From Amaurobius ferox (Eukaryota; Arthropoda; Arachnida; Araneae; Amaurobiidae), in contig OX578133.1 in NCBI GenBank assembly GCA_951213105.1, positions 138,241,203 through 138,305,202 on the forward strand: 64,000 nt of DNA, given 5' to 3'. Positions 1-64,000 of this stretch are shown here, in pieces. Every line of letters begins with the position of its first letter. The stretch's first letter is position 1. The notes under the pieces were generated by a model, which worked only from the letters and a program-made list of their open reading frames with translations, was not told where the DNA came from and ran no database searches. The position numbers were made by a program, and so were the translations under genes.

Positions 1-731
1 TAAAATTCTTTTATTTAATAACAAAATATTTAAAATTAAAATAATTTAAAAGTATAAAAGCATTAAAATTTCACCCGTTTTTAAATTTTTAAGAAAATTA
101 ACTTGAAACTATCATGTCGCAGAACCCCCAAGGGTTCCGCAGAAAACATCTTGAAAAACGCTGCATTATCCTATGTGTGTCGGAAAAGCAACATTGCTCC
201 CATGAACTGAAAAATGTCGAGCGAACTTCCTTAAAATGTTACAAATTTTGCATTTTTAAAATGACAAATATTTCCTCCTTTCAAATAATCTTCAAATTTT
301 GTTACGAATTCTTGTACTATATAAGAATTGAATAATATACGGATTCTACACATATATTTACTATGAAATCTCTCATAGAATCGTTTTATTCAAATAATAA
401 ATTATATGTATGTGTGTCGAAGAACATTTCTTTAACTAATTTCAAACAATCTGTATGCAGTACAAAGTTCTTAAATACATGTATTTTAATAGTATTACTT
501 GAAAACCACATTAGTCGGCTTGTTATTTGATTTATAAATAATCAAACCAGTATTTGAAATACTACTGTATACTTTGATAAGTTTCCTAACATCTTCCTTA
601 ATAATCTGATACAAATAATCTTCTAAACAATCTTCTAGATAATCTGTTACAAATAATAATCTTCTAAATAATTTGATACAAATGTATCTAACGACATTCT
701 CATACGTAATCTGATATGCAATCAAATTATG
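1..731. other. AT-rich sequence without a recognisable gene
   Basis: No exon-like or conserved protein signal is visible. Around 600-680 there is a loose tandem run of AATCTTCTA-type motifs. A repeat fragment at 84-148 is listed separately. This stretch presumably lies in an intron of the minus-strand NAPE-PLD gene, because the remaining exons of that gene have to lie to the left; that is inference. Confidence 0.5.
84..148. repeat. Dispersed repeat fragment with AGGGTTCCGC core, copy 1
   Basis: It shares an A/T-rich lead, then ACTATCATGTCGCAGAAC and AAGGGTTCCGC, with 23719-23785 (there CTATCATGTTGCAGAAC and AAGGGTTCCGC). A GGGTTCCGC-type end is common in Charlie-like hAT elements, so a hAT terminus is likely. 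No partner end was found nearby. Confidence 0.5.
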
Positions 732-1284
732 AACAATATTCGGTACTTACGTATTATCGCAACCATGACAAAACGTAATTGATGTATCGTCCAATAAAGG
801 TCCCGATCGATTCCAAGGACAACATGCAACAAAGTGATCTGTATGAGGACCCACGTTCGAGCGGGCTCAAACTGGTTGGGGGACATACGCACCGCTGGGA
901 CTGTGTCGTCAGACAGGCCGGCTTCGCCGGACCAAGTCACAGAGCATACTAGACTCGCTTCTGGGACCGTCGCACGGCGCAAGGACCGTGACAACATGCA
1001 GCCAAGTGATCTGTATGAGGACCCACGTCGAACTGCTTGAGAAAAACCCAGAAGCGAGTCTAGTATGCTCTGTGACTTGGTCCGGCAAAGCCGGCCTGTC
1101 TGACGACACAGTCCCAGCGGTGCGTACGTCCCCCAACCAGTTCGAGCCCACTCGAACGTGGGTCCTCATACAGATCACTTTGTTGCATGTTGTCCTTGGA
1201 ATCGATCGGGACCTTTATTGGACGATACATCAATTACGTTTTGTCATGGTTGCGATAATACGTAAGTACCCAATATTCTTTATT
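732..1284. repeat. Foldback (inverted-repeat) element with arms of about 235 bp
   Basis: Positions 732-966 and 1047-1284 are near-perfect reverse complements, separated by a loop of about 80 bp. The arms are GC-richer than the surroundings and contain GGCCGGCTTCGCCGGACC-type sequence. The loop (about 988-1032) carries a third partial direct copy of the arm segment at 827-872, containing AGTGATCTGTATGAGGACCC. Several reading frames are open here only because the two arms mirror each other. It sits just left of the triplicated Tc1 and may be a foldback transposon or a rearranged transposon end. Confidence 0.85.
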
Positions 1285-1416
1285 AAACAATTCATCTTTC
1301 CCTCCAATTGCAGGTGTTGCCAAAATAAACTAGAACTGGTGATAAAACGAAGTTTGGCATGAGAGATTACTTCTGAATGTTCTGAATCGGCATACATTTT
1401 GCCTTATCGCACGCCA

Positions 1417-2338
1417 GATAGCCTGTGACGCGGATCGTTCGGACTATACCATCCAATGGTGTTGGGAGCACTGGTCACGGGACACCACACAGACATGGAG
1501 GACAGGCTCTGGACGGACCAGGCATACCACGAGTAGAGGGGATCGAATGATCGTGCAGCAGGCACGTATAGAGCCCACGGCGACCCCAGCTGCAATACAG
1601 GCACATGTAGCGGTTCCTGTGTGCCCACAAACCATATCTAGACACCTGAAGAAAGCGAATCTGTGATCCCAGCATCCCTTACGTGTGCTGCAGTTAACAA
1701 GGGGACATCGGCGACTCTAGTTGCAGTGATGCCAGGCCAGAGCAACATGGAAAGTCACAGATTGATGATGTGTGGTGTTTAGCAATGAGTGCCACTTCAT
1801 TTTGAGGACAGATGATGAGTGTGTCCAGGTGTGGGGGTCCTCTGCACAATGCCACAATCCCAATATCGTTATCAAATGCCACACCAGTCCCACTGTAGGC
1901 ATCATGGGCTGGGGAGCCATAGCCAATGACAACCGATCCACTCTAGTAGTGGTACCTGGAATATTGACAGGCCAGTGGTACGTGGATGAGATTCTATGGC
2001 CCCATGTGCTCCCATTCGTTACTGGGATTCCAGGTGCGCAATTCCAGCAGGATAATGCCCAGCCACACAAGGATCAGGTCACCCAGGCCTGTCTGAGTCA
2101 TGTTCAGACACTTCCATGGCTTGCGCGGTCCCCAGACCTGTCCCCTATCAAGCATGTGTGGGACCAGTTGAAACGCCAGTTGCCTCTTTGCCACAATCTT
2201 TGGGATTTGGAACGTAATGTCCAACAGGTGTGGACTCGTCTGCCGCAGGACAACATCAGGTGTCTGTTATATGCAACTGATGGACTTCGAGAGAGGCCTG
2301 ATCATTGGGCTGAAAACCGCAGGGTTGTCAGCATGCCG
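1417..2338 (+). pseudogene. Tc1-like transposase, tandem copy 1 (inactive)
   Basis: This is the first of three tandem units of a Tc1 transposase. It starts at GATAGCCTGTGACG. The N-terminal part carries the family pattern MIVQQARIEPTATPAAIQAH (from about 1547) and then breaks at stops. The catalytic half is open from 1772. The first catalytic Asp is Asn (FSNECHF), the second is kept (FQQDNAQPH), and the third acidic residue, Glu in this family, is Lys (SPDLSPIKHVWD). The copy lacks the natural C-terminus and runs straight into copy 2. It cannot encode an active enzyme. The motifs are read directly; family assignment is from the conserved DDE core. Confidence 0.9.
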
Positions 2339-3281
2339 GATAGCCTGTCATGTGGATCATTTACATGTGGATCATGTGGATCATTTGTATACCGTCTGAC
2401 AGTGTTGGGAGCATTAGTCACGGGATGCCACCCAGACATAAGAGGACCAGCTCTGGATGGACCAGGCATATCACGAATAGAAAGGATAGAATGATCGTAC
2501 GGCAGGAAAGTATATAGTCCAGGGCGATCCGATCTGCGATACAGGCACATGTAGCGGCGCCTGTGTGCCCACGAACCAAATCTGCACACCTGAAGGAAGC
2601 AAATCTGTGATCTCAGAGCCCTTACATGTACTGCCATTAACAAGGGAACATAGGCAGCTACGGCTGCAGTGGTGTTGGGCCAGAGCAAAGTGGAATGCCA
2701 CAGATTGGCGATGTGTGGTGTTTTGTAATGAGTGCCGCTTCATTTTATGGACCGATGTTCAGAGTGTCCGGGTGTGGAGGTCCCCTGCACAATGCCACAA
2801 TCCCAACCTCATTATCGAGTGCCACACCAGTCCCACTGCAGGCATCATGGGCTGGGAAGCCATAGTCTACGACAGCCGATCCGCTCTTGTAGTGGTACCT
2901 AGAACATTGACGGGCCAGCGGTATGTGGATGAGATTGTACGGCCCAATGTGCTCCCATTCGTTGCTGCGATTCCAGATGAGCAATTCCAGCAGGATAATG
3001 CCCAGCCGTACAAAACTCAGGTCACCCAGGCCTGTCTGAGTCATGTCCAGACACTTCCATGGCTTGCCCGCTCCCCAGACCTGCCCCCTATCAAGCATGT
3101 GTGGGCCCAGTTGAAACGCCAGCTGCCTCGTTGCCGAAATCTTTGGGATTTGGAACATAATGTGCAACAGATGTGGACTCGTCTGCCGCAAGACAACATC
3201 AGGTGTCTGTTATATGCAACTAATGGACTTCAAGAGAGGCCTGATCATCGGGCTGAAAACAGCAGGGTTGTCAGCATGCCG
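2339..3281 (+). pseudogene. Tc1-like transposase, tandem copy 2 (inactive)
   Basis: This second unit is about 943 bp and begins with the same GATAGCCTGTCATG motif. Near 2348-2385 it holds three copies of CATGTGGATCA, absent from copy 3, which explains its extra length. The reading frame is open from about 2565 through the junction into copy 3. It shows the same catalytic losses as copy 1: VVFCNECRF (Asp to Asn) and SPPIKHVWA (Glu to Lys). Sharing both losses with copy 1 suggests that these two descend from one already dead unit. It is closer to copy 3 than to copy 1 by eye. Confidence 0.9.
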
Positions 3282-4352
3282 GATAGCCTGTCATGTGGAT
3301 CATTTGGACTATACCGTCTGACAGTGTTGGGAGCATTAGTCACGGGATGCCACCCAGACACGGAGGACCAGCTCTGGATGGACCAGGCATATCACGAACA
3401 GAGAGGATGGAATGATCGTGCGGCAGGAACGTATAGAGCCCAGGGCGACCCGATATGCGATAGACACATGTAGCGGTGCCTGTGTGTCCACGAACCAAAT
3501 CTGCCCACCTGAAAAAAGCAAATCTGTGACCTTAGCGCCCTTACATGTACTGCCATTAACAAGGGAACATAGGCAGCTACGGCTGCAGTGGTGCTGGACC
3601 AGAGCAAAGTGGAATGCCACAGATTGGCGATGTGTGGTGTTTTGCGATGAGTGACACTTCATTTTGGGGACCGATGATCAGCGTATCCGGGTGTGGTGGT
3701 CCTCTGCACAACGCCACAATCCCAACCTCATTATCGAGTGCCACACCAGTCCTACTGCAGGCATCATGGGCTGGGAAGCCATAGTCTACGACAGCCGATC
3801 CGCTCTAGTAGTGGTACCTAGAATATTGACGGGCCAGCGGTATGTGGATGAGATTCTACGGCCCAATGTGCTCCCATTCGTTGCTGGGATTCCAGATGTG
3901 CAATTCCAGCAGGATAATGCCCAGATGCACAAAGCTCAGGTCTCCCAGGCCTGTCTGAGTCATGTCTAGACACCTCCATAGCTTGCCCGCTCCCCAGACC
4001 TGTCCCCTATCGAGCATGTATGGGACCAATTGAAATGCCAGCTGCCTCGTTGCCACAATCATCAGGATTTGGAACGTAACATCCAACAGGTGTGGACTCA
4101 TCTGCCGCAGGACAACATCAGACTTCTGTTCGACACCATGCTGGACCATATTGCTGCTTGTATTGCAGCACTAGATGGTGTGATGCGCTATTGAGGATGA
4201 CCGGACTGTGTACCACAGCTCCCTCTGTACGTGTTTTGCTGTGCTGTTTTTGTGATCATGTATATCATTCATCTGTATCCTTTCATCAATAAAATTTCAG
4301 GTCCATCCTATGCTTCGCTCTTGGTGCGCAACTTTCATTGTCCGTGAGTATA
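3282..4352 (+). pseudogene. Tc1-like transposase, tandem copy 3 with the natural 3' end
   Basis: This third unit is the only one with the family's true C-terminus. The frame ends DTMLDHIAACIAALDGVMRY and then TGA at 4192. It is followed by AATAAA (4289-4294) and a terminal sequence GGTGCGCAACTTTCATTGTC (4323 on) typical of Tc1 ends. It keeps the first Asp (VVFCDE, followed by a stop) and the Glu (SPIEHVWD), but in-frame stops, for example in the HVQT region near 3966, disable it. No matching left terminal repeat is visible near 1290-1420, so the array is a truncated, internally expanded element. Confidence 0.88.
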
Positions 4353-4658
4353 TGAATTAAACAGCCTAACTATCGAAAGCATATCTTATTTCAATACTTG
4401 TATTTTATTTTAATAAAACAAATATTTTGAATTTATTTTAATTATTTTCGGAAATAAATTTATCACAAATTTCACTTTTACTGATGCTTTGAACTTTAGT
4501 ACAAAATCTGTATTTGACATGAAGATTTACCATATTCAAGAAATGTATAATATTTCAAATTTAGAAAATATACTAAACCTAATTATATATGTTATTCAAA
4601 ACATACACTACATTTAATTCAATATATTACAATACAGAAATTTTGAAATATAGCTCAC
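4353..4658. other. AT-rich intron sequence, nothing recognised
   Basis: This lies between the Tc1 array and the donor site of the NAPE-PLD metallo-hydrolase exon. It presumably belongs to the intron that follows that exon on the minus strand. Confidence 0.5.
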
Positions 4659-4957
4659 CTAGCATTTAAAAGTGTAATAGTATTATAATCCAAATGATCA
4701 TAGTGAGAATGGCTGATTACAACAGCATTAATATGAGGAAGATCATGAATTGAACAAGGGGGATCTCTGTATCTTTTAGGACCAACTACTTGACTAGGAG
4801 ATGCTCTGTCACTAAACATTGGATCTGTCAATATATTTAAACCATGCATTTGAACAAGTACTGTGGAATGGCCTATCCATGTCACTCGTATCCCCTCATC
4901 AGGTATGGTCAGTTTAGAGAAATTTTGTTTTACTATAGGCAACACAAGATCAAGTTC
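4659..4957 (-). CDS. NAPEPLD: NAPE-PLD, exon with the metallo-beta-lactamase core (partial gene)
   Basis: N-acyl-phosphatidylethanolamine phospholipase D is a zinc metallo-hydrolase at membranes that releases N-acylethanolamines (for example anandamide) from NAPE. This 299-nt exon starts after a TTTTTTAG acceptor (AG at 4959-4958), begins ELDLVLPIVKQNF and ends with two bases of an Arg codon before a GTGAGC donor (4658). It carries VTWIGHSTVLVQM, LTDPMFSDRASPSQ, VGPKRYRDPP and the zinc motif SHSHYDHLDY. The His, His, Asp and His ligands fall near residues 575, 577, 579 and 580 of the predicted protein. All are conserved with vertebrate NAPE-PLD. The exon joins in phase 0 to the exon ending at 7242. 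The rest of the hydrolase must lie left of position 1. An alternative is a NAPE-PLD-like paralogue, but the match to the family is specific. Confidence 0.94.
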
Positions 4958-7241
4958 CTAAAAAAGAAAAGATCTGGTTACTCAAATCTCAGATGCTATA
5001 AAAAAAATGTAATAACAAAATAAGGTACAAATAAAATAAAGGTATGAATTTAATAAACATTTTAAATGAAGCTATTATTTGATACACCCAGAAAACTGTA
5101 ATAGATGAAAAATACCCAAATAAAATAGCTTGAGATCAATATAAAGCACCACCTACTACAATGTAACAGCAGAAATATATTTTTGTAACAATAAGTGGTC
5201 TATTAGTTGCTATTGTGTCATATTTTTTCATTACTTCAGAAGTATAGTTGTACTTTAAAATCCCTCCATATGAAATATATTAACAGAAATTAAAATGTTA
5301 ATATGCAAAAAAGAAGTTTGCTAAAACTTATGAAATTTAATCAGTTGTTTGATTTTACATGTACTATTGATTGAAGTTCTGACTAATAGGCATTTTTTTT
5401 TTTTTTGTCACCTAAGTAGGTACAAGCATATTACAAGTGTCAGTAGTAGTATCATGTGCAAATTGATAAAAACGATGCTGATTATGCTAAAACATAAAGA
5501 GCAATAATTAATTACAAATGCTTGCCTAAGACCAAATTCAAAAATGTAGTACAAGCAGTACAGATATCAACTGTATACAAAAAGTGGACTCTCAATAAAA
5601 AAAAAAATTTCGAAGTATTGTTGATTTAATGTGGAACCTTAACTTTATAAAAAATTATAAAACTGACTTATTTGTCAGTAGACAGTATCCATAATCCAGC
5701 CATATTTGAAGTTTATTTACCTTAATGGGTAATGCACTTGACATTTCTTTCCAAAATATTAATTTTCTTTTGCAAAATAACTTTAGTGAACTTACTTTAG
5801 TGAACTTAAATAACTTTTTGAGTTTTGTTACGTTAAATGAATTAAACCAACAGACCCTTTTTAAAATCTTAGGTGCCTGGGTGCATATTTCAGAACTTCT
5901 GAAAAAAACAACAGGTTTTTGGTGCATCTTTTAGAGAAATCAGCAGAACCATAATTACTGCAGTGTAATAGCCCACTGACTGTTGAAAAAGTCCGGTTTT
6001 ATAAGTGGTTGGAGCTAGTAACAATGATGCTCTGTATTACTATGATGTTTGAGACATGTGGTTGAAGACCCAGACCGTCCGACTTATCCTAAGGACTCGA
6101 GCAACCATTTGGACGGCCGGTGAGACATGTGGTTGTAAATGCAGGTCATTTAGAACTAGAAACGTCCCAGAACAATTGCGTTGCAATTCCAAAAAAATGT
6201 AATGCCATTTTTAAAACTAGAGATGTCATTGCATTAAATAATGGAATCTAGAACTCTATTCCAAGCTTGTTGATCATAATTTTCATAGTTTCAAGTTGAT
6301 TAATAGAGGGCACTCTTAGAACAGAATAACAAACTGTATTTCAAACACATCAATTTTCAACTTGCCCCATTTTCAGCCTTCAAAGTTTTACAGTCTCTTT
6401 GGTATAGAACAAGCGGATGAGAGACACGATTTGTATTTACACAATGATTTCCCTGAATTTCCCATACAGACTTCTCTAGCTGATTTTATACAGGACCTAC
6501 TTCATTTTAGGCAATTTTGTATCAAATTAGTTTATTTTGATGTGACAACTTAATGGCTTCCTGGAGGGAGAGATGAGAAAGATGTGAGAAAGATGCACAT
6601 AGTGAAGGAAGAAAAAGCCTAAAAAGGAAAATTGGAAAAAAAAACTTTGGAACAAAAAAGATAATTGACAATAAAATAATTGACAAAAACATTGCACATA
6701 ACAAAATATAAATTCAGTTTTACGAATTTTAATTCTATTAGAAACTGATCCCGAATCCATCAATTTATGATGTGAATCACAACAAAAGAGCATTTTCATT
6801 AATGTTAACAATTTACCGAGGGAAAATTTTATACTTAAGGAAAATTTTTCACATCAATTAATATCACTATACTCTTGTCACATTTGGAATTTGGGGAAAA
6901 CATTGTTTTATATATTACTAATACTGAAAATATTTCTTTTTAGAAATGAGGATGCTTGCAAACTTACTTTAGAACCAGATTTAACAAAAATTTTTAGAAA
7001 ATATCAATGCTGCTAAGCAATGGACAAATTATTTTTATTCTGTATAAATTATTTAAAAACAGCATTCAACTGTGTTGCACTTATAGACCGCCTATTTAGT
7101 TTCATGAAAAAATGAGAATTCATACTAGTGGAATATCACTTTCAATCTTAAAGGGTACAAGTATTTTGGGTTAACTATAAAATCCATATCTACACGATTT
7201 CCAATTATTAAAACAGAAATATTAAAAAACTAATAACAAAC
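4958..7241 (-). other. Phase-0 intron of the NAPE-PLD gene
   Basis: This intron is about 2.3 kb, with donor GTTTGT at 7241 and acceptor TTTTTTAG at 4958 on the minus strand. It contains one copy of the 56-bp mini-insertion (6065-6120). The interval 5980-6240 around it is more complex than its surroundings and may be an older repeat. Nothing else was recognised. Confidence 0.85.
6050..6135. mobile_element. Mini-insertion copy A (56 bp) with 15-bp target-site duplication
   Basis: TGAGACATGTGGTTG occurs at 6050-6064 and again at 6121-6135. The 56 bases between them start AAGACCCAGACCGTCC and end TTTGGACGGCCGG. The same ends and core are found at 23160-23222 and 34393-34449. CCGTCC near the start pairs with GGACGG near the end, and TCC-TAA-GGA forms an inner hairpin. 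There is no open frame, no poly-A tail and no GT-AG boundary. I do not recognise the family. Confidence 0.85.
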
Positions 7242-8735
7242 CTGTTTTGGAGGCACTTTACTCTTATTTCTTGTAACACCAAACTTCAATATATTTGTAA
7301 ATGTTGGAGGTCTCCATGTAGGCCATGGGTTTTGAAAACGTCCATCAATACATAGAGAACTCTGCATATCAATTCGTCCGGGATGCACAACAGAATCACG
7401 CTTTATAATAGGACTTTTAACACTGGGACTTTTCTTCTTTAGTAAAGATATATGTTTTGATAAGAGAGGTTTAAGTGAAAGTGGAGAATTTCTGGCAGGA
7501 ATAGGCTCATCAGGAACATCTTTGTATGTCAATGGATGACTTCCATGAACAGGCTCTTCAGGTACACACTGAAAGGGCAAAGAAATATCTCTATCCCTAG
7601 GAGTAGATGGTTTATTAAAGAAACGTAAGGACGTATGTGTTTTTTTCGAAGAGGCATTTTCACTAGGAACATGTTTTAAAGATAATGGACTATTTCGATG
7701 AGGGATGAATTCATCAGAAACAACTTGGGAAGATATATTATTCTTTGAATTACCCTTATCAGGAACATGTTTTAAAGACAAGGGAACATTCCTGGCAGGA
7801 GTAAATTCTCCCGAAATAGCTTGGGTAGATATATTGCTCCTTGAGATAGTCTTATCAGGAACATGCTTAAATGACAAGGGCACATTCCTGGCAGGAGTGT
7901 ATTCTTCAGAAGCTTCCTCAAAAGAAAGGGGTTTATTTCTCATTAGAGCAAATTGTCCTGATGCACTTCTAAATGAAAGAGCCTTGACTGCTGGAGTTTC
8001 TTCTGAAATACATTTAAAAGATAATGGTGTATTTCTGGTAGGTGTGGAGTCACCTGAAACATGTCTGAAAGAGAAAGGCATACTTCTGACAGGAGCGGAT
8101 TTATTTGAACTACTTTTAGAAGTATTGCCAGTCCAGCCACTTTCTTCAGGAATAGGATTAAATAAAAAAGGGATGTTTGTAACCGGAGACTTGTCTGATG
8201 AAATATTAGAATAAGGTTTAGCAACAGGAATAGTTTCTTCAGGAACACGCTTGTAAGATGGGATATTAAAAGGAATAGTTTCTTCAGGAACACGTTTGAA
8301 AGGCAAAGGTGCATTTTTTACTGTAGCTGATAATGGAGATAATGGTTTAAATGATACTGGTTTTCCAGGTGAATATTCTATAGGTGTAGATTTAGAGGAT
8401 TGTGAATGAGTAGCATTTTCAGGTACTGGAGAACTCTTGTTATGTGTAGGTTCATCAGATATAGCAGTAGCATCCAACTCAAGTCCTACTGATCGAGAAG
8501 GGATATCTCGTCTATGACAGTCAAATGTATACTTGTCAAAACCTTCAGAACATATCATAGAACTTCTACGTATTACTCTTTTATCAGAGTCCACATTTAC
8601 AGCATCAGCAGTCAAGTTTTTCTCATAGCTGTCAGACATAACAGACTCAGAGCGCTGGAAAAAACCCTTCCTTGAAACTTTTGTTTTTTCAGTAGCAGGA
8701 ACATTCTTGGATGCCATTTTGACATTTTCTCCAAA
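7242..8735 (-). CDS. NAPEPLD: NAPE-PLD, first coding exon with long repeat-rich N-terminal extension
   Basis: This exon starts after a TATTTCAG acceptor (AG at 8737-8736) with 18 nt of 5' UTR. It then opens 492 codons from ATG at 8717 (context AAAATGGC) to a CAG/GTTTGT donor at 7242. The last 35 residues (GRFQNPWPTWRPPTF and on to VPPKQ) match the conserved start of NAPE-PLD. The preceding 457 or so residues have no counterpart in the human enzyme, where only about 60 precede this motif. They are low-complexity, rich in Ser, Pro, Lys and Asn, and consist of about a dozen degenerate repeats of the type PARNxPLSLKHVPDE and FKRVPEETIP (about residues 125-430). The first 100 residues are a non-repeat, Ser-rich segment with an RRSS site. 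No signal peptide or membrane segment is seen; the extension is probably disordered. A frame open over 492 codons in AT-rich DNA argues strongly that it is coding. Confidence 0.9.
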
Positions 8736-11700
8736 CTGAAATATAGAATATAGAAGTCAACTAAATTTTTAAAGATATTGAAGCTGATAAAGTAAAACAT
8801 GAGCACTTTTTTTTTTATAGTCTCAAATAGGGTGATCTAGAAAATCTTGCTCCTCTTACAGCTAATTATTAATGCAAGAACAAAAAATGTAACCACTTAC
8901 CACTATAGACTTAAGTTAAGGTATATTAATAGTGGATAGTGCAACTCTTTCTACCTTGCCCTTTTAATACGAAGAGGAAGTTATATTTATCTCACTCCTT
9001 ACTAAAACTTAAGTCATTTAATTCATTGTAAAGTTATAGAGTATAAAAAGTTCAGTATATCTTTTTTGCCTTACAAAATGCTAAATGATGCTTTAGAACA
9101 GGCTTTTAAAAATGTATGTTAAGATCACTTGAAATCCTCCTCTCCCCCTCTATAACCAAACAGTTCCATCAAAAACAAGAAGACTTGCAACCAACTCCTA
9201 TAACAATGTCTTTCTTGCTTAATAACTATATATTTTCCAATGCTATTATAAAAATATTGATCATTAAACTGAAATAACATATTTGTACTGGCCATTGCCT
9301 TCCAAACTTTCAGTAAGGCAATTTTATTAACATTTAAGCTTCAAATATTTTTTAAGATTTATTAAAGCAAAATTAAATTAAATAAGTCTGGGGTAATAAA
9401 TGATATGAACAAAAATCAAACAAAATATATAAATTTGCAATATATATATTTTTTAAACCATCATGTGAACAACACACAATGAAGATTTCATAAATCATCA
9501 AATAGATTACCTAGAAAGAAAATCAAAAACCTTACTCAGAAAATTGCAGAGGATTTGTATACTGACAATATTCTTATGAAAGGTTCAAGATGAACATATT
9601 TTGATAAAAAAAAATAGTTGGAAATAACTATCCTAAATGTTGATCATAAGAAACTTCATAGTCAGGAAAAATGCATTTTATAGTGCAGTACAGAAAATGA
9701 TTAGAGGGTCCCAATCATTTACCAGATTCTTGAGTGTATGCTAAATCTGTATATTAGTAAATTCCACCCTGTTAAACAAACTCATTAGCATGGAATAGAC
9801 ATTAATTGCACTGTAATAGTAATTAAACTTACAAAGTGCTCCAATTTGAAAGTCTTTGCAATGATTGACTGCTGGACACAAGTTTGCTGACTTGACTAGT
9901 ATGCTTTAAAAAAAAAATCATAGGCATAGATGCCCAATCATAGAATTCCAAAATATTAAAAGAGGTTCAAGAATTCTATGATTGGGTCATGCTTATTTAT
10001 TGACTTAATAAGTATCTTCAGAATTAAGCACAAGAACTATACTATCAATAAGGAACATGGTAAATTATTAAATAAAGTAGAATGTTTCTGCAAAACAGGA
10101 TGATTGAAATTACCATATATGAATGCATTCATTTGCTCAAATATACTGTTATTAAAATAGTACTGTTGCTCAAATGAGAGGAGAGGCCCCATATGTGTAC
10201 AATCCTAGCCATACAGAAAATTTTATCTGTATAACATTTAACTAAATACTACTGATAAAAAAATATATAGTATAACCAACAGATTTGGAGAAAAGTAACC
10301 TGTAAACAGTATTTGGTGTTAAGGACAAAATTGCTTAATATTAAGAAACACAGCACAGATGGACAGTATTTTTTAAACACCCGGTAACTGTATCTTAAAT
10401 TGGAAATGAAAAACAAATCACTAACTCAAGCCCAATTAATTGTAATATACTTCAATCAAAAATTATTTATTCAAGTGTCTGGATTACCTATGAGATTAAA
10501 ATTTCACGAATTTATACACTACAGTTCATTTGATTATTAACCTACCATACGATTCACTGTACAAAACACAACTGAAGTCAATCTCTTTAAATTCCACATA
10601 CCATATCAAATATAAATTTAACTCTCTACTACAACTCTTCATTTACCCAACCAATCATACGATAGTAATCTAAAACGCGCAACAATCCTATTTTCTTTGG
10701 GAAGAAAGTTCTTCTCCCACATATTTTTTTTTCCGATTCAGCCTCATCCGTTAGGAAATTTTCTACTTTCTGGTTCCTGATAAAGCTTACATGATTTATT
10801 CGGTTTCTTCTCAAGCAGACGAATCAGACCACTGTTAACTGTTACTTTTGCGTTGTTTACGTTTATGATGTAAACAAGTTGATTCTTAAAGAAAGCGAAC
10901 ATCCCAAAGCCATTTCTCAGTCAGTCAGTCTTAAAAGAATTTTTAGTGACTTTAATGGTTGTAGCAAAAAATATGGTTACTGTATCCAAATAAATAAAAT
11001 CAAGAATTTCTATATCCCAAAGTTTTTCACAGTCAAGTCAAGTAAATTATGCCCCCTTATAAAAAATTTAACTCACCAGGATATAAGAAAATGTAAATTA
11101 AAACTAAATATGTCCGTATACATGCCAAACTACGATTATGTTTAGTTTGGTGCATTCATTTGATCTAATTTATGTTTCAGAAATTGCAGATTTTATGTAT
11201 TAAGCATTTTATGCATACTAAAATTTTAGCAAATCGTTTAAAAACTTGTGTATTGAATTTGAATATATGTAAGATTAATATACTTCTTAAAAGTGCGTTA
11301 ATTAAAAGGATTTTAATAGGCACTTATACGTAATTGTAGGAATGTGGTTTGATTTTTTTATTATTATTATTATTATTTAAACATACATCAATTAATATTA
11401 TTCAATGAAATGTGTTGAAAAGTATTTTAAAATAAACTATGTAACTCGTTATTTTTTTCTATTAATTTACATATCATGCACATGTATTTTTTAAACATTT
11501 GATAAACAAACCCATTAGCACTCCAACATTTATAACCATTGCCTTACCCCTTTCTGATATGCTGGCTATGCCAATGCTTTTGCTGTAAAAAGTTGTTACA
11601 ATGCCATGACATGTTGTTAATTCTCATTTTGCTACATCAAGAAAAATATAGACTTCATTGGATTGGAATATTTAATTATTTAAATTTTGCTTGCTACCGT

Positions 11701-11740
11701 CCTTATTGATATTAGGTATAAGTGATGAAATATAATAAAT
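8736..11740. other. Upstream intron and 5' region of NAPE-PLD; no coding exon seen
   Basis: The acceptor at 8736 implies at least one further 5' UTR exon upstream on the minus strand, in this interval or beyond. Around 10630-10930 the base composition is less AT-biased, with GTTTAC/GTAAAC motifs (10854-10876) and three overlapping TCAGTC motifs (10917-10929) that fit the arthropod initiator consensus. A divergent promoter shared with NANS could lie here, but nothing proves it. The rest is AT-rich with no recognised element besides the hairpin at 9933-9986. Confidence 0.4.
9933..9986. repeat. Perfect 16-bp inverted repeat with 22-nt loop
   Basis: CCCAATCATAGAATTC at 9933-9948 is the exact reverse complement of 9971-9986. 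The flanks (GCATAGATG and TCATGC) extend the pairing imperfectly. It may be the relic of a miniature transposon or a structured RNA in the NAPE-PLD 5' region. Confidence 0.8.
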
Positions 11741-11744
11741 GGGG

Positions 11745-12035
11745 TGAAAGGATTTACCCTTTACCTCTACACTGTCTCTATGTTCCATACTCATCCTTAC
11801 AAAAATGTCATCCTTGAAAGAAATAAGGATTCATCTTCCTAAAATTTGACAAATATACTGGATATAAAGTATAACATATGGTTATAGCATGACATCACAC
11901 CGCCCCGTTATAAGGGCAATCACATTGTAAACAAGGAGTGTTATTTTAATGCTCAACTTCCATCGTTAAAAAATAGTCTGTTTACTTATGTTCAGAATGT
12001 ATGTTCTATATTTAGTTGTCTATTAAACAAAAATG
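11745..12035. repeat. Dispersed repeat R, uninterrupted copy
   Basis: It contains CTCTATGTTCCATACTCATC, GAAATAAGGATTCA, TTATAAGGGC, GTGTTATTTTAATGCT and ATGTTCAGAATGTATGTT in that order. The first half recurs at 12965-13131 and the second half at 15657-15760. The second copy was therefore split by the insertion at 13132-15656. Confidence 0.75.
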
Positions 12036-12661
12036 TTTACAGAATGCAAAAGTCAGTATTCTACAGAATTTAATTTTTTTAGTCGAAAGAGCAGAACTGT
12101 ATAACACATGCATTACTAAACATTCAAATAGTAGTATACTTTCATGCATTTCAGTCATTACAGTGCTGCCGAAAACAAAGTTTGTCATTTTAAGTTGTTA
12201 TATAGATTTTTTATAATTTTCATTTTTATGGAGGCTAATTGGATTAATCTTAGTAACAAAGTGATGTCTTTCTGCCCTTCAAACTACCAAAGAACTGTAT
12301 CATACCCTTAAGAGCTTCTTCTGCTGTAAGAATATCATTAAGTTCAACCTCTTAATCACTTCCAGAATCTTACACTTTAATGTTCTCATTAGTTTTTGTT
12401 CATCAGCGAGAACTTGGCAGATTAATTCCTTATAACTAGGGTTCACTATACTAGTTACTTAAAATTATATAAAGTTTATAAACAGGTAACTTCAACCGAG
12501 GGATACACATAAATTGAAAATTTAATAACAGTAAAATTTTCAGTAGAAATTTGTTTAATGAAATCATGATTTTGCAGATAGAGATAAAAAAATCAAAATA
12601 TGAATTTCAAAACAGAGAAAAGTCAAATAAAAACTTATAACATGAAAATTGCTACATTATA

Positions 12662-12694
12662 CAAGAAATATAATCTAATAGATTATATTTCTTG
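12662..12694. repeat. Perfect 33-bp AT-rich palindrome
   Basis: CAAGAAATATAATCT (12662-12676), a 3-nt spacer, and its exact reverse complement at 12680-12694. The loop is too short for a typical microRNA precursor; a cruciform or a foldback scar is more likely. Confidence 0.85.
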
Positions 12695-12964
12695 TTTACA
12701 AATTGCAAATAGCATTCACAAGAGATAGATTTCTGATCTTATCACCCGATACACTAAAATGTATGCTACTGCAAGACACTAATATATTTGCTAGTTGTAA
12801 AAACTAATATGCTTGTAACATTTGGAACCAATATATTTGTGGGTTGTAAAATCTAATATATTTGCTATAATATACTGCAAAATGCATAGTAAATGATGTG
12901 CCTAAAAGTATAGTTAAATAACAGTTATTATGTTTTAGAAAATTTTAAGTGCCTTATTTTGTAT

Positions 12965-13131
12965 GTTATACCTAGTCACACGTCTCTCTTCACAATCTCT
13001 ATGTTTCATACTCATCCTTGAAGGAAATAAGGATTCACCGTTCCTAAAACTTGAGAAATGTACAGGATATTAGTAACATATGGATATAATGGGACATCTA
13101 ACCACCCATGTTATAAGGGCTGTCGTATTAT
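12965..13131. repeat. Dispersed repeat R, left half of the split copy
   Basis: It matches about the first 170 bp of 11745-12035 (TCTCTATGTTTCATACTCATCC, GAAATAAGGATTCACC, TTATAAGGGCTGTCG) and stops at CGTATTAT (13124-13131), the target duplication of the hAT that follows. Confidence 0.7.
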
Positions 13132-14125
13132 GAGTGGTGTAGCAAGAGTGTAGATCACCCAGGGACATAAATAAATTTGTGCCTATTCTAAAATATGCTG
13201 CAATAGAATATGCTAGAATAATTATTATATGTTAATCAATCAAGCATCATCATCTTTATTCCAGTATACACTTTTTAATTTTGTTAATTACTTTCAAGCA
13301 TAATTTTTAACTGTTGTTTTTAAAATATAAATTTCAGTTTTCTGTTAGAACAATTTTAATTTTAAGATGTAAATATTGATGAAATAAAAAAATATATAAA
13401 GTTATTATTTTTAAAACTATTATATACATGTATATTTTTAATATGAGTTATAGTAAACACATCTTTCTAAACACTGCACAATATGGGAGCACTGAAGAAC
13501 AACAAATACATTAAATCAAATTATAAAATTATTACAAATATATCTGAATAAAAATTAAAATTTTAACAAAAGCCTCTCTTACTGAATGTTTGTATTGCAA
13601 AAATGTCTCTAAACTCAATAGTCACTTCATTACTTCTGATAACAAAGAACGGGTGATCATATTTTATAACATTAATGTGTTTGAGAATATAGAAATGAAG
13701 TATATGTACTGAGAAGCTTTTTTCCCTACTAGTTATCAATAAAAATATAATTGAAATCATTCATTCTTTTTTAAAATAATTGAATGTATAAGTATTATTG
13801 CAGTTCCAATTATATCTCACTTTTAAAGGAATGATGCAAGTGCTAAATACAACAAGCACAATTCTGTAGATTCTTATTATTATATATTTTGTTTAAAAGT
13901 GTTAAAAAGGATTTCAGTTAAAATAGACAGAAATTCAATTAGTATTCTTTATTTTGATTTAAATTTACAAAAATTTAATAATTAAAAAGATCTGACACTA
14001 AAATAATTTATTTTAAAATTAAGTTATAAACTTATATATTCACATCTATGCTTGAAGTTCCTGTGGCAGAAACTGGAGCTTTATGAAAAATGTAAACATT
14101 TTGAACGCTTATACATCCTAACCTA

Positions 14126-14126
14126 A

Positions 14127-14157
<31 letters not shown>

Positions 14158-14161
14158 TTTT
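14126..14161. repeat. TA dinucleotide run followed by poly-T
   Basis: About 24 bp of alternating TA followed by about 14 T, inside the hAT at 13132-15656. Confidence 0.9.
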
Positions 14162-14390
14162 TGTCGGATATAAGGTGCAGATTATGAATATGTAAAAATA
14201 ATTTCAAAATTTTATTACTTTGAACATTTCTTTTGAAAACTCAAGTATCTGTTGGAGAGAGTGTTTTTTATTTTTCTTACTTTCACTCGAAACATCTTTG
14301 AAACTATAAAAAATAGATACAAATATTAAGCTACAAAAATATGCATTAGGAAATTTAGTTTCAAATTATATATTTATTTGTTTAAAAGAA

Positions 14391-14428
14391 AGTTTCGAAG
14401 AGTTTCGAAAGTTTCGAAGAGTTTCGAA
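14391..14428. repeat. AGTTTCGAA minisatellite
   Basis: AGTTTCGAAG and AGTTTCGAA alternate, giving two 19-bp units. A degenerate extension runs to about 14450. Each unit holds the palindrome TTCGAA. Confidence 0.9.
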
Positions 14429-15656
14429 AGTTTTAAAGATAGTTTTCGAATAATCATGTTATCAAGTTAAAGAAGATTGAAATTTTTCAGTTTTCAAGTT
14501 TATAATACTTATGTTTCAAAAACTCAAAGCACTAGCTACAAATAAAAGCAAGAATTTGTATGTCTTTAAAAGCCTACACGTGTCTATAATTGGATGTTAG
14601 ATTGAGCCCTTAGTTTTCTAAGTATAGTGGTTATAATTTTGATATTTTAGTATTTTACTTTGGGTTTTCCAATGGATGGGAAAACTGTAATATTTAAAAT
14701 GTTATGAGTGTTACATCTCAATGTGTTTACGTACTCCTTGGGGAAATATTAATTCACAGGCACAAGATATTTTGTTTTATTTTTAAAAAAACAAAGAAGT
14801 TAAATTAACTTGGGTATTCTTAAGATGTTTAATGATTATTGAGGTTTGAACAGAATCAATGGAAATATACATATTTGCATTCCACCAGGTAAGTTTATAC
14901 ATTAACCTGAATCAAAAATCTTGTCAGATATATTGTATAAGTAATTAATTTATATACTGCCAAGTAAGTTAATAAAATAATGTAGTAGTAACCATAAACA
15001 TAGTAATAGATAGAAGGCATTTACATCTCTGCCTAAAACTTGACAATCATTAATTCCCAGAGCAATGACAGAAATCTGCATAAGCTTCAGTAATGGTGGA
15101 CTGAGTTCCGTAAATAATAGATTGGTTGCCCAAATCCTTACCAGTAAATTTATGCTCTTATATGCCCAATAGAGTATATCTATAGACCTCCACACTCAGG
15201 AGTTGATAAAAATCTGAACATCTGAGCCACCACAGAGTTTGACAACGGCATCCCTATAGTTGATGAATTGGCCATATAATCCTTTAATGTCTGGTAACCA
15301 ACAATTAGCCAATTTGTAAATAGTCTAGCCATTGACTGAACAAAACTGTCACCTATCTTCTTGGCTATATACAATACCTATATGTACTGTTTCCTGTTTC
15401 AATAAATGTTGTAAGTGGTGTGTATGGTCTGGTTATGTAAAATAGATAAACAAAATAAGGACAAAACAAAATGAAAACAAAATTGGGAATTTAAAATTGA
15501 ATTGGGAATATCTGCATTTATTTTATTTTTTTCAAACTTGATTTGCAGAGTCTGTTAACATATTTAAAAAAAGATCAAATTTATTTTTTGGCACCCTTCA
15601 TACATTGGCACCAAAGGACAGATGTCCCCTCACCCCCCCTCCTCACTACACCACTA

Positions 15657-15760
15657 CATATTATAAACATGGTGTGTTATTTTAATGCTTGACTTTCAGT
15701 GTTAAAAAATTGTCTGTTTATTTATGTTCAGAATGTATGTTTTACATTTAGTTACTAGAA
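15657..15760. repeat. Dispersed repeat R, right half of the split copy
   Basis: ATATTATAAACATGG, GTGTTATTTTAATGCTTGAC and TTATGTTCAGAATGTATGTT match the second half of 11745-12035. With 12965-13131 it rebuilds one complete copy around the hAT. Confidence 0.7.
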
Positions 15761-16239
15761 ACTGTACCTGGTAAGGGATTAATTGAATTCATTTATTAAT
15801 TTTTTCAAAAGGCTTAGTCACCCGCTGCACAAGCGCATGCTTAAATTTCAAAAAACACACAAGAACCACTTGCTCGCCCTAAATAAGCACCTTATCCCAC
15901 CTTAGACCACTGCTCGGGTAATAAGCTTCTTTGATTCATCCCAAATATGTATTTCATCCTTTGTGTGAGCATCATACACGTTAAATATGCTTTTTTGATA
16001 CACCCTATATAAGATCCTATGATTCACTACATAAGAGCCTTTGATTAAAATCCATTTTCTAAGTGGAAGAGAATTTTTCAATCTTTCCAATAATGTCAAA
16101 ATAGAAACTCTTAATATTTTCAGTCGCTATCATTGGATAATATTTTCAGTTGCTAAAAAACTGATTTCTGTGAAAGTGGCTCAAAAGTATGCGGAATTAT
16201 GCTAAAATATAACTCAAAAAATAATTCAAATTTTTAAAA

Positions 16240-16376
16240 AGCAGCACCAAGGTGCACCTTTCTGGGTCCTGCAGTACATGTGTACCAAATGTCATGACTG
16301 TTTGTCCTTAAGATTTTCTGCTACAGATGAACAAACAAACAAATAGCCAGACATCTTCCTTTATTATTATAGAAAA
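16240..16376. repeat. Dispersed repeat ending CATCTTCCTTTATTATTATAG
   Basis: It carries CCAAGGTGCACCTTTC, GGGTCCTGCAGTAC, CTGCTACAGATGAACAAAC and then ACATCTTCCTTTATTATTAT. Related pieces lie at 44640-44745 (CCAAGGTGCACCTTCC) and, inverted, at 62405-62500 (AATAAAGGAAGATGTCTG). It looks like the 3' end of a dispersed transposon family; I cannot assign the family. Confidence 0.6.
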
Positions 16377-16837
16377 AAATAACATTTTGATCAATTTAAA
16401 AATTGGCTGACCTGATCAATGTAAATCTTTTCTTTGCAATAAACTCTGTGGACTACACAACAATTTTTATCTAAACTGCTTGATATTTAGTTTAAAAAAA
16501 AAAAATTATTCATCTTGCTCCAAATATGCTGGATATATTACATAGCATCAGTGAATCTGTTCTGTTCTTGTTAGACCTCATCAACCCTAAATGGCTGTTA
16601 ACTGTACTAGCAGCGAGAAAACTTGTTATATGCTGTTAATTTTCTAATCTAATATACAGTTTTCATGTAGTATTAGCAGGTTTTATTATGAAAAAAAAGT
16701 GATTTAATTAGTAGTTAAATTGATCGATAGCCATCCATTTTTTAAAATTAACATTTATAGAAGTATGTCAATACCTAAGTTATCTATAAAACATTAAAGA
16801 ATTATTTTCTTCTTTTATATTTGTATAATTCATTTAG

Positions 16838-16917
16838 AACTCTGGATCAGGACTGGGCAGGATTTATACTCTATTGACAAGTTACAACTCTGTACAAAGA
16901 TGGATGATTATTTTGCA
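16838..16917 (+). CDS. NANS: NANS coding exon 1 (start codon; MDDYFA)
   Basis: ATG at 16900 in the context CAAAGATGG opens six codons, MDDYFA, up to the donor GTATGT at 16918. This joins in phase 0 to exon 2, so the protein starts MDDYFA-PSFEIAPGRHVG, in line with the short N-terminus of the human enzyme. A candidate acceptor TCATTTAG ends at 16837, so the exon may begin at 16838 and an untranslated exon may lie upstream. The exon is tiny and lacks homology of its own. The call rests on position, phase, donor and start context. Confidence 0.75.
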
Positions 16918-17191
16918 GTATGTATTTTTATTTGGACTTTTGTGTTTCAACTCAGATTGATCTTTCTGAATAGAGCATTTAGATTCATTCTTTTAAAATT
17001 GTATTTGGTAATAAATTAATTCATGGACAAAAATGAGAAGTAAAATTTTTTGTTGATAACATTTTAGCACCATTTTGGAAGCTCAGACATGCACATACAG
17101 GCAAGATGGCTCTGCTCAACCACATATGTATAAATTTTATTGCATTACTATTTTTTAATTTACTCAGTTTGTTATATTCTATTTTGTTTAG

Positions 17192-17317
17192 CCAAGCTTT
17201 GAAATTGCACCAGGAAGACATGTTGGAAAAAACTTTCCATGTTTTATTATTGCTGAAATTGGACAAAATCATCAAGGAGATCTTGAATTAGCAAAGAAGC
17301 TTATTTTATGTGCTAAA
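17192..17317 (+). CDS. NANS: NANS coding exon 2 (residues 7-48)
   Basis: Acceptor TTTTGTTTAG ends at 17191 and donor GTAAAA starts at 17318; 42 codons, phase 0 at both sides. It encodes the first barrel strand, PCFIIAEIGQNHQGD, whose Glu and Asn are invariant in sialic acid synthases, followed by LELAKKLILCAK. It pairs with exon 3, starting ECGVDCVKFQ, exactly as in the human protein. Confidence 0.95.
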
Positions 17318-17935
17318 GTAAAATATCTTGATTTTGTAATTCAGTAGTAATAGAGTATTTCTATGTTTTAATACATTTTAGTAAATTGTATTAACATTTG
17401 TTTAATTTTTCTCTATATTTATCTTTATTAATTTTGCATTAATTTTTAAGAACCTTTATTGATTTGGCATTAATTTTTACTATTAATTTATCATCTATTG
17501 TACAGTTATTTTATAAAGCTTATTATTGCATTTATATTTTATACAGAGCATTGATCATTGGAAATATTTTTTGATATCCAGTATTTTTTTTAGAAACGTA
17601 TAATATTTAAATTTAGTCATGTATTTAACAAAATTATCAGATTTCTTATGTAATTTGGACCAGGTTGTATTCACATTTAATATGAGGGTCAGCATTAGAC
17701 CTAGGAAAGTGTATCATCTATTCAAATTCCTTTCAAAATTGTTTAATAATTTTTTTTTTTCTTGGCATATACAGGCCCACATGTAAATTTAAATGTCTTT
17801 TTCATATTTAAACATTTTTAAATTTAGAAGTTATATTGAATGATCACATTGTCTTCATATTACTTATTGCCAGAGCTGCCGACAGGAGGAAGGGGACAAA
17901 GAGATGCATTGCACAGGAGATTAGGGGGTACAGAC

Positions 17936-20248
17936 AGGCCCGGATTAAGACCACTGGGGGCCCTGGAGCTGGGAAAAATATGGGGCCCCATTAAAAAAGA
18001 AAATTTTTAAGGTTTAGTTATTGTGAACCGAAACGAATCTACTGAGTACTGACTACGACTACGGCTTTTAAGAAGAACTTTCTGGATTATGTTGTAAAAA
18101 ACACTTAACAAAAAGTAATTTTTTTAAATTTACAATACGCAGTAACTTTTTTATTTTGTTTCGAAATGTAATATAAAAGTAAGGCATACACAGTAGTATT
18201 TAAAAGGCTTTTTTTCTACACTTTGCTGATGCAAAATTTTTTGATAAGTTCTTTGAAATGCACTTTTCGCAAGAACGTGGACTCAATTGACAACAGGGCT
18301 AAATAGTTCAGCTTCTCTTCCCTCATAGTTGTGCGAGTTGGAGATTTTATCCACTTCAACTTTAAAAAAGAGCGCTCTCCTGTACAATTTGTTACAAATA
18401 TACATAAATAAATTTTGAAAGCCACACAAACATTGGGAAAACTTCTTTTAAGTTGTTCTTGTAAATCAGCTTCAGCAAATCCGCAGCAACCATTCTTGCT
18501 CAGTCACCTCGTTTCTTATATAAAAATCCTTTTATATACAAAGCAAATTGTTTAAATTCATCATAAAAGTTTAAATCAATGTCACTATTGTACTTCACAA
18601 AAAAGTCACTGCATGCCTTTTCCAGATCATCTTCCCTGAGATCTGCAAACTCAGTCAAAAAGCCAAACCTCTCATACAGTTCCATGTACTTATCCTTTCT
18701 CATTCGTAACTCAGAAACTAATTTGTCTATTATGTAGTAGAACATTTTGACGTGGACTTTGTTGCTTCCAATTAAAAAGGTTTCTGCTGATGGGCTCTCA
18801 TCTGAAAACTTCTTTTTGACTACTTTTCTTCTGATTTCATCCTTGTACTTTTGTTGTCCACTTTCCTCCTTTGCCTTTCTTTCAAAATCTTCAAATTTGT
18901 CTCGCAATGAAAATATTTCCAAAGATAAAGTTTCAAGCAACTTAACAGCCTCTGCTAGTTCCATTCCTTCACATTGCAGATATTTACTTGTCTTGTCAAT
19001 CTCTTTCAAAATTGTGTCCCACAGCAATGCCATAAAATGCATTTCAAGTGATGTCATCTTCTTTACAAGTTGATTTGCATCTCTTTTTGTCTCTGTGCTT
19101 TCAGATGGGTCCACCCCAATCTCTCGGAAAACTTCTTTTATAACTTCATAGCACTTTCTGACGACAGCACATGCGTCACCATTAGCGGACCATCGAGTTC
19201 CTAATAGCGTTTTGAGAGTTTCAGTAGTGGCAGAGTTTTCTTTTACTTTGGAGGTCAAGCAATTCCAACAACGGGGTGTTCCGCTGAAGAAATTGTACAA
19301 GAACTGGAGTAGGGTAAAAAAATCTGAAGTGTTTCGGCAACATTCCACAGCAGTTTTCCCTACCAGTTTTCCCTACTAGTTTCTTCACTGACATGTGCAC
19401 TTTCACTTGCCACAGGTGCATTGGTTTCGGTATTTGCAGTGATGAGAGCATCGGCAGCCACACTCGTTGCTCCAGCTTCATCATCGTCAGACAAAATAAA
19501 ATTTAAGAGGCTACTCTGGTTCCTTGATTCTCTCTCCAGTCTAGTCGCTTTTACCTTTTGCTTATTTACTCCACTTTCATAAATATGCTTCATTTCTAAT
19601 GGAATTCCAAAGGTCCTTCATCGTTTGCTTCTTAATTATAAATTACAATCCATAAAACTCTGCTCTGAATCCCTATTTGGCATTACCCAACACAGCAAAC
19701 AAAGAAAGCAGAACCTGCTGTAGTGGCAGCTAGATCTATTTTAAGTGCGGAAATATAAACACGCTATTGTTAACTCTTAATGTTTCTGCCCTCCCCTCCA
19801 GAGGTCAGCACAGTCTTCTTCCCTCCCTTCCCCAATCAGCATACAGCCACTCGCTTCAGTATGAGTCATTGGCTTATAGTACAGGCAAAACAGAGTACGG
19901 TTTTTGTAAGGAACAAACTTTGAAACAAATTTCAAGTACTTTTAATTCAATTACTTATTAGTATATTATAATTACGGATAATTTAGGGGGTCTCACAATG
20001 AAAAAATGTTACGTTATCTTTATGATGGGGGCTTTATCTCAACATTTTCAAAGAGGTCTCTAAATTATATAGGAGTGAGTGACTCATGCCATTTTTTAAA
20101 ACTTTTATGTTGAAATGTTTTTTTAGTAATTTTTAAACTTTTATGTTGAAATGTTTTAAAAAGTAATTTTTAAAAAGTCTTTGGGGCCCCCTTGGTCACG
20201 GAGCCCTGGAGCGATCGATCCAACCGCTCCGCCCTTAATGCAGCCCTG
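17936..20248 (-). mobile_element. hAT element with 8-bp target duplication, internally deleted
   Basis: GTACAGAC at 17928-17935 and 20249-20256 flanks an element whose ends read AGGCCCGGATTAAG on the left and, inverted, CAGGGCTGCATTAAG on the right. One terminal C seems lost on the left. The length is 2313 bp. The transposase remnants run on the minus strand (18200-19593). It sits in NANS intron 2 and is transcribed antisense to the host gene. Confidence 0.85.
18200..19593 (-). pseudogene. hAT transposase remnant (ZMYM-like/DUF4371 type)
   Basis: A 77-codon N-terminal piece (19593-19360) reads ESGVNKQKVKATRLERESRN then an acidic Ser-rich stretch. It is followed out of frame by 282 codons (19348-18500) with FFSGTPRCWNCL, LLGTRWSANGDACAVV and a helical Lys/Glu-rich region. 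A C-terminal piece (18425-18216) holds the hAT dimerisation signature NCTGERSFLKLKWIKSP. The zinc-finger and first catalytic segments expected between the N-terminal piece and FFSGTPRCWN are missing, so a central deletion joined the ends. A stop and frame changes separate the last two parts. It is not functional. Confidence 0.85.
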
Positions 20249-21660
20249 GTACAGACCACATAAACAGGTTATGAAAAGTAGACTATAATTTGTAAAATAG
20301 GGGATAATAAGAAGCCCTGCACATTTACTGCATAGGAGCCCAAAAATTCTGTCAGAAGTACTGTTTATTGCAAGTCCACTAATACAATCCATATTGATAA
20401 CTTTTTATATTAAGAATAAATATTCAAGAATTTAATTAATATTTTAAGAAATATTAAAATTTGATACTTTGCAAAGTTTGAGACCTGTTTATTTAAAAAG
20501 GTTCACTGGAAAAAATAAAGCTTGGTTTCCCCCTCCATCCTTGTAAAAATTACTAAATATCTGAAAAATAGGTTAGTTACAAAAATTATATGAAATTTTG
20601 TATAAAAAAGCTTAAAATCATAAAAAGATAAGATATTTAAAATATAATTTGGACTGTCGAAGGAAGGTCATATGTAGTTGATTTTTTTAATAATTGTATG
20701 TTTAAGTCTGTAGAGGCAGTTTTATGTTTCGTATATTATTCTTGGTATATGTGTGATACTAAAATAGATAGATATATAAAGAATATAAGAATAAAAATCT
20801 AACATTTCTTAATTTTGATGGATGTTCATCTCTAATTAAGTTTGAATGGGATAAACTTATATGTACATTGCTTCCTCACCTTCTTTATTTTGTGTGTGTG
20901 TGTTATATTTCTGAAAGTTGACTTATATATTTTAGTACTGCCCAATACTGTATATTTTTAAATAAGTATTTTGTTAAAATTAGAATTGTCTTGGAAATAT
21001 GATAAAAGAAATGTATTTACACTTGAATGGGAAAAATGTTTCCCATTTCTTTTTCTCATGATGAAAAACTTTAATATATTTTTTTGTTTAGTTTTCACAT
21101 AGTGCTCTTTTTAGATAAAAATAGCAAAATGCATGATATTGTATTTTCAACAATGTAAAATAGCAGGTTCAAGCCCAATGGGTCCGTCAGTGGTGTAGCC
21201 AGGTGGGGTGTCTAACGTTACTTTGTACCTCTTGATGCCTAAATCTAAATAACAGTACCTATTTTACAATAAACAGTATTTATTTGTTTGTTTAATGGAT
21301 AATAGGAAAGATATAATTCATAATATCTGTATAGCTATCCAAATTTATCTTCACATGTACAAAAACACTGGTTTCTCAACAAATGTTCAATATAACTGAA
21401 TTTTGACTAGGTGATTCATAACATCATAACACATAAATACAAACTGAAAAATTAAATATGAGTGCATATGATTCAAAACTAATTATGAAACAATTAAAAT
21501 TGAAATAATGTTGACAAAAAGATTTTAGAAAAAATTGAATAACTTGGAAGAGAAATGCATACATTTGACATTAATAGTATTATGATCTCTCCTAACTCAT
21601 ATGCATATATCACAATGTGATTTCATGCTCTCCATAAGGTGATTTATTAAAGTTTGGAGT
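20249..21660. other. NANS intron 2, AT-rich, with a truncated hAT end
   Basis: At 21189 CAGTGGTGTAGCCAGGTGGG matches the common hAT terminus CAGTGGTGTAG; no partner end was found, so it is a truncated element. Just upstream, AGCAGGTTCAAGCCC (21163-21177) resembles a Pol III B box but has no tRNA around it. Nothing else was recognised. Confidence 0.5.
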
Positions 21661-22600
21661 AGTAAGTTCTACTCCTTCAATGTGGTCTTCAAAGCATTGC
21701 GATCTATCAGAGGAGAATTTTGCCATGCAACAACTCTTCCAAGGGTGTTCCATAAATTCTCAATCAGATACAAATCAGGAAATTTGGCTGGCCAATTTAT
21801 TTGCTCAATGCCTTTGCTTTCAAAAAATTCATCAACCAGGTTTGCTCGGTGTAGAGATGCATTATAATCCATAAAAAGAAAGTCAGATCCACATACACCT
21901 CTAAAAAGCCTTATGTAGGATTCTAAGATTTTATCTCGATATCTCTGGCCAAACATAGACCCTCTGTCGAATATGTGCAGTGGAGTATATCCATTGATCA
22001 TTATGCTTCCCTATTCCATCAGATCTGAACTGCCACAACAGTCATAATCCCTAATGTTGGTGGAAAGATTTGAAGTTCCTGCCTCCCTTTAGATGTGAAC
22101 TTGCTTGGAATCAGAGGTTAAACTGAACCTTGACTCGTCACTGAAAAGAACACAGGTCCATTGTTGTTAATTCCAGCTCTGATGTTCCCAACACTAATTT
22201 GAACAGGCCCTCTTATGTTGTGAGGTCAGTGAAACACATACCATTGACTTCAAGGCGTAAAACCTATCTCATTAAGGTTTCAACTGCAACTTTAGTAATC
22301 AGTTTCTCATGATTAATAAAGTTGCAGTGGCTGCTGCAATCTCTAAACTCAGCTACCTAGCAGTCAACTTCCTGTTGTAACAGGCAGTTACGGACAGATA
22401 CTGATCTTGAGAAGCAGTTCTTATTCTTCTACAGCCTTGTCCAGGCTTCTTAATAACCTTTGCAAAGTCTTGAAATTGTTTCCAAAGGGTAGGGACTGTC
22501 TGTCATGAAACATTCAGCCGTCTTGCCACCTCAATCAATGTCTGCCCAGCCTCTAAATAGCCGATAACTCACCAAATCAAAGGTTCTTTCAAATGATTCT
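21660..22600 (-). pseudogene. Tc1-like transposase relic, minus strand
   Basis: Read on the minus strand, a DNA-binding start (LEAGQTLIEVARRLNVS) lies near 22580 and the first catalytic Asp in VLFSDESRFSL near 22150. A final open piece (22001-21669) has RDKILESYIRLF, FLFMDYNASLHRANLVDEFF and INWPAKFPDLYLIENLWNTLG. The second catalytic Asp, before Asn in DNA, is Tyr (MDYNAS), so the enzyme is dead; the last Glu (IENLWN) is kept. Several stops and frame changes break the N-terminal half. It belongs to a Tc1 subfamily different from the array at 1417-4352. Confidence 0.85.
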
Positions 22601-23078
22601 TCAGAACCATAAAAAACTGTGTTAAGTCGTTAAACACTGAAATCAAATCTTGAATTGCAGAAGTTTGCAGGGAAATATACTTCATGCACAGTACTTCCAT
22701 CAAAAGAAAATCTGGACCCACTGCTGCAGTATAGTCTCAGGTACCTAGGTACAGATTACTTTGACATGTAGCCTTCTCTTTACAGTACTGAAGGATATCA
22801 CCTTTCCTATTGTTGCAGCCATTGATCAAAGATCTGGTATGGTTAGTCAGCAATTGCATCTGCCTAGTAATATAATGTACTGGTCATCAGATGATGCTGT
22901 AGTCCTAGGACGATCTGGAACAGGTCTTTGGGTAACTGTGCCACTTGTTTAGAATTGTTTCCATAAACAAGAAATGACAGAATGGTCCACAGAAGAAAAA
23001 AATGGATGACTTCCTTATGGACTCTCTTCCCAATAGCACAGCAGAGTTGAGAATCTTCCAAACAAATTTTTTGTCGAA

Positions 23079-23148
23079 AGCCCAGACCGTCCGGCTCATC
23101 CTTAGACATAGTCCTTAGACAAATTCCTTAGACATCCATCCTTAGACA
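23079..23148. repeat. Broken mini-insertion copy followed by a 13-bp tandem array
   Basis: GAAAGCCCAGACCGTCC starts a copy of the mini-insertion that stops after about 27 bp at CATCCTTAGACA. CCTTAGACA then recurs at 23100, 23113, 23126 and 23140, giving four units of 13-14 bp. The array begins inside the element's own inner-hairpin sequence, so it was probably seeded by the element. Confidence 0.75.
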
Positions 23149-23238
23149 AACTCTTTGTGAAAGCCCCAGGCCGTCCGACTCGTCCAGAGGACTTAGAGTA
23201 TCTATTTGGACGACCGGGAAGGAGACAAACTCTTTGTG
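23144..23238. mobile_element. Mini-insertion copy C (63 bp) with 16-bp target-site duplication
   Basis: AGACAAACTCTTTGTG occurs at 23144-23159 and 23223-23238. The 63 bases between start AAAGCCCCAGGCCGTCCGAC and end TTTGGACGACCGGGAAGG. The inner hairpin is GTCC-AGA-GGAC, and the outer stem pairs CCGTCC-side sequence with GGACGACC. It is the longest copy, with six extra bases at the right end. Confidence 0.85.
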
Positions 23239-24186
23239 TCATAACAAAGCTAATCTGATCCACAATCAGCCCTAACACTATTAAAAAAAAATTCTTTGAA
23301 CACTAAAATTCTTAGGTGCAAGCAAATCATTTTCATATTGTTTAAGGAGCCTGCTATTGGATGCACCTTTTGATATTTACATATCCCTATTAACAACAGC
23401 AGTAAATTTCACCAAATATAATCCTTGTATGCAATCATTATTTGAAAATTTGCATCGTGAGCTTAACTTTTGGAAGGCAATGTAGATACGTAAATTTGAA
23501 AAATGTTATTTAATTGACAGCATAAGAAATATAATTTGCATCACATGACTTTCCTTACATACTGTGATGATGATTTTTTTAATAGTCTAAATTAGTGTTT
23601 TTAAAACTTTTTTGGTCGTGGTAACATTTTGAAATTCAATTTGATGGCACAACCCCAAAATGAAGGGGGAAAATCCTATATAGTCCAAATTATGCATTCA
23701 AATTTTATACATTTTGCTTTATTTTTAAGAAAATTTACACCAAGCTATCATGTTGCAGAACTGCAAGGGTTCCGCGGAACACATTTCTAAAAACTTATCT
23801 AAATTAGCCGCTAATAATACATGTTTTTTTACATCAAAACATTTAACATATCAGTTTTCCCAATGATTGTAACAATTCTCTAAATTTTATTCTAATTTCT
23901 TAATTGGTTTCAGATATATTGCGTCCACACCTTACAGCTTTCACCTTAAAATATATCATTCAGTCTTCTTTGATTCTGAGTACATAGGTTGATAAAAACA
24001 TTATATTCAAAATTTTGCCCTTCTTTCAATACTGGCATTATTTGAATTTTGTTCTTCATATAGCTTCTTAAACTGATTACTCATCAATTTTTTATTTATT
24101 GATAATTTTTAATTACAGTTAAGAATGCTAAAACATTAAGAAGTTTCATTTCTGCATTTCAGACTCAAATTATATAGGATCTGAGC
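23239..24186. other. NANS intron 2, AT-rich
   Basis: It contains copy 2 of the AGGGTTCCGC repeat (23719-23785). No protein signal was seen. Confidence 0.5.
23719..23785. repeat. Dispersed repeat fragment with AGGGTTCCGC core, copy 2
   Basis: Same orientation as 84-148: AAGAAAATTTACACC, CTATCATGTTGCAGAAC, AAGGGTTCCGCGGAACAC. GGGTTCCGCGGAACAC is partly palindromic, as expected of a transposon terminus. Confidence 0.5.
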
Positions 24187-24609
24187 TTTTAGCACTTTCG
24201 GGCATTACACTTCGATTATTAGAAGGTATCAGAAAGAGCACCATAGTGTAAAAAATTTGTACATAGCCAAGCATACAGAGAAATTTGTATATTACAGTGA
24301 GCACATACATTTGCATATTATAATAAGATCTAAAGGTTTTTATCATATGTACAGATTTAAATGAGAATTATAATAAATATATACATAAAAAACAGATATT
24401 CAAAAGTATAAATATATATAAATAGGAGACATCTGTTTTCTATGTATTCATTTCTTATTATGTTTTCTATGCATGCATTTATTATAATTCTCATTTAGAT
24501 CTGTATTTGCCTCACTATAGCTCGCTGTAATATGCAAGTTATGTGTGTGTTTGGCTATGTATAAATTTCTTGTATAATGAGGTTATTCCTGATGCCGAAA
24601 GCACTAAAG
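24187..24609. repeat. Inverted repeat, arms of about 200 bp
   Basis: TTTTAGCACTTTCGGGCAT at 24187 pairs with GATGCCGAAAGCACTAAAG at 24591-24609. ACATAGCCAAGCATAC pairs with GTTTGGCTATGTATAA, and AATGAGAATTATAATAAAT pairs with ATTTATTATAATTCTCATT. The arms differ at many sites, so this foldback element is old. Confidence 0.75.
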
Positions 24610-26440
24610 GCTGTTATCATATGTAATTTACATCCAAAATGTTGAAATACAGCTTAATGTTTCAGGGTTTTTAACTGTACCTCAATGATGTATATTTATA
24701 TCTATTTTATTTAATTTTTAATTAGTCTGTTATTCGAATTTAGTTGATAAGTTGCCTATGTAGTTCCTAAAACAGGTAGTTTCCTTCAATTTTTGTTATA
24801 TTCAAGATTCTGCAGCATTTTATTCACCTAGGAGTTTTTTTACAATTTATTCATTATAATGGAGTCAGCTCATCTAGCATTGGAAACCAATTGTTTCCAT
24901 TTTTTTTATATTAATTTTAATTCTAGTCTCATTCACTGATATTTGTAATGTAGTTCAATCATATGTTATTTAGTTGATGAAGTTGTTAATGTAGCTGTCG
25001 AAAATCTGTTTTCCTAAATGTTTGTTAAATGAATATTTTTAATTTTCATCATGAAGTTAGTTCATTTAGATCCTGAAATGCTTTGTATCCTTCATTTTGT
25101 TTTGTACTACATATTTTCTTAATTTTGTTTATAAGTAATTTGACTTTTCTTTTCATATTTAAGTTAATTGAGAATTATCGTATATCTTCCAAAGCCATTT
25201 TTTTTCCTTATTTGTTTTACCATAGAGCATTTAAGTTCATAGTTTCATTCACTGAGAAAGTGTTTTAAACTTTTCTACTGTTCTTTTACCTCCTAGGTTT
25301 TCCTTTTTATTTTATTTTTTAATTCTTTTTTTGTCCAAATTTTAAATTTACTCCCAGAGTCATGTGATGGAACTTTTTATTGACAGACATGTTATTTCTT
25401 GTCTTATGCTTTTGCAGTTACTGCGTCTCTCTATCCTGATAAGGCTCTTTTTTGCCTCTGAAACCTGTTGATACTTTTTACCAACTTTTTATATTATTAT
25501 TAACAAAATATTTTTGTTACAGATTGAAAGATTATTAATTTTCAGCATTAGTAATTCATAGGAAAATATGAAATTATTATTATTATTATTTATAGTTTGT
25601 AGAGAAAGTCATGAAAGTTGGACATTCATTTTACAAATTTAATTTGTAAACTATAAAAATTATAAATATGTGCTTAAAATCAGTCATGTTATAAATCAAA
25701 TCATTTACCATCATGGATGTAGTTTCTTGTTTTTTATTGAAAATACTAGATCTTTAGCTCTTTCCAGATTTGGCTGGGTTTTTTTACTCACAAATAAATC
25801 CATGTGTGCTAAATAATTATTTTGCAGCAATTGTAGCTAAAAGAATTGATTTATAGTAGCATGTCTATAAAGCACAGATGTAAAGCAATCTAATTGGGAT
25901 TTATTAGAAAAATCAGTTTACTTTGATTAAAATTTTAAAACTGATTTTTGAGACCATAAAATATTTTTTATTAATCAGATTTATGTATTAAGTAGATTTA
26001 ACGGTACAAAGATTTCAGTGTGTGCTTTTTTCTTTGTCAATTGTTGTTTAAATGGGTAAAATTGGGCTGTTTTTCTGTAACAATCTCAAACATTAGCTAT
26101 AGGATCCCTAAGTATTTTTTACAAATATTAAATTTCTGTGTCTCTCTCAACTTCATATTTAGAGAATATCAGTGTTACGAAATTTTGATCAAAATAACTA
26201 CGTACTGCATATGTTGAAACCCATAATCATACCACATTTTTTTATATTTATTTCATATCTCTGATATTTGAACCAGTAAATATTTTGTAAATTACTAAAT
26301 ATATTGAATATCACATTATCAAATGGTATTTGATATTCAGTTCTCAAAATCACCCTGCATTCCTAGTTCAAACCAAATAAATATAACCAAATAGTAGTAT
26401 GTATTTTCTATTTGCCATATGTATCTTATATAATAAAAGA
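24610..26440. other. NANS intron 2, AT-rich, nothing recognised
   Basis: T-rich low-complexity sequence with short open frames and no conserved motif or terminal repeat. Confidence 0.5.
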
Positions 26441-27968
26441 ATCTGATGTGGGCAGCACATAACTTTCCCTGCAGACTTATATCCACATTCTCTTTATTTT
26501 AATTAGATTTAATTCACTTTTAATTCAATTTTTGTTCTCATTTGGTAACTAAACTCATTTTCAAAGGTGCCGTAGAGAAAAAACTAAAATATCTCGAGAA
26601 TGGCTAGTCCTACTGTAATGGGGTTGGTCTTACTCTTTTCTTCATTAAAAATTATGTATAAAACAAGCATTTAATGGATATATTTGAGTATACGTAGTTT
26701 TTTATTTTAGATTTTGACAATTTTTGCTGGCCATTTTGCAAAAAAAGGCAGGTTGTTCTTTTCCGAATCATACCAAAATCTAGTCAGCACCAGAGTATCC
26801 TACAAGTAACTTATCTACCAAATTTTGTGAAATTTGGTCAATTAGTATTTTATCTAGAGTGGATACATGAAATTTTTACAGACCATTCCGCAAAAAAAGG
26901 CAGGTTCAGTTTTTACGAATCCTACCAAAAACTAATCAGAACCAGGGTCTCATCCAAGTGAATTACGTTCCAGATTTTATGAAATTTGGTCCATTAGTTT
27001 TTGAGTTAGAGTGGATACATACATTGCACAGACAGACAGACAGACACACACACCGACGTCAACGTTAAAAATAGTTTTTTCGTATTCTAGAGTTCTCGAA
27101 ACATGTAGATCTGTCGAAAACTTGAGTTGCTATTTTTGACATGATTTCAATACTTTCCCTATACATTACCATGTATTGCAGGGAAAGTAAAAATGAATCC
27201 TATTTATAAAACTCAGTCTATAATTTTTACTTACCCTGCAGGACATGGTAATGTATAGGGAAAGTATTGGAATCATGCCGAAAATCACAACTCGAGTTTT
27301 TGACGGATCTACGCATTTCGAGACCTCTAGAATATGAAAAAAACATTTTTAGCATAACGCCTGTGTGTGTGTCTGTGTAATGTATGTATCTACTCTAACT
27401 AAAAAAATAATGGACCGAATTTCATAAAATTTGGTATGTAAGTCACTTAGGTGAGACCCTGGTGCTGATTAGTTTTTGGTAGGATTCATGGAAAACAGAA
27501 CCCGCCTTTTTTTGTGAAATGGCCCGTAAAAATTTCATTGTATCCACTCTAGCTAAAATACTAATTGAACAAATTTCACAAAATTTGATAGACAAGTTAC
27601 ATGTAGGATGATCTGGTGCTGATTAGATTTTGGTACGATTCAAAAAAGAACAACCTGCCTCTCTTTACGAAATAGCCCCCAAAAATCGCCAAAATCTAAA
27701 ATAAAGAAACTATGCATGCTCAAATATATCCATTAAATACTTGTTTTATACGTAATTTTTAACGAAGAAAAGAATAAGACCAACTCCATTACAGTAGGAG
27801 TAGCTGTTCTCGAGATATTTTAGTTTTTTCGTATTTTTTCTACACCACCTTTGAAAATAAGTTCAGTTACCAAATGAGAACGAAAAGTGAATTAAATTTA
27901 AATAAAATAAAGAGAACATGGAAATAAGTCTGCAGGGAAAGTTATGTGCTGTCCATATCAGATTTTTC
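26441..27968. repeat. Large palindrome, arms of about 750 bp, spacer of about 27 bp
   Basis: The left arm (26441-27194) runs from AATCTGATGTGGGCAGCAC to GCAGGGAAAGTAAAAAT. The right arm (27222-27968) is its reverse complement, from ATTTTTACTTACCCTGCAGG to GTCCATATCAGATTTTTCGT. Each arm also holds two direct copies of a segment containing CCAAATTTTGTGAAATTTGG and a CAGACAGACAGACACACACA run (mirrored on the right). The terminal motif TACTTTCCCTATA recurs around 50970, 51895 and 54437, so the family is dispersed. In NANS pre-mRNA it would fold into a long, nearly continuous hairpin. Confidence 0.9.
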
Positions 27969-28063
27969 GTACTCTATCTGAAGCACTGGTTGTTTCAGAG
28001 TTTTTATTTTATTTTAAAGATGTTTTGTAAATTAAATTGTTCTATGTGATATCCATTTTTTAG

Positions 28064-28279
28064 GAATGTGGAGTAGATTGTGTGAAGTTTCAAAAATCAG
28101 ACATTCATAATAGATTTACTCAAGAAGTATTAAATAGACCATATAAAAGTTCTAATTCATGGGGTGAAACTTATGGTTTGCACAGAGAAAAAATTGAACT
28201 GACACATGAAGATTTTGTTCATCTAAGTCAGTACTCTTCTGATTTAGGAATATATTTTACAGCTTCTGGAATGGATAAG
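28064..28279 (+). CDS. NANS: NANS coding exon 3 (residues 49-120)
   Basis: Acceptor ATTTTTTAG ends at 28063 and donor GTAATT starts at 28280; 72 codons, phase 0 at both ends. It encodes ECGVDCVKFQKSDIHNRF, LNRPYKSSNSWGETYGLHR and GIYFTASGMDK, matching the second and third barrel strands of animal sialic acid synthase, including the substrate-binding FQKS and TASGMD segments. Confidence 0.96.
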
Positions 28280-28699
28280 GTAATTTTATATATTATTAAA
28301 ATCAATATATTAAAAACATTAATTTATGATGAGATTTATAAGCATCAGTTTTAAGTCCTTTTGTTGTCTAAATAATAGGAACACCTGAAATTGGCTACAT
28401 AGTTAGTCCACTACTATAGGCACTGTTGAGCTGCCAAATTTTGACAACTAGTTTTCTGTGAAACTTTATTAACCAGTACAGTTTTTAAAATGTATGTTCC
28501 AATGCACTATATATTGTAAACTAATTTGTAAATTGTATATTTATAAGAGTTTTTGGTGTTTCAGTTAAATTCTAATTTCTTAGGCAATTTTTTAGATTTA
28601 TTTTTTAGACTTCAGAAATCAGCTATTCATAAGATATTTACTGATTTTTAATACCATCAATACATGACTTCAGTTTTAATATACTTTTGACAAGTAGTT
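28280..28699. other. Start of NANS intron 3, pre-insertion flank of the LTR element
   Basis: AT-rich, no gene. It was contiguous with 33934 onward before the LTR element inserted at TAGTT. Confidence 0.7.
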
Positions 28700-29414
28700 T
28701 GTGAGGAACCCGTCATTTTTTCGAGTTTATTTTCAGCCATTTTCAGAACAGTTTTAGAGTTCATACACCTTAAGACCGCCTGCATTGCAGTTTTGGGAAA
28801 ACAAAGCTATAAAACTCTGTCATCACAGTCTGATTTCGGAGAAATGCACCCATTTTGAGCCGTCATCAGAGAAGGGAGAACTAATCCCAGAGGGGAGCGT
28901 TAGGTGGTCTATGATATGAAGAGCTTGGAAAAAATATTCCAAAAGCTTAGTCAGGGTAGTCCTCAAATTTTGGACCAGAATATATACACGAAAGAGACGC
29001 TTTTTGACAGAGGCGAGACAATTTTCGTAGAGACAGGTCGCACTTTTGGTGCTCCTGATGCACAGGTTCTTGCCCTCACCAGAATGTTATTCTGTAACCT
29101 TTGATATTCCTTGTCATGCTATAATAAAAGCTTATTTTCTTATCAACGATGCCTGTTTTATCCAGACTTGGAGAAATTCATTATTATTATCATTTTGTCA
29201 CTGATTCGAACTCACAAATTTTGAAAGGAATGGCTACTTGCATTTAGGTTGGCACATTTTACTATGTGCGCTGACCAGACTAACGCTACTAAATCAGCAA
29301 TCATGCAGAGGTCTGAAAGAGAGCCGAAAAATCAAATTTATAACAAATGATATCCAGCGGCAGGATCCTTTACAACATGGTATCCAGCAGCAGGAGAATG
29401 ATAAATTCATAACA
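28700..29414 (+). repeat. 5' LTR of the gypsy-type element (715 bp)
   Basis: It starts TGTGAGGAACCCGTC and ends ATTCATAACA, giving TG...CA ends. It holds AATAAAAGC near 29122. By eye it differs from the 3' LTR at roughly 25-30 sites plus small indels, about 4 percent. Confidence 0.92.
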
Positions 29415-29416
29415 AA

Positions 29417-29434
29417 TGGTGGCAGCTGGTGACA
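29417..29434 (+). promoter_or_regulatory. Candidate primer-binding site
   Basis: TGGTGGCAGCTGGTGACA starts two bases after the LTR. Its TGG start fits the CCA end of a tRNA primer. I cannot name the tRNA. Confidence 0.65.
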
Positions 29435-30178
29435 GATCATAATAATTGGACTGTCAAAAACCATCGGAGTCTGAAATGAATGAAGCGCCTTTGGAGTAGA
29501 GCTACGGAGCAACACCAGAAAGGTCAATGACCGCAGGACGGACACAGAGTCCGCAGAGAAAGAAGGACTGAATTATTTTCCCACCCGCGACCGAAGAAAG
29601 TTCCTTTAAGCTCTAGAGTTCCATAAGATCTGCAACCCAACACCCGAGCAACGTCGGCGATTAAAGACCGAAAGACAGCAGAGGATCGGAGCGCCCACCA
29701 AAAACGATTGAGTCCCAACACAGAACCTAGTTTTCCGCAATGAGAGACAGCACCAACGAAAACTGATATCAACAACGGAGGGTGACAGCAGCGAAGGGGT
29801 GAATGACGATTTTTTACTTTTGGTTATAGTGTAACTCAGGATCTTGTAACAAAAAAAAAATAGAAAAGGGGAGCTAGGAGATCTTTTAATTGAGCTAGAA
29901 TTTTGGCAGGAAAATTGGTTAGCCAAAGCTTGGATTTAACTAATTATATTAGGATTGAGCATTTAAATGAAAAAATATTGTTTGTTTTATTTAATGCAGA
30001 GTAATTTTGTTTAATATACTGTAAACTTTAGTAATGCATATTATTTTCATTTAATACATATTGAGTTCGTTTAAGTTTTAAGTAGAACTGAATACAGGAA
30101 TATAGCCTCATTAAGAGACTGGTATAGAAAATTTAATACATTATATTGCAAAAGTATAATTATAATTTTTATCTTAAG

Positions 30179-31240
30179 ATGGCATTTCGGGCACGGGCCC
30201 AAAAAGCAGACTTGGCTAAATTAGCGGCCGAACTCGTAGAGTCAGTACCGCAAAATTTAAAAATTGTTGAATTAAGAAAGTTGATTTTGGAAAGCGTGGA
30301 TTATGAGGAAGAGCTAGCAAAAGGGATGTTAACGGCTATTGTAGCTGAAAAGGAGGAAATTCGGGAACGGGAACAATTTGAAGCAAAATTAAGGGCAGAA
30401 CAGGAACAGTTTCAATTAAACTTAGAATCCCAAGAAAGGTTGGAGTTAAGAAAATTCGGATAGAAAGTCGCAATAGCACAGAGAGTCCGATGGTAAGCGT
30501 AGAGGCAGGGGCGCAGATGAGGTTTCGGACGGTGGAGGAGACGGTCAGGATAATAAGACTGCTAACAGTCAAAGTACCCACACGGTCTGACCAGTGGGCG
30601 TATTTTTTCTCAAGTCTAGAGAGGGCATTCGCTTCTGAGAGTGTACCGCTTGAATTCAGGGGACAATTTTGTTAAACTTACTGGGGGACAGAGCGGCGGA
30701 TTTGCTGACCCAAGTTCCAGAAGAGCAATATGGATATTATGAGGTAGTAAAAAGAGTTGTATTAGAAAATTTTCAACCTTCGCCTCAGGTATGCTTAGAA
30801 AAATTCCAGAAAGCGACCCGTCGGGCGTACGAAAATTTCGTTCAGTTCGCGACTCGGGCGATGTCCATGTGGGACTATTATTGCAAATTAAAGGGGGCAA
30901 TGGATTTTGAGACCGTAAACCAATTAGTGGTAGCGGACAAAATTACCCAGGTACTGGACGTCGAAACCTATGCCCATATAGGTATACGGCAAGGTGATGG
31001 GTGGTTTAAGCCCAGGGAGTGCGATATGTACTTCGCGGCCAGGGGTAAATCGTATGTGGCGTCGGGGCCAGGAAATGGCAGGGCTCGTGAAAATGAGAAA
31101 GACGAACGGGGTTAATTCTGATCCAAGGGCGAAAGAGCCCGGACAAATATTGGGGACCCGTAAATGGGGGGAAAAAAGGCCAATGTTTTATATGTGGGTC
31201 GAAGAACCATTTTAAATGGGACTGTCCTCAAAGGAGGCAG
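30179..31240 (+). pseudogene. gag: gag of the gypsy-type element, frameshifted
   Basis: ATG at 30179 opens MAFRARAQKADLAKLAAELV, a start typical of gag in spider gypsy elements, followed by a Glu-rich coiled segment. A stop at about 30461 is passed by a frame change (RIESRNSTESPMVSVEAG), and another change near 30670 leads to a SCAN-like capsid domain: VPEEQYGYYEVVKRVVLENF, then FQPSPQVCLEKFQKATR and FVQFATRAMSMWDYYCKLKG. A CCHC zinc knuckle, CFICGSKNHFKWDC, is at about 31182-31226. At least two frameshifts mean no intact Gag is made. Domain order fits structural Gag that would package element RNA. Confidence 0.85.
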
Positions 31241-31380
31241 GGGAGGCCGAATGGCTTAAAGGACACTAGCCGGAGATGGGAAGACAGACGCGCGGCTGAC
31301 CAAAGGGAGGCTCCACGAGTTACTGACCACAGAGTCGTAGCCAGGATGGATGCAGTTAGGGTGGAGTATATCCGGAAGTT

Positions 31381-31644
31381 ATGGAGAGGGGACCGCTATG
31401 CAAATTAGAGAGGGTGCCGGTGAGCGTCGACGGTAAGTTGGCGTGGGCTCTAGTGGATTCGGGCACAGAAATTACGGTCGTGAGGAGCGACATAGCGCCA
31501 GGCGAATCGCGGACGGAGGCGGCTATACGTTTACAAGGAGTATTCGGGCCGGTCGTAGAATGTCCACTGATAAATATCCCTTTAGGAATGGTCAGGGGGA
31601 GAGCGATAGTGCGCCCCAACAGGAAGTTTTATGCACGGTCGTGA
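31381..31644 (+). pseudogene. Retropepsin (protease) of the gypsy-type element, remnant
   Basis: The frame reads LCKLERVPVSVDGKLAWALV, then VDSGTEITVVRSDI with the catalytic DSG (Thr-Gly in most families is Ser-Gly here), and later IPLGMVRGRAIV. Length and spacing fit an aspartic protease dimer subunit. The frame upstream and downstream is broken, so it is treated as a remnant. Confidence 0.8.
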
Positions 31645-33190
31645 AGGATATGGTAGAGGAGGTATTGTTACCGCCACAGGTAAAGAGGGAATTAGAAAAA
31701 AATTCTAGAGCTGGGAAGGCGGACGCCATAGACCCAGGTAGGTGCGAACCAATTCCGGAGGGCGCAAATGAACGCGAAACATTTTATAAACCCCAGAGAG
31801 GGTCAGTTTCGAATTTTTAAGTAGAAGCAGGGGGAGAAGCCGCAAAAGGCGAAAAACTAAAGGGAGCTGAGTTCCCGCAATCGCAGATGTCTGCAAAGGA
31901 ACAAATAAGGTGTGCAGAATTAGAGGAACGAGCCAAGATATGCGGAGGATATGTAGTTTACACCGAAAATATGTTAGGGGAGAGAGAGGGCAAATTAGTC
32001 ATCCCAAAAGTAAGCAGGACGGAAAGGAGGCGCCAAACGAAAGGGAGGCCACTGGAAATTCTCCTGCTACAAGCAGAGACCGGGTGGGGCAACCCCGATA
32101 GTCAAGAGGTGAATAACGGAGAGGTAGATGTACTGGATGGCGAGAGGAAGAAATATCCCAATGAGATTAGGGACCGAGGGAGTGAAAACGCGAAAGCTGA
32201 AATGAAGGAACGAGGACTTTCAGTTTTGGTTTCGGAACGGAAAGCTCCGAGATTCCAGGAAAGGGCTTCGGTTCGAGAGTACCCCAGCAGAAAGATGCGA
32301 ACCCCTGGCTATGGCAGGGAAGGGGGGATGGAGAGATTCTATGATTCTTCAGCACAGTGGAAGAGAGGTATGGGATAGGAGAAGGCAGAACCCGAGGGAG
32401 GGGGAGATGTGTTTTGAAAGTGGGTCAGAGCATATTCCTCCGGGCTCGGAACCGCAACCACCCAGCTGACTGAAGCAAGGGGGGAGCGAAGAGGAGAAAA
32501 AACGTTAGTTTCGATATCGCAGGAGTTTTACATGAAAACGGAGTAGTATTTTGAGTGTTTATTTATATGTATGGGGGATGATTAAGTGTATGATTTATAT
32601 AGTATGAATTTGATAGAAGATTTTTTGAATGTTAATTTATGTAAAGATATATGTGTCGGGTAGTGTAATATTAGATTATCTATTAGTGTTTAGGGTAGTT
32701 GATTTTTTTTTTTTCTTTTTGCTTGTGATGTTATACTATTTGGCTGGGATTTCTGGGAGAGTTATAATGTTGCAATGGAAGTATATAATATGAGATCCTG
32801 GGTGGCAGCCAAAGTAAATAGTCACTATACAGTAGGCATATACCCAGCAACCATGGGTTTTACAACCATGTATTCAGAGGTAAAAAACCTGTGAAAGAAT
32901 GCCAGAAACTCTGGACTTAAGAAAATTTTATTATGTATGTAGACTCTGACACTCTAACTTTTAGGTGTGCACTATAAGAACTGAACATGCATAAACTTTG
33001 AGTGCGTGCTGACAACAAATTCGGCATAGCTAGAGTAATATGTGTGTTACGAGCGGTTGCTCATTACCAGACAGTTGTGGGGGATAAAAGGATCAATGGA
33101 CCTGTATTCGGATGATCCTCAAAGAGTGTAATGTTGTAGTGTTATTGTAAGTGAATTGTGTTTTTGGAAAAAGCTGGGTATTTAACCCTA
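31645..33190 (+). other. Internal region of the LTR element after the protease; no RT, RNase H or integrase
   Basis: An open frame of 163 codons (31887-32378) is charged and repetitive (ERRRQTKGRPLEILLL) without a recognisable domain. It may be the linker region or tail of pol. The sequence from 32400 to 33190 is non-coding leader-like DNA. Confidence 0.6.
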
Positions 33191-33195
33191 GTTTT

Positions 33196-33210
33196 TCTCT
33201 GGGTGGGGCA
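33196..33210 (+). promoter_or_regulatory. Candidate polypurine tract before the 3' LTR
   Basis: TCTCTGGGTGGGGCA ends immediately before the 3' LTR (TGTGAGG). It is G-rich but short and interrupted. Confidence 0.55.
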
Positions 33211-33933
33211 TGTGAGGAACCCGTCATTTTTTCGAGCCTATTTTCAGCCATTTTCAGAACAGTTTCAGAGTTCATACACCTTAAGACCGCCTGCATTGCA
33301 GTTTTGGGAAAACAAAGCTATAAAACTCTGTCATCACAGTCTGATTTCGGAGAAATGCACCCATTTTGAGCCGTCATCAGAGAAGGGAGAACTAATTCCA
33401 GAGGGGAGCGTTAGGTGGTCTATGATATGAAGAGCTTGGAAAAAACATTCCAAAAGCTTAGTCAGGGTGGTCCTCAAATTTTGGACCAGAATATATACAC
33501 GAAAGATATGCTTTTCGATAGAGGCGAGACAATTTTCGTAGAGACAGGTCGCACTTTTGGTGCTCCTGATGCACAGGTTCTCGCCCTCACCAGAATGTTA
33601 TTCTGTAACCTTTGATATTCCTTGTCATGCTATAATAAAAGCTTATTTTCTTTATCAACGATGCCTGTTTTATCCAGACTTGGCGAAATTCATTATTATT
33701 ATCGTTTTGTCACTGATTTGAACTTACGAATTTTGAAGGGAACAGCTACTTGCATTTAGGTCAGCACATTTTACTTTATGTGCACTGGCCGGACTAACGC
33801 TACTGAATCAGCAATCATGCAGAGGTCTGAAAGAGAGCCGGAATGAAGAAACAAATTTATAACAAATGATATCCAGCGGCGGGGTCCTTTACAACATGGT
33901 ATCCAGCAGCAGGAGAATGATAAATTCATAACA
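33211..33933 (+). repeat. 3' LTR of the gypsy-type element (723 bp)
   Basis: It starts TGTGAGGAACCCGTC, ends ATTCATAACA, and is followed by the duplicated TAGTT. It is 8 bp longer than the 5' LTR through small indels, mainly near GAAAGAGAGCCGGAATGAAG. Confidence 0.92.
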
Positions 33934-34073
33934 TAGTTCATGGCTTCAAAAGTGTCACCTGCATGCTTTGATTTAATCTTTGTATGCCCAAAATAACAAT
34001 ATGTTACTAAACCTTTCCAACATTCAGAGCTTGATACATGAGTTGTGATGGGTTTTTGTATTTTTCTACCATA

Positions 34074-35422
34074 TGAGGTAGAATCCAAAAGTTCAGGGAC
34101 TGCACCCACACGTGGCAACAGAAGCATGTAGTTGGTTATATCATCTGAAATACATCTCGCTATCCCTTCCCTCTGTAGTCAGAATGGCTTAGCAAAAGAT
34201 ACACAATTCAACTGCACATGCAGACATGTTATGCTGTAGTTAGTCATCTTAATTCTGCGATTTAAGAAACGTGGATTTTCAAGAGCAATATTATAACATT
34301 AAACTTTGTCAGCATTTGGGTGAAACAGCTGCAGAGACTTTAAAAGTGCTAAAGAAGGTGTTCGGTGACTACCATAATGAGATCAAAGGTGTCAAAAACC
34401 CAGTCCGCCCGACTCGTCCTAGGACATGAACCGCAAATTGGATGGCCAGGAGATCAAAGGTGTATAAGTGGTATTGGTATTTTAAAGAGGGCCGAGAATC
34501 CATCGCAGATAATGTGTACTCTGTTCAACCTGCGCCTGTATGGACTGAGGAGAACATTAATTTGGTTTTATAGTGTATTCACCAGGATCATCGCCAAACC
34601 TTAAGGGCATCGCTAATGCTACTTACTTATCAAAGACCTGATGCCAGCAAATTTTGACCAAGGATCTTAACATGCACTGTGCCTGTCAGTGCATTGTACC
34701 TCATCTTTTGACCTATAAATAAAAGGAGGAATGCTTGTAGATATTGTGTAAATTAATCGGCAAGGCCAATAGTGATCAAACATTTTAGATAAAATCATCG
34801 TAGATGATAAAACTTGGAACTACTTGTTTGATATTCAGCCAAAGCCTGCTTTTTCAACATGGAAATCACCATCTTCACCACAATAAAAAAATGCTGATAG
34901 TGTCATGGGAGTAAAACAGTGATCATTTATTCATGGGGACAAAACAGTGAACAAGAACATTATCTAGACTTTTTACATTATTTGCGGGAGTCCATCCATT
35001 GTAAATGACCTGGGCGAAGTAGACAATGGCAACATCTAATGTGCCTGCACATCAGTTCCTAATGGTCACAAAGTTTCTTGCCAGAAATGGTACTAATATG
35101 CTTCCATATTCTGCCTATTCACCTGAATTAGCCACCTGCAATTTTTATTGCTTTCCACTGATGAAACAAAATTTACAGGGATGTTGTTTTGTGTCAGCAA
35201 ATGAGGTAAAAGTAGCATCACAGGAAGCGTTATAGGTGGTTGCAAAAGATAGTAGCACTCATAAGTTGTACAGAGAAGCTGTACGACAGAAGCTGTATGA
35301 GTGCTGACAAAAGTGTATCATCGCCCAAGGTGATTATTTTGAAGGTGGTTGTGTTTAATGTTTTAAACTATTCAAGGTAAGAAACTATATGCCAAGTCTC
35401 CAAACTTTTGGATCCCACCTCA
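34074..35422 (+). mobile_element. Mariner-type element, full length with terminal repeats, dead
   Basis: The left end TGAGGTAGAATCCAAAAGTT and the inverted right end TGAGGTGGGATCCAAAAGTT are flanked by TA (34072-34073 and 35423-35424). The length is 1349 bp, or 1278 bp without the mini-insertion and its duplication. The transposase runs on the plus strand from about 34290. LGETAAETLKVLKKVFGDYH is followed, across the mini-insertion, by VYKWYWYFKEGRESIADN. Near the end VPAHQFLMVTKFLARNG and YSPELATCNFYCFP are readable. The second catalytic Asp is Ser (SNVPAHQ) and the third is Asn (TCNF). Confidence 0.87.
34379..34463. mobile_element. Mini-insertion copy B (57 bp) inside the mariner, 14-bp target-site duplication
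   Basis: GAGATCAAAGGTGT occurs at 34379-34392 and 34450-34463. The 57 bases between start CAAAAACCCAGTCCGCCCGA and end ATTGGATGGCCAG, with the inner palindrome GTCCTAGGAC. The mariner transposase frame is continuous across the site if one duplication plus the 57 bp is ignored, which defines the empty site. Confidence 0.9.
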
Positions 35423-35638
35423 TATAATGTAAATATGATACAGTTTCTTTACATTAGTTCTTTGCACCCCAGATTTTCACCATTAAACCCTCTTCAATTG
35501 TGTAAATGAGCATACTGGTTGAATAAAGTTTTAAATGTTTTGTATGCATAAATAACACTTACTTTATGATTAGAATGTTTCTATATATGATTTGAAATAA
35601 AATAACATCTTACAAATTCTAATGACTTTTTTCCTTAG

Positions 35639-35893
35639 CCATCAATTGACTTTCTGTATGGATTAAATGTACCATTCTTCAAGATAGGATCTGCAGATAC
35701 TACAAATATACCCCTTCTCAAACATGCTTCAAAATATCAAAAACCTCTTGTGGTTTCAACTGGTATGACTTCAAATGAAAATGTAGCTAAAATGTATAAT
35801 GAAATTATTGGAATGAATCAATCCCTTGCTATAATGCAATGCACCAGTTCTTATCCCACTGCTGTAAATGAAATAAACTTAAATGTTATCAAG
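35639..35893 (+). CDS. NANS: NANS coding exon 4 (residues 121-205)
   Basis: Acceptor TTTTCCTTAG ends at 35638 and donor GTAAAT starts at 35894; 85 codons, phase 0. It encodes PSIDFLYGLNVPFFKIGSAD, TTNIPLLKHASK, PLVVSTGMTS and IMQCTSSYPTAVNEINL. These match the barrel strands carrying the KxGSxDTxN and CTSxYP substrate motifs. The human Gly in GSGDT is Ala here (GSADT). It lies 216 bp downstream of the mariner. Confidence 0.97.
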
Positions 35894-36739
35894 GTAAATA
35901 TATAATAATTCACTTTGTTTGATTGGACTTCATTTGAATCACTTTGATCTGAATTTTTAATTATCTTTTGAGATATAACTCCCAGTATTTAAATGATGTA
36001 AATAATTTCAAAGCACTATATCACTATATATTGACTATATCACTATATTAACAATTTATTATTAATATAGATTCTGGTTACTGTACAATTTCAACAATAT
36101 CCTCTCTTCGAAATACACCCTTTCCTCCTGAAAATTTGAAGACATTTCATATTCCATAAAAATTCAATTTATCTTTCTCCTCCTGTCTCTAAACTCCTTT
36201 TCAACAATAAAATAAAATCTATAAGGATTTTAATAAATTTTTTAATGAGGAGTAATTGTGTATTTAAAATCATTTTTGTTTGTACAATATAGTATATTTT
36301 GTAACTTTATCATGTTATTTAATTTGCTACTAATTACCATACCACTTCTTCTAAATTGTGGAAAAAATAATTTCCATTTGATAGTTTGTAGATAATTGTA
36401 TTAAAATAAAAATTTTAATCATTTGCTAAGAAGCTGCTTTTTATCTGAATCCCCTCATATTTATTTTTTAAAATTCCTTTTGTAACCACCACCCCTAAAT
36501 ACAAAAGGGGTTTTTCTCTTTCTATTATAACCTCTCCCTCTTTATTTTTCCTTCAAAAAAAAAAAATATGATAGCATTAGTATATTGAAATTTTAATGTA
36601 ATAAAACTATTTAGATCAATTTTCTTTTTGTCTTGAACTCAACTGAAAACTAACTTTCATTAATGATCAAATATGTGTTCTAAATTTGAATGTTTTGATT
36701 TATTTAATTTTGAGTTACTTTCATTATTTTAAATAAATA

Positions 36740-36830
36740 AACCTACAGATATGGCTGTTAAGTTTGTATTACGTTTCAATATGCATGATGATATTTATAG
36801 CTTTAATTTTATCTATTTGTGGCTAAAATT
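36740..36830. repeat. Direct repeat of about 85 bp, copy 1 (partner 38180-38265)
   Basis: CTACAGATATGGCTGTTAA, ATATGCATGATGAT and TCTATTTGTGGCTAAAA match CTACAGATATTGCTGTTAA, TTATGCATGATGAT and TCTATTTGTGGGTAAAA in the partner, same order and orientation. Confidence 0.75.
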
Positions 36831-37450
36831 TTATTCCACATGTAATATAGATTTCCAAAAGTTAAGACAGTAATTAATTGGATTTTCATTATTATGTTGG
36901 ATGTCGCATATGTTTTGAAATTTAACTATAAACAAAATATTAGATATATTTGTCTACTGTTTACATGATTTTCTATTTGTATGCAAAAGGTGTGCTCTTT
37001 GTATGTCTAGTAAATCAGTGATTAATAATTTTTATCAGTTTTAGATATTGACATCTTTAGAAATGCCTACTTATAAATTTTAATGTTAATTATTATTTAT
37101 AATTAATATTGATTGTCAACATTGAAGAAAGTAATTTCAAGAAAGGTATTAAAATATCAGCTTAAATTTGTATTCTTTGAATAATGTGTAATTTTTTATA
37201 CAATTTTTTTTTTCTCAAAATTGTTATAAAATATAAATGTTCTAAATTGTTATTTCACTGTACTTAATTTTAAGCATCAAACTTTCATTTTACCACCACA
37301 TTTGTTTCAAGATTTTCATATTCTAGAATTTCACAGTATGCTTAAAAATAACTCAAAGCTTCCAGAGCATAATATACCATAATATAGTCTTTCAAAATGA
37401 TCTCTAATGAAACTTGAATGTGCCAGTACTTCATCATGTTGTTTGTAGAA

Positions 37451-37540
37451 TGATGATATCATGTAATGACGTATATAGAATGATGATATCATGTAATGAC
37501 GTATATAGAATGATGATATCATGTAATAATGTATATAGAA
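37451..37540. repeat. Tandem array, 30-bp unit, three copies
   Basis: TGATGATATCATGTAATGAC plus GTATATAGAA repeats at 37451, 37481 and 37511; the last unit has one or two changes. The unit holds the palindrome ATGATATCAT. Confidence 0.95.
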
Positions 37541-38179
37541 TGAAACTGCATTAGATTTAATGAAAAGTGGCCAGATACAAGATATTTAGAACAAAACTGA
37601 CATCTGAAATAGAATTATTCAAAAAATCCAGTTTGATTTATATTTTCTTAAATTTGGGTTTAAAGAACTGTAGATTTACTAATAAATGTAATTAATAAAT
37701 GTAAATTTTACATAGAATAATGTATTTTTTTCCCTCATATAATAGAGGGTCAGTTTAAAATATCTAAATATATGAACCACCACCAGTATTTTAATTCCAG
37801 GGATTTGATTGTATATATTTTTGAAATAACATATGGTACCCAGCACTCAATTTGAATTTAAAAATTGGCAATTATTAGTCATTAAAAAATAACTTTGTGA
37901 TTAATGATTTAAATATACTGTCAACTTATGCTGAAATTAATGGTAGAATAGGTGTTATTAGATATATTGTAATGCACTAAAAGCAATACTTATTTGGAGT
38001 AGTGTGGAATGGAATGAAGCAAAGAAAGAAATGATTCAGTCATAAAAAGGATAAAACTCAATTAAAAGCAACTTTAAAATTATAAAAAAAAAACTGTAAG
38101 GAAAAATTAGGTAATATAAGATAACTGCAGCAAAAGCAATTACTCAGTTACAAACATACTTAAATGTTCAATAGCAAAT

Positions 38180-38265
38180 TCTACAGATATTGCTGTTAAA
38201 ATTTTCTTCAGTACCATTATGCATGATGATTGTATCTTTAATGTTGTCTATTTGTGGGTAAAAGT
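38180..38265. repeat. Direct repeat of about 85 bp, copy 2 (partner 36740-36830)
   Basis: See the partner. This copy lies just upstream of the degenerate tandem repeat that starts near 38330. Confidence 0.75.
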
Positions 38266-38329
38266 GCCTGCTTCCTTCAAGTAAGTTTTGAAAGTTATTG
38301 TCTTACAAGCAGCAGTTTTATTTATTGTA

Positions 38330-39960
38330 CTAGGGGCTCCACCCCCTACTTGCTAACACTTACTAACCCCTGTAACTCACTTGGTGCATCTGGAGGCTTT
38401 GCCTCTTAATTGCTGGCACTCACTGAGCTTGCTTCATGAGCTCTTTCGATCCGCCTGCTACACAAGCATATGTCCATTGAGGCCTCCTCCTGTTCACTAA
38501 CACTCACCAATCTTATTCACCCTGGAAGCTATTTCACTCTGGTCAGTACACAGGACTTTCTTTATATCCATTACTCACTAACTTCAAGGATTTGGAGGGC
38601 TCTTTCCTATGTTCTGTACCGCCCATTAATCACAAGAGCTCACTTCGCCTGTTCTTTCGTTATGCCTGCTACACATATGTTAGAACTTCACTTCTATTTC
38701 ACTGACACTCACCAATCCTCAGAACTCACTTTACAAGCTCTATCACCATGCTCAGTTTACATGCCCCCAGCTCACCAACTCCTGGAGAATGAGGGCTTTG
38801 TCCCATCTTCGCAACCACTCACTATTTGCCAGAACTCACGTAGAGAGCTCTTTTTCCCCATCTGCTATGCAGATATATTATGTCTGTTGGACTCAACCCC
38901 CCCATCCTGTTTACTGCCCCTCAATAAACCGAAACTCGCTTCACAAGTTATTTTTCCTGCCTGCTACGCAGGTGTAATATGTTCATTGAACTTCAATTCC
39001 TTTTTTGAAGCCCTGCAACCCTCGGATCTTGCTTCATGAACTCTTTCAACTCACCCACAAAGTATAAGTAGTAGTAAGGTCAATAAGACATATCATTGAA
39101 AAGAAATTACTCCAAGTGTCAATTACACTAACTTATGTTGTAGTCTACCGTTTTCTAACGTAGACATGAGGTCAGCCATAAACTAATCACAAAGAAATGG
39201 AGAATTAGATTGACCAATAAAATCTTTGCTAATAATAGGAATGCAAAATTTATTAATTAGTATTTAATTAGCCTAAAACAAAAATTCTAAGCCTGTCTTG
39301 CACATTTACGAGCTCATATGTAAAATTTCAGAACTATACGTTTTACTATTTATTCATAATGCAGCCCACAGGCTTATTACACCTGTTGGAGCTTCTCCCA
39401 GTATTCTCTGATTATTTCCAACCCCAGGAATGAATTTTGCAAGCTCTTTCATCCCACCTGGATCCTATGCCCCCAGCTTGCTAACAATCACAAACTCTTG
39501 GAACTCAAAGGCTCTGCCCCTGTTTGTTTCTGCTCCCTAACCACCAAAACTTGCTTAATGAGTTCTTTCTTCATGGCTGCTATGCAGGCTTAATAGCATA
39601 AGGGGATCTGTCAACTATGAGCTGACACACACTAATACCAGTAACTTACTTCCCGAATCAGGTGGCTTTGCCTCCTACTTGTTGGCACTCATCAAGATTG
39701 CTTCACCAGCTGTTTCTTGTCACCTGCTATGCAGGTATAATATGACACTCCCTTGATCAGTAATGCTCTCCAACCCCCAGATCTCACTTCACTAACTCTT
39801 TCAACCCAGCCAGCGCACACAACTACCTTTGTGTCCCCTGCACAATATTGCTCGTCAACCCTCTGGACTCAGGATCTCCACTCTCCCTTTGTTGCTGCTC
39901 ATTAATCACCAAAGCTCACTTCACCAGGTCTTCCATTATGCCTGCGTAACAGCTTTACAA
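38330..39960. repeat. Degenerate tandem repeat, units of about 80-145 bp, about 12 copies
   Basis: A composite motif, roughly AACTCACTTCAC-RAGCTCTTTC followed by CCTGCTAYGCAGGTRTAATATG, recurs from 38430 to 39960 with starts near 38430, 38530, 38640, 38722, 38832, 38935, 39025, 39433, 39550, 39695, 39783 and 39906. CCTGCTACGCAGG is a near-palindrome. The plus strand is strikingly C-rich compared with the rest of the intron. A block of non-repeat AT-rich DNA of about 300 bp (39060-39370) interrupts the array. An open frame of 189 codons (38470-39039) crosses units whose lengths are not multiples of three, so it is unlikely to be coding. Confidence 0.75.
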
Positions 39961-42092
39961 ACAAACAGAGCATATCACAAGCATTATTGTTATGAACAAT
40001 TACAATTCATTGTTGAAAATGTGTTGCTATTTCAAAAGAAGTAATATTTAAATGAAGTTCTGAATTATTAATGTGTTTTTAATTATTTAAATCAAAAATT
40101 TAAATATTGCAGCTTTTTAAATGACAACAGCTTTTTCTACAATGAAAGTTAAATGCTCTAAATATATTATGTCTTTTAAGATGGCAACATTATTTTCTAC
40201 AATGAAAGATAAGATTTTAAAAATACAACAAAGAAAATGAAATTTTCATGCAAAAGTAGTATAAAAAAATTTGTACTTCATAATTGTATGAAAAATAGAA
40301 ATTTCTGTGTGTTTGTAACCAAAATAAGAGACAACACTCTGTATTTTAAAAGGATTTGGTCAGTGGCAGCACCTAGTTTTTTTAAATATAGAGATTTATT
40401 GTTACTACAAACATATTTCCCTAAAAGTTATTTCAACACCTTGTACAACATATAAAACATTCATAATATAAATATACTGGTACTTCCATTTAAAAGCCCT
40501 GCATGATAGATACTCTCCTCTTTCTTTGCAGCATGATAAACCTAATCTCTTCCTCTTCTCCCTCGAATAATAGTCATAGCATAAAAATATGAATATTTTG
40601 ATATAAATGGAATGCCTATTTTTGCTTATTATTTATTGAATTTAAATTTTCGAAGTTAAATTGTATAAAACACTCTAACTCTAATAGTTTTTGAAGAATT
40701 TGAATTTTTATACATTAACTCTAACTCACATAGACAAAAGAAATTCATGAAAATTATATAATATATGCAAGTAATTGTGTGAATAAGTTACATTATTTAT
40801 TTTTGTTATATTTAATGCATGAATATATGTTTAGTTAATAACAAATAAATTTTTATTTGCTTATATACATAGATTCTCTTTTGTTTGATTTTTGAAGTGG
40901 TTCGTGATTGGAAACTGAACAGAAATTTGCATCCTTTTCTCTATGTTGTGCATTGTGATATCTAACCTTAGTGATTCTTGGACCTAAGGAAATCATCACA
41001 GCATGTGTTGATTCGTATACTCATGGTGAGACGTGTAATATTTATCTAACACCAATATTCTTAAAAATAAATTCAAGAAATTAGGGCTGTCAAATTCCTA
41101 TATAAAATATTTGTTCTAAGTAGTTTGAGCATATTTCTTTTACAAAATACCTTGTCCTGAGGAGCAACTTCATTAATTTTTATGAGAAAAATAACATTTT
41201 TCCTTTGTTTCCTTTAAAATTACAGACAGTTATATTTTTAATTTTTTTGTTCATGAATTGTACCTTTTCATATGAAACTAATCATATGGAACACACATAT
41301 AAGATATTTTAAATAATTGTTGGTTATTTTATTTTTGATTAAAAAATATTACATATACTACTTATTCTTCAAGTACAATATACTTTTAAAAGTTATTATA
41401 CTTTTAGAATGGCTAATGAATTAATATTTTTATGTGTAAAATATATTTCAAGTAAGAGTCTCTTTCTTAGGTTTGAATGCATTGATAATCGATAGGCTTC
41501 TTACAAATTGAAATAATGGTACCAAATTTCTGGTTAGTCACCCAATTCTAACAACATATATTAATTTTCACAGACAAACACCCATGGGAACATAGATATA
41601 ATTGAAAAGAATAGTTGATTCATGTTGACAGAACAAATGGATTCATAAAAATGAGAAAAACCAGACATTTGACTCACACATGCACTATGTATGGTACAGA
41701 AGAAATTTTTTATAGGATTTTATTTAAAACTAAAAATAATAAATATAATCAATTGCATTTGTCTATTCCTGTCATTCCTTTTCGATTTGTTTTATGTTTA
41801 ATCTTTTCAATATTATTATACCTAATAATAAATTTGGTATTCAAGAAAATAAAACTTGCATTTTTGGTTTTAAAAGGGATTTCCCTTTGAAATCTAAAAG
41901 GGTTTTGTGCATATATACTTACATTTTGTATGTTAAGTGGAATTTTTATATTATTAACATTCGCATTTTTTATTTTCAATTTATTAATAATTTATTTATG
42001 CAAAAAATATTTATGTTTATATTGTGTAATAAAATAACACTAAAAATTTTTTTTAATTAAAATGGGGCAAAAATGATAAATGTTCCACAGAT

Positions 42093-42188
<96 letters not shown>

Positions 42189-42377
42189 TATTCTACAAGT
42201 AAAAAGAAACATTGAGAGTACTGACCTACTGAAAAGAGAAATGCTGCTAGGAGCATATAGATATTAAAATTTTATATTAATTCATATAAAAAAAAATTGT
42301 ATTACTAAATAAATAGTATGCTTTAAATATACTACATTATTTTTATATTTCTCATATGTTAACTGTTTCATTGTTAG
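39961..42377. other. NANS intron 4, last part: AT-rich
   Basis: Nothing recognised except the TA microsatellite at 42097-42182. Confidence 0.55.
42097..42182. repeat. TA microsatellite, about 80 bp
   Basis: ATACATACA is followed by about 40 uninterrupted AT units, ending 195 bp before NANS exon 5. Confidence 0.97.
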
Positions 42378-42473
42378 ACTTATGAAAAAATGTTTCCAAA
42401 AGCTGTTATTGGTTACTCTGGCCACGAACTTGGAATTGAAATTAGTGTTTCAGCTGTTGCTGTTGGAGCTAAG
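42378..42473 (+). CDS. NANS: NANS coding exon 5 (residues 206-237)
   Basis: Acceptor TTCATTGTTAG ends at 42377 and donor GTAAAT starts at 42474; 32 codons, phase 0. It encodes TYEKMFPKAVIGYSGHELGI and EISVSAVAVGAK. The His of GYSGH (residue 221) is a metal ligand by analogy with bacterial NeuB. Confidence 0.97.
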
Positions 42474-44009
42474 GTAAATGAATTTGATAAAGAATTTTAA
42501 AAATATGATCTGAGAAAATCTAAGGCAATTAAAATGTTTATCTAATTTTTAAATAATGTTGAAAATGTAAATATTTAAGCTGCCCCTCTATACCAGAACA
42601 TATATATCTAATTTACATCCATGTATCTTAATTCAGTGTCTGTAAATGCTGTAGTAGAAAATCCAAGTAATGGACAGCTATGAAATTTAATGCAGAGATA
42701 CTTCAAGACAATTCCTAAAATTACTCAGAATGATGTTTTAAAATATGGATTTTATGATTTATTTATTTAATTTTAAAATAGAATTTTGAGTAATTTTTAC
42801 ACTAATACATTCATATTGACTGAAAAAATTATCACATAGTTTCAATCTTAATACCATCATAAAGTGCAAAGAAACTCCTTAATAAAATTTGAATTATATC
42901 TATAATACCTTTTTCTAATTTTTGATGATTTATTTAACCTGTTCAATTCATGACAGGCGAATGAAGAAGTGTTTCCGCGAGATCACATATAATGAGAATC
43001 ATCTGCTACTCCAGGCCCAGGCATTTTGGGATACTAAGCCTAACACAGCAAAAAAATTGTGTCAAATAAACTTTGCTTTAAAATACATCTATCATTATCA
43101 CAGAAATACATGGGTGTTATTGCATTTGAGAAACTGGACTCCCATTGTTTTTCTAATGTGAGTCTTGAGAACTTGTTTGTGTCATTTATTATTACTTCTA
43201 TAATATCATCGCTGAAATACAGATTAAAGAATTAATTTCCATTAATGAGATTTTGAACTGTATATATTTTGTCCAGAGTTCAGAAAACTGAATAGATGGC
43301 AGATCTTTGACATTTACAGTATTAATTACCTGTATAAAAATATTAACATCATTACATACATCGGTGTCTTTCGAATAAATTTTTAAACTAAAACGCAAAC
43401 AACTACTTCATTTTATTCACTTATACCACTATGAGATTCATTCATCAATTGTAAAATCTCACGGATAAATATTTCACTGTTTTCGGATAATTATTACAAT
43501 TCTTCTGACTAAATTCTTATTAGCTCATACCCACTCCCCCTGAATGCCAGCGATAAGGATTCCAAGCCCTAATCCTCTTCTAATCATACCACTCAAGACC
43601 CTCTTCATTGAAATAAACACAAAATAACTGCCATGAAAGAAACCATCCATTTAAATCTCTCAGTCAACATGCCTTTTAAATCAGAGCTACCACAACAGCT
43701 TTCATGTGCACTTTGAACAGCTTTCACATATTATCAAATTAGTCAGCATCCTAATGAAAAACTGAAATATGTAGATCAATCTTCTAAGTCACTAACTTTG
43801 CAAAAATTATGGGATTATAGTGCCATTTAATGTTATCTGTAATTTTTTATCAAAATTTTTCAGCAGCTGGTTGCCTATACGCATCAATGGGCCACAATGG
43901 CTGTCTCATATTCATTGGTAGGTGCATCAGTAGGCCGAGGAAGGAGAGAGCTAGCTCTCTGTTGTGTAGACGCACCATTGGTCCTCAAGAGGTTAAGAAG
44001 TGTTTTGAG
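42474..44009. other. NANS intron 5, first part
   Basis: A stretch at 42925-43160 is more complex than its surroundings (GGCGAATGAAGAAGTG, CTGCTACTCCAGGCCC) and open for 79 codons, but I recognise no domain. The stretch at 43890-44009 is also GC-richer. Both may be old transposon pieces. Confidence 0.45.
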
Positions 44010-47000
44010 TAGAGGTGTTCTGATATCCGATACCGATTATCAGTTTCACCGATATATCGGTATTATCCTGATAATGATGATAAACCAATATTTGAGAACT
44101 GATAAACCAATAGATCTGATATTTTTTTTTATTTTTTTTTTATACTTCAACATTGAGGAAATGGGTTTTCTTTAACTGCCTTTTATTCTGAAACAGAAAG
44201 GTAGACACTGGAGGCCAGGAATAAGTCTGTCGGATCCTGTGCATCTGCATGAAAGGGAAACTCTCAAGTTGAAGGTTATTCGGCGCTATGTTCAAATATT
44301 TATAGTCAATGGTACCACTCTTCTGTTATTTAGTTATTTATTTGTCTTTAGAATAGTATGGAGATTTTTAACTCATGATACATAAATGAAATTTCTTTTT
44401 AAAACTGAGTGAGTCAGTGGTAAGCAAGTCACAAAGGACAAACGAAACAAAACCACTCCTAGTTAGAACCATCCATAAACAAAACCATTCATAGCATAAA
44501 TATTAAACTTGGTGTTCCAATTAAAAACAGAATTGCCAGATTTGGCAACATTCTGCTAATCGGCCTACTTTTAAACACTTATCACAACTTTCTAAAACAT
44601 AAATTAACTAAAAATCTAATTTGAATTAAAAAAAAAATTACCAAGGTGCACCTTCCCGGGTCTTGCAGTACCTGTATACTATATTTCATGGTCGTATGAT
44701 GCTTAGATTTCCCATTATAGACTTCACACACACATCTTCCTTTATTTGGTAAGAAGGCCGAAGGCGACTTGTAAAACTATTTGCAAGTACTATTTTTCAT
44801 GTATGTCCTAAAATGCTTACCCACTTCTAGAAAGGGCAGAAACTTACAATTTGATGCACAGATAGTTCCAGTGGTGTAAATGGCAAGAAAATTCTAAAAA
44901 TCTGAAATTAATCCATGGCGATTATACTCTCCAATATCTGGTTCATATTTGATTAAATCTCGCTATTGCATTGGATATGAATAACCATTATTGTACGAAA
45001 GTTAAAATAAAGTTCAATATTCAGCCTCATTGTCCTACTATTTTCTTTAATTATTTAACTTGCATCTTTTCCCGTAAAATTCGCTTTACATTAGCTGAAT
45101 CAAGAGTAGAACAGCAAAAAGCAAAATATCTCCGTAAGAAACGAATAATAGTAGAACGGGAGATGAAAAGATCATGAATGATGTGCTTCCCTATCTGCCC
45201 GATGAATTAAAAGTTTTGTTTTCTTTACAAAAATTTAGCTCAATTATTTTTCGGTGTTAGTTTGAACTAAAAAGTTCTGAAAATTTAAACTCTTTAACAG
45301 TTTTCTCTAAAATTAATATTTGAGGATATAATTATTTGGACTGGAACCCTTACATTCTTCATTTGTAAAAGCACTGTTTTCACTAAGTATTTGTTTATGT
45401 TGAGTCAGCAGAGCCTAAACAAAACAGAGCGGGAACAGAATTGATGATTATGATGTTGTAGTTAACGATTTTATTTCTCATTTGTAGTAATGATGGAATT
45501 AAGGAGGTCGAGTCTAATAATATATTTTTTTTACCTCTATGTGAAACTTGTTTCCCAGTAATATATAGTTTTACTTTCTCATACAAAAGAATATAATATA
45601 GAGAAAGTATTGTTTTCACAAAATTTTTCGATTTTGAGATTATACTGCCAATTTATATTTTAGAACCTTGTTGAACACGTTTTGACTATTTTTAACATGA
45701 TGCCCATCTGGGGTCGATTTTTTGTGTACTCAGTAGGTGCCACAAATATTAATGAATTTTCACAAAATTTTATTTAACTTTGTTAATGAAAAATCTAGAA
45801 TTTTTTTTAAATTTGAGCAAAAACTTCCAAATTTATTGGATTTTTTTTTATTTTCTTAACATTGCAGCATATGACAAAATTTAACATAATCATATATAAA
45901 AGGGGGGTTATTTGTAGCTCAATGAACATGAAACTTTTAGTTTCAATCATTGTAGTAAAAATAATCACGATGCAATTTTTGTGTTCATGACCTCATCATC
46001 ACCCACCAAAGGGGCAAGGTTCCCTCTCTTAGATATTAGTAAGAGTGATCCCTAGATAGGTAAAGTGAACCAGTGTTGGCTGACAAAGGAGCATGTTTTC
46101 AGATAAGTGGTTCGTAATTTGTATCCACGCTGATGCAGTGGTTCTTTTCTATAAAAAAAAATTCCTTAAATACTTCAGTGTATAATAATAGATTTCTCAA
46201 ATAGTATAGCATATCCCATAGTACTCTACAGTATGGTTAGTTAATTCCATAAATTACATTTTATTGGGATGAGATTAGAGACATAGGCTCATAACCAATG
46301 CCAGTGACAACATTTTCAGGCCCCTATGCATTAAATGCACCTCTCTACTACTTTATATTTTAGAAGTCATTGATTCGGGCCCCAAGTCTCCCAGGCCCTT
46401 ATGCAAAACATTCTTTTGCCCCTACTTATCAGCCACCCTACTCGTGACAGGTTTGCTTTCTGTTTATTTATCAGTTGATGCATACAAAGCCTTTCTTTTC
46501 TGTTTTCTGCCTCCCCAGCAATTTTTTATTGAACTATTGCATAACCACGGCAGCAGACTATAATTTTGAAAGGTTGCCATGAATGTTTTCTGCTACAAAT
46601 GGTATTTGCTAAAAGTGTAGAGAATATTATTAAATCATGTCTGCAATTCGCCAGCACTGATATAACTTGCAATACATAAAAGTGTCTCATTAGAAGTATG
46701 ATCAATAGAAAGGTTTTGATGTATAGTACAATTTTTTTTTATTTGTGTATTTCTATACTCTTATATCCATGATTACAATCTGAAGTTTTATTACTTTATA
46801 CAATTTTTTCTTATACCCTATAGAAATATTTTTTCACTCTGTTCAGATTACTCTAAATTATTTATTATTTCACTATCATTCTTTTACTATGGTTTTTAGA
46901 AGACCGTATAAATTATTTATTAACATGTGTAATATAAATACTTTCATTTTTTAATATTTACGAAGGTGTCTAGTTAATTATGGCTAAAATAAGTATTATA

Positions 47001-47121
47001 CTTAATTTTACAGCAATTATGAATTTGTTATAAGTTATAACAGCAATCTATATCAGTATCAGATTATATTGGTTCTTCGGTAATCTGATAATATTGGTTA
47101 TTTGGTTTTGTGACATCCCTA
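44010..47121. mobile_element. hAT-like element, 3.1 kb, non-autonomous
   Basis: GTTTTGAG at 44002-44009 and 47122-47129 is an 8-bp duplication. The ends are TAGAGGTGTTCTGATA on the left and, inverted, TAGGGATGTCACAAAACC on the right. Next to the ends are GATTATC and GATAAACC-type subterminal motifs. No transposase can be read. It includes another CCAAGGTGCACC repeat (44640-44745) and a T-rich repeat at about 45590-45980. The TSD is the strongest evidence; terminal similarity is modest. Confidence 0.65.
44640..44745. repeat. Dispersed repeat with CCAAGGTGCACC, copy 2
   Basis: CCAAGGTGCACCTTCC, GGGTCTTGCAGTACCTG, TTCATGGTCGTATGATGC and ACATCTTCCTTTATTT match 16240-16376 in order. It is nested in the 44010-47121 element. 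Confidence 0.6.
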
Positions 47122-47399
47122 GTTTTGAGTATAGAACCATGTATTTAGACAAAATCCATTTTTATATCCCAACATTTCCTATACAAAAAAAACCTACATC
47201 ATGAAATTTAACAATCAACTTTCAAGATATCAAAATTAATATGATTTAGCAATTTTGAAGAATCTTTTCAGTTCAGAGCACATATAGCTGAAAGCCCCAG
47301 GATTATATGATACCTGGAACTTCACATTGGAAGCTTCAAAATCTGCTGCACATGCATACAGATGATGTTGGTTGAACAATTCAAAAGTGCTTAACTGAC

Positions 47400-47755
47400 A
47401 TCAGCTGTATGTACGCAAATTTAAGTCAGTTTCAAGAGAATGACAAACTTCCAAATGAGTGCTCAGTTTTCAAGGATAAAGACTGGCTGTGGGATCACAC
47501 ATTTCTTACAGATATAATGGGGCACCTAAATAGTTTAAATTTATGGTTATGGGGAAAAGACTGCCTTTTACCAATATTGGTGTCTCTATCATGATTTTTC
47601 TAAAAGCAAATTATTTCAATTCAATCGAATGCAAGAAGCAAAAATATCTGAAAATGCCTCAAATGATAAAAGGTACAAAAACTTTTGTGATTCCTTTGCC
47701 ACAAGACTCTGAAAAAGATAAGAAAATCATGACCTTAATCAATTGATTTTTTTAA
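47400..47755 (+). pseudogene. Probable hAT transposase fragment (GTF2IRD2-like type)
   Basis: About 60 codons from 47409 include FLTDIMGHLNSLNLWLWGKD, which resembles the segment FLxDIxxHLNxLNxxLQGK of GTF2IRD2-related hAT proteins. A frame change then leads to a Lys-rich tail ending at 47746. The assignment rests on this one motif. Confidence 0.4.
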
Positions 47756-47809
47756 GTCGTTAATTTAAATTAGGTATTCATGGGTGAAGAAGTTTAGTAA
47801 AAATGTATG

Positions 47810-48600
47810 AGATCATAGAATTAGTTGTAAAATTAATAAAACATATGGATCAGTGCTCTCCTGATGAGGGGGATGTAGATGACTTTTTAAACAAATCTTA
47901 TGCCAATGCTAACACAAACAATTTAACCACTGCAAAAAACTTCTGAATGTCCCAGTGTGTTGTAAGCAGCAAGACCAACAAAGAGAATTTGAAATGAAAA
48001 GTGATGTCAGTGCACTTAAAGATAATATGAGTGCATATGTCATAAAAACTACTAATTCTCAAAAACAGATCCTGATGAACATATAGCCAGATACATTTAT
48101 TCTACAAATTCTCTTGTTTGCTGTATTCAACATCCAGTATTTAAAACATGGTTTCTTCTTTATGACCAGGATATACTGCTCCAAATGAGATTGAAATAGG
48201 TGGTATTTTGTTTAAAAATATATGCAATCAAGAAAAGGCCGGATGTTCTAACTACTTAAATAGGCAAGTTGTTAATTTAAGTATAAATGCATGATCAAAT
48301 GTCCATACTGAACCAATTTTGTATGCTGTTATAACTAGTAGTAAAGGTGATAGCTACTTTGTTTACACTATTAATTCTTCTGGGCATCCACATGCTTCAG
48401 AGTATCTCGTAGAAGTTGTGAAAAAATACTCTGCAAAAATATGAAAATGTGCTCTTTTTTGCCAAAGTGTAGGCGCCCCATTTCCTCAAATATCACAATG
48501 GAATGGAATCCGTTAAAGAGTTATTTGCTTTTTACAATTATTTAACATTTTTAAGAAGGATCTCAACATTCCTCAGCAACCTTGCAAGTGGTCAGTCTAT
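47810..48600 (+). pseudogene. hAT transposase remnant with DUF659 domain
   Basis: DEHIARYIYSTNS and CCIQHPVFK lie near 48075-48145. Then GYTAPNEIEIGGILFKNICN, NYLNRQVVNLSINA, a stop in place of the Trp of the DGWSN motif, SNVHTEPILYAVITSSKGDS and SSGHPHASEYLVEVVKKYS (to about 48440). This is the DUF659 region of hAT transposases. Stops and frameshifts are frequent and the C-terminal catalytic and dimerisation parts are absent. Confidence 0.8.
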
Positions 48601-48604
48601 TATA

Positions 48605-49348
48605 CAGGGTGTTTCTAAAGTCACGCAACCCACATTTCTTTTGATATTTCCCAATAAAAGGACAAAAATATGAAATATTCACAGTAAATAGTTTAATGTC
48701 TGCATAACATCATGCCTTACAACAAATGCTGAAAATGAAACCATTTGCTGCCAAGCACAGCTCTACTCGACGACAGGTATTTGTAGCCACACGCTGCAGC
48801 ATATCGGTGGGGATGGGTGCAGTGATGTTGTGGATGTTGTCCTTTAAGGCTTCGATTGTCTTTGGATTGTTTGCGTATACACGTTCTTTGAGATAAGACC
48901 ATAGAAAGAAATCAGGGGATCTGGGTGGCCATAGTCCACATGAAATGACCCTATCACCAAACACTGATTCAATGACTGCAAGGGATTTTCTTGAGGTGTT
49001 TATTAGGCCTACTACTTCGTCGTCGGTCATTAACAGAACCAGTGTTCCTGAATTTTTTGACTACACGAAGTATCAATGATTTATTCGGCACATTTCATGT
49101 TTCAAAATGTTTGCAAAACGCTGAACGAACAGTTTTGTAAGAATTAGTCTTCAAATAATGCTCCACAATAAATACACGCTCCGGTAAACTGAGCGCCATT
49201 TTAAAACTATGTGAACTGACTCTGTGCTAACAACACCATCTATTGTGCATTATATGATGTATAAATAGCGTGAAATTCAAACATCTGTCTTTATATTTAT
49301 GAGAGATATCAACCGAAATGTGGGTTGCGCAACTTTAGAAACACCCTG
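48605..49348 (-). mobile_element. Miniature mariner-type element (DUF4817 family), TA duplication
   Basis: The left end CAGGGTGTTTCTAAAGTCAC and the inverted right end CAGGGTGTTTCTAAAGTTGC match over about 34 bp and are flanked by TA (48603-48604 and 49349-49350). Inside, on the minus strand, is the DUF4817 helix-turn-helix start MALSLPERVFIVEHYLKTNS (from about 49200) up to RNTGSVNDRRRSRP. A junction follows, then the C-terminal end of the transposase, CGLWPPRSPDFFLWSYLKER and on to 48710. The middle catalytic part is deleted. It inserted next to the DUF659 relic. Confidence 0.9.
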
Positions 49349-49549
49349 TAGTTTACAATAGCCTGTATGACTATACTAGAATCAAAAAGAATTGCAGTGT
49401 ACATATAAATCACAGGTCTACATTTTAAAGCATGAATACACTACATTTCACTGCAAGGAAACTCAAATTACCTCAACTAAGGGTGGTATTGATAGACTCT
49501 TGTGATACATCCTGGGAAATGCTTTATGGTTAAGCAGTCTATCAAACTG

Positions 49550-50076
49550 CAGTTTTTTGGATGTATAGCACTTCAAGCAGCAGCAGATACACTTTTGAAG
49601 GCATTACCCAGTTTAAATACCTAAGTGCTCTTATCACTAGTAACAGAAATCTTAAAACAAGTTATAAACAGATTAATAATGAAAATAGATGCTACCATAG
49701 GCTAAAAAAGCACTCAGATTGCATAAAATCAGTCTTAAATTAAAACCAAGATAAAAATTTATAAAAATATTCTCCACCCTATTATTTTATATGGCTGTAA
49801 ATTCTGAACACTTAACAATCTGAAAAAAAAGAAACTTCACATATTTGAGAGAAAAATTTTCTCCAAAAGATATTTGGCTGGCCCAGTGTGTGAAAATGAA
49901 GTATGGCACACATGTTCCAACCATAAGCTGTACAAACTCACCAAAGAGCCACACATCAATAGAGCTTATTAAAGCTGGTAGAATTAGATGGCTAAGACAC
50001 TTATGGATATTTTAAGAGATATACCTTGTAATGCCAGAAATATAAAATATTATGGATTGGGAAGGAATAAGAAATG
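49550..50076 (+). pseudogene. LINE reverse-transcriptase C-terminal fragment
   Basis: TFEGITQFKYLSALITSN (49585 on) matches the pattern FKYLGxxITSN just after the RT domain of RTE/L1-like elements. In broken frames it is followed by ENRCYHRLKKH, LYGCKF, RKIFSKRYLAGPV, NHKLYKLTKEP and IKAGRIRWLRH, the usual C-terminal order. The text stops at GLGRNKK, where the LTR-like sequence begins. Confidence 0.75.
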
Positions 50077-50766
50077 ATGGAGCAAGGAATGCGGGCGGAA
50101 TGAATATCCCCACGCTAAGCACATTGGCGGTAACATACAGGTGGCCCCATGTCTTACATACCACGCCCCATGTCTACATACCACGCTAAGCCATTTAGCG
50201 GCAACCGAGACGGTTCCACGTGTCTACGGATCAGCCCTCATGTCTACATACCAGCACGTAGACCATCCAGCGGAAAAAAGATATAAGTGAGAGTTCCTCG
50301 GAGTTGAAAAACAGTTAGAGTTGGTCAAGGCAGTCTGTTGGAGTTGGACCTTTATGTAGAGCAAGGCAGTATAGTAGTTTGTAAATTGTGTGTGATGAGC
50401 TCGCAGATTCAGCTGGTGTTGAAATGGTGAAAAACCCCGACGATTCTCCCAAGATGTGCAAGATCATATCAGGTACATTTTAAATTAGATGAAGATTTTC
50501 TCAATAATTGTGTTTTTATAGAAAAAGCTAATTAATTAGTCCCACCACTTGATCCAACCTAAGGTCTCAATTTATCTGGCATTACAACCCCCAAACTACC
50601 TTTGAGATGTATTCAAATATTGTGCTACTATTTTAATTTTGTAAAATTTAAGAGTGTAATATAATCATGTACTAAAATAAACGTTTGTTCTTTTTCTATT
50701 AACCTTTTCAATCTTCTAAGTTGTCCCGTTATGCACAAAATTAGGTGGGTTTTGCGGCCACCAAAT
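50077..50766 (+). repeat. Probable solo LTR, about 690 bp
   Basis: It abruptly replaces the LINE fragment with GC-richer DNA. It has repeated CATGTCTACATACCACG and CCACGCTAAGC motifs, a TATAAGTGAGAG box (50282), a GAGTTG-rich region after it, AATAAACG near 50678 and an end at GTTTTGCGGCCACC. The order fits U3-R-U5 of a retroelement. The exact ends are uncertain, with AAATG as a possible 5-bp duplication, and no internal region is present. Confidence 0.6.
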
Positions 50767-51912
50767 GCAATATACACAGCAGTAAGTTTAGAACATATTA
50801 AATGCATGATTAATATACTAATTAAATTAATATTTAATTAAATGCATATTTCAACACCATATTAAATCGGCACTTGATTTTATTAATAGACACAATTCAT
50901 AATCGGCAATTAAATTCGGCACATACCTTTTCAAAAACATCTGGTGTAAGCAGCAAACAGCACTTGACTTTCCCTATATAATAGAATGAATTTACTTCTT
51001 TCACAGGGAAGAAATGATGTGTAAGATCCACAGCACAATGTTTTTAACACTGAATTATTGTATATTTGATGCTGTTTCGGATGGCAGTATGCAAAACTAT
51101 TTCAAAGTACTCAATTAACTTATATTTCTTACAACTCTAAATTGGCAATTATCAATATTGATAGCATTCACAATAAGCAATATAGCCCATATATTAAAAT
51201 ATTTGAATAATTAATTCATCAATTTTGTACCAAGTTGGCAATATTTCACTAAATTAGTTGCCAGGTTCAACAAATTTATCACCAAGTATTACAGACAAAT
51301 GGAGATAAATGCTTTTCTTATATATGAATGACTATTGGCAAATTGTTAAGCATAAAAATACAATACTATTACCCAAAGTATCTTCTTTCATGAAAGGAAT
51401 GAACTAGATCAACGAGAATGATGTTCACAATTTTGTATAATATTACATATAAAAGTGAACATATTTCCCAATAGTTAATACTTTTTAATTTTATATGATT
51501 ATTTTAATAAAATATTTTTGCAATATCTTGAGAACAGTTCATGCTAGCATTCTAAAGTTTATGTCATTCATTTTCTAATGAAAAATTACATAAAAAATAA
51601 TCATTTACGTAACATTAATAAGATTCTGATTTTTTAATATTTTTCAAAATTTTGCTCAAACATTTGGGGTGGGTCTTTTCAAACATTTGATTACATGTAA
51701 AATTAGTAGGGTTCCAGTGTTCACTGATTGTAATATTTTTTCCAAATTTCATTCGAAATGCTCTATTCATTTGTGAGATATTGCATCTAAACACACATAA
51801 ACATTACCTCAATAACATTCATTTCGAGTTAAGGATGCTTGAAACATGCTCTTCTGTTAATAATTCAAATTCAAATTTTCAACCCATCACAATACTTTCC
51901 CTATGCAGTATC
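50767..51912. other. NANS intron 5, AT-rich; foldback-family fragment at the right
   Basis: CAATACTTTCCCTATGCAG at 51890-51908 is the terminal motif of the palindrome family seen at 26441-27968. The hAT at 51913 inserted into it. No gene signal was seen. Confidence 0.55.
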
Positions 51913-52240
51913 ACAGCTGCCAACTTTTACTGGGAGACTGTCAGGTTTTCTCTATATCTCCCGGTCTCTCAGTAAGTTGCTCAATCTCCCGATTTTCAGT
52001 TAGCTGCCCTTCGTATTTTCCCCTTTCTAGGCAGAGATCATGCTAATGCGAGTTATGGGGCTTGCTTCGGGTTTTTTCCGCATGTCAATTTTCTGCAGAC
52101 CATCATGTAGGAGGAGTGGATCAGGCGTGAGTTACATGTGAAGTGCTTTGGTTCTTGGTTGTCAATTTTCTGCTACTGCTGAAGAGGAATGGGAAGAATC
52201 ACTTCATCCATAACTGTGCCAATAACTAATAATTGTTTGT

Positions 52241-52639
52241 TTGTTGTTTACACTTGTTACCATGTGCTATGATTACTTCAGAATTCTAATGTCTAATAAG
52301 AAGTACTATGAATTCTTTAAGGACTCTTATTCTGAAAAATTTAACTTGAAATTGTCTAAAGGTAGTGAATATGCTTTTTGTTCAATCTGTTCAATGAACT
52401 TCAAAATTTCACACAGTGGAGGAGGATATATTATTGCTCATGCCAAAACCAAAAAGCATGTGGACAAAAAAATTGCAATTGAAGGAAATGCAGACATCAA
52501 ACACAGTTTCTTTGTAATTGAAAATAATAGTGTGATACCTGTTGTATGGTATTTTACCACACGTCCTTTCCGGGACTTGAAGGGTGGCTGTGATCAGAAA
52601 AATACACTTAGACATCAATTGAAAATAAGGATATTGTGA
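52241..52639 (+). pseudogene. N-terminal hAT protein fragment with BED-like zinc finger
   Basis: An open frame with MSNKKYYEFFKDSYSEKFNL, then YAFCSICSMNFKISHSGGGY and IIAHAKTKKHVDKK. The order Cys-x2-Cys, Ser-His, Gly-Gly, His-x4-5-His is that of BED-like fingers in hAT proteins of the KIAA1586/ZBED-like kind. The catalytic part does not follow. The initiator is probably the ATG at 52290 (MSNKKYY) rather than the first upstream start. Confidence 0.65.
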
Positions 52640-53479
52640 TAGAATTTTAAAACAAAACATTTATTAACACCCACTATTTTAAAACACAATATATAACGTA
52701 TTTTAAATGGATACAATTCCTTTCTATCAACTCCCATTAACTACCCTTTGCTCTAAACATAGCATGCTTCGGGGCTCACTAAACATTACGTGTCTTACAC
52801 TAAAATGTTACTCTAGACATGACAGGAAAAATGTATTTCACGTGTCCAAAAACAGAGGGAGATAGAACAAACACTCAAGGGGAGCTGTATATTGAAAAAA
52901 GCCTACCATGACTGCTGATTGCAGTGATGTGGCATCAGGCTCAGGCAGTCTCCCACAGGGATGGTCAGTTTTCTCTGATCATCATCAAAATCTTCTCAGG
53001 TTTTTTCACACTTCTATCCCAAAACTTTTTCCTGGCTCCTCCAAACTGCTCTCCTCTCTACTCGAAAAAAAAAACTGAAAATTCACACCCGCCTACACCA
53101 TTCTTGATTGGCCTTTGTGGTCAAGAACAATGCCCAGGGCACTTACCATTGGACATAATGACCCTTCAGGCCACTGACATTTTTAGCCCCATGTAACATC
53201 TGACTCCACTGTACCCTAATTCAAAGGGGCCAGTATCCCTTTCAGACACCAAACACCTATGACTGTTAGGCCACAGAGAATTCCAAAACTCCAACTTGTT
53301 TCCGGCCTTGGCAAACAGGTGGCCAGATGGGGCGCAGGGTAAACATTGCCTTGCCGTCTCTGGGACTGACATCTGTGCATCCTGATCCAAATTTAAGATA
53401 TTGGAGATATGGGATACCTGCATACAATACCTGCTGAATGTTATAATCATTGCTGGAAGAATGTAAACAAATGATCATG

Positions 53480-54225
53480 ACTCACTATTCCCCTGAACGA
53501 TGTCCAGAAACACAACTTTATTTTTGAATCACTCGCGTTCTTGGGAGTGACTCATAGCATTCTTTCAGCAGTAGTCTTCATGCAAGTTGAATATCCAATG
53601 CATACGCAAACTCATTTGCATATTAAGGGATGGACCCCAGACATTGTTGTATACTGGTAGGTACCAATACCCGTGTATTTAAAAAGTTCACCTTGGAAAT
53701 GATCTTTAGATAGATTGAAAATCAGTAGATTAATCTTGTGTTGGGATCTGATAACAGAGTGATGGTCTTCAAATTGAAAGCGTTAGTTATAAAGGCAAGT
53801 TTAGTATTTAAGGATATGCAGTTGTGTTAATCTGTGTATCTGACAGCTTTTGTCACATAAGTATTATACTGGTGATTTATGCTTTTAATATTTGAGCATG
53901 TGTACGACCGTTCATAAGCACTAAAGTATCTAGTCATTTTGTGTTAGAATATAGTTTCTTAATGTTCCAGTATATGACAAACATAAGGTAAAAGTCACAT
54001 GACATATGATGGAAAAACTCATCACTATTCATGTTTGCATTGAACTTCTTAAATATTTTCAACTCTACAATCAAACCTTGTATATATGTTTAGCTGCATA
54101 TTGCTAAAGCAGCTAGCCGTTGTAACATGGCAAGATCCTTACATTCTAAATAAACATGGACTTTGTTATTCAACCTGTGTGTGTGTGTGGACTCTTGTGC
54201 TTCCTTCTTTTGGCACTACACTACT
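53480..54225 (+). repeat. Possible solo LTR inside the hAT
   Basis: It has a GTATTTAAAAAG box (53671) and, at the end, AAATAAACATGGACTTTGTT, CCTGTGTGTGTGTGTGG and GGCACTACAC, a layout seen in retroelement LTRs. The ends are not defined and no duplication was found. Confidence 0.3.
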
Positions 54226-54639
54226 CTGCTCATGATGAATTAGTATATTTTTTTCACTCAAGTCGTACAATCATCACATATTTCAGTTTTATATGTTAAA
54301 ATGTGTTTATTATGATGTTTTAAGTATAACATTTAGGAGTATACATTGCATTGTCATATGAAGATCTCCCATTTTTTCATATTTTCATTCAAAAATCTCC
54401 TGGTTTTTCATATTTGGAGGTTGGCAGCTATGCACTATATAGGGAAAGTAAGAATGGCCTTCTCAAACTAGAGGGATCTAGGATGAAAGGAAGGCCATCC
54501 ACAAGATGATTGGACACAATCATAAATGGCCTTCAGATGCTTGGAGTTCAGGGCTAGCAGACTGCTGCTGTGGATAGGGGAATATGGAGACACATTACTG
54601 CCATAGCCAGGGCCTGCAACAGGCTGTAGCACTGAAGAA

Positions 54640-54830
54640 GATGTATGTGTATGCTTGTGCATGCATTAGTAATTGTGTGCATGTGTTAGTAATTGTGTGT
54701 ATGTGCTTACGTACATGTGTGTATGTGCATGTATTAGTAATTGTATGTGCTTGTGTACATGTGTATGTATTCAAGCGTTTGTGCTTAAGTATATGCATAC
54801 ATGTGTGTGTGTTTTTGTATGTGTGCCCCT
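54640..54830. repeat. TG-rich minisatellite
   Basis: Degenerate units with TTAGTAATTGTGTGCATGTG and ATGTGTGTATGTGC recur. Open frames on both strands here are products of the repeat. Confidence 0.85.
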
Positions 54831-54839
54831 TGAGCTTCT

Positions 54840-55568
54840 AACTGATTCAAATGTGGCCATGGTTCTAAAACGATTGAACACTAATGGCCTACATCTTAAA
54901 ACAGATTGAAAGCATAACATTTAAACTTTGGTGCCAGTACATAGAGAAGATTGAAATTTGTTTGTAAACTTTTGGTTTTGCATATTCACTTAATTATGTA
55001 CTTGCAAAAAATATAGAAAACTAATTTCTTGTATAGAGATTTAAATATTTTATTCCCATATACATACACTTGAAAATAATTCTGTATATGCCTATAAATC
55101 TAAAGTATACATTTTATTTTGATTCAGAAATATATGGGTTTGTAACTACCTGTTATCTAAAATGAGAAAATGCTTCTTTAAAGCTAATATGTTCTTTGAT
55201 TGTATTTTGAAACTGATTCAAGTTTTCAACTGTATAGCTTGTTCATCTCAGTTAATATATGTGATATTACTGTAATTCTACATTAATAATGATGGTAGAA
55301 TGTCCTCTTTGGAGTTTTATCCCACTCATCTAGTTTGACTTAACATTTATTTGGAATGTATTTATTTACATGACAAAATAAAAAATGAGAGCAAACTTTC
55401 TAATCGAACAATTGAATTAAAATTTGAAAGAAGATACTCATGAAATTATATTTATTATATTTTTATTTATGGGACAAATATTTAAAACAGTTTTACTTTA
55501 AAAACATTACTTTCTAGATTTTTCTTTGATGAATTGCATATTTTTAATTTTATTTTTGTTATACGTAG
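54840..55568. other. End of NANS intron 5, AT-rich
   Basis: No recognised element. The polypyrimidine stretch before exon 6 is TTTTAATTTTATTTTTGTTA. Confidence 0.6.
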
Positions 55569-55739
55569 ATATTGGAACGACACATAACATTAGATCATTC
55601 CTTGAAAGGAAGTGATCATGTTGCATCTCTAGAACCTAAAGAATTAAAGCAACTTGTTTATGAAATCAGGAGAATCGAAGATGCAATGGGTTCCTATGAA
55701 AAAAGAGTACTGGATGGTGAAGTAGCATGTTATGAAAAA
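55569..55739 (+). CDS. NANS: NANS coding exon 6 (residues 238-294)
   Basis: Acceptor TTATACGTAG ends at 55568 and donor GTATTT starts at 55740; 57 codons, phase 0. It encodes ILERHITLDHSLKGSDHVAS, LEPKELKQLVYEIRRIEDAM and GEVACYEK. The His of LERHIT (residue 242) is the second metal ligand. GSDHxASLEP and the downstream helix are hallmark segments of the family. Reading through the donor gives a further 11 codons before a stop, but the join to LGKTIV in exon 7 fits the human protein exactly. Confidence 0.97.
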
Positions 55740-57842
55740 GTATTTATTCCTGTTTTAAAGTTTCCACTTTAAATGTCTATCCGCATTTGAAGTTTTATGT
55801 ATTAAATTCTATAAAAAAAATTAATTAATTTTCAAGAAGCTGCTCAATGCATATTTTCTGCTATATTTGTGATAATTATCTATGCACCTTTTCTTTTTAT
55901 CAAATCACCATATCTCTATACACCATTATTGGAAACTAGATGTAATCCAGGATAAATTTTCTTATTTATTAGACAGAAATAAAATAAATACTGAACATTT
56001 TTTAATAGCTAATTCTTCTAAGAGAATGTATTTGTGTTTATTTCATAAAGTTATGTTCAATTTTTTTATTAAAAAAAATAGTATTTTATTTTGCTACTTA
56101 TTAGTAAAATTTCCAAAATATGTTAAAGGGAATTTGACAGTATGCAGTAAAATTCATTTTAACCTGAAAATATTATATTTAAAGTAAAATAAAAATGGAG
56201 CTTTAAATTTTTATCTAAAATGACTCATCTATTGCCCATAGATTATAATCATATATTTTAAAAGAACTTTAATTTCAAACTTTATATAACATATTTCACA
56301 TTAATATTCTTATAAACTTTTATGCAATATTCTACTTATTGCCTGTGTTAAGTTCAAAATCTTTTACAATAACTATAAATTCACTCACAAACAAAGATTC
56401 TGAGGTCAACTTAGTTTTTATATTTCCCTTATTTTTTGTCTGTAATACTAGCATAGAAAATACCTTTTTCTGCATTGCCTCAAGTTTAAAAGTGGAATTT
56501 TATAATTTTTTTTCAGCGCATGAGAGAGATATAGAACTCAGATTTTTAATCACATTCATATCACTTCAGGATTTTTAGATATGGTTCTATGTGCCTGTCA
56601 ATATCTGTTTACAGTTGTGTTGAGCATGCACACTAGACATTTGCTCCAATTTCAACATTTTCTGAAACAGTTCATTCTTATATATACACTGAGGGGACAA
56701 TATATTTATAAATAACTTGATAGCTACATACAAATTAGCAGTCTCTTGACACAGTGCAAGGTATGCAGAAACTGATTATGTTTAGCTATCTACACTTTGA
56801 AAACATTCACTTAAATGTGGTTAAAAGTAAAGGTGGCAATTTAACTTCATTTGACCATAGCTAGATAGTTCGTACCAGGAAGGCTGAATATTCCATTTCT
56901 ATAACTACTGAACTTTTGGGATTTCATATCATCTGTTATATGTTTCTATCAAGAATATATTAAATAAAGTAATACATCCTATCAATCATGTGAATCTGAT
57001 CAATGCTATAATTAAGAAGAAAACGGCAAATGATTTTCTGGAAAACTTTTTCAAATTGTCGAGCCAATAGGTGCTGGTGTCACTTTCTGACGTGCAAGTG
57101 AATGAGATAAAGTATTGAAAAAGTATGTAAATTACACTAAATTTAAAATTTTTGATTGATGCATAATATAATTCAAACTTTTTGCTACTCTTGATAGTGC
57201 TTAATATTTGGAGAATTTAGTAGATTCCTAAAACAGAAAAACATTCATTAAAATGGCAGTAGCTGGTAAAATATGGAGTTCATTTAGTATCTGTGGAATT
57301 ATAAGATTCATTTAGTAGCTATAAAATTATAAGGTTGATTTAGTAGCTATGAAATTATATGGTTAATGTAGTGGCTGTGAAATTATTTGAAATTATATGA
57401 TATAGGATCAATTACTTCAATTACACATGTTTATAGAAATATATATATATATTGCTAAAAATTAAGAAATATACTTTAACAACAAATATTAATGTATCAT
57501 TTGGTCATAATTTTAAATTTCTAAACGGGATATGTAGATTTTCATAATTTTGAATGTAACAGCACTACAAACAATTTTGTATGCCAATTTTGAGTGCTGT
57601 TAACTTTTTAGCTATGTGCCATTTGGAAAGCAGCAAGTACTGATGTACAGCTTTGCTGAATTTCTGTTGTTTGTTTAATATTATGTTATTCATGTATAAA
57701 CAAATTTTATTTCCTATTTATTTGAAGTTTTATACAACTTGAAATATTACATAAGTTACACCATTTCAAACACTAAGTATTTTTGTTAGAAATATTGTAT
57801 ATTTACTGAATTGCTTGTTAAATGCTAACTTTTATTTTCTAG
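55740..57842. other. NANS intron 6, AT-rich
   Basis: It contains the four-unit tandem repeat at 57275-57386 and otherwise no recognised feature. Confidence 0.65.
57275..57386. repeat. Tandem repeat, units of about 30 bp, four degenerate copies
   Basis: The unit is like GGTTGATTTAGTAGCTATGA followed by AATTATA. TTCATTTAGTATCTGTGGAA, TTCATTTAGTAGCTATAAAA, TTGATTTAGTAGCTATGAAA and TTAATGTAGTGGCTGTGAAA are successive copies. Confidence 0.85.
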
Positions 57843-58028
57843 TTAGGAAAAACCATAGTTGCAGCAAAATTTTTGCCTTGTGGTACTGTCATTGAAGAGG
57901 ATATGATAGATATCAAAGTTGCCTTGAAGAAAGGTTGGGATCCAATATATTTTTATGATTTAATTGGAAGAACTTTAACCAGAGACTATAGTAAAGAGGA
58001 AACCCTTATGGTTGAAGATGTAATATGA
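57843..58028 (+). CDS. NANS: NANS coding exon 7 (residues 295-355, SAF domain and stop)
   Basis: Acceptor TTATTTTCTAG ends at 57842; 61 codons and TGA at 58026-58028. It encodes LGKTIVAAKFLPCGTVIEED, MIDIKVALKKGWDP and YDLIGRTLTRDYSKEETLM, the antifreeze-like SAF domain that closes the active site of the partner subunit in the NeuB dimer. It ends at DVI, slightly shorter than the human tail. Confidence 0.96.
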   Translation, partial: LGKTIVAAKFLPCGTVIEEDMIDIKVALKKGWDPIYFYDLIGRTLTRDYSKEETLMVEDVI

Positions 58029-58131
58029 TTTCATTTATTTCTCTAATTTTATAAATATGTATGTATATTATATTTTTATAATGAAGTTTTTGTAAGACAT
58101 CAGTGTTTTGTGCTGTATATAAGAATGTTTA

Positions 58132-58137
58132 AATAAA
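58132..58137 (+). terminator. NANS polyadenylation signal AATAAA
   Basis: AATAAA lies 104 bp after the stop codon, followed by AT-rich sequence; the first canonical signal downstream. Confidence 0.75.
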
Positions 58138-58744
58138 GAAAATGTTCTTTTAAAATAAAATAGACATTTCTATCAATTTTGTGAATAAATTGTAACAATG
58201 TTTTAACAACATTTTTGTAATATTTATGACTCACTATTAAAAATTTTGTTATCATAAGCATGTAAAGGGATTCATAAATTGGATAATAGAATAAATGAAA
58301 GTTTTTACTGATAAAAGCAGACATATTATCTTGCTATTTAAAGCTGTCAGCATATTTATGTATGTGTCTTTCTATTTTTAGAGGTTTCATTTGGCTGAGG
58401 ATTACCATGAACTTTATAAGGGGGTCCAATTAAGACACACTAGTTCGTGCATTGCCCTTAATGATGCTACAAAGTAGTAGGGATGTATAAGTGTGTGAAA
58501 TTTTGTTACTCAAGAATTATTAGTTCAGCTCTAGCCTTAATTTGAATATGGTGTGTATTATTTTGTTCCTAAACTCCATCATATCCTGTTGGCATTAGCA
58601 ATATCATGCAGTAATTTGTTTTCAGCTGGGGACTGCTGTGGGAATATTTAAAATAATTTAGCCAGAGTATGATTAATCTTACTATGAAATTATATATATT
58701 CACTAGTTTAATAAATTCAAAAATAGTTGATGGCAATAAATTTA
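58138..58744. other. Downstream of NANS, AT-rich
   Basis: No gene or transposon end recognised. Confidence 0.55.
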
Positions 58745-59583
58745 CAGGTAGTCCTCAATTTACGAATGCCCTATTTACAAACCTTGACTTTATAGAATAT
58801 TCCAATTCATACAAAAAATTTTAAAGTCACAAAATGCCAATATAGTGGCATATAAAATGAAATGTTAAATGTATAGTGAAAATACATATTGCATTTTAAT
58901 AATTGATAACACAATAAACTTTTAAAAAATGTATTTATTGCTATAATTTAGAAAATTCCTAATAAATAAAATGCATCAAATTGCGTCTAACATCATAAAT
59001 AAACTTAACTATTATTGCTATAAAAATATTTTAAAATGTCAAAGATATAGCTGTTTATTCAATAAAACATAAACGCTGCTGAAAATATTGATGAGTAATA
59101 GTTAAATATGTTATATTACTTCCATACTTTCTTTTCTATAATTATTTTTAGTTGAAATTAACTAGTGTAATGTCTTTTTTTTCTAGCAATTTTTGTATCT
59201 TATTTATGATATATATCTTATATGATATACCATAATGTATACATTATAATAAAATGTACAAACCATTTGGTATTTAGTACATAATTTTCATATGTTAAAA
59301 TGGCTGCTAACATTTACAATACATACTATCATCCAAATTGTAAAATGCATACTTTGGTCTTTAGCATAAAATGAACAAAACATATAGCAAACAACCTCAA
59401 AGAATCATGGGTGCTCATAGAACTTTCACCAGTAAGAACAAACTCAAAAATAAGATAATATCAACTAGCTTGATGCCTGCCTTTGTGACCTTGAACATTC
59501 AGAAGAGAGCATGTGCCCCCTTGCCCTACTATATAGGCTCTCATGCTAAGAATAATACTTGTTCATAAATTGAGAACTGCCTG
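58745..59583. mobile_element. Miniature pogo/Tigger-like element (839 bp)
   Basis: The left end CAGGTAGTCCTCAATTTACG and the inverted right end CAGGCAGTTCTCAATTTATG are flanked by TA (58743-58744 and 59584-59585). CAGGYAGTCCTC-type ends and a TA duplication are those of pogo/Tigger elements. There is no transposase; a 65-codon frame (59371-59568) has no recognised domain. Confidence 0.82.
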
Positions 59584-61044
59584 TATTTGATTATAAAGCA
59601 TAGTATACACTCACATAGTTCCAAGCAAGTCTTCTGTAACTAGACAGTCCTATGGTAGTTAATGAAGAATCCCATTCGAAAAAAATTACCTGAATTGTTT
59701 GAAAGCATGAAAACACTACAAGAGAGTTAATGTGTGATCTCATGATGCAAACATCGCAGTATAATTTCTGCATAATAAAGGGGTTAAGTCTATCAGGCTA
59801 CATAAAGGGTCCTTTTTTCATTTTAAGTCCCCTTTTCAAATAAGGAAAAGATATATTTCTTCCTGTTGTAGCCATAGTACTCTTATCCTCACCCAATGAG
59901 TAACAAACATGTGACACATTAAAAAAATTGTATTTACTTTCCTGCAATTATCTAGTTAAGAGGGTGATGCATGTATTCAGAGAGTTGTGGCTGTGGAATT
60001 CTTGCTTTCTTTGCATTACTTTCTACTTGTTTCTTTTCTGCACCAGTCATGATCCAGTACTGAAACAGATAATTTGAAAACTTACTCCTTTCTAAATTTT
60101 CTGTATATTAAATGTATTTCAGGATAAGTTTTATGAAGGTGACAATATATTTTGAAAATTATATTAAATCAGTTTTATATGTATCATGTTACAATTATTT
60201 TAGTTCAATTTTGGTAATGCTTTGCCAACATCTATTTTTACAATTAAATACTACCAAACCCTGAAATATAAGAAACTATAACTGTATACAGTTATAATAT
60301 GTACTGTATACAGTTATAGTAACTGTATACAGTTAGGTGTTATTCGATGGGAAAAGCCCAGTTTGGCAAAAAGTGTCATTTGCCATGTTGTTGCTCTAAG
60401 CCTTTCATTTATATGTTTATGTTTTCTTGTAATTTCTGGGGAAATCCCATTTTTGGTAAAATTGTAGCATTGTCATGTTTCACCAAGTCCTCTATAGAAA
60501 GATCTAATATAGTTATATTATTTAAATCAAAAACACCTATCAGTACAATTTTGCAGCATACGATGCACAGAGCCATTATTTTATATACTTACCAGATAGT
60601 GTCATGCTTAAATCCAAATCTGCATGATTTATAATATAATATTCAGGTCCTTCAGTAGTTTGGGGATTTCTCATGCAAGAAGATATTTTTGCTGTTCTAA
60701 TTTAAATTTCTCCATAAGAAATAAGTATGTGTTTTAATTACAAACTGAAACGTAACCTTCACAAATAGCACAAAAATATTGCATCCTTTTTTTTATCACA
60801 AACCAAAATGAAACTTTTGTTAAAAGAACCAAAACATCACACTGCTTTCATCACTACAAGCATCACTCACCATCACTACAAACATCACTAGTTGAACATA
60901 TGGCAAGTCCTCCTACAAAACACAATCATTTTCCCATGAAGTTCCTACAAATCCGGTAATTTCTATTTTCTTATTTAAATATCTATATGGTCTCAAATGA
61001 CTTGTTGCTGATAACTGTTAAACATCCAGCACTCACAAGAACAA
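59584..61044. other. Intergenic, AT-rich
   Basis: A 95-codon open frame (60347-60634) shows no domain and is probably chance. The triple palindrome at 60280-60334 is listed separately. Confidence 0.5.
60280..60334. repeat. Three spaced copies of the palindrome AACTGTATACAGTT
   Basis: The copies are at 60280-60293, 60302-60315 (first base T) and 60321-60334, with starts 22 and 19 bp apart. Confidence 0.95.
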
Positions 61045-61632
61045 AGCTACCCGTGGAGTTTGCAACTTCAAACATATATACTATTATACACAATACCTCC
61101 TAAAAAGATGGCACTGGTATATAGAATCAAGAAGCAATTGCAGATAAGAACTCTGGTATACAGTAGGCCAAAAATATCATCCCTACTTTGAGGTGGTTAT
61201 CCTTTATACTTATTATTGGAGACACACAACTACTTTTTGGAAATGCCAATCCCAATGGCAATAAACATTGATTTTCTCTTTGCGCTTAGTGGTCAATCAA
61301 AAAAGTTCTGGCAGCCAGGTGATTTTGTCATTAGCATAAACATGTTTCCTGGGGAAAAGAGGCATTTGGTTTGTGTGCGAGAAAGTTTATGACCCTGTGG
61401 TAAGGAAAATGGGAACAAGTCTGACCTAAAATGTGACATTTCTGTTTATAGAATTTTCTGTTAATATTTTTTGTTTTAATAATTGAAAATTGCATTTTCT
61501 GGTTTTTAGTAAAATATAAATTTAGAAAACAATCTTGAAATGTTTTAGACGGAGCATTGCCCCCTCTTGGAAATTTCAGTGGAGGCTGGTGTCCCTATTC
61601 CCCCCCCCCCCCCCTGTAGTCGGCGCCTATGA
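61045..61632. repeat. Dispersed repeat of about 590 bp, copy 1
   Basis: It shares with 62795-63393, in order: GTTTGCAACTTCAAAC, CACTGGTATATAGAATC, CATAAACATGTTTCCTGG, GTGTGCGAGA, TAAATTTAGAAAA-type sequence, a GGGGGCT-like segment, a C run (61600-61614) and TAGTCGGCGCCTATGA. The C-rich end and TAGTCGNCGCCTATGA suggest a transposon terminus. The family is unknown to me. Confidence 0.8.
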
Positions 61633-62404
61633 ATAAATATGATTGTGGGCTAAATTCAGGGACATAAGGTCATTTGTTTGGACGTTCTCATGCAACAAGT
61701 CATTACCTCCGAGATAGGTATCTCTCGCATTTCCTTACCCCCAGGACACAGCATCGCCTTAACGGACAGTGAACAATGCTCGTATGCAAGGGGCCAGGAC
61801 ACCAAAATTATCTTGCACCAGATCAGGACCCTGTGCATGATGCAAGAAGTTTAATCAATAAATTGAACCATCAACTTATTGTGCAAACTTGCATCGTATA
61901 AAATTAAAGCTGAACAATACAACTTCTTGTACAAATCTTTGCAACCACAAACATCGTACAATTTCTTGACAGTAACTAATCAATCACATTCCTTATTGCA
62001 TATGACATTGTAATTTCTTTTTTTATTTTTTCACCAATTTTGAGTTTTGCTCACAAGAGTGCATCTTTGCCTACTTTATGCATTTATAATTGACTTCTTT
62101 ACTTATGCATTTTTAATTTAATTAATTTGAATTTAGTGTATTTAATTTTAACTTTTTTGAGACTTTACATATAGGGATGCTATTTCTCTTTAATTTTACA
62201 GGAAGATCTCAAAATTAAATGTTTCATTTTTTTTTCATTTGTAATTACTGTTGTATGATAATTAGATATTTATTATTATAAACTAAACAGTTTTATTTAA
62301 AGTAAATTTATGATTTGTTTATATTATTCATATGTGGATGGCCCCAGCTCCACTTGTATTGAATTAGTCATTTAAAATGAGAAGCTAAACTACCCTTTCA
62401 TTTA

Positions 62405-62500
62405 TCTATAATAATAAAGGAAGATGTCTGTTAATTTGTGTCGTCTGTAGTGCAAAATCTAAGCGACATACGACCATGAAATTTGGATGAGTGAAATTGG
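62405..62500. repeat. Dispersed repeat fragment AATAAAGGAAGATGTCTG, inverted copy 3
   Basis: It is in reverse orientation to 16240-16376: ATAATAATAAAGGAAGATGT, then AAATCTAAGCGACATACGAC and CATGAAATTTGG. Confidence 0.55.
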
Positions 62501-62767
62501 CCATGAAATTTGGATTTTTGAGATGAATTAGTTCCTTGGCGACCAAAAGTATTATTTCAGAGTTTCCATTGGAAAGATCGAAGCATTCTTTTTTAAACAA
62601 ACTCAAAAAGAAATCCACGCGATTAATAAACAAATTTTCATGCATTAAAAAATATATATATACCTTTCATGTGTTTAACATATCTCCGACTTTTATATTG
62701 CACTATAAAAAAATTGACTGACAATCCAATCTTCATAATTTACCAGATGTTTCCAGATTTACCAGAT

Positions 62768-62870
62768 GCAACTTCAAACGGAATCGATACCACCCGCGGG
62801 GTTTGCAACTTCAAACGGAATGGATACCACCTGTGGGGTTTGCAGCTTCAAACAGAATGGATGCCACCAG
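62768..62870. repeat. 37-bp tandem unit, nearly three copies
   Basis: GCAACTTCAAACGGAATCGA plus TACCACCCGCGGGGTTT repeats from 62768, 62805 and 62842. It forms the left end of the second copy of the 590-bp repeat; copy 1 has a single unit. Confidence 0.9.
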
Positions 62871-63393
62871 TAAAGACAGCACTGGTATATAGAATCCAGG
62901 AGTAATTACAGATAAGATCTCTTTAGGTAGACAAAATAAGTCATCTCTACTTCGTGGTATTCATTTATAGTTATTACTGGAGGGAAACAGAGCTATTTTT
63001 TTGGAAATGCCAATAACATGGCTATAAATATTCCATTTCTCTTTGAATTAGGTGGTCAGTTGAAAACGTTCTGGTAACCAGGTGTTTTCGTCATTGGCAT
63101 AAACATGTTTCCTGGAGGTAAAGATGAGCTTGATTTGTGTGCGAGATAGTTTAGGGAGCTATGCTAAGGAAGATATGAACAAGACTGAACTGAAATGTGA
63201 CATTTACATTGATAGGATTTTCTTTCAATTATTTTTATGTTTAAAAAATTTCATTTTTTGGTATTTAGTTAAATATGAAGTTAGAAAAAAATCTTGAAAT
63301 TTCCCAGAGGGAGCAAAACACCCTCTGTAAAAGTTCAGCGGGGGCTCATGCCCCTCTGCCCCCCCCAACCCCCGTAGTCGACGCCTATGACTA
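62795..63393. repeat. Dispersed repeat of about 590 bp, copy 2
   Basis: Same order and orientation as 61045-61632, ending CCCCCGTAGTCGACGCCTATGA. By eye the two copies are about 75-80 percent alike, so both are old. Confidence 0.8.
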
Positions 63394-64000
63394 CTTATAT
63401 TCTCGTAGATTAGAAGATATACTCGTGCATTTGTAGAAGATTACCTGTACTACGTACAATATATGAGTTTCAACAATTTTTGCCAAAATAAAACAATGGT
63501 CTAATAATTTGAAAATATCAATAATAATAATAATGTTTAAACTTGACGACCATAACTGATATTATTCAGTCAAAAATGCAATATCAATGAAATATATTTT
63601 ATATACATATCTCTTGTGATAAGAGATCACAGAAAAGGAAAATTAAATTATTAAAATCAATCATTAAAATCTTCTGCAATCTCTCATTACAAGCATCTAG
63701 TAGGCATCTAGTAGGGGATCTATAATAGATTAATTTAAAAAATATAATTAATGGAATGGGATCGTATAGATGGGGAAAATAATTTGAAATATTTTAAAGC
63801 ATTGTGTCATTATCCTTAGAATTAAATAGAGCTACATAAAGGGCCTAGGAACACATAAATACAAAATATATAAATAAAGATAAACTCAGAATCTTTACCA
63901 CATTTTTCCCCCCAACAGATTCAAAACCTAGAGGTGATCCCTTTTATTGTTCGAGTTCTTCAACAGCTATTGTATATAGGGAATATTTTGGTATAATCGA
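63394..64000. other. Right edge, AT-rich
   Basis: No gene or element recognised. Confidence 0.55.

Follow-up and report, generated by a model that had tools for sequence, protein, structure and literature searches.

Introduction

Copies of LINEs that are truncated at the 5' end have a fixed 3' end, a variable 5' end and target duplications, and the LINEs of the R1 clade, such as R1, SART1, Waldo and Mino, are site-specific. For the stringent-type LINEs ZfL2-1, ZfL2-2 and UnaL2, PMC4176376 describes a stem-loop in the 3' tail that is recognised, notes that the 3' UTR is also needed by R2 and SART1, and treats recognition of the 3' stem-loop by ORF2, together with LINE-SINE pairs that share a tail, as established for stringent LINEs. 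Nine SINEs of Blattella germanica were delimited, according to PMC9191728, by a minimum length of 150 bp, the presence of a Pol III promoter, at least three copies and flanking duplications.

Here, we analyse three inserts of 56, 63 and 57 bp in a 64-kb window (the whole stretch of DNA studied), which are very probably retroinserted 3' tails of R1-like LINEs, in which a hairpin would be recognised and copied by target-primed reverse transcription, with copying usually ending at the hairpin base.

Results

Three inserts between exact duplications

The original prediction had placed three related small sequences between direct duplications that differ from one locus to the next, and all three pairs proved to be exact. 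Insert 1 (56 bp; 6065-6120, minus strand) is a hairpin-only tail whose sense strand begins at the hairpin base, CCGG, and is flanked by identical 15-bp copies of TGAGACATGTGGTTG at 6050-6064 and 6121-6135; it matches the family profile with an E-value of 1.3e-16 and folds into the family shape at -17.8 kcal/mol. Insert 2 (63 bp; 23160-23222, minus strand), a B-type hairpin-only tail with the sense 5' end CCTTCCCGG, lies between identical 16-bp copies of AGACAAACTCTTTGTG at 23144-23159 and 23223-23238, with a profile E-value of 1.2e-16 over 23160-23217 and a fold of -24.4 kcal/mol. Insert 3 (57 bp; 34393-34449, minus strand) is a diverged hairpin-only tail between identical 14-bp copies of GAGATCAAAGGTGT at 34379-34392 and 34450-34463; its profile E-value is 7.6e-15, and its minimum-energy structure (-13.2 kcal/mol) no longer has the family shape.

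A profile built from these three copies recovered all three in the window together with one older partial copy (23077-23106, minus strand; E 3.5e-4), which is followed by TCCTTAGACA-like repeats as far as insert 2; two more matches (E 6.2 and 44) fall under the inclusion threshold. The inserts and the partial copy have one common orientation, and the 15-mer CCGTCCGACTCGTCC with up to three mismatches has four matches in the window against 0.07 expected. At gathering score, Rfam has no match in the window; with the limit relaxed to E 10 it gave 14 weak matches, all of them outside the inserts.

The window also contains other elements. At 1409-3837, a unit of ~930 bp is present in three tandem copies, with ORFs that by eye resemble Tc1/mariner transposases. 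A fold-back of ~1.5 kb at 26437-27967 has nested inverted arms that are 84-89% complementary and, on each strand, matches the microRNA family MIR5512 below threshold. The direct repeats at 28700-29414 and 33211-33933, which lie 4.5 kb apart and are 89-97% alike over ungapped pieces, are probably the long terminal repeats of an LTR retrotransposon, and the 748 bp at 48603-49350, with 51-bp inverted ends from TACAGGGTGTTTCTAAA that are 88% complementary, are probably a small DNA transposon.

Copies and target-site duplications across the genome

Across the 3.56-Gb genome (276 contigs), CCGTCCGACTCGTCC with at most two mismatches gave 29,471 + 29,751 = 59,222 matches, a count of 15-mer matches that includes LINE-borne copies, compared with 446 + 409 = 855 for the reversed 15-mer. 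A strict full-length pattern gave 2,893 + 2,935 matches, and its control 0 + 0. Exact matches to a short pattern were also recorded in 18 viral contigs, as may happen by chance at this length.

To sample these copies, we assembled a length-neutral set of 91 copies in 88 loci, each with the exact 15-mer and chosen regardless of length; they are the first places listed on contig C1, which biases the set to young copies. With a duplication called at a score of at least 10 and the right flank shuffled as control, 83/91 copies have a duplication (control 1/91), which is perfect in 72 of the 83, and eight have none (L047, L057, L069, L073, L075, L077, L084 and L098). A second set of 46 copies, chosen for reaching CCGG and therefore kept out of the length distribution, has duplications in 42. 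For both sets together, duplications flank 125 of 137 copies and are absent from 12, with 0/137 in the control, and among the 109 perfect duplications 14 bp is the commonest length (53), with a range of 10-30 bp. The test that had been proposed for the window duplications, namely whether other copies are likewise flanked, thus came out in favour of their being target sites of a mobile sequence.

Two unusual arrangements were seen among the sampled loci. L029, L034, L092 and L165 hold paired hairpin copies, successive insertions into one target with a duplicated site in common. The insert of L044 is palindromic, the tail being followed by its own inverted copy plus flank, an arrangement such as fold-back or twin priming might produce.

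Orientation and target preference

The plus-strand start of the inserts, TGAAGACCCAG, is constant and the opposite end varies, so the sense strand is the minus strand, ending ...GGACGAGTCGGACGGTCTGGGTCTTCAACA-3'. Inserts of 27 to 750 bp have this sense 3' end in common and vary at the 5' end, which reverses the orientation first proposed, with the A-rich "start" lying at the 3' end.

Written for the plus strand, the target before insertion is GTGT|GTAA (n=94, from the 125 duplicated copies minus 17 with other offsets and 14 ending like the SINE-tail site described below). GT precedes the cut in 81/94, and the next four positions are G in 76%, T in 65%, A in 67% and A in 62%. This preference is compatible with priming on the RNA end, in that a GT-rich primer can pair with the terminal ACA. 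The conserved target thus lies at the opposite end of the duplication from the (T)GAGA or AGA preference suggested earlier, for which we found no support. The same prediction had favoured target-primed reverse transcription, a view strengthened by the duplications, the target logo and the constant 3' and variable 5' ends.

The paired ends (CCGTCC with GGACGG) between flanking duplications could also be read as the terminal inverted repeats of a very small DNA transposon or MITE. However, only one of the ends is fixed, the position of the second varying over the whole range of insert lengths, the duplications are not of constant length, and the same 3' end is found on a LINE with ORFs; on these grounds we rejected this reading as extremely improbable.

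The tail folds into a conserved hairpin

The predicted tail fold consists of an 11-bp outer stem with one bulge, one-sided internal loops, a 4-bp middle stem and a small terminal hairpin, followed at the 3' end by a short single strand, about CUUCAACA. The commonest tail (type A), that of insert 2 (type B) and that of the SINE take this one shape at -24.1, -24.0 and -23.1 kcal/mol, respectively, despite their different inner parts.

In an alignment of 48 distinct tails, 96.1% of cells in the outer and middle stems are paired compared with 91.7% in shuffles, 7 of 15 pairs have changes on both sides (2.7 on average in shuffles), and the covariation score is 0.256 versus 0.170. None of 500 shuffles attained the observed pairing, both-sided changes or covariation score, a result to be read as strong covariation and not as a strict probability because the tails are related and the row of L134 was found by an outer-stem rule. 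The number of further standard pair types was attained by 3/500 shuffles, and shifting the structure by 1-3 columns left only 20.8-51.9% pairing. The terminal hairpin has 4 bp in 36 of the 48 tails, 3 bp in seven and is missing in five, with the 4-bp form present in 7% of shuffles. Compensatory changes thus support the fold, and with it the earlier suggestion that an RNA fold may matter.

The hairpin has no Rfam match in the window inserts or in L004, L036 and L103. A GTCC-loop-GGACGA motif had suggested a hammerhead-like ribozyme; this candidate was rejected by eye, the catalytic core being absent.

An R1-like LINE and a tRNA-like SINE end in the hairpin

Longer inserts with the hairpin as their 3' end, each with its own 14-bp duplication, were found at L002 (609 bp), L052 (396 bp) and L103 (750 bp). 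That of L103 extends to a CxCG...H...C finger, which we take to be typical of LINE ORF2 C-termini; its 65-aa C-terminal ORF2 piece had no match in Pfam. With 271 nt of L103 as query there were 1,946 candidates, among them 40 scored matches, all identical to the query; we named this family LINE-S. An ORF1 of 644 aa is present in L129, L132 and L133, and in L129 the ORF2 is open over 1,193 aa, with endonuclease (PF14529), reverse transcriptase (RT; PF00078) and RNase H (PF00075) domains in Pfam. The named relatives of its RT are R1/R1DM elements of Araneus ventricosus and Trichonephila clavipes (38-45% identity), while the best match is an unnamed sequence at 60% identity; by the names of these relatives, from which the R1 label is taken, LINE-S is an R1-like LINE. 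Named relatives from two spiders also point to an arachnid host.

The LINE-S 3' end matches inserts 1, 2 and 3 (minus strand) at 89, 89 and 80% identity over 65, 65 and 70 nt, and its ORF2 has no match within the 64-kb window. Judged by sequence, the three window inserts are the 3'-terminal hairpin of R1-like LINEs. LINE-S sequence also adjoins the hairpin in L084 and L098, both without a duplication. The commonest (A) tail is borne by a second family, LINE-T, a putative LINE so classed on the resemblance of its 3' region (L002, L185) to the corresponding part of LINE-S.

A SINE of ~290 bp also ends in a version of the tail, so that one tail is found on both the coding LINE-S and a tRNA-like SINE. 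The SINE head is weakly tRNA-like: the match in L004 stands at the expected place with 26.2 bits against the Rfam cut-off of 29, while Rfam up to E 1 found no tRNA in L030 and ARAGORN no tRNA gene at four SINE-bearing loci. The mini-element originally proposed as apparently undescribed is mobile, but the evidence does not support it as free-standing, since its sequence forms the 3' end of the LINEs L002, L103 and L129 and of the tRNA-like SINE, and the alternative raised with it, that the sequence belongs to a longer known repeat, holds in part.

The SINE is also the target of LINE-S. Among the 20 best LINE-S matches (L107-L126), the tail motif was found in 18, and 17 of these readable loci are followed on the 3' side by the interior of the SINE tail (ACACCTTTCTGGTAGG or a near match), the exception being L120. 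The SINE-tail site forms the duplication of 12 of the 125 duplicated copies; ten of the 12 are hairpin-only inserts, and the others (L052, L103) are long copies of LINE-S. Intact SINE tails occur elsewhere as empty paralogues of these filled sites, and the two states together therefore demonstrate precise insertion with duplication. As far as these flanks tell, LINE-S inserts at one site in the 3' tail of the tRNA-like SINE, a tail that is itself of the hairpin family, and the shared site suggests that short copies and LINE-S have their endonuclease specificity in common.

Divergent tails were noted at L134 (6533-6593, minus strand) and L086 (376-437, minus strand), with an outer stem of CCACAC/GTGTGG and not CCGTCC/GGACGG; that of L134 sits behind the ORF2 end of a different LINE.

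Most inserts consist of the hairpin alone

Among the 83 duplicated copies of the length-neutral set, insert length is 55-68 bp in 55, short of the usual SINE length of 150-600 bp, at most 54 bp in 16, 69-130 bp in eight and longer in four. Rfam gave no Pol III-type head (tRNA, 5S or 7SL) for the hairpin in the window or in L004, L036 and L103; the sole tRNA-like match, in L004, falls where a SINE next to the hairpin has its head. Of the 83 inserts, 26 end precisely at CCGG, where the outer stem has its base, and 14 end 4-6 bases beyond it.

These ends lack microhomology: in the 26 copies that end at CCGG, the first duplication base is G in seven, C in seven, T in six and A in six, with no enrichment of G, the next base of the LINE. 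In both sets, at least one matching base was seen at 10/40 CCGG ends and at 9/20 internal ends, the latter figure being weak because L007 and L078 align poorly to the template. Of the A-type copies that end one base past CCGG, 6/12 have A or C in place of the LINE's G.

The two LINE tails differ in how often they continue. The A tail reaches CCGG in 3,604 copies, with YYTTCCC upstream in 541, and is adjoined by the LINE-T body sequence AACTTTCCTTCCC in at least 35 (1.0%); when 12 of the A copies with YYTTCCC were read, two (L181, L185) continued into the LINE-T body. Looser LINE-T junction matches, with any tail type, number 348, so that even if all were A tails their share would be under 10%. 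The LINE-S tail reaches CCGG in 822 copies, at least 319 of which (39%) are adjoined by the LINE-S body. The counts of 35 and 319 require exact upstream sequence and are lower bounds, and the controls for the A-tail, LINE-T and LINE-S span and junction patterns were all 0. A tails are thus overwhelmingly hairpin-only and LINE-S tails also end at the base in part; since 39% of hairpin-spanning LINE-S copies enter the body, ending at the hairpin base is no fixed outcome.

These data bear on the template that was copied. One possibility, which we regard as somewhat improbable, is that the template was always a long LINE RNA from which the RT falls off at the hairpin base, making the short copies dead, extremely 5'-truncated LINEs. 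Truncation certainly occurs, because the 16 shortest inserts stop inside the hairpin and four exceed 130 bp, and LINE-S tails, too, often end at the base. SINE tails likewise yield solo inserts: nine SINE-type tails have no recognised SINE body adjoining, and among the four with 13-19 bp duplications (L030, L050, L088, L090) two start at the hairpin base; that of L030 adjoins a full SINE with the identical duplication. Against such an RT stop stand the absence of microhomology at the base, the substitutions for the LINE's G one base further, and the rarity with which the A tail enters a body despite having the same fold as the LINE-S tail, a difference that is nevertheless compatible with differing RT processivity. 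The missing microhomology and the contrast of 39% versus 1% lead us to lean away from a pure RT stop, while allowing that the RTs of the two families may differ.

We prefer a reading in which many templates would be short RNAs, trimmed or processed, that begin at the hairpin base (predicted length 57-63 nt, with CCGG or CTTCCCGG as the 5' end), and give it about an even chance; the weights attached to these sub-mechanisms are shares inside the main statement and not additional to it.

A further reading takes the hairpin as an independent, minimal SINE-like retroposon, with copies transcribed within host transcripts and excised as short hairpin RNAs, which R1-like LINEs would then copy in trans. 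The mini-element idea survives here as a serious reading because only 35 of the 3,604 A tails adjoin a known LINE body; several variants, each with many near-identical copies, and the two favoured ends, at the hairpin base and 4-6 bases beyond, also speak for it. Yet no promoter-bearing head is evident, the hairpin having no match in Rfam, the LINE-borne A tails among the 12 copies read offer a LINE source, and the count of 35 demands exact upstream sequence where looser matching gives 348, all of which leaves independence doubtful.

Discussion

Hairpin-only insertion by R1-like LINE machinery is well supported by the sequence comparisons, and we rate the hairpin-only inserts as belonging within the LINE/SINE-tail system, not as a class of their own. 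In the proposed mechanism, the tail RNA would fold into a closed hairpin with a short single-stranded 3' end, which the LINE ORF2 protein would recognise. The protein would nick the GTGT|GTAA site, the GT-rich primer would pair with ACA at the RNA end, and the RNA would be copied by target-primed reverse transcription. Copying that mostly ends at the hairpin base would insert the hairpin alone, with a duplication mostly of 13-16 bp. What the sequences show are the duplications, the target preference, the fixed and the variable end, the covariation, the 3' end common to a coding LINE and a SINE, and the length peak; the recognition of the hairpin, probably by the LINE copying enzyme, and the reason why copying ends at the base are inferred.

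If the hairpin alone suffices for copying and insertion, the minimal natural substrate of LINE machinery would be shorter than 65 nt, and tiny insertions may form a large class that escapes notice through its shortness. The genome would then hold a record of thousands of LINE reverse transcription endpoints, which are otherwise studied with few constructs, and the contrast between 39% and 1% for tails of the same shape makes the RT-stop and short-template models directly testable. It is rather unlikely, in our estimate, that the hairpin of ~57-63 nt is a self-propagating retroposon that lacks promoter, head and body, consists only of an RT-recognition hairpin with a 3' end able to pair with the primer, and has copies that would seed others via short RNAs processed from host transcripts; if true, it would be smaller than any retroposon known to us and set a lower limit for target-primed reverse transcription. 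Very short inserts with clean duplications would be usable as phylogenetic markers, and the homing of a LINE on SINE tails would merit separate study.

In the open-licence PMC literature, the 13-mers of the element do not occur and no hairpin-only insertions were found by titles and abstracts, which is weak evidence of novelty; nor did we find, in the open-licence literature, a published case of a genome that appears, as this one does, to have the tail alone as its main product.

Compared with known systems, the inserts resemble 5'-truncated LINE copies in their fixed 3' end, variable 5' end and target duplications, and differ in that 55/83 fall within 55-68 bp and that a single base is the endpoint of 26, the latter without microhomology. 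LINE-S is like the R1-clade LINEs in having an ORF2 with endonuclease, RT and RNase H and a target preference, inside the SINE tail; unlike them, it targets a SINE tail and not rDNA or telomere repeats, with the R1 label itself resting on the names of relatives. With the Blattella germanica SINEs, as portrayed in PMC9191728, the inserts have in common that they are short, multi-copy and flanked by duplications, with a tail shared with a LINE, whereas the hairpin inserts of the window measure 56-63 bp and no Pol III-type head was found in them. There is also a likeness to the stringent LINEs of PMC4176376, where LINE and SINE share a 3'-terminal stem-loop and insert by target-primed reverse transcription; in contrast to those LINEs, of the L2 clade or other, the RT here is R1-like and the tail alone is the main product.
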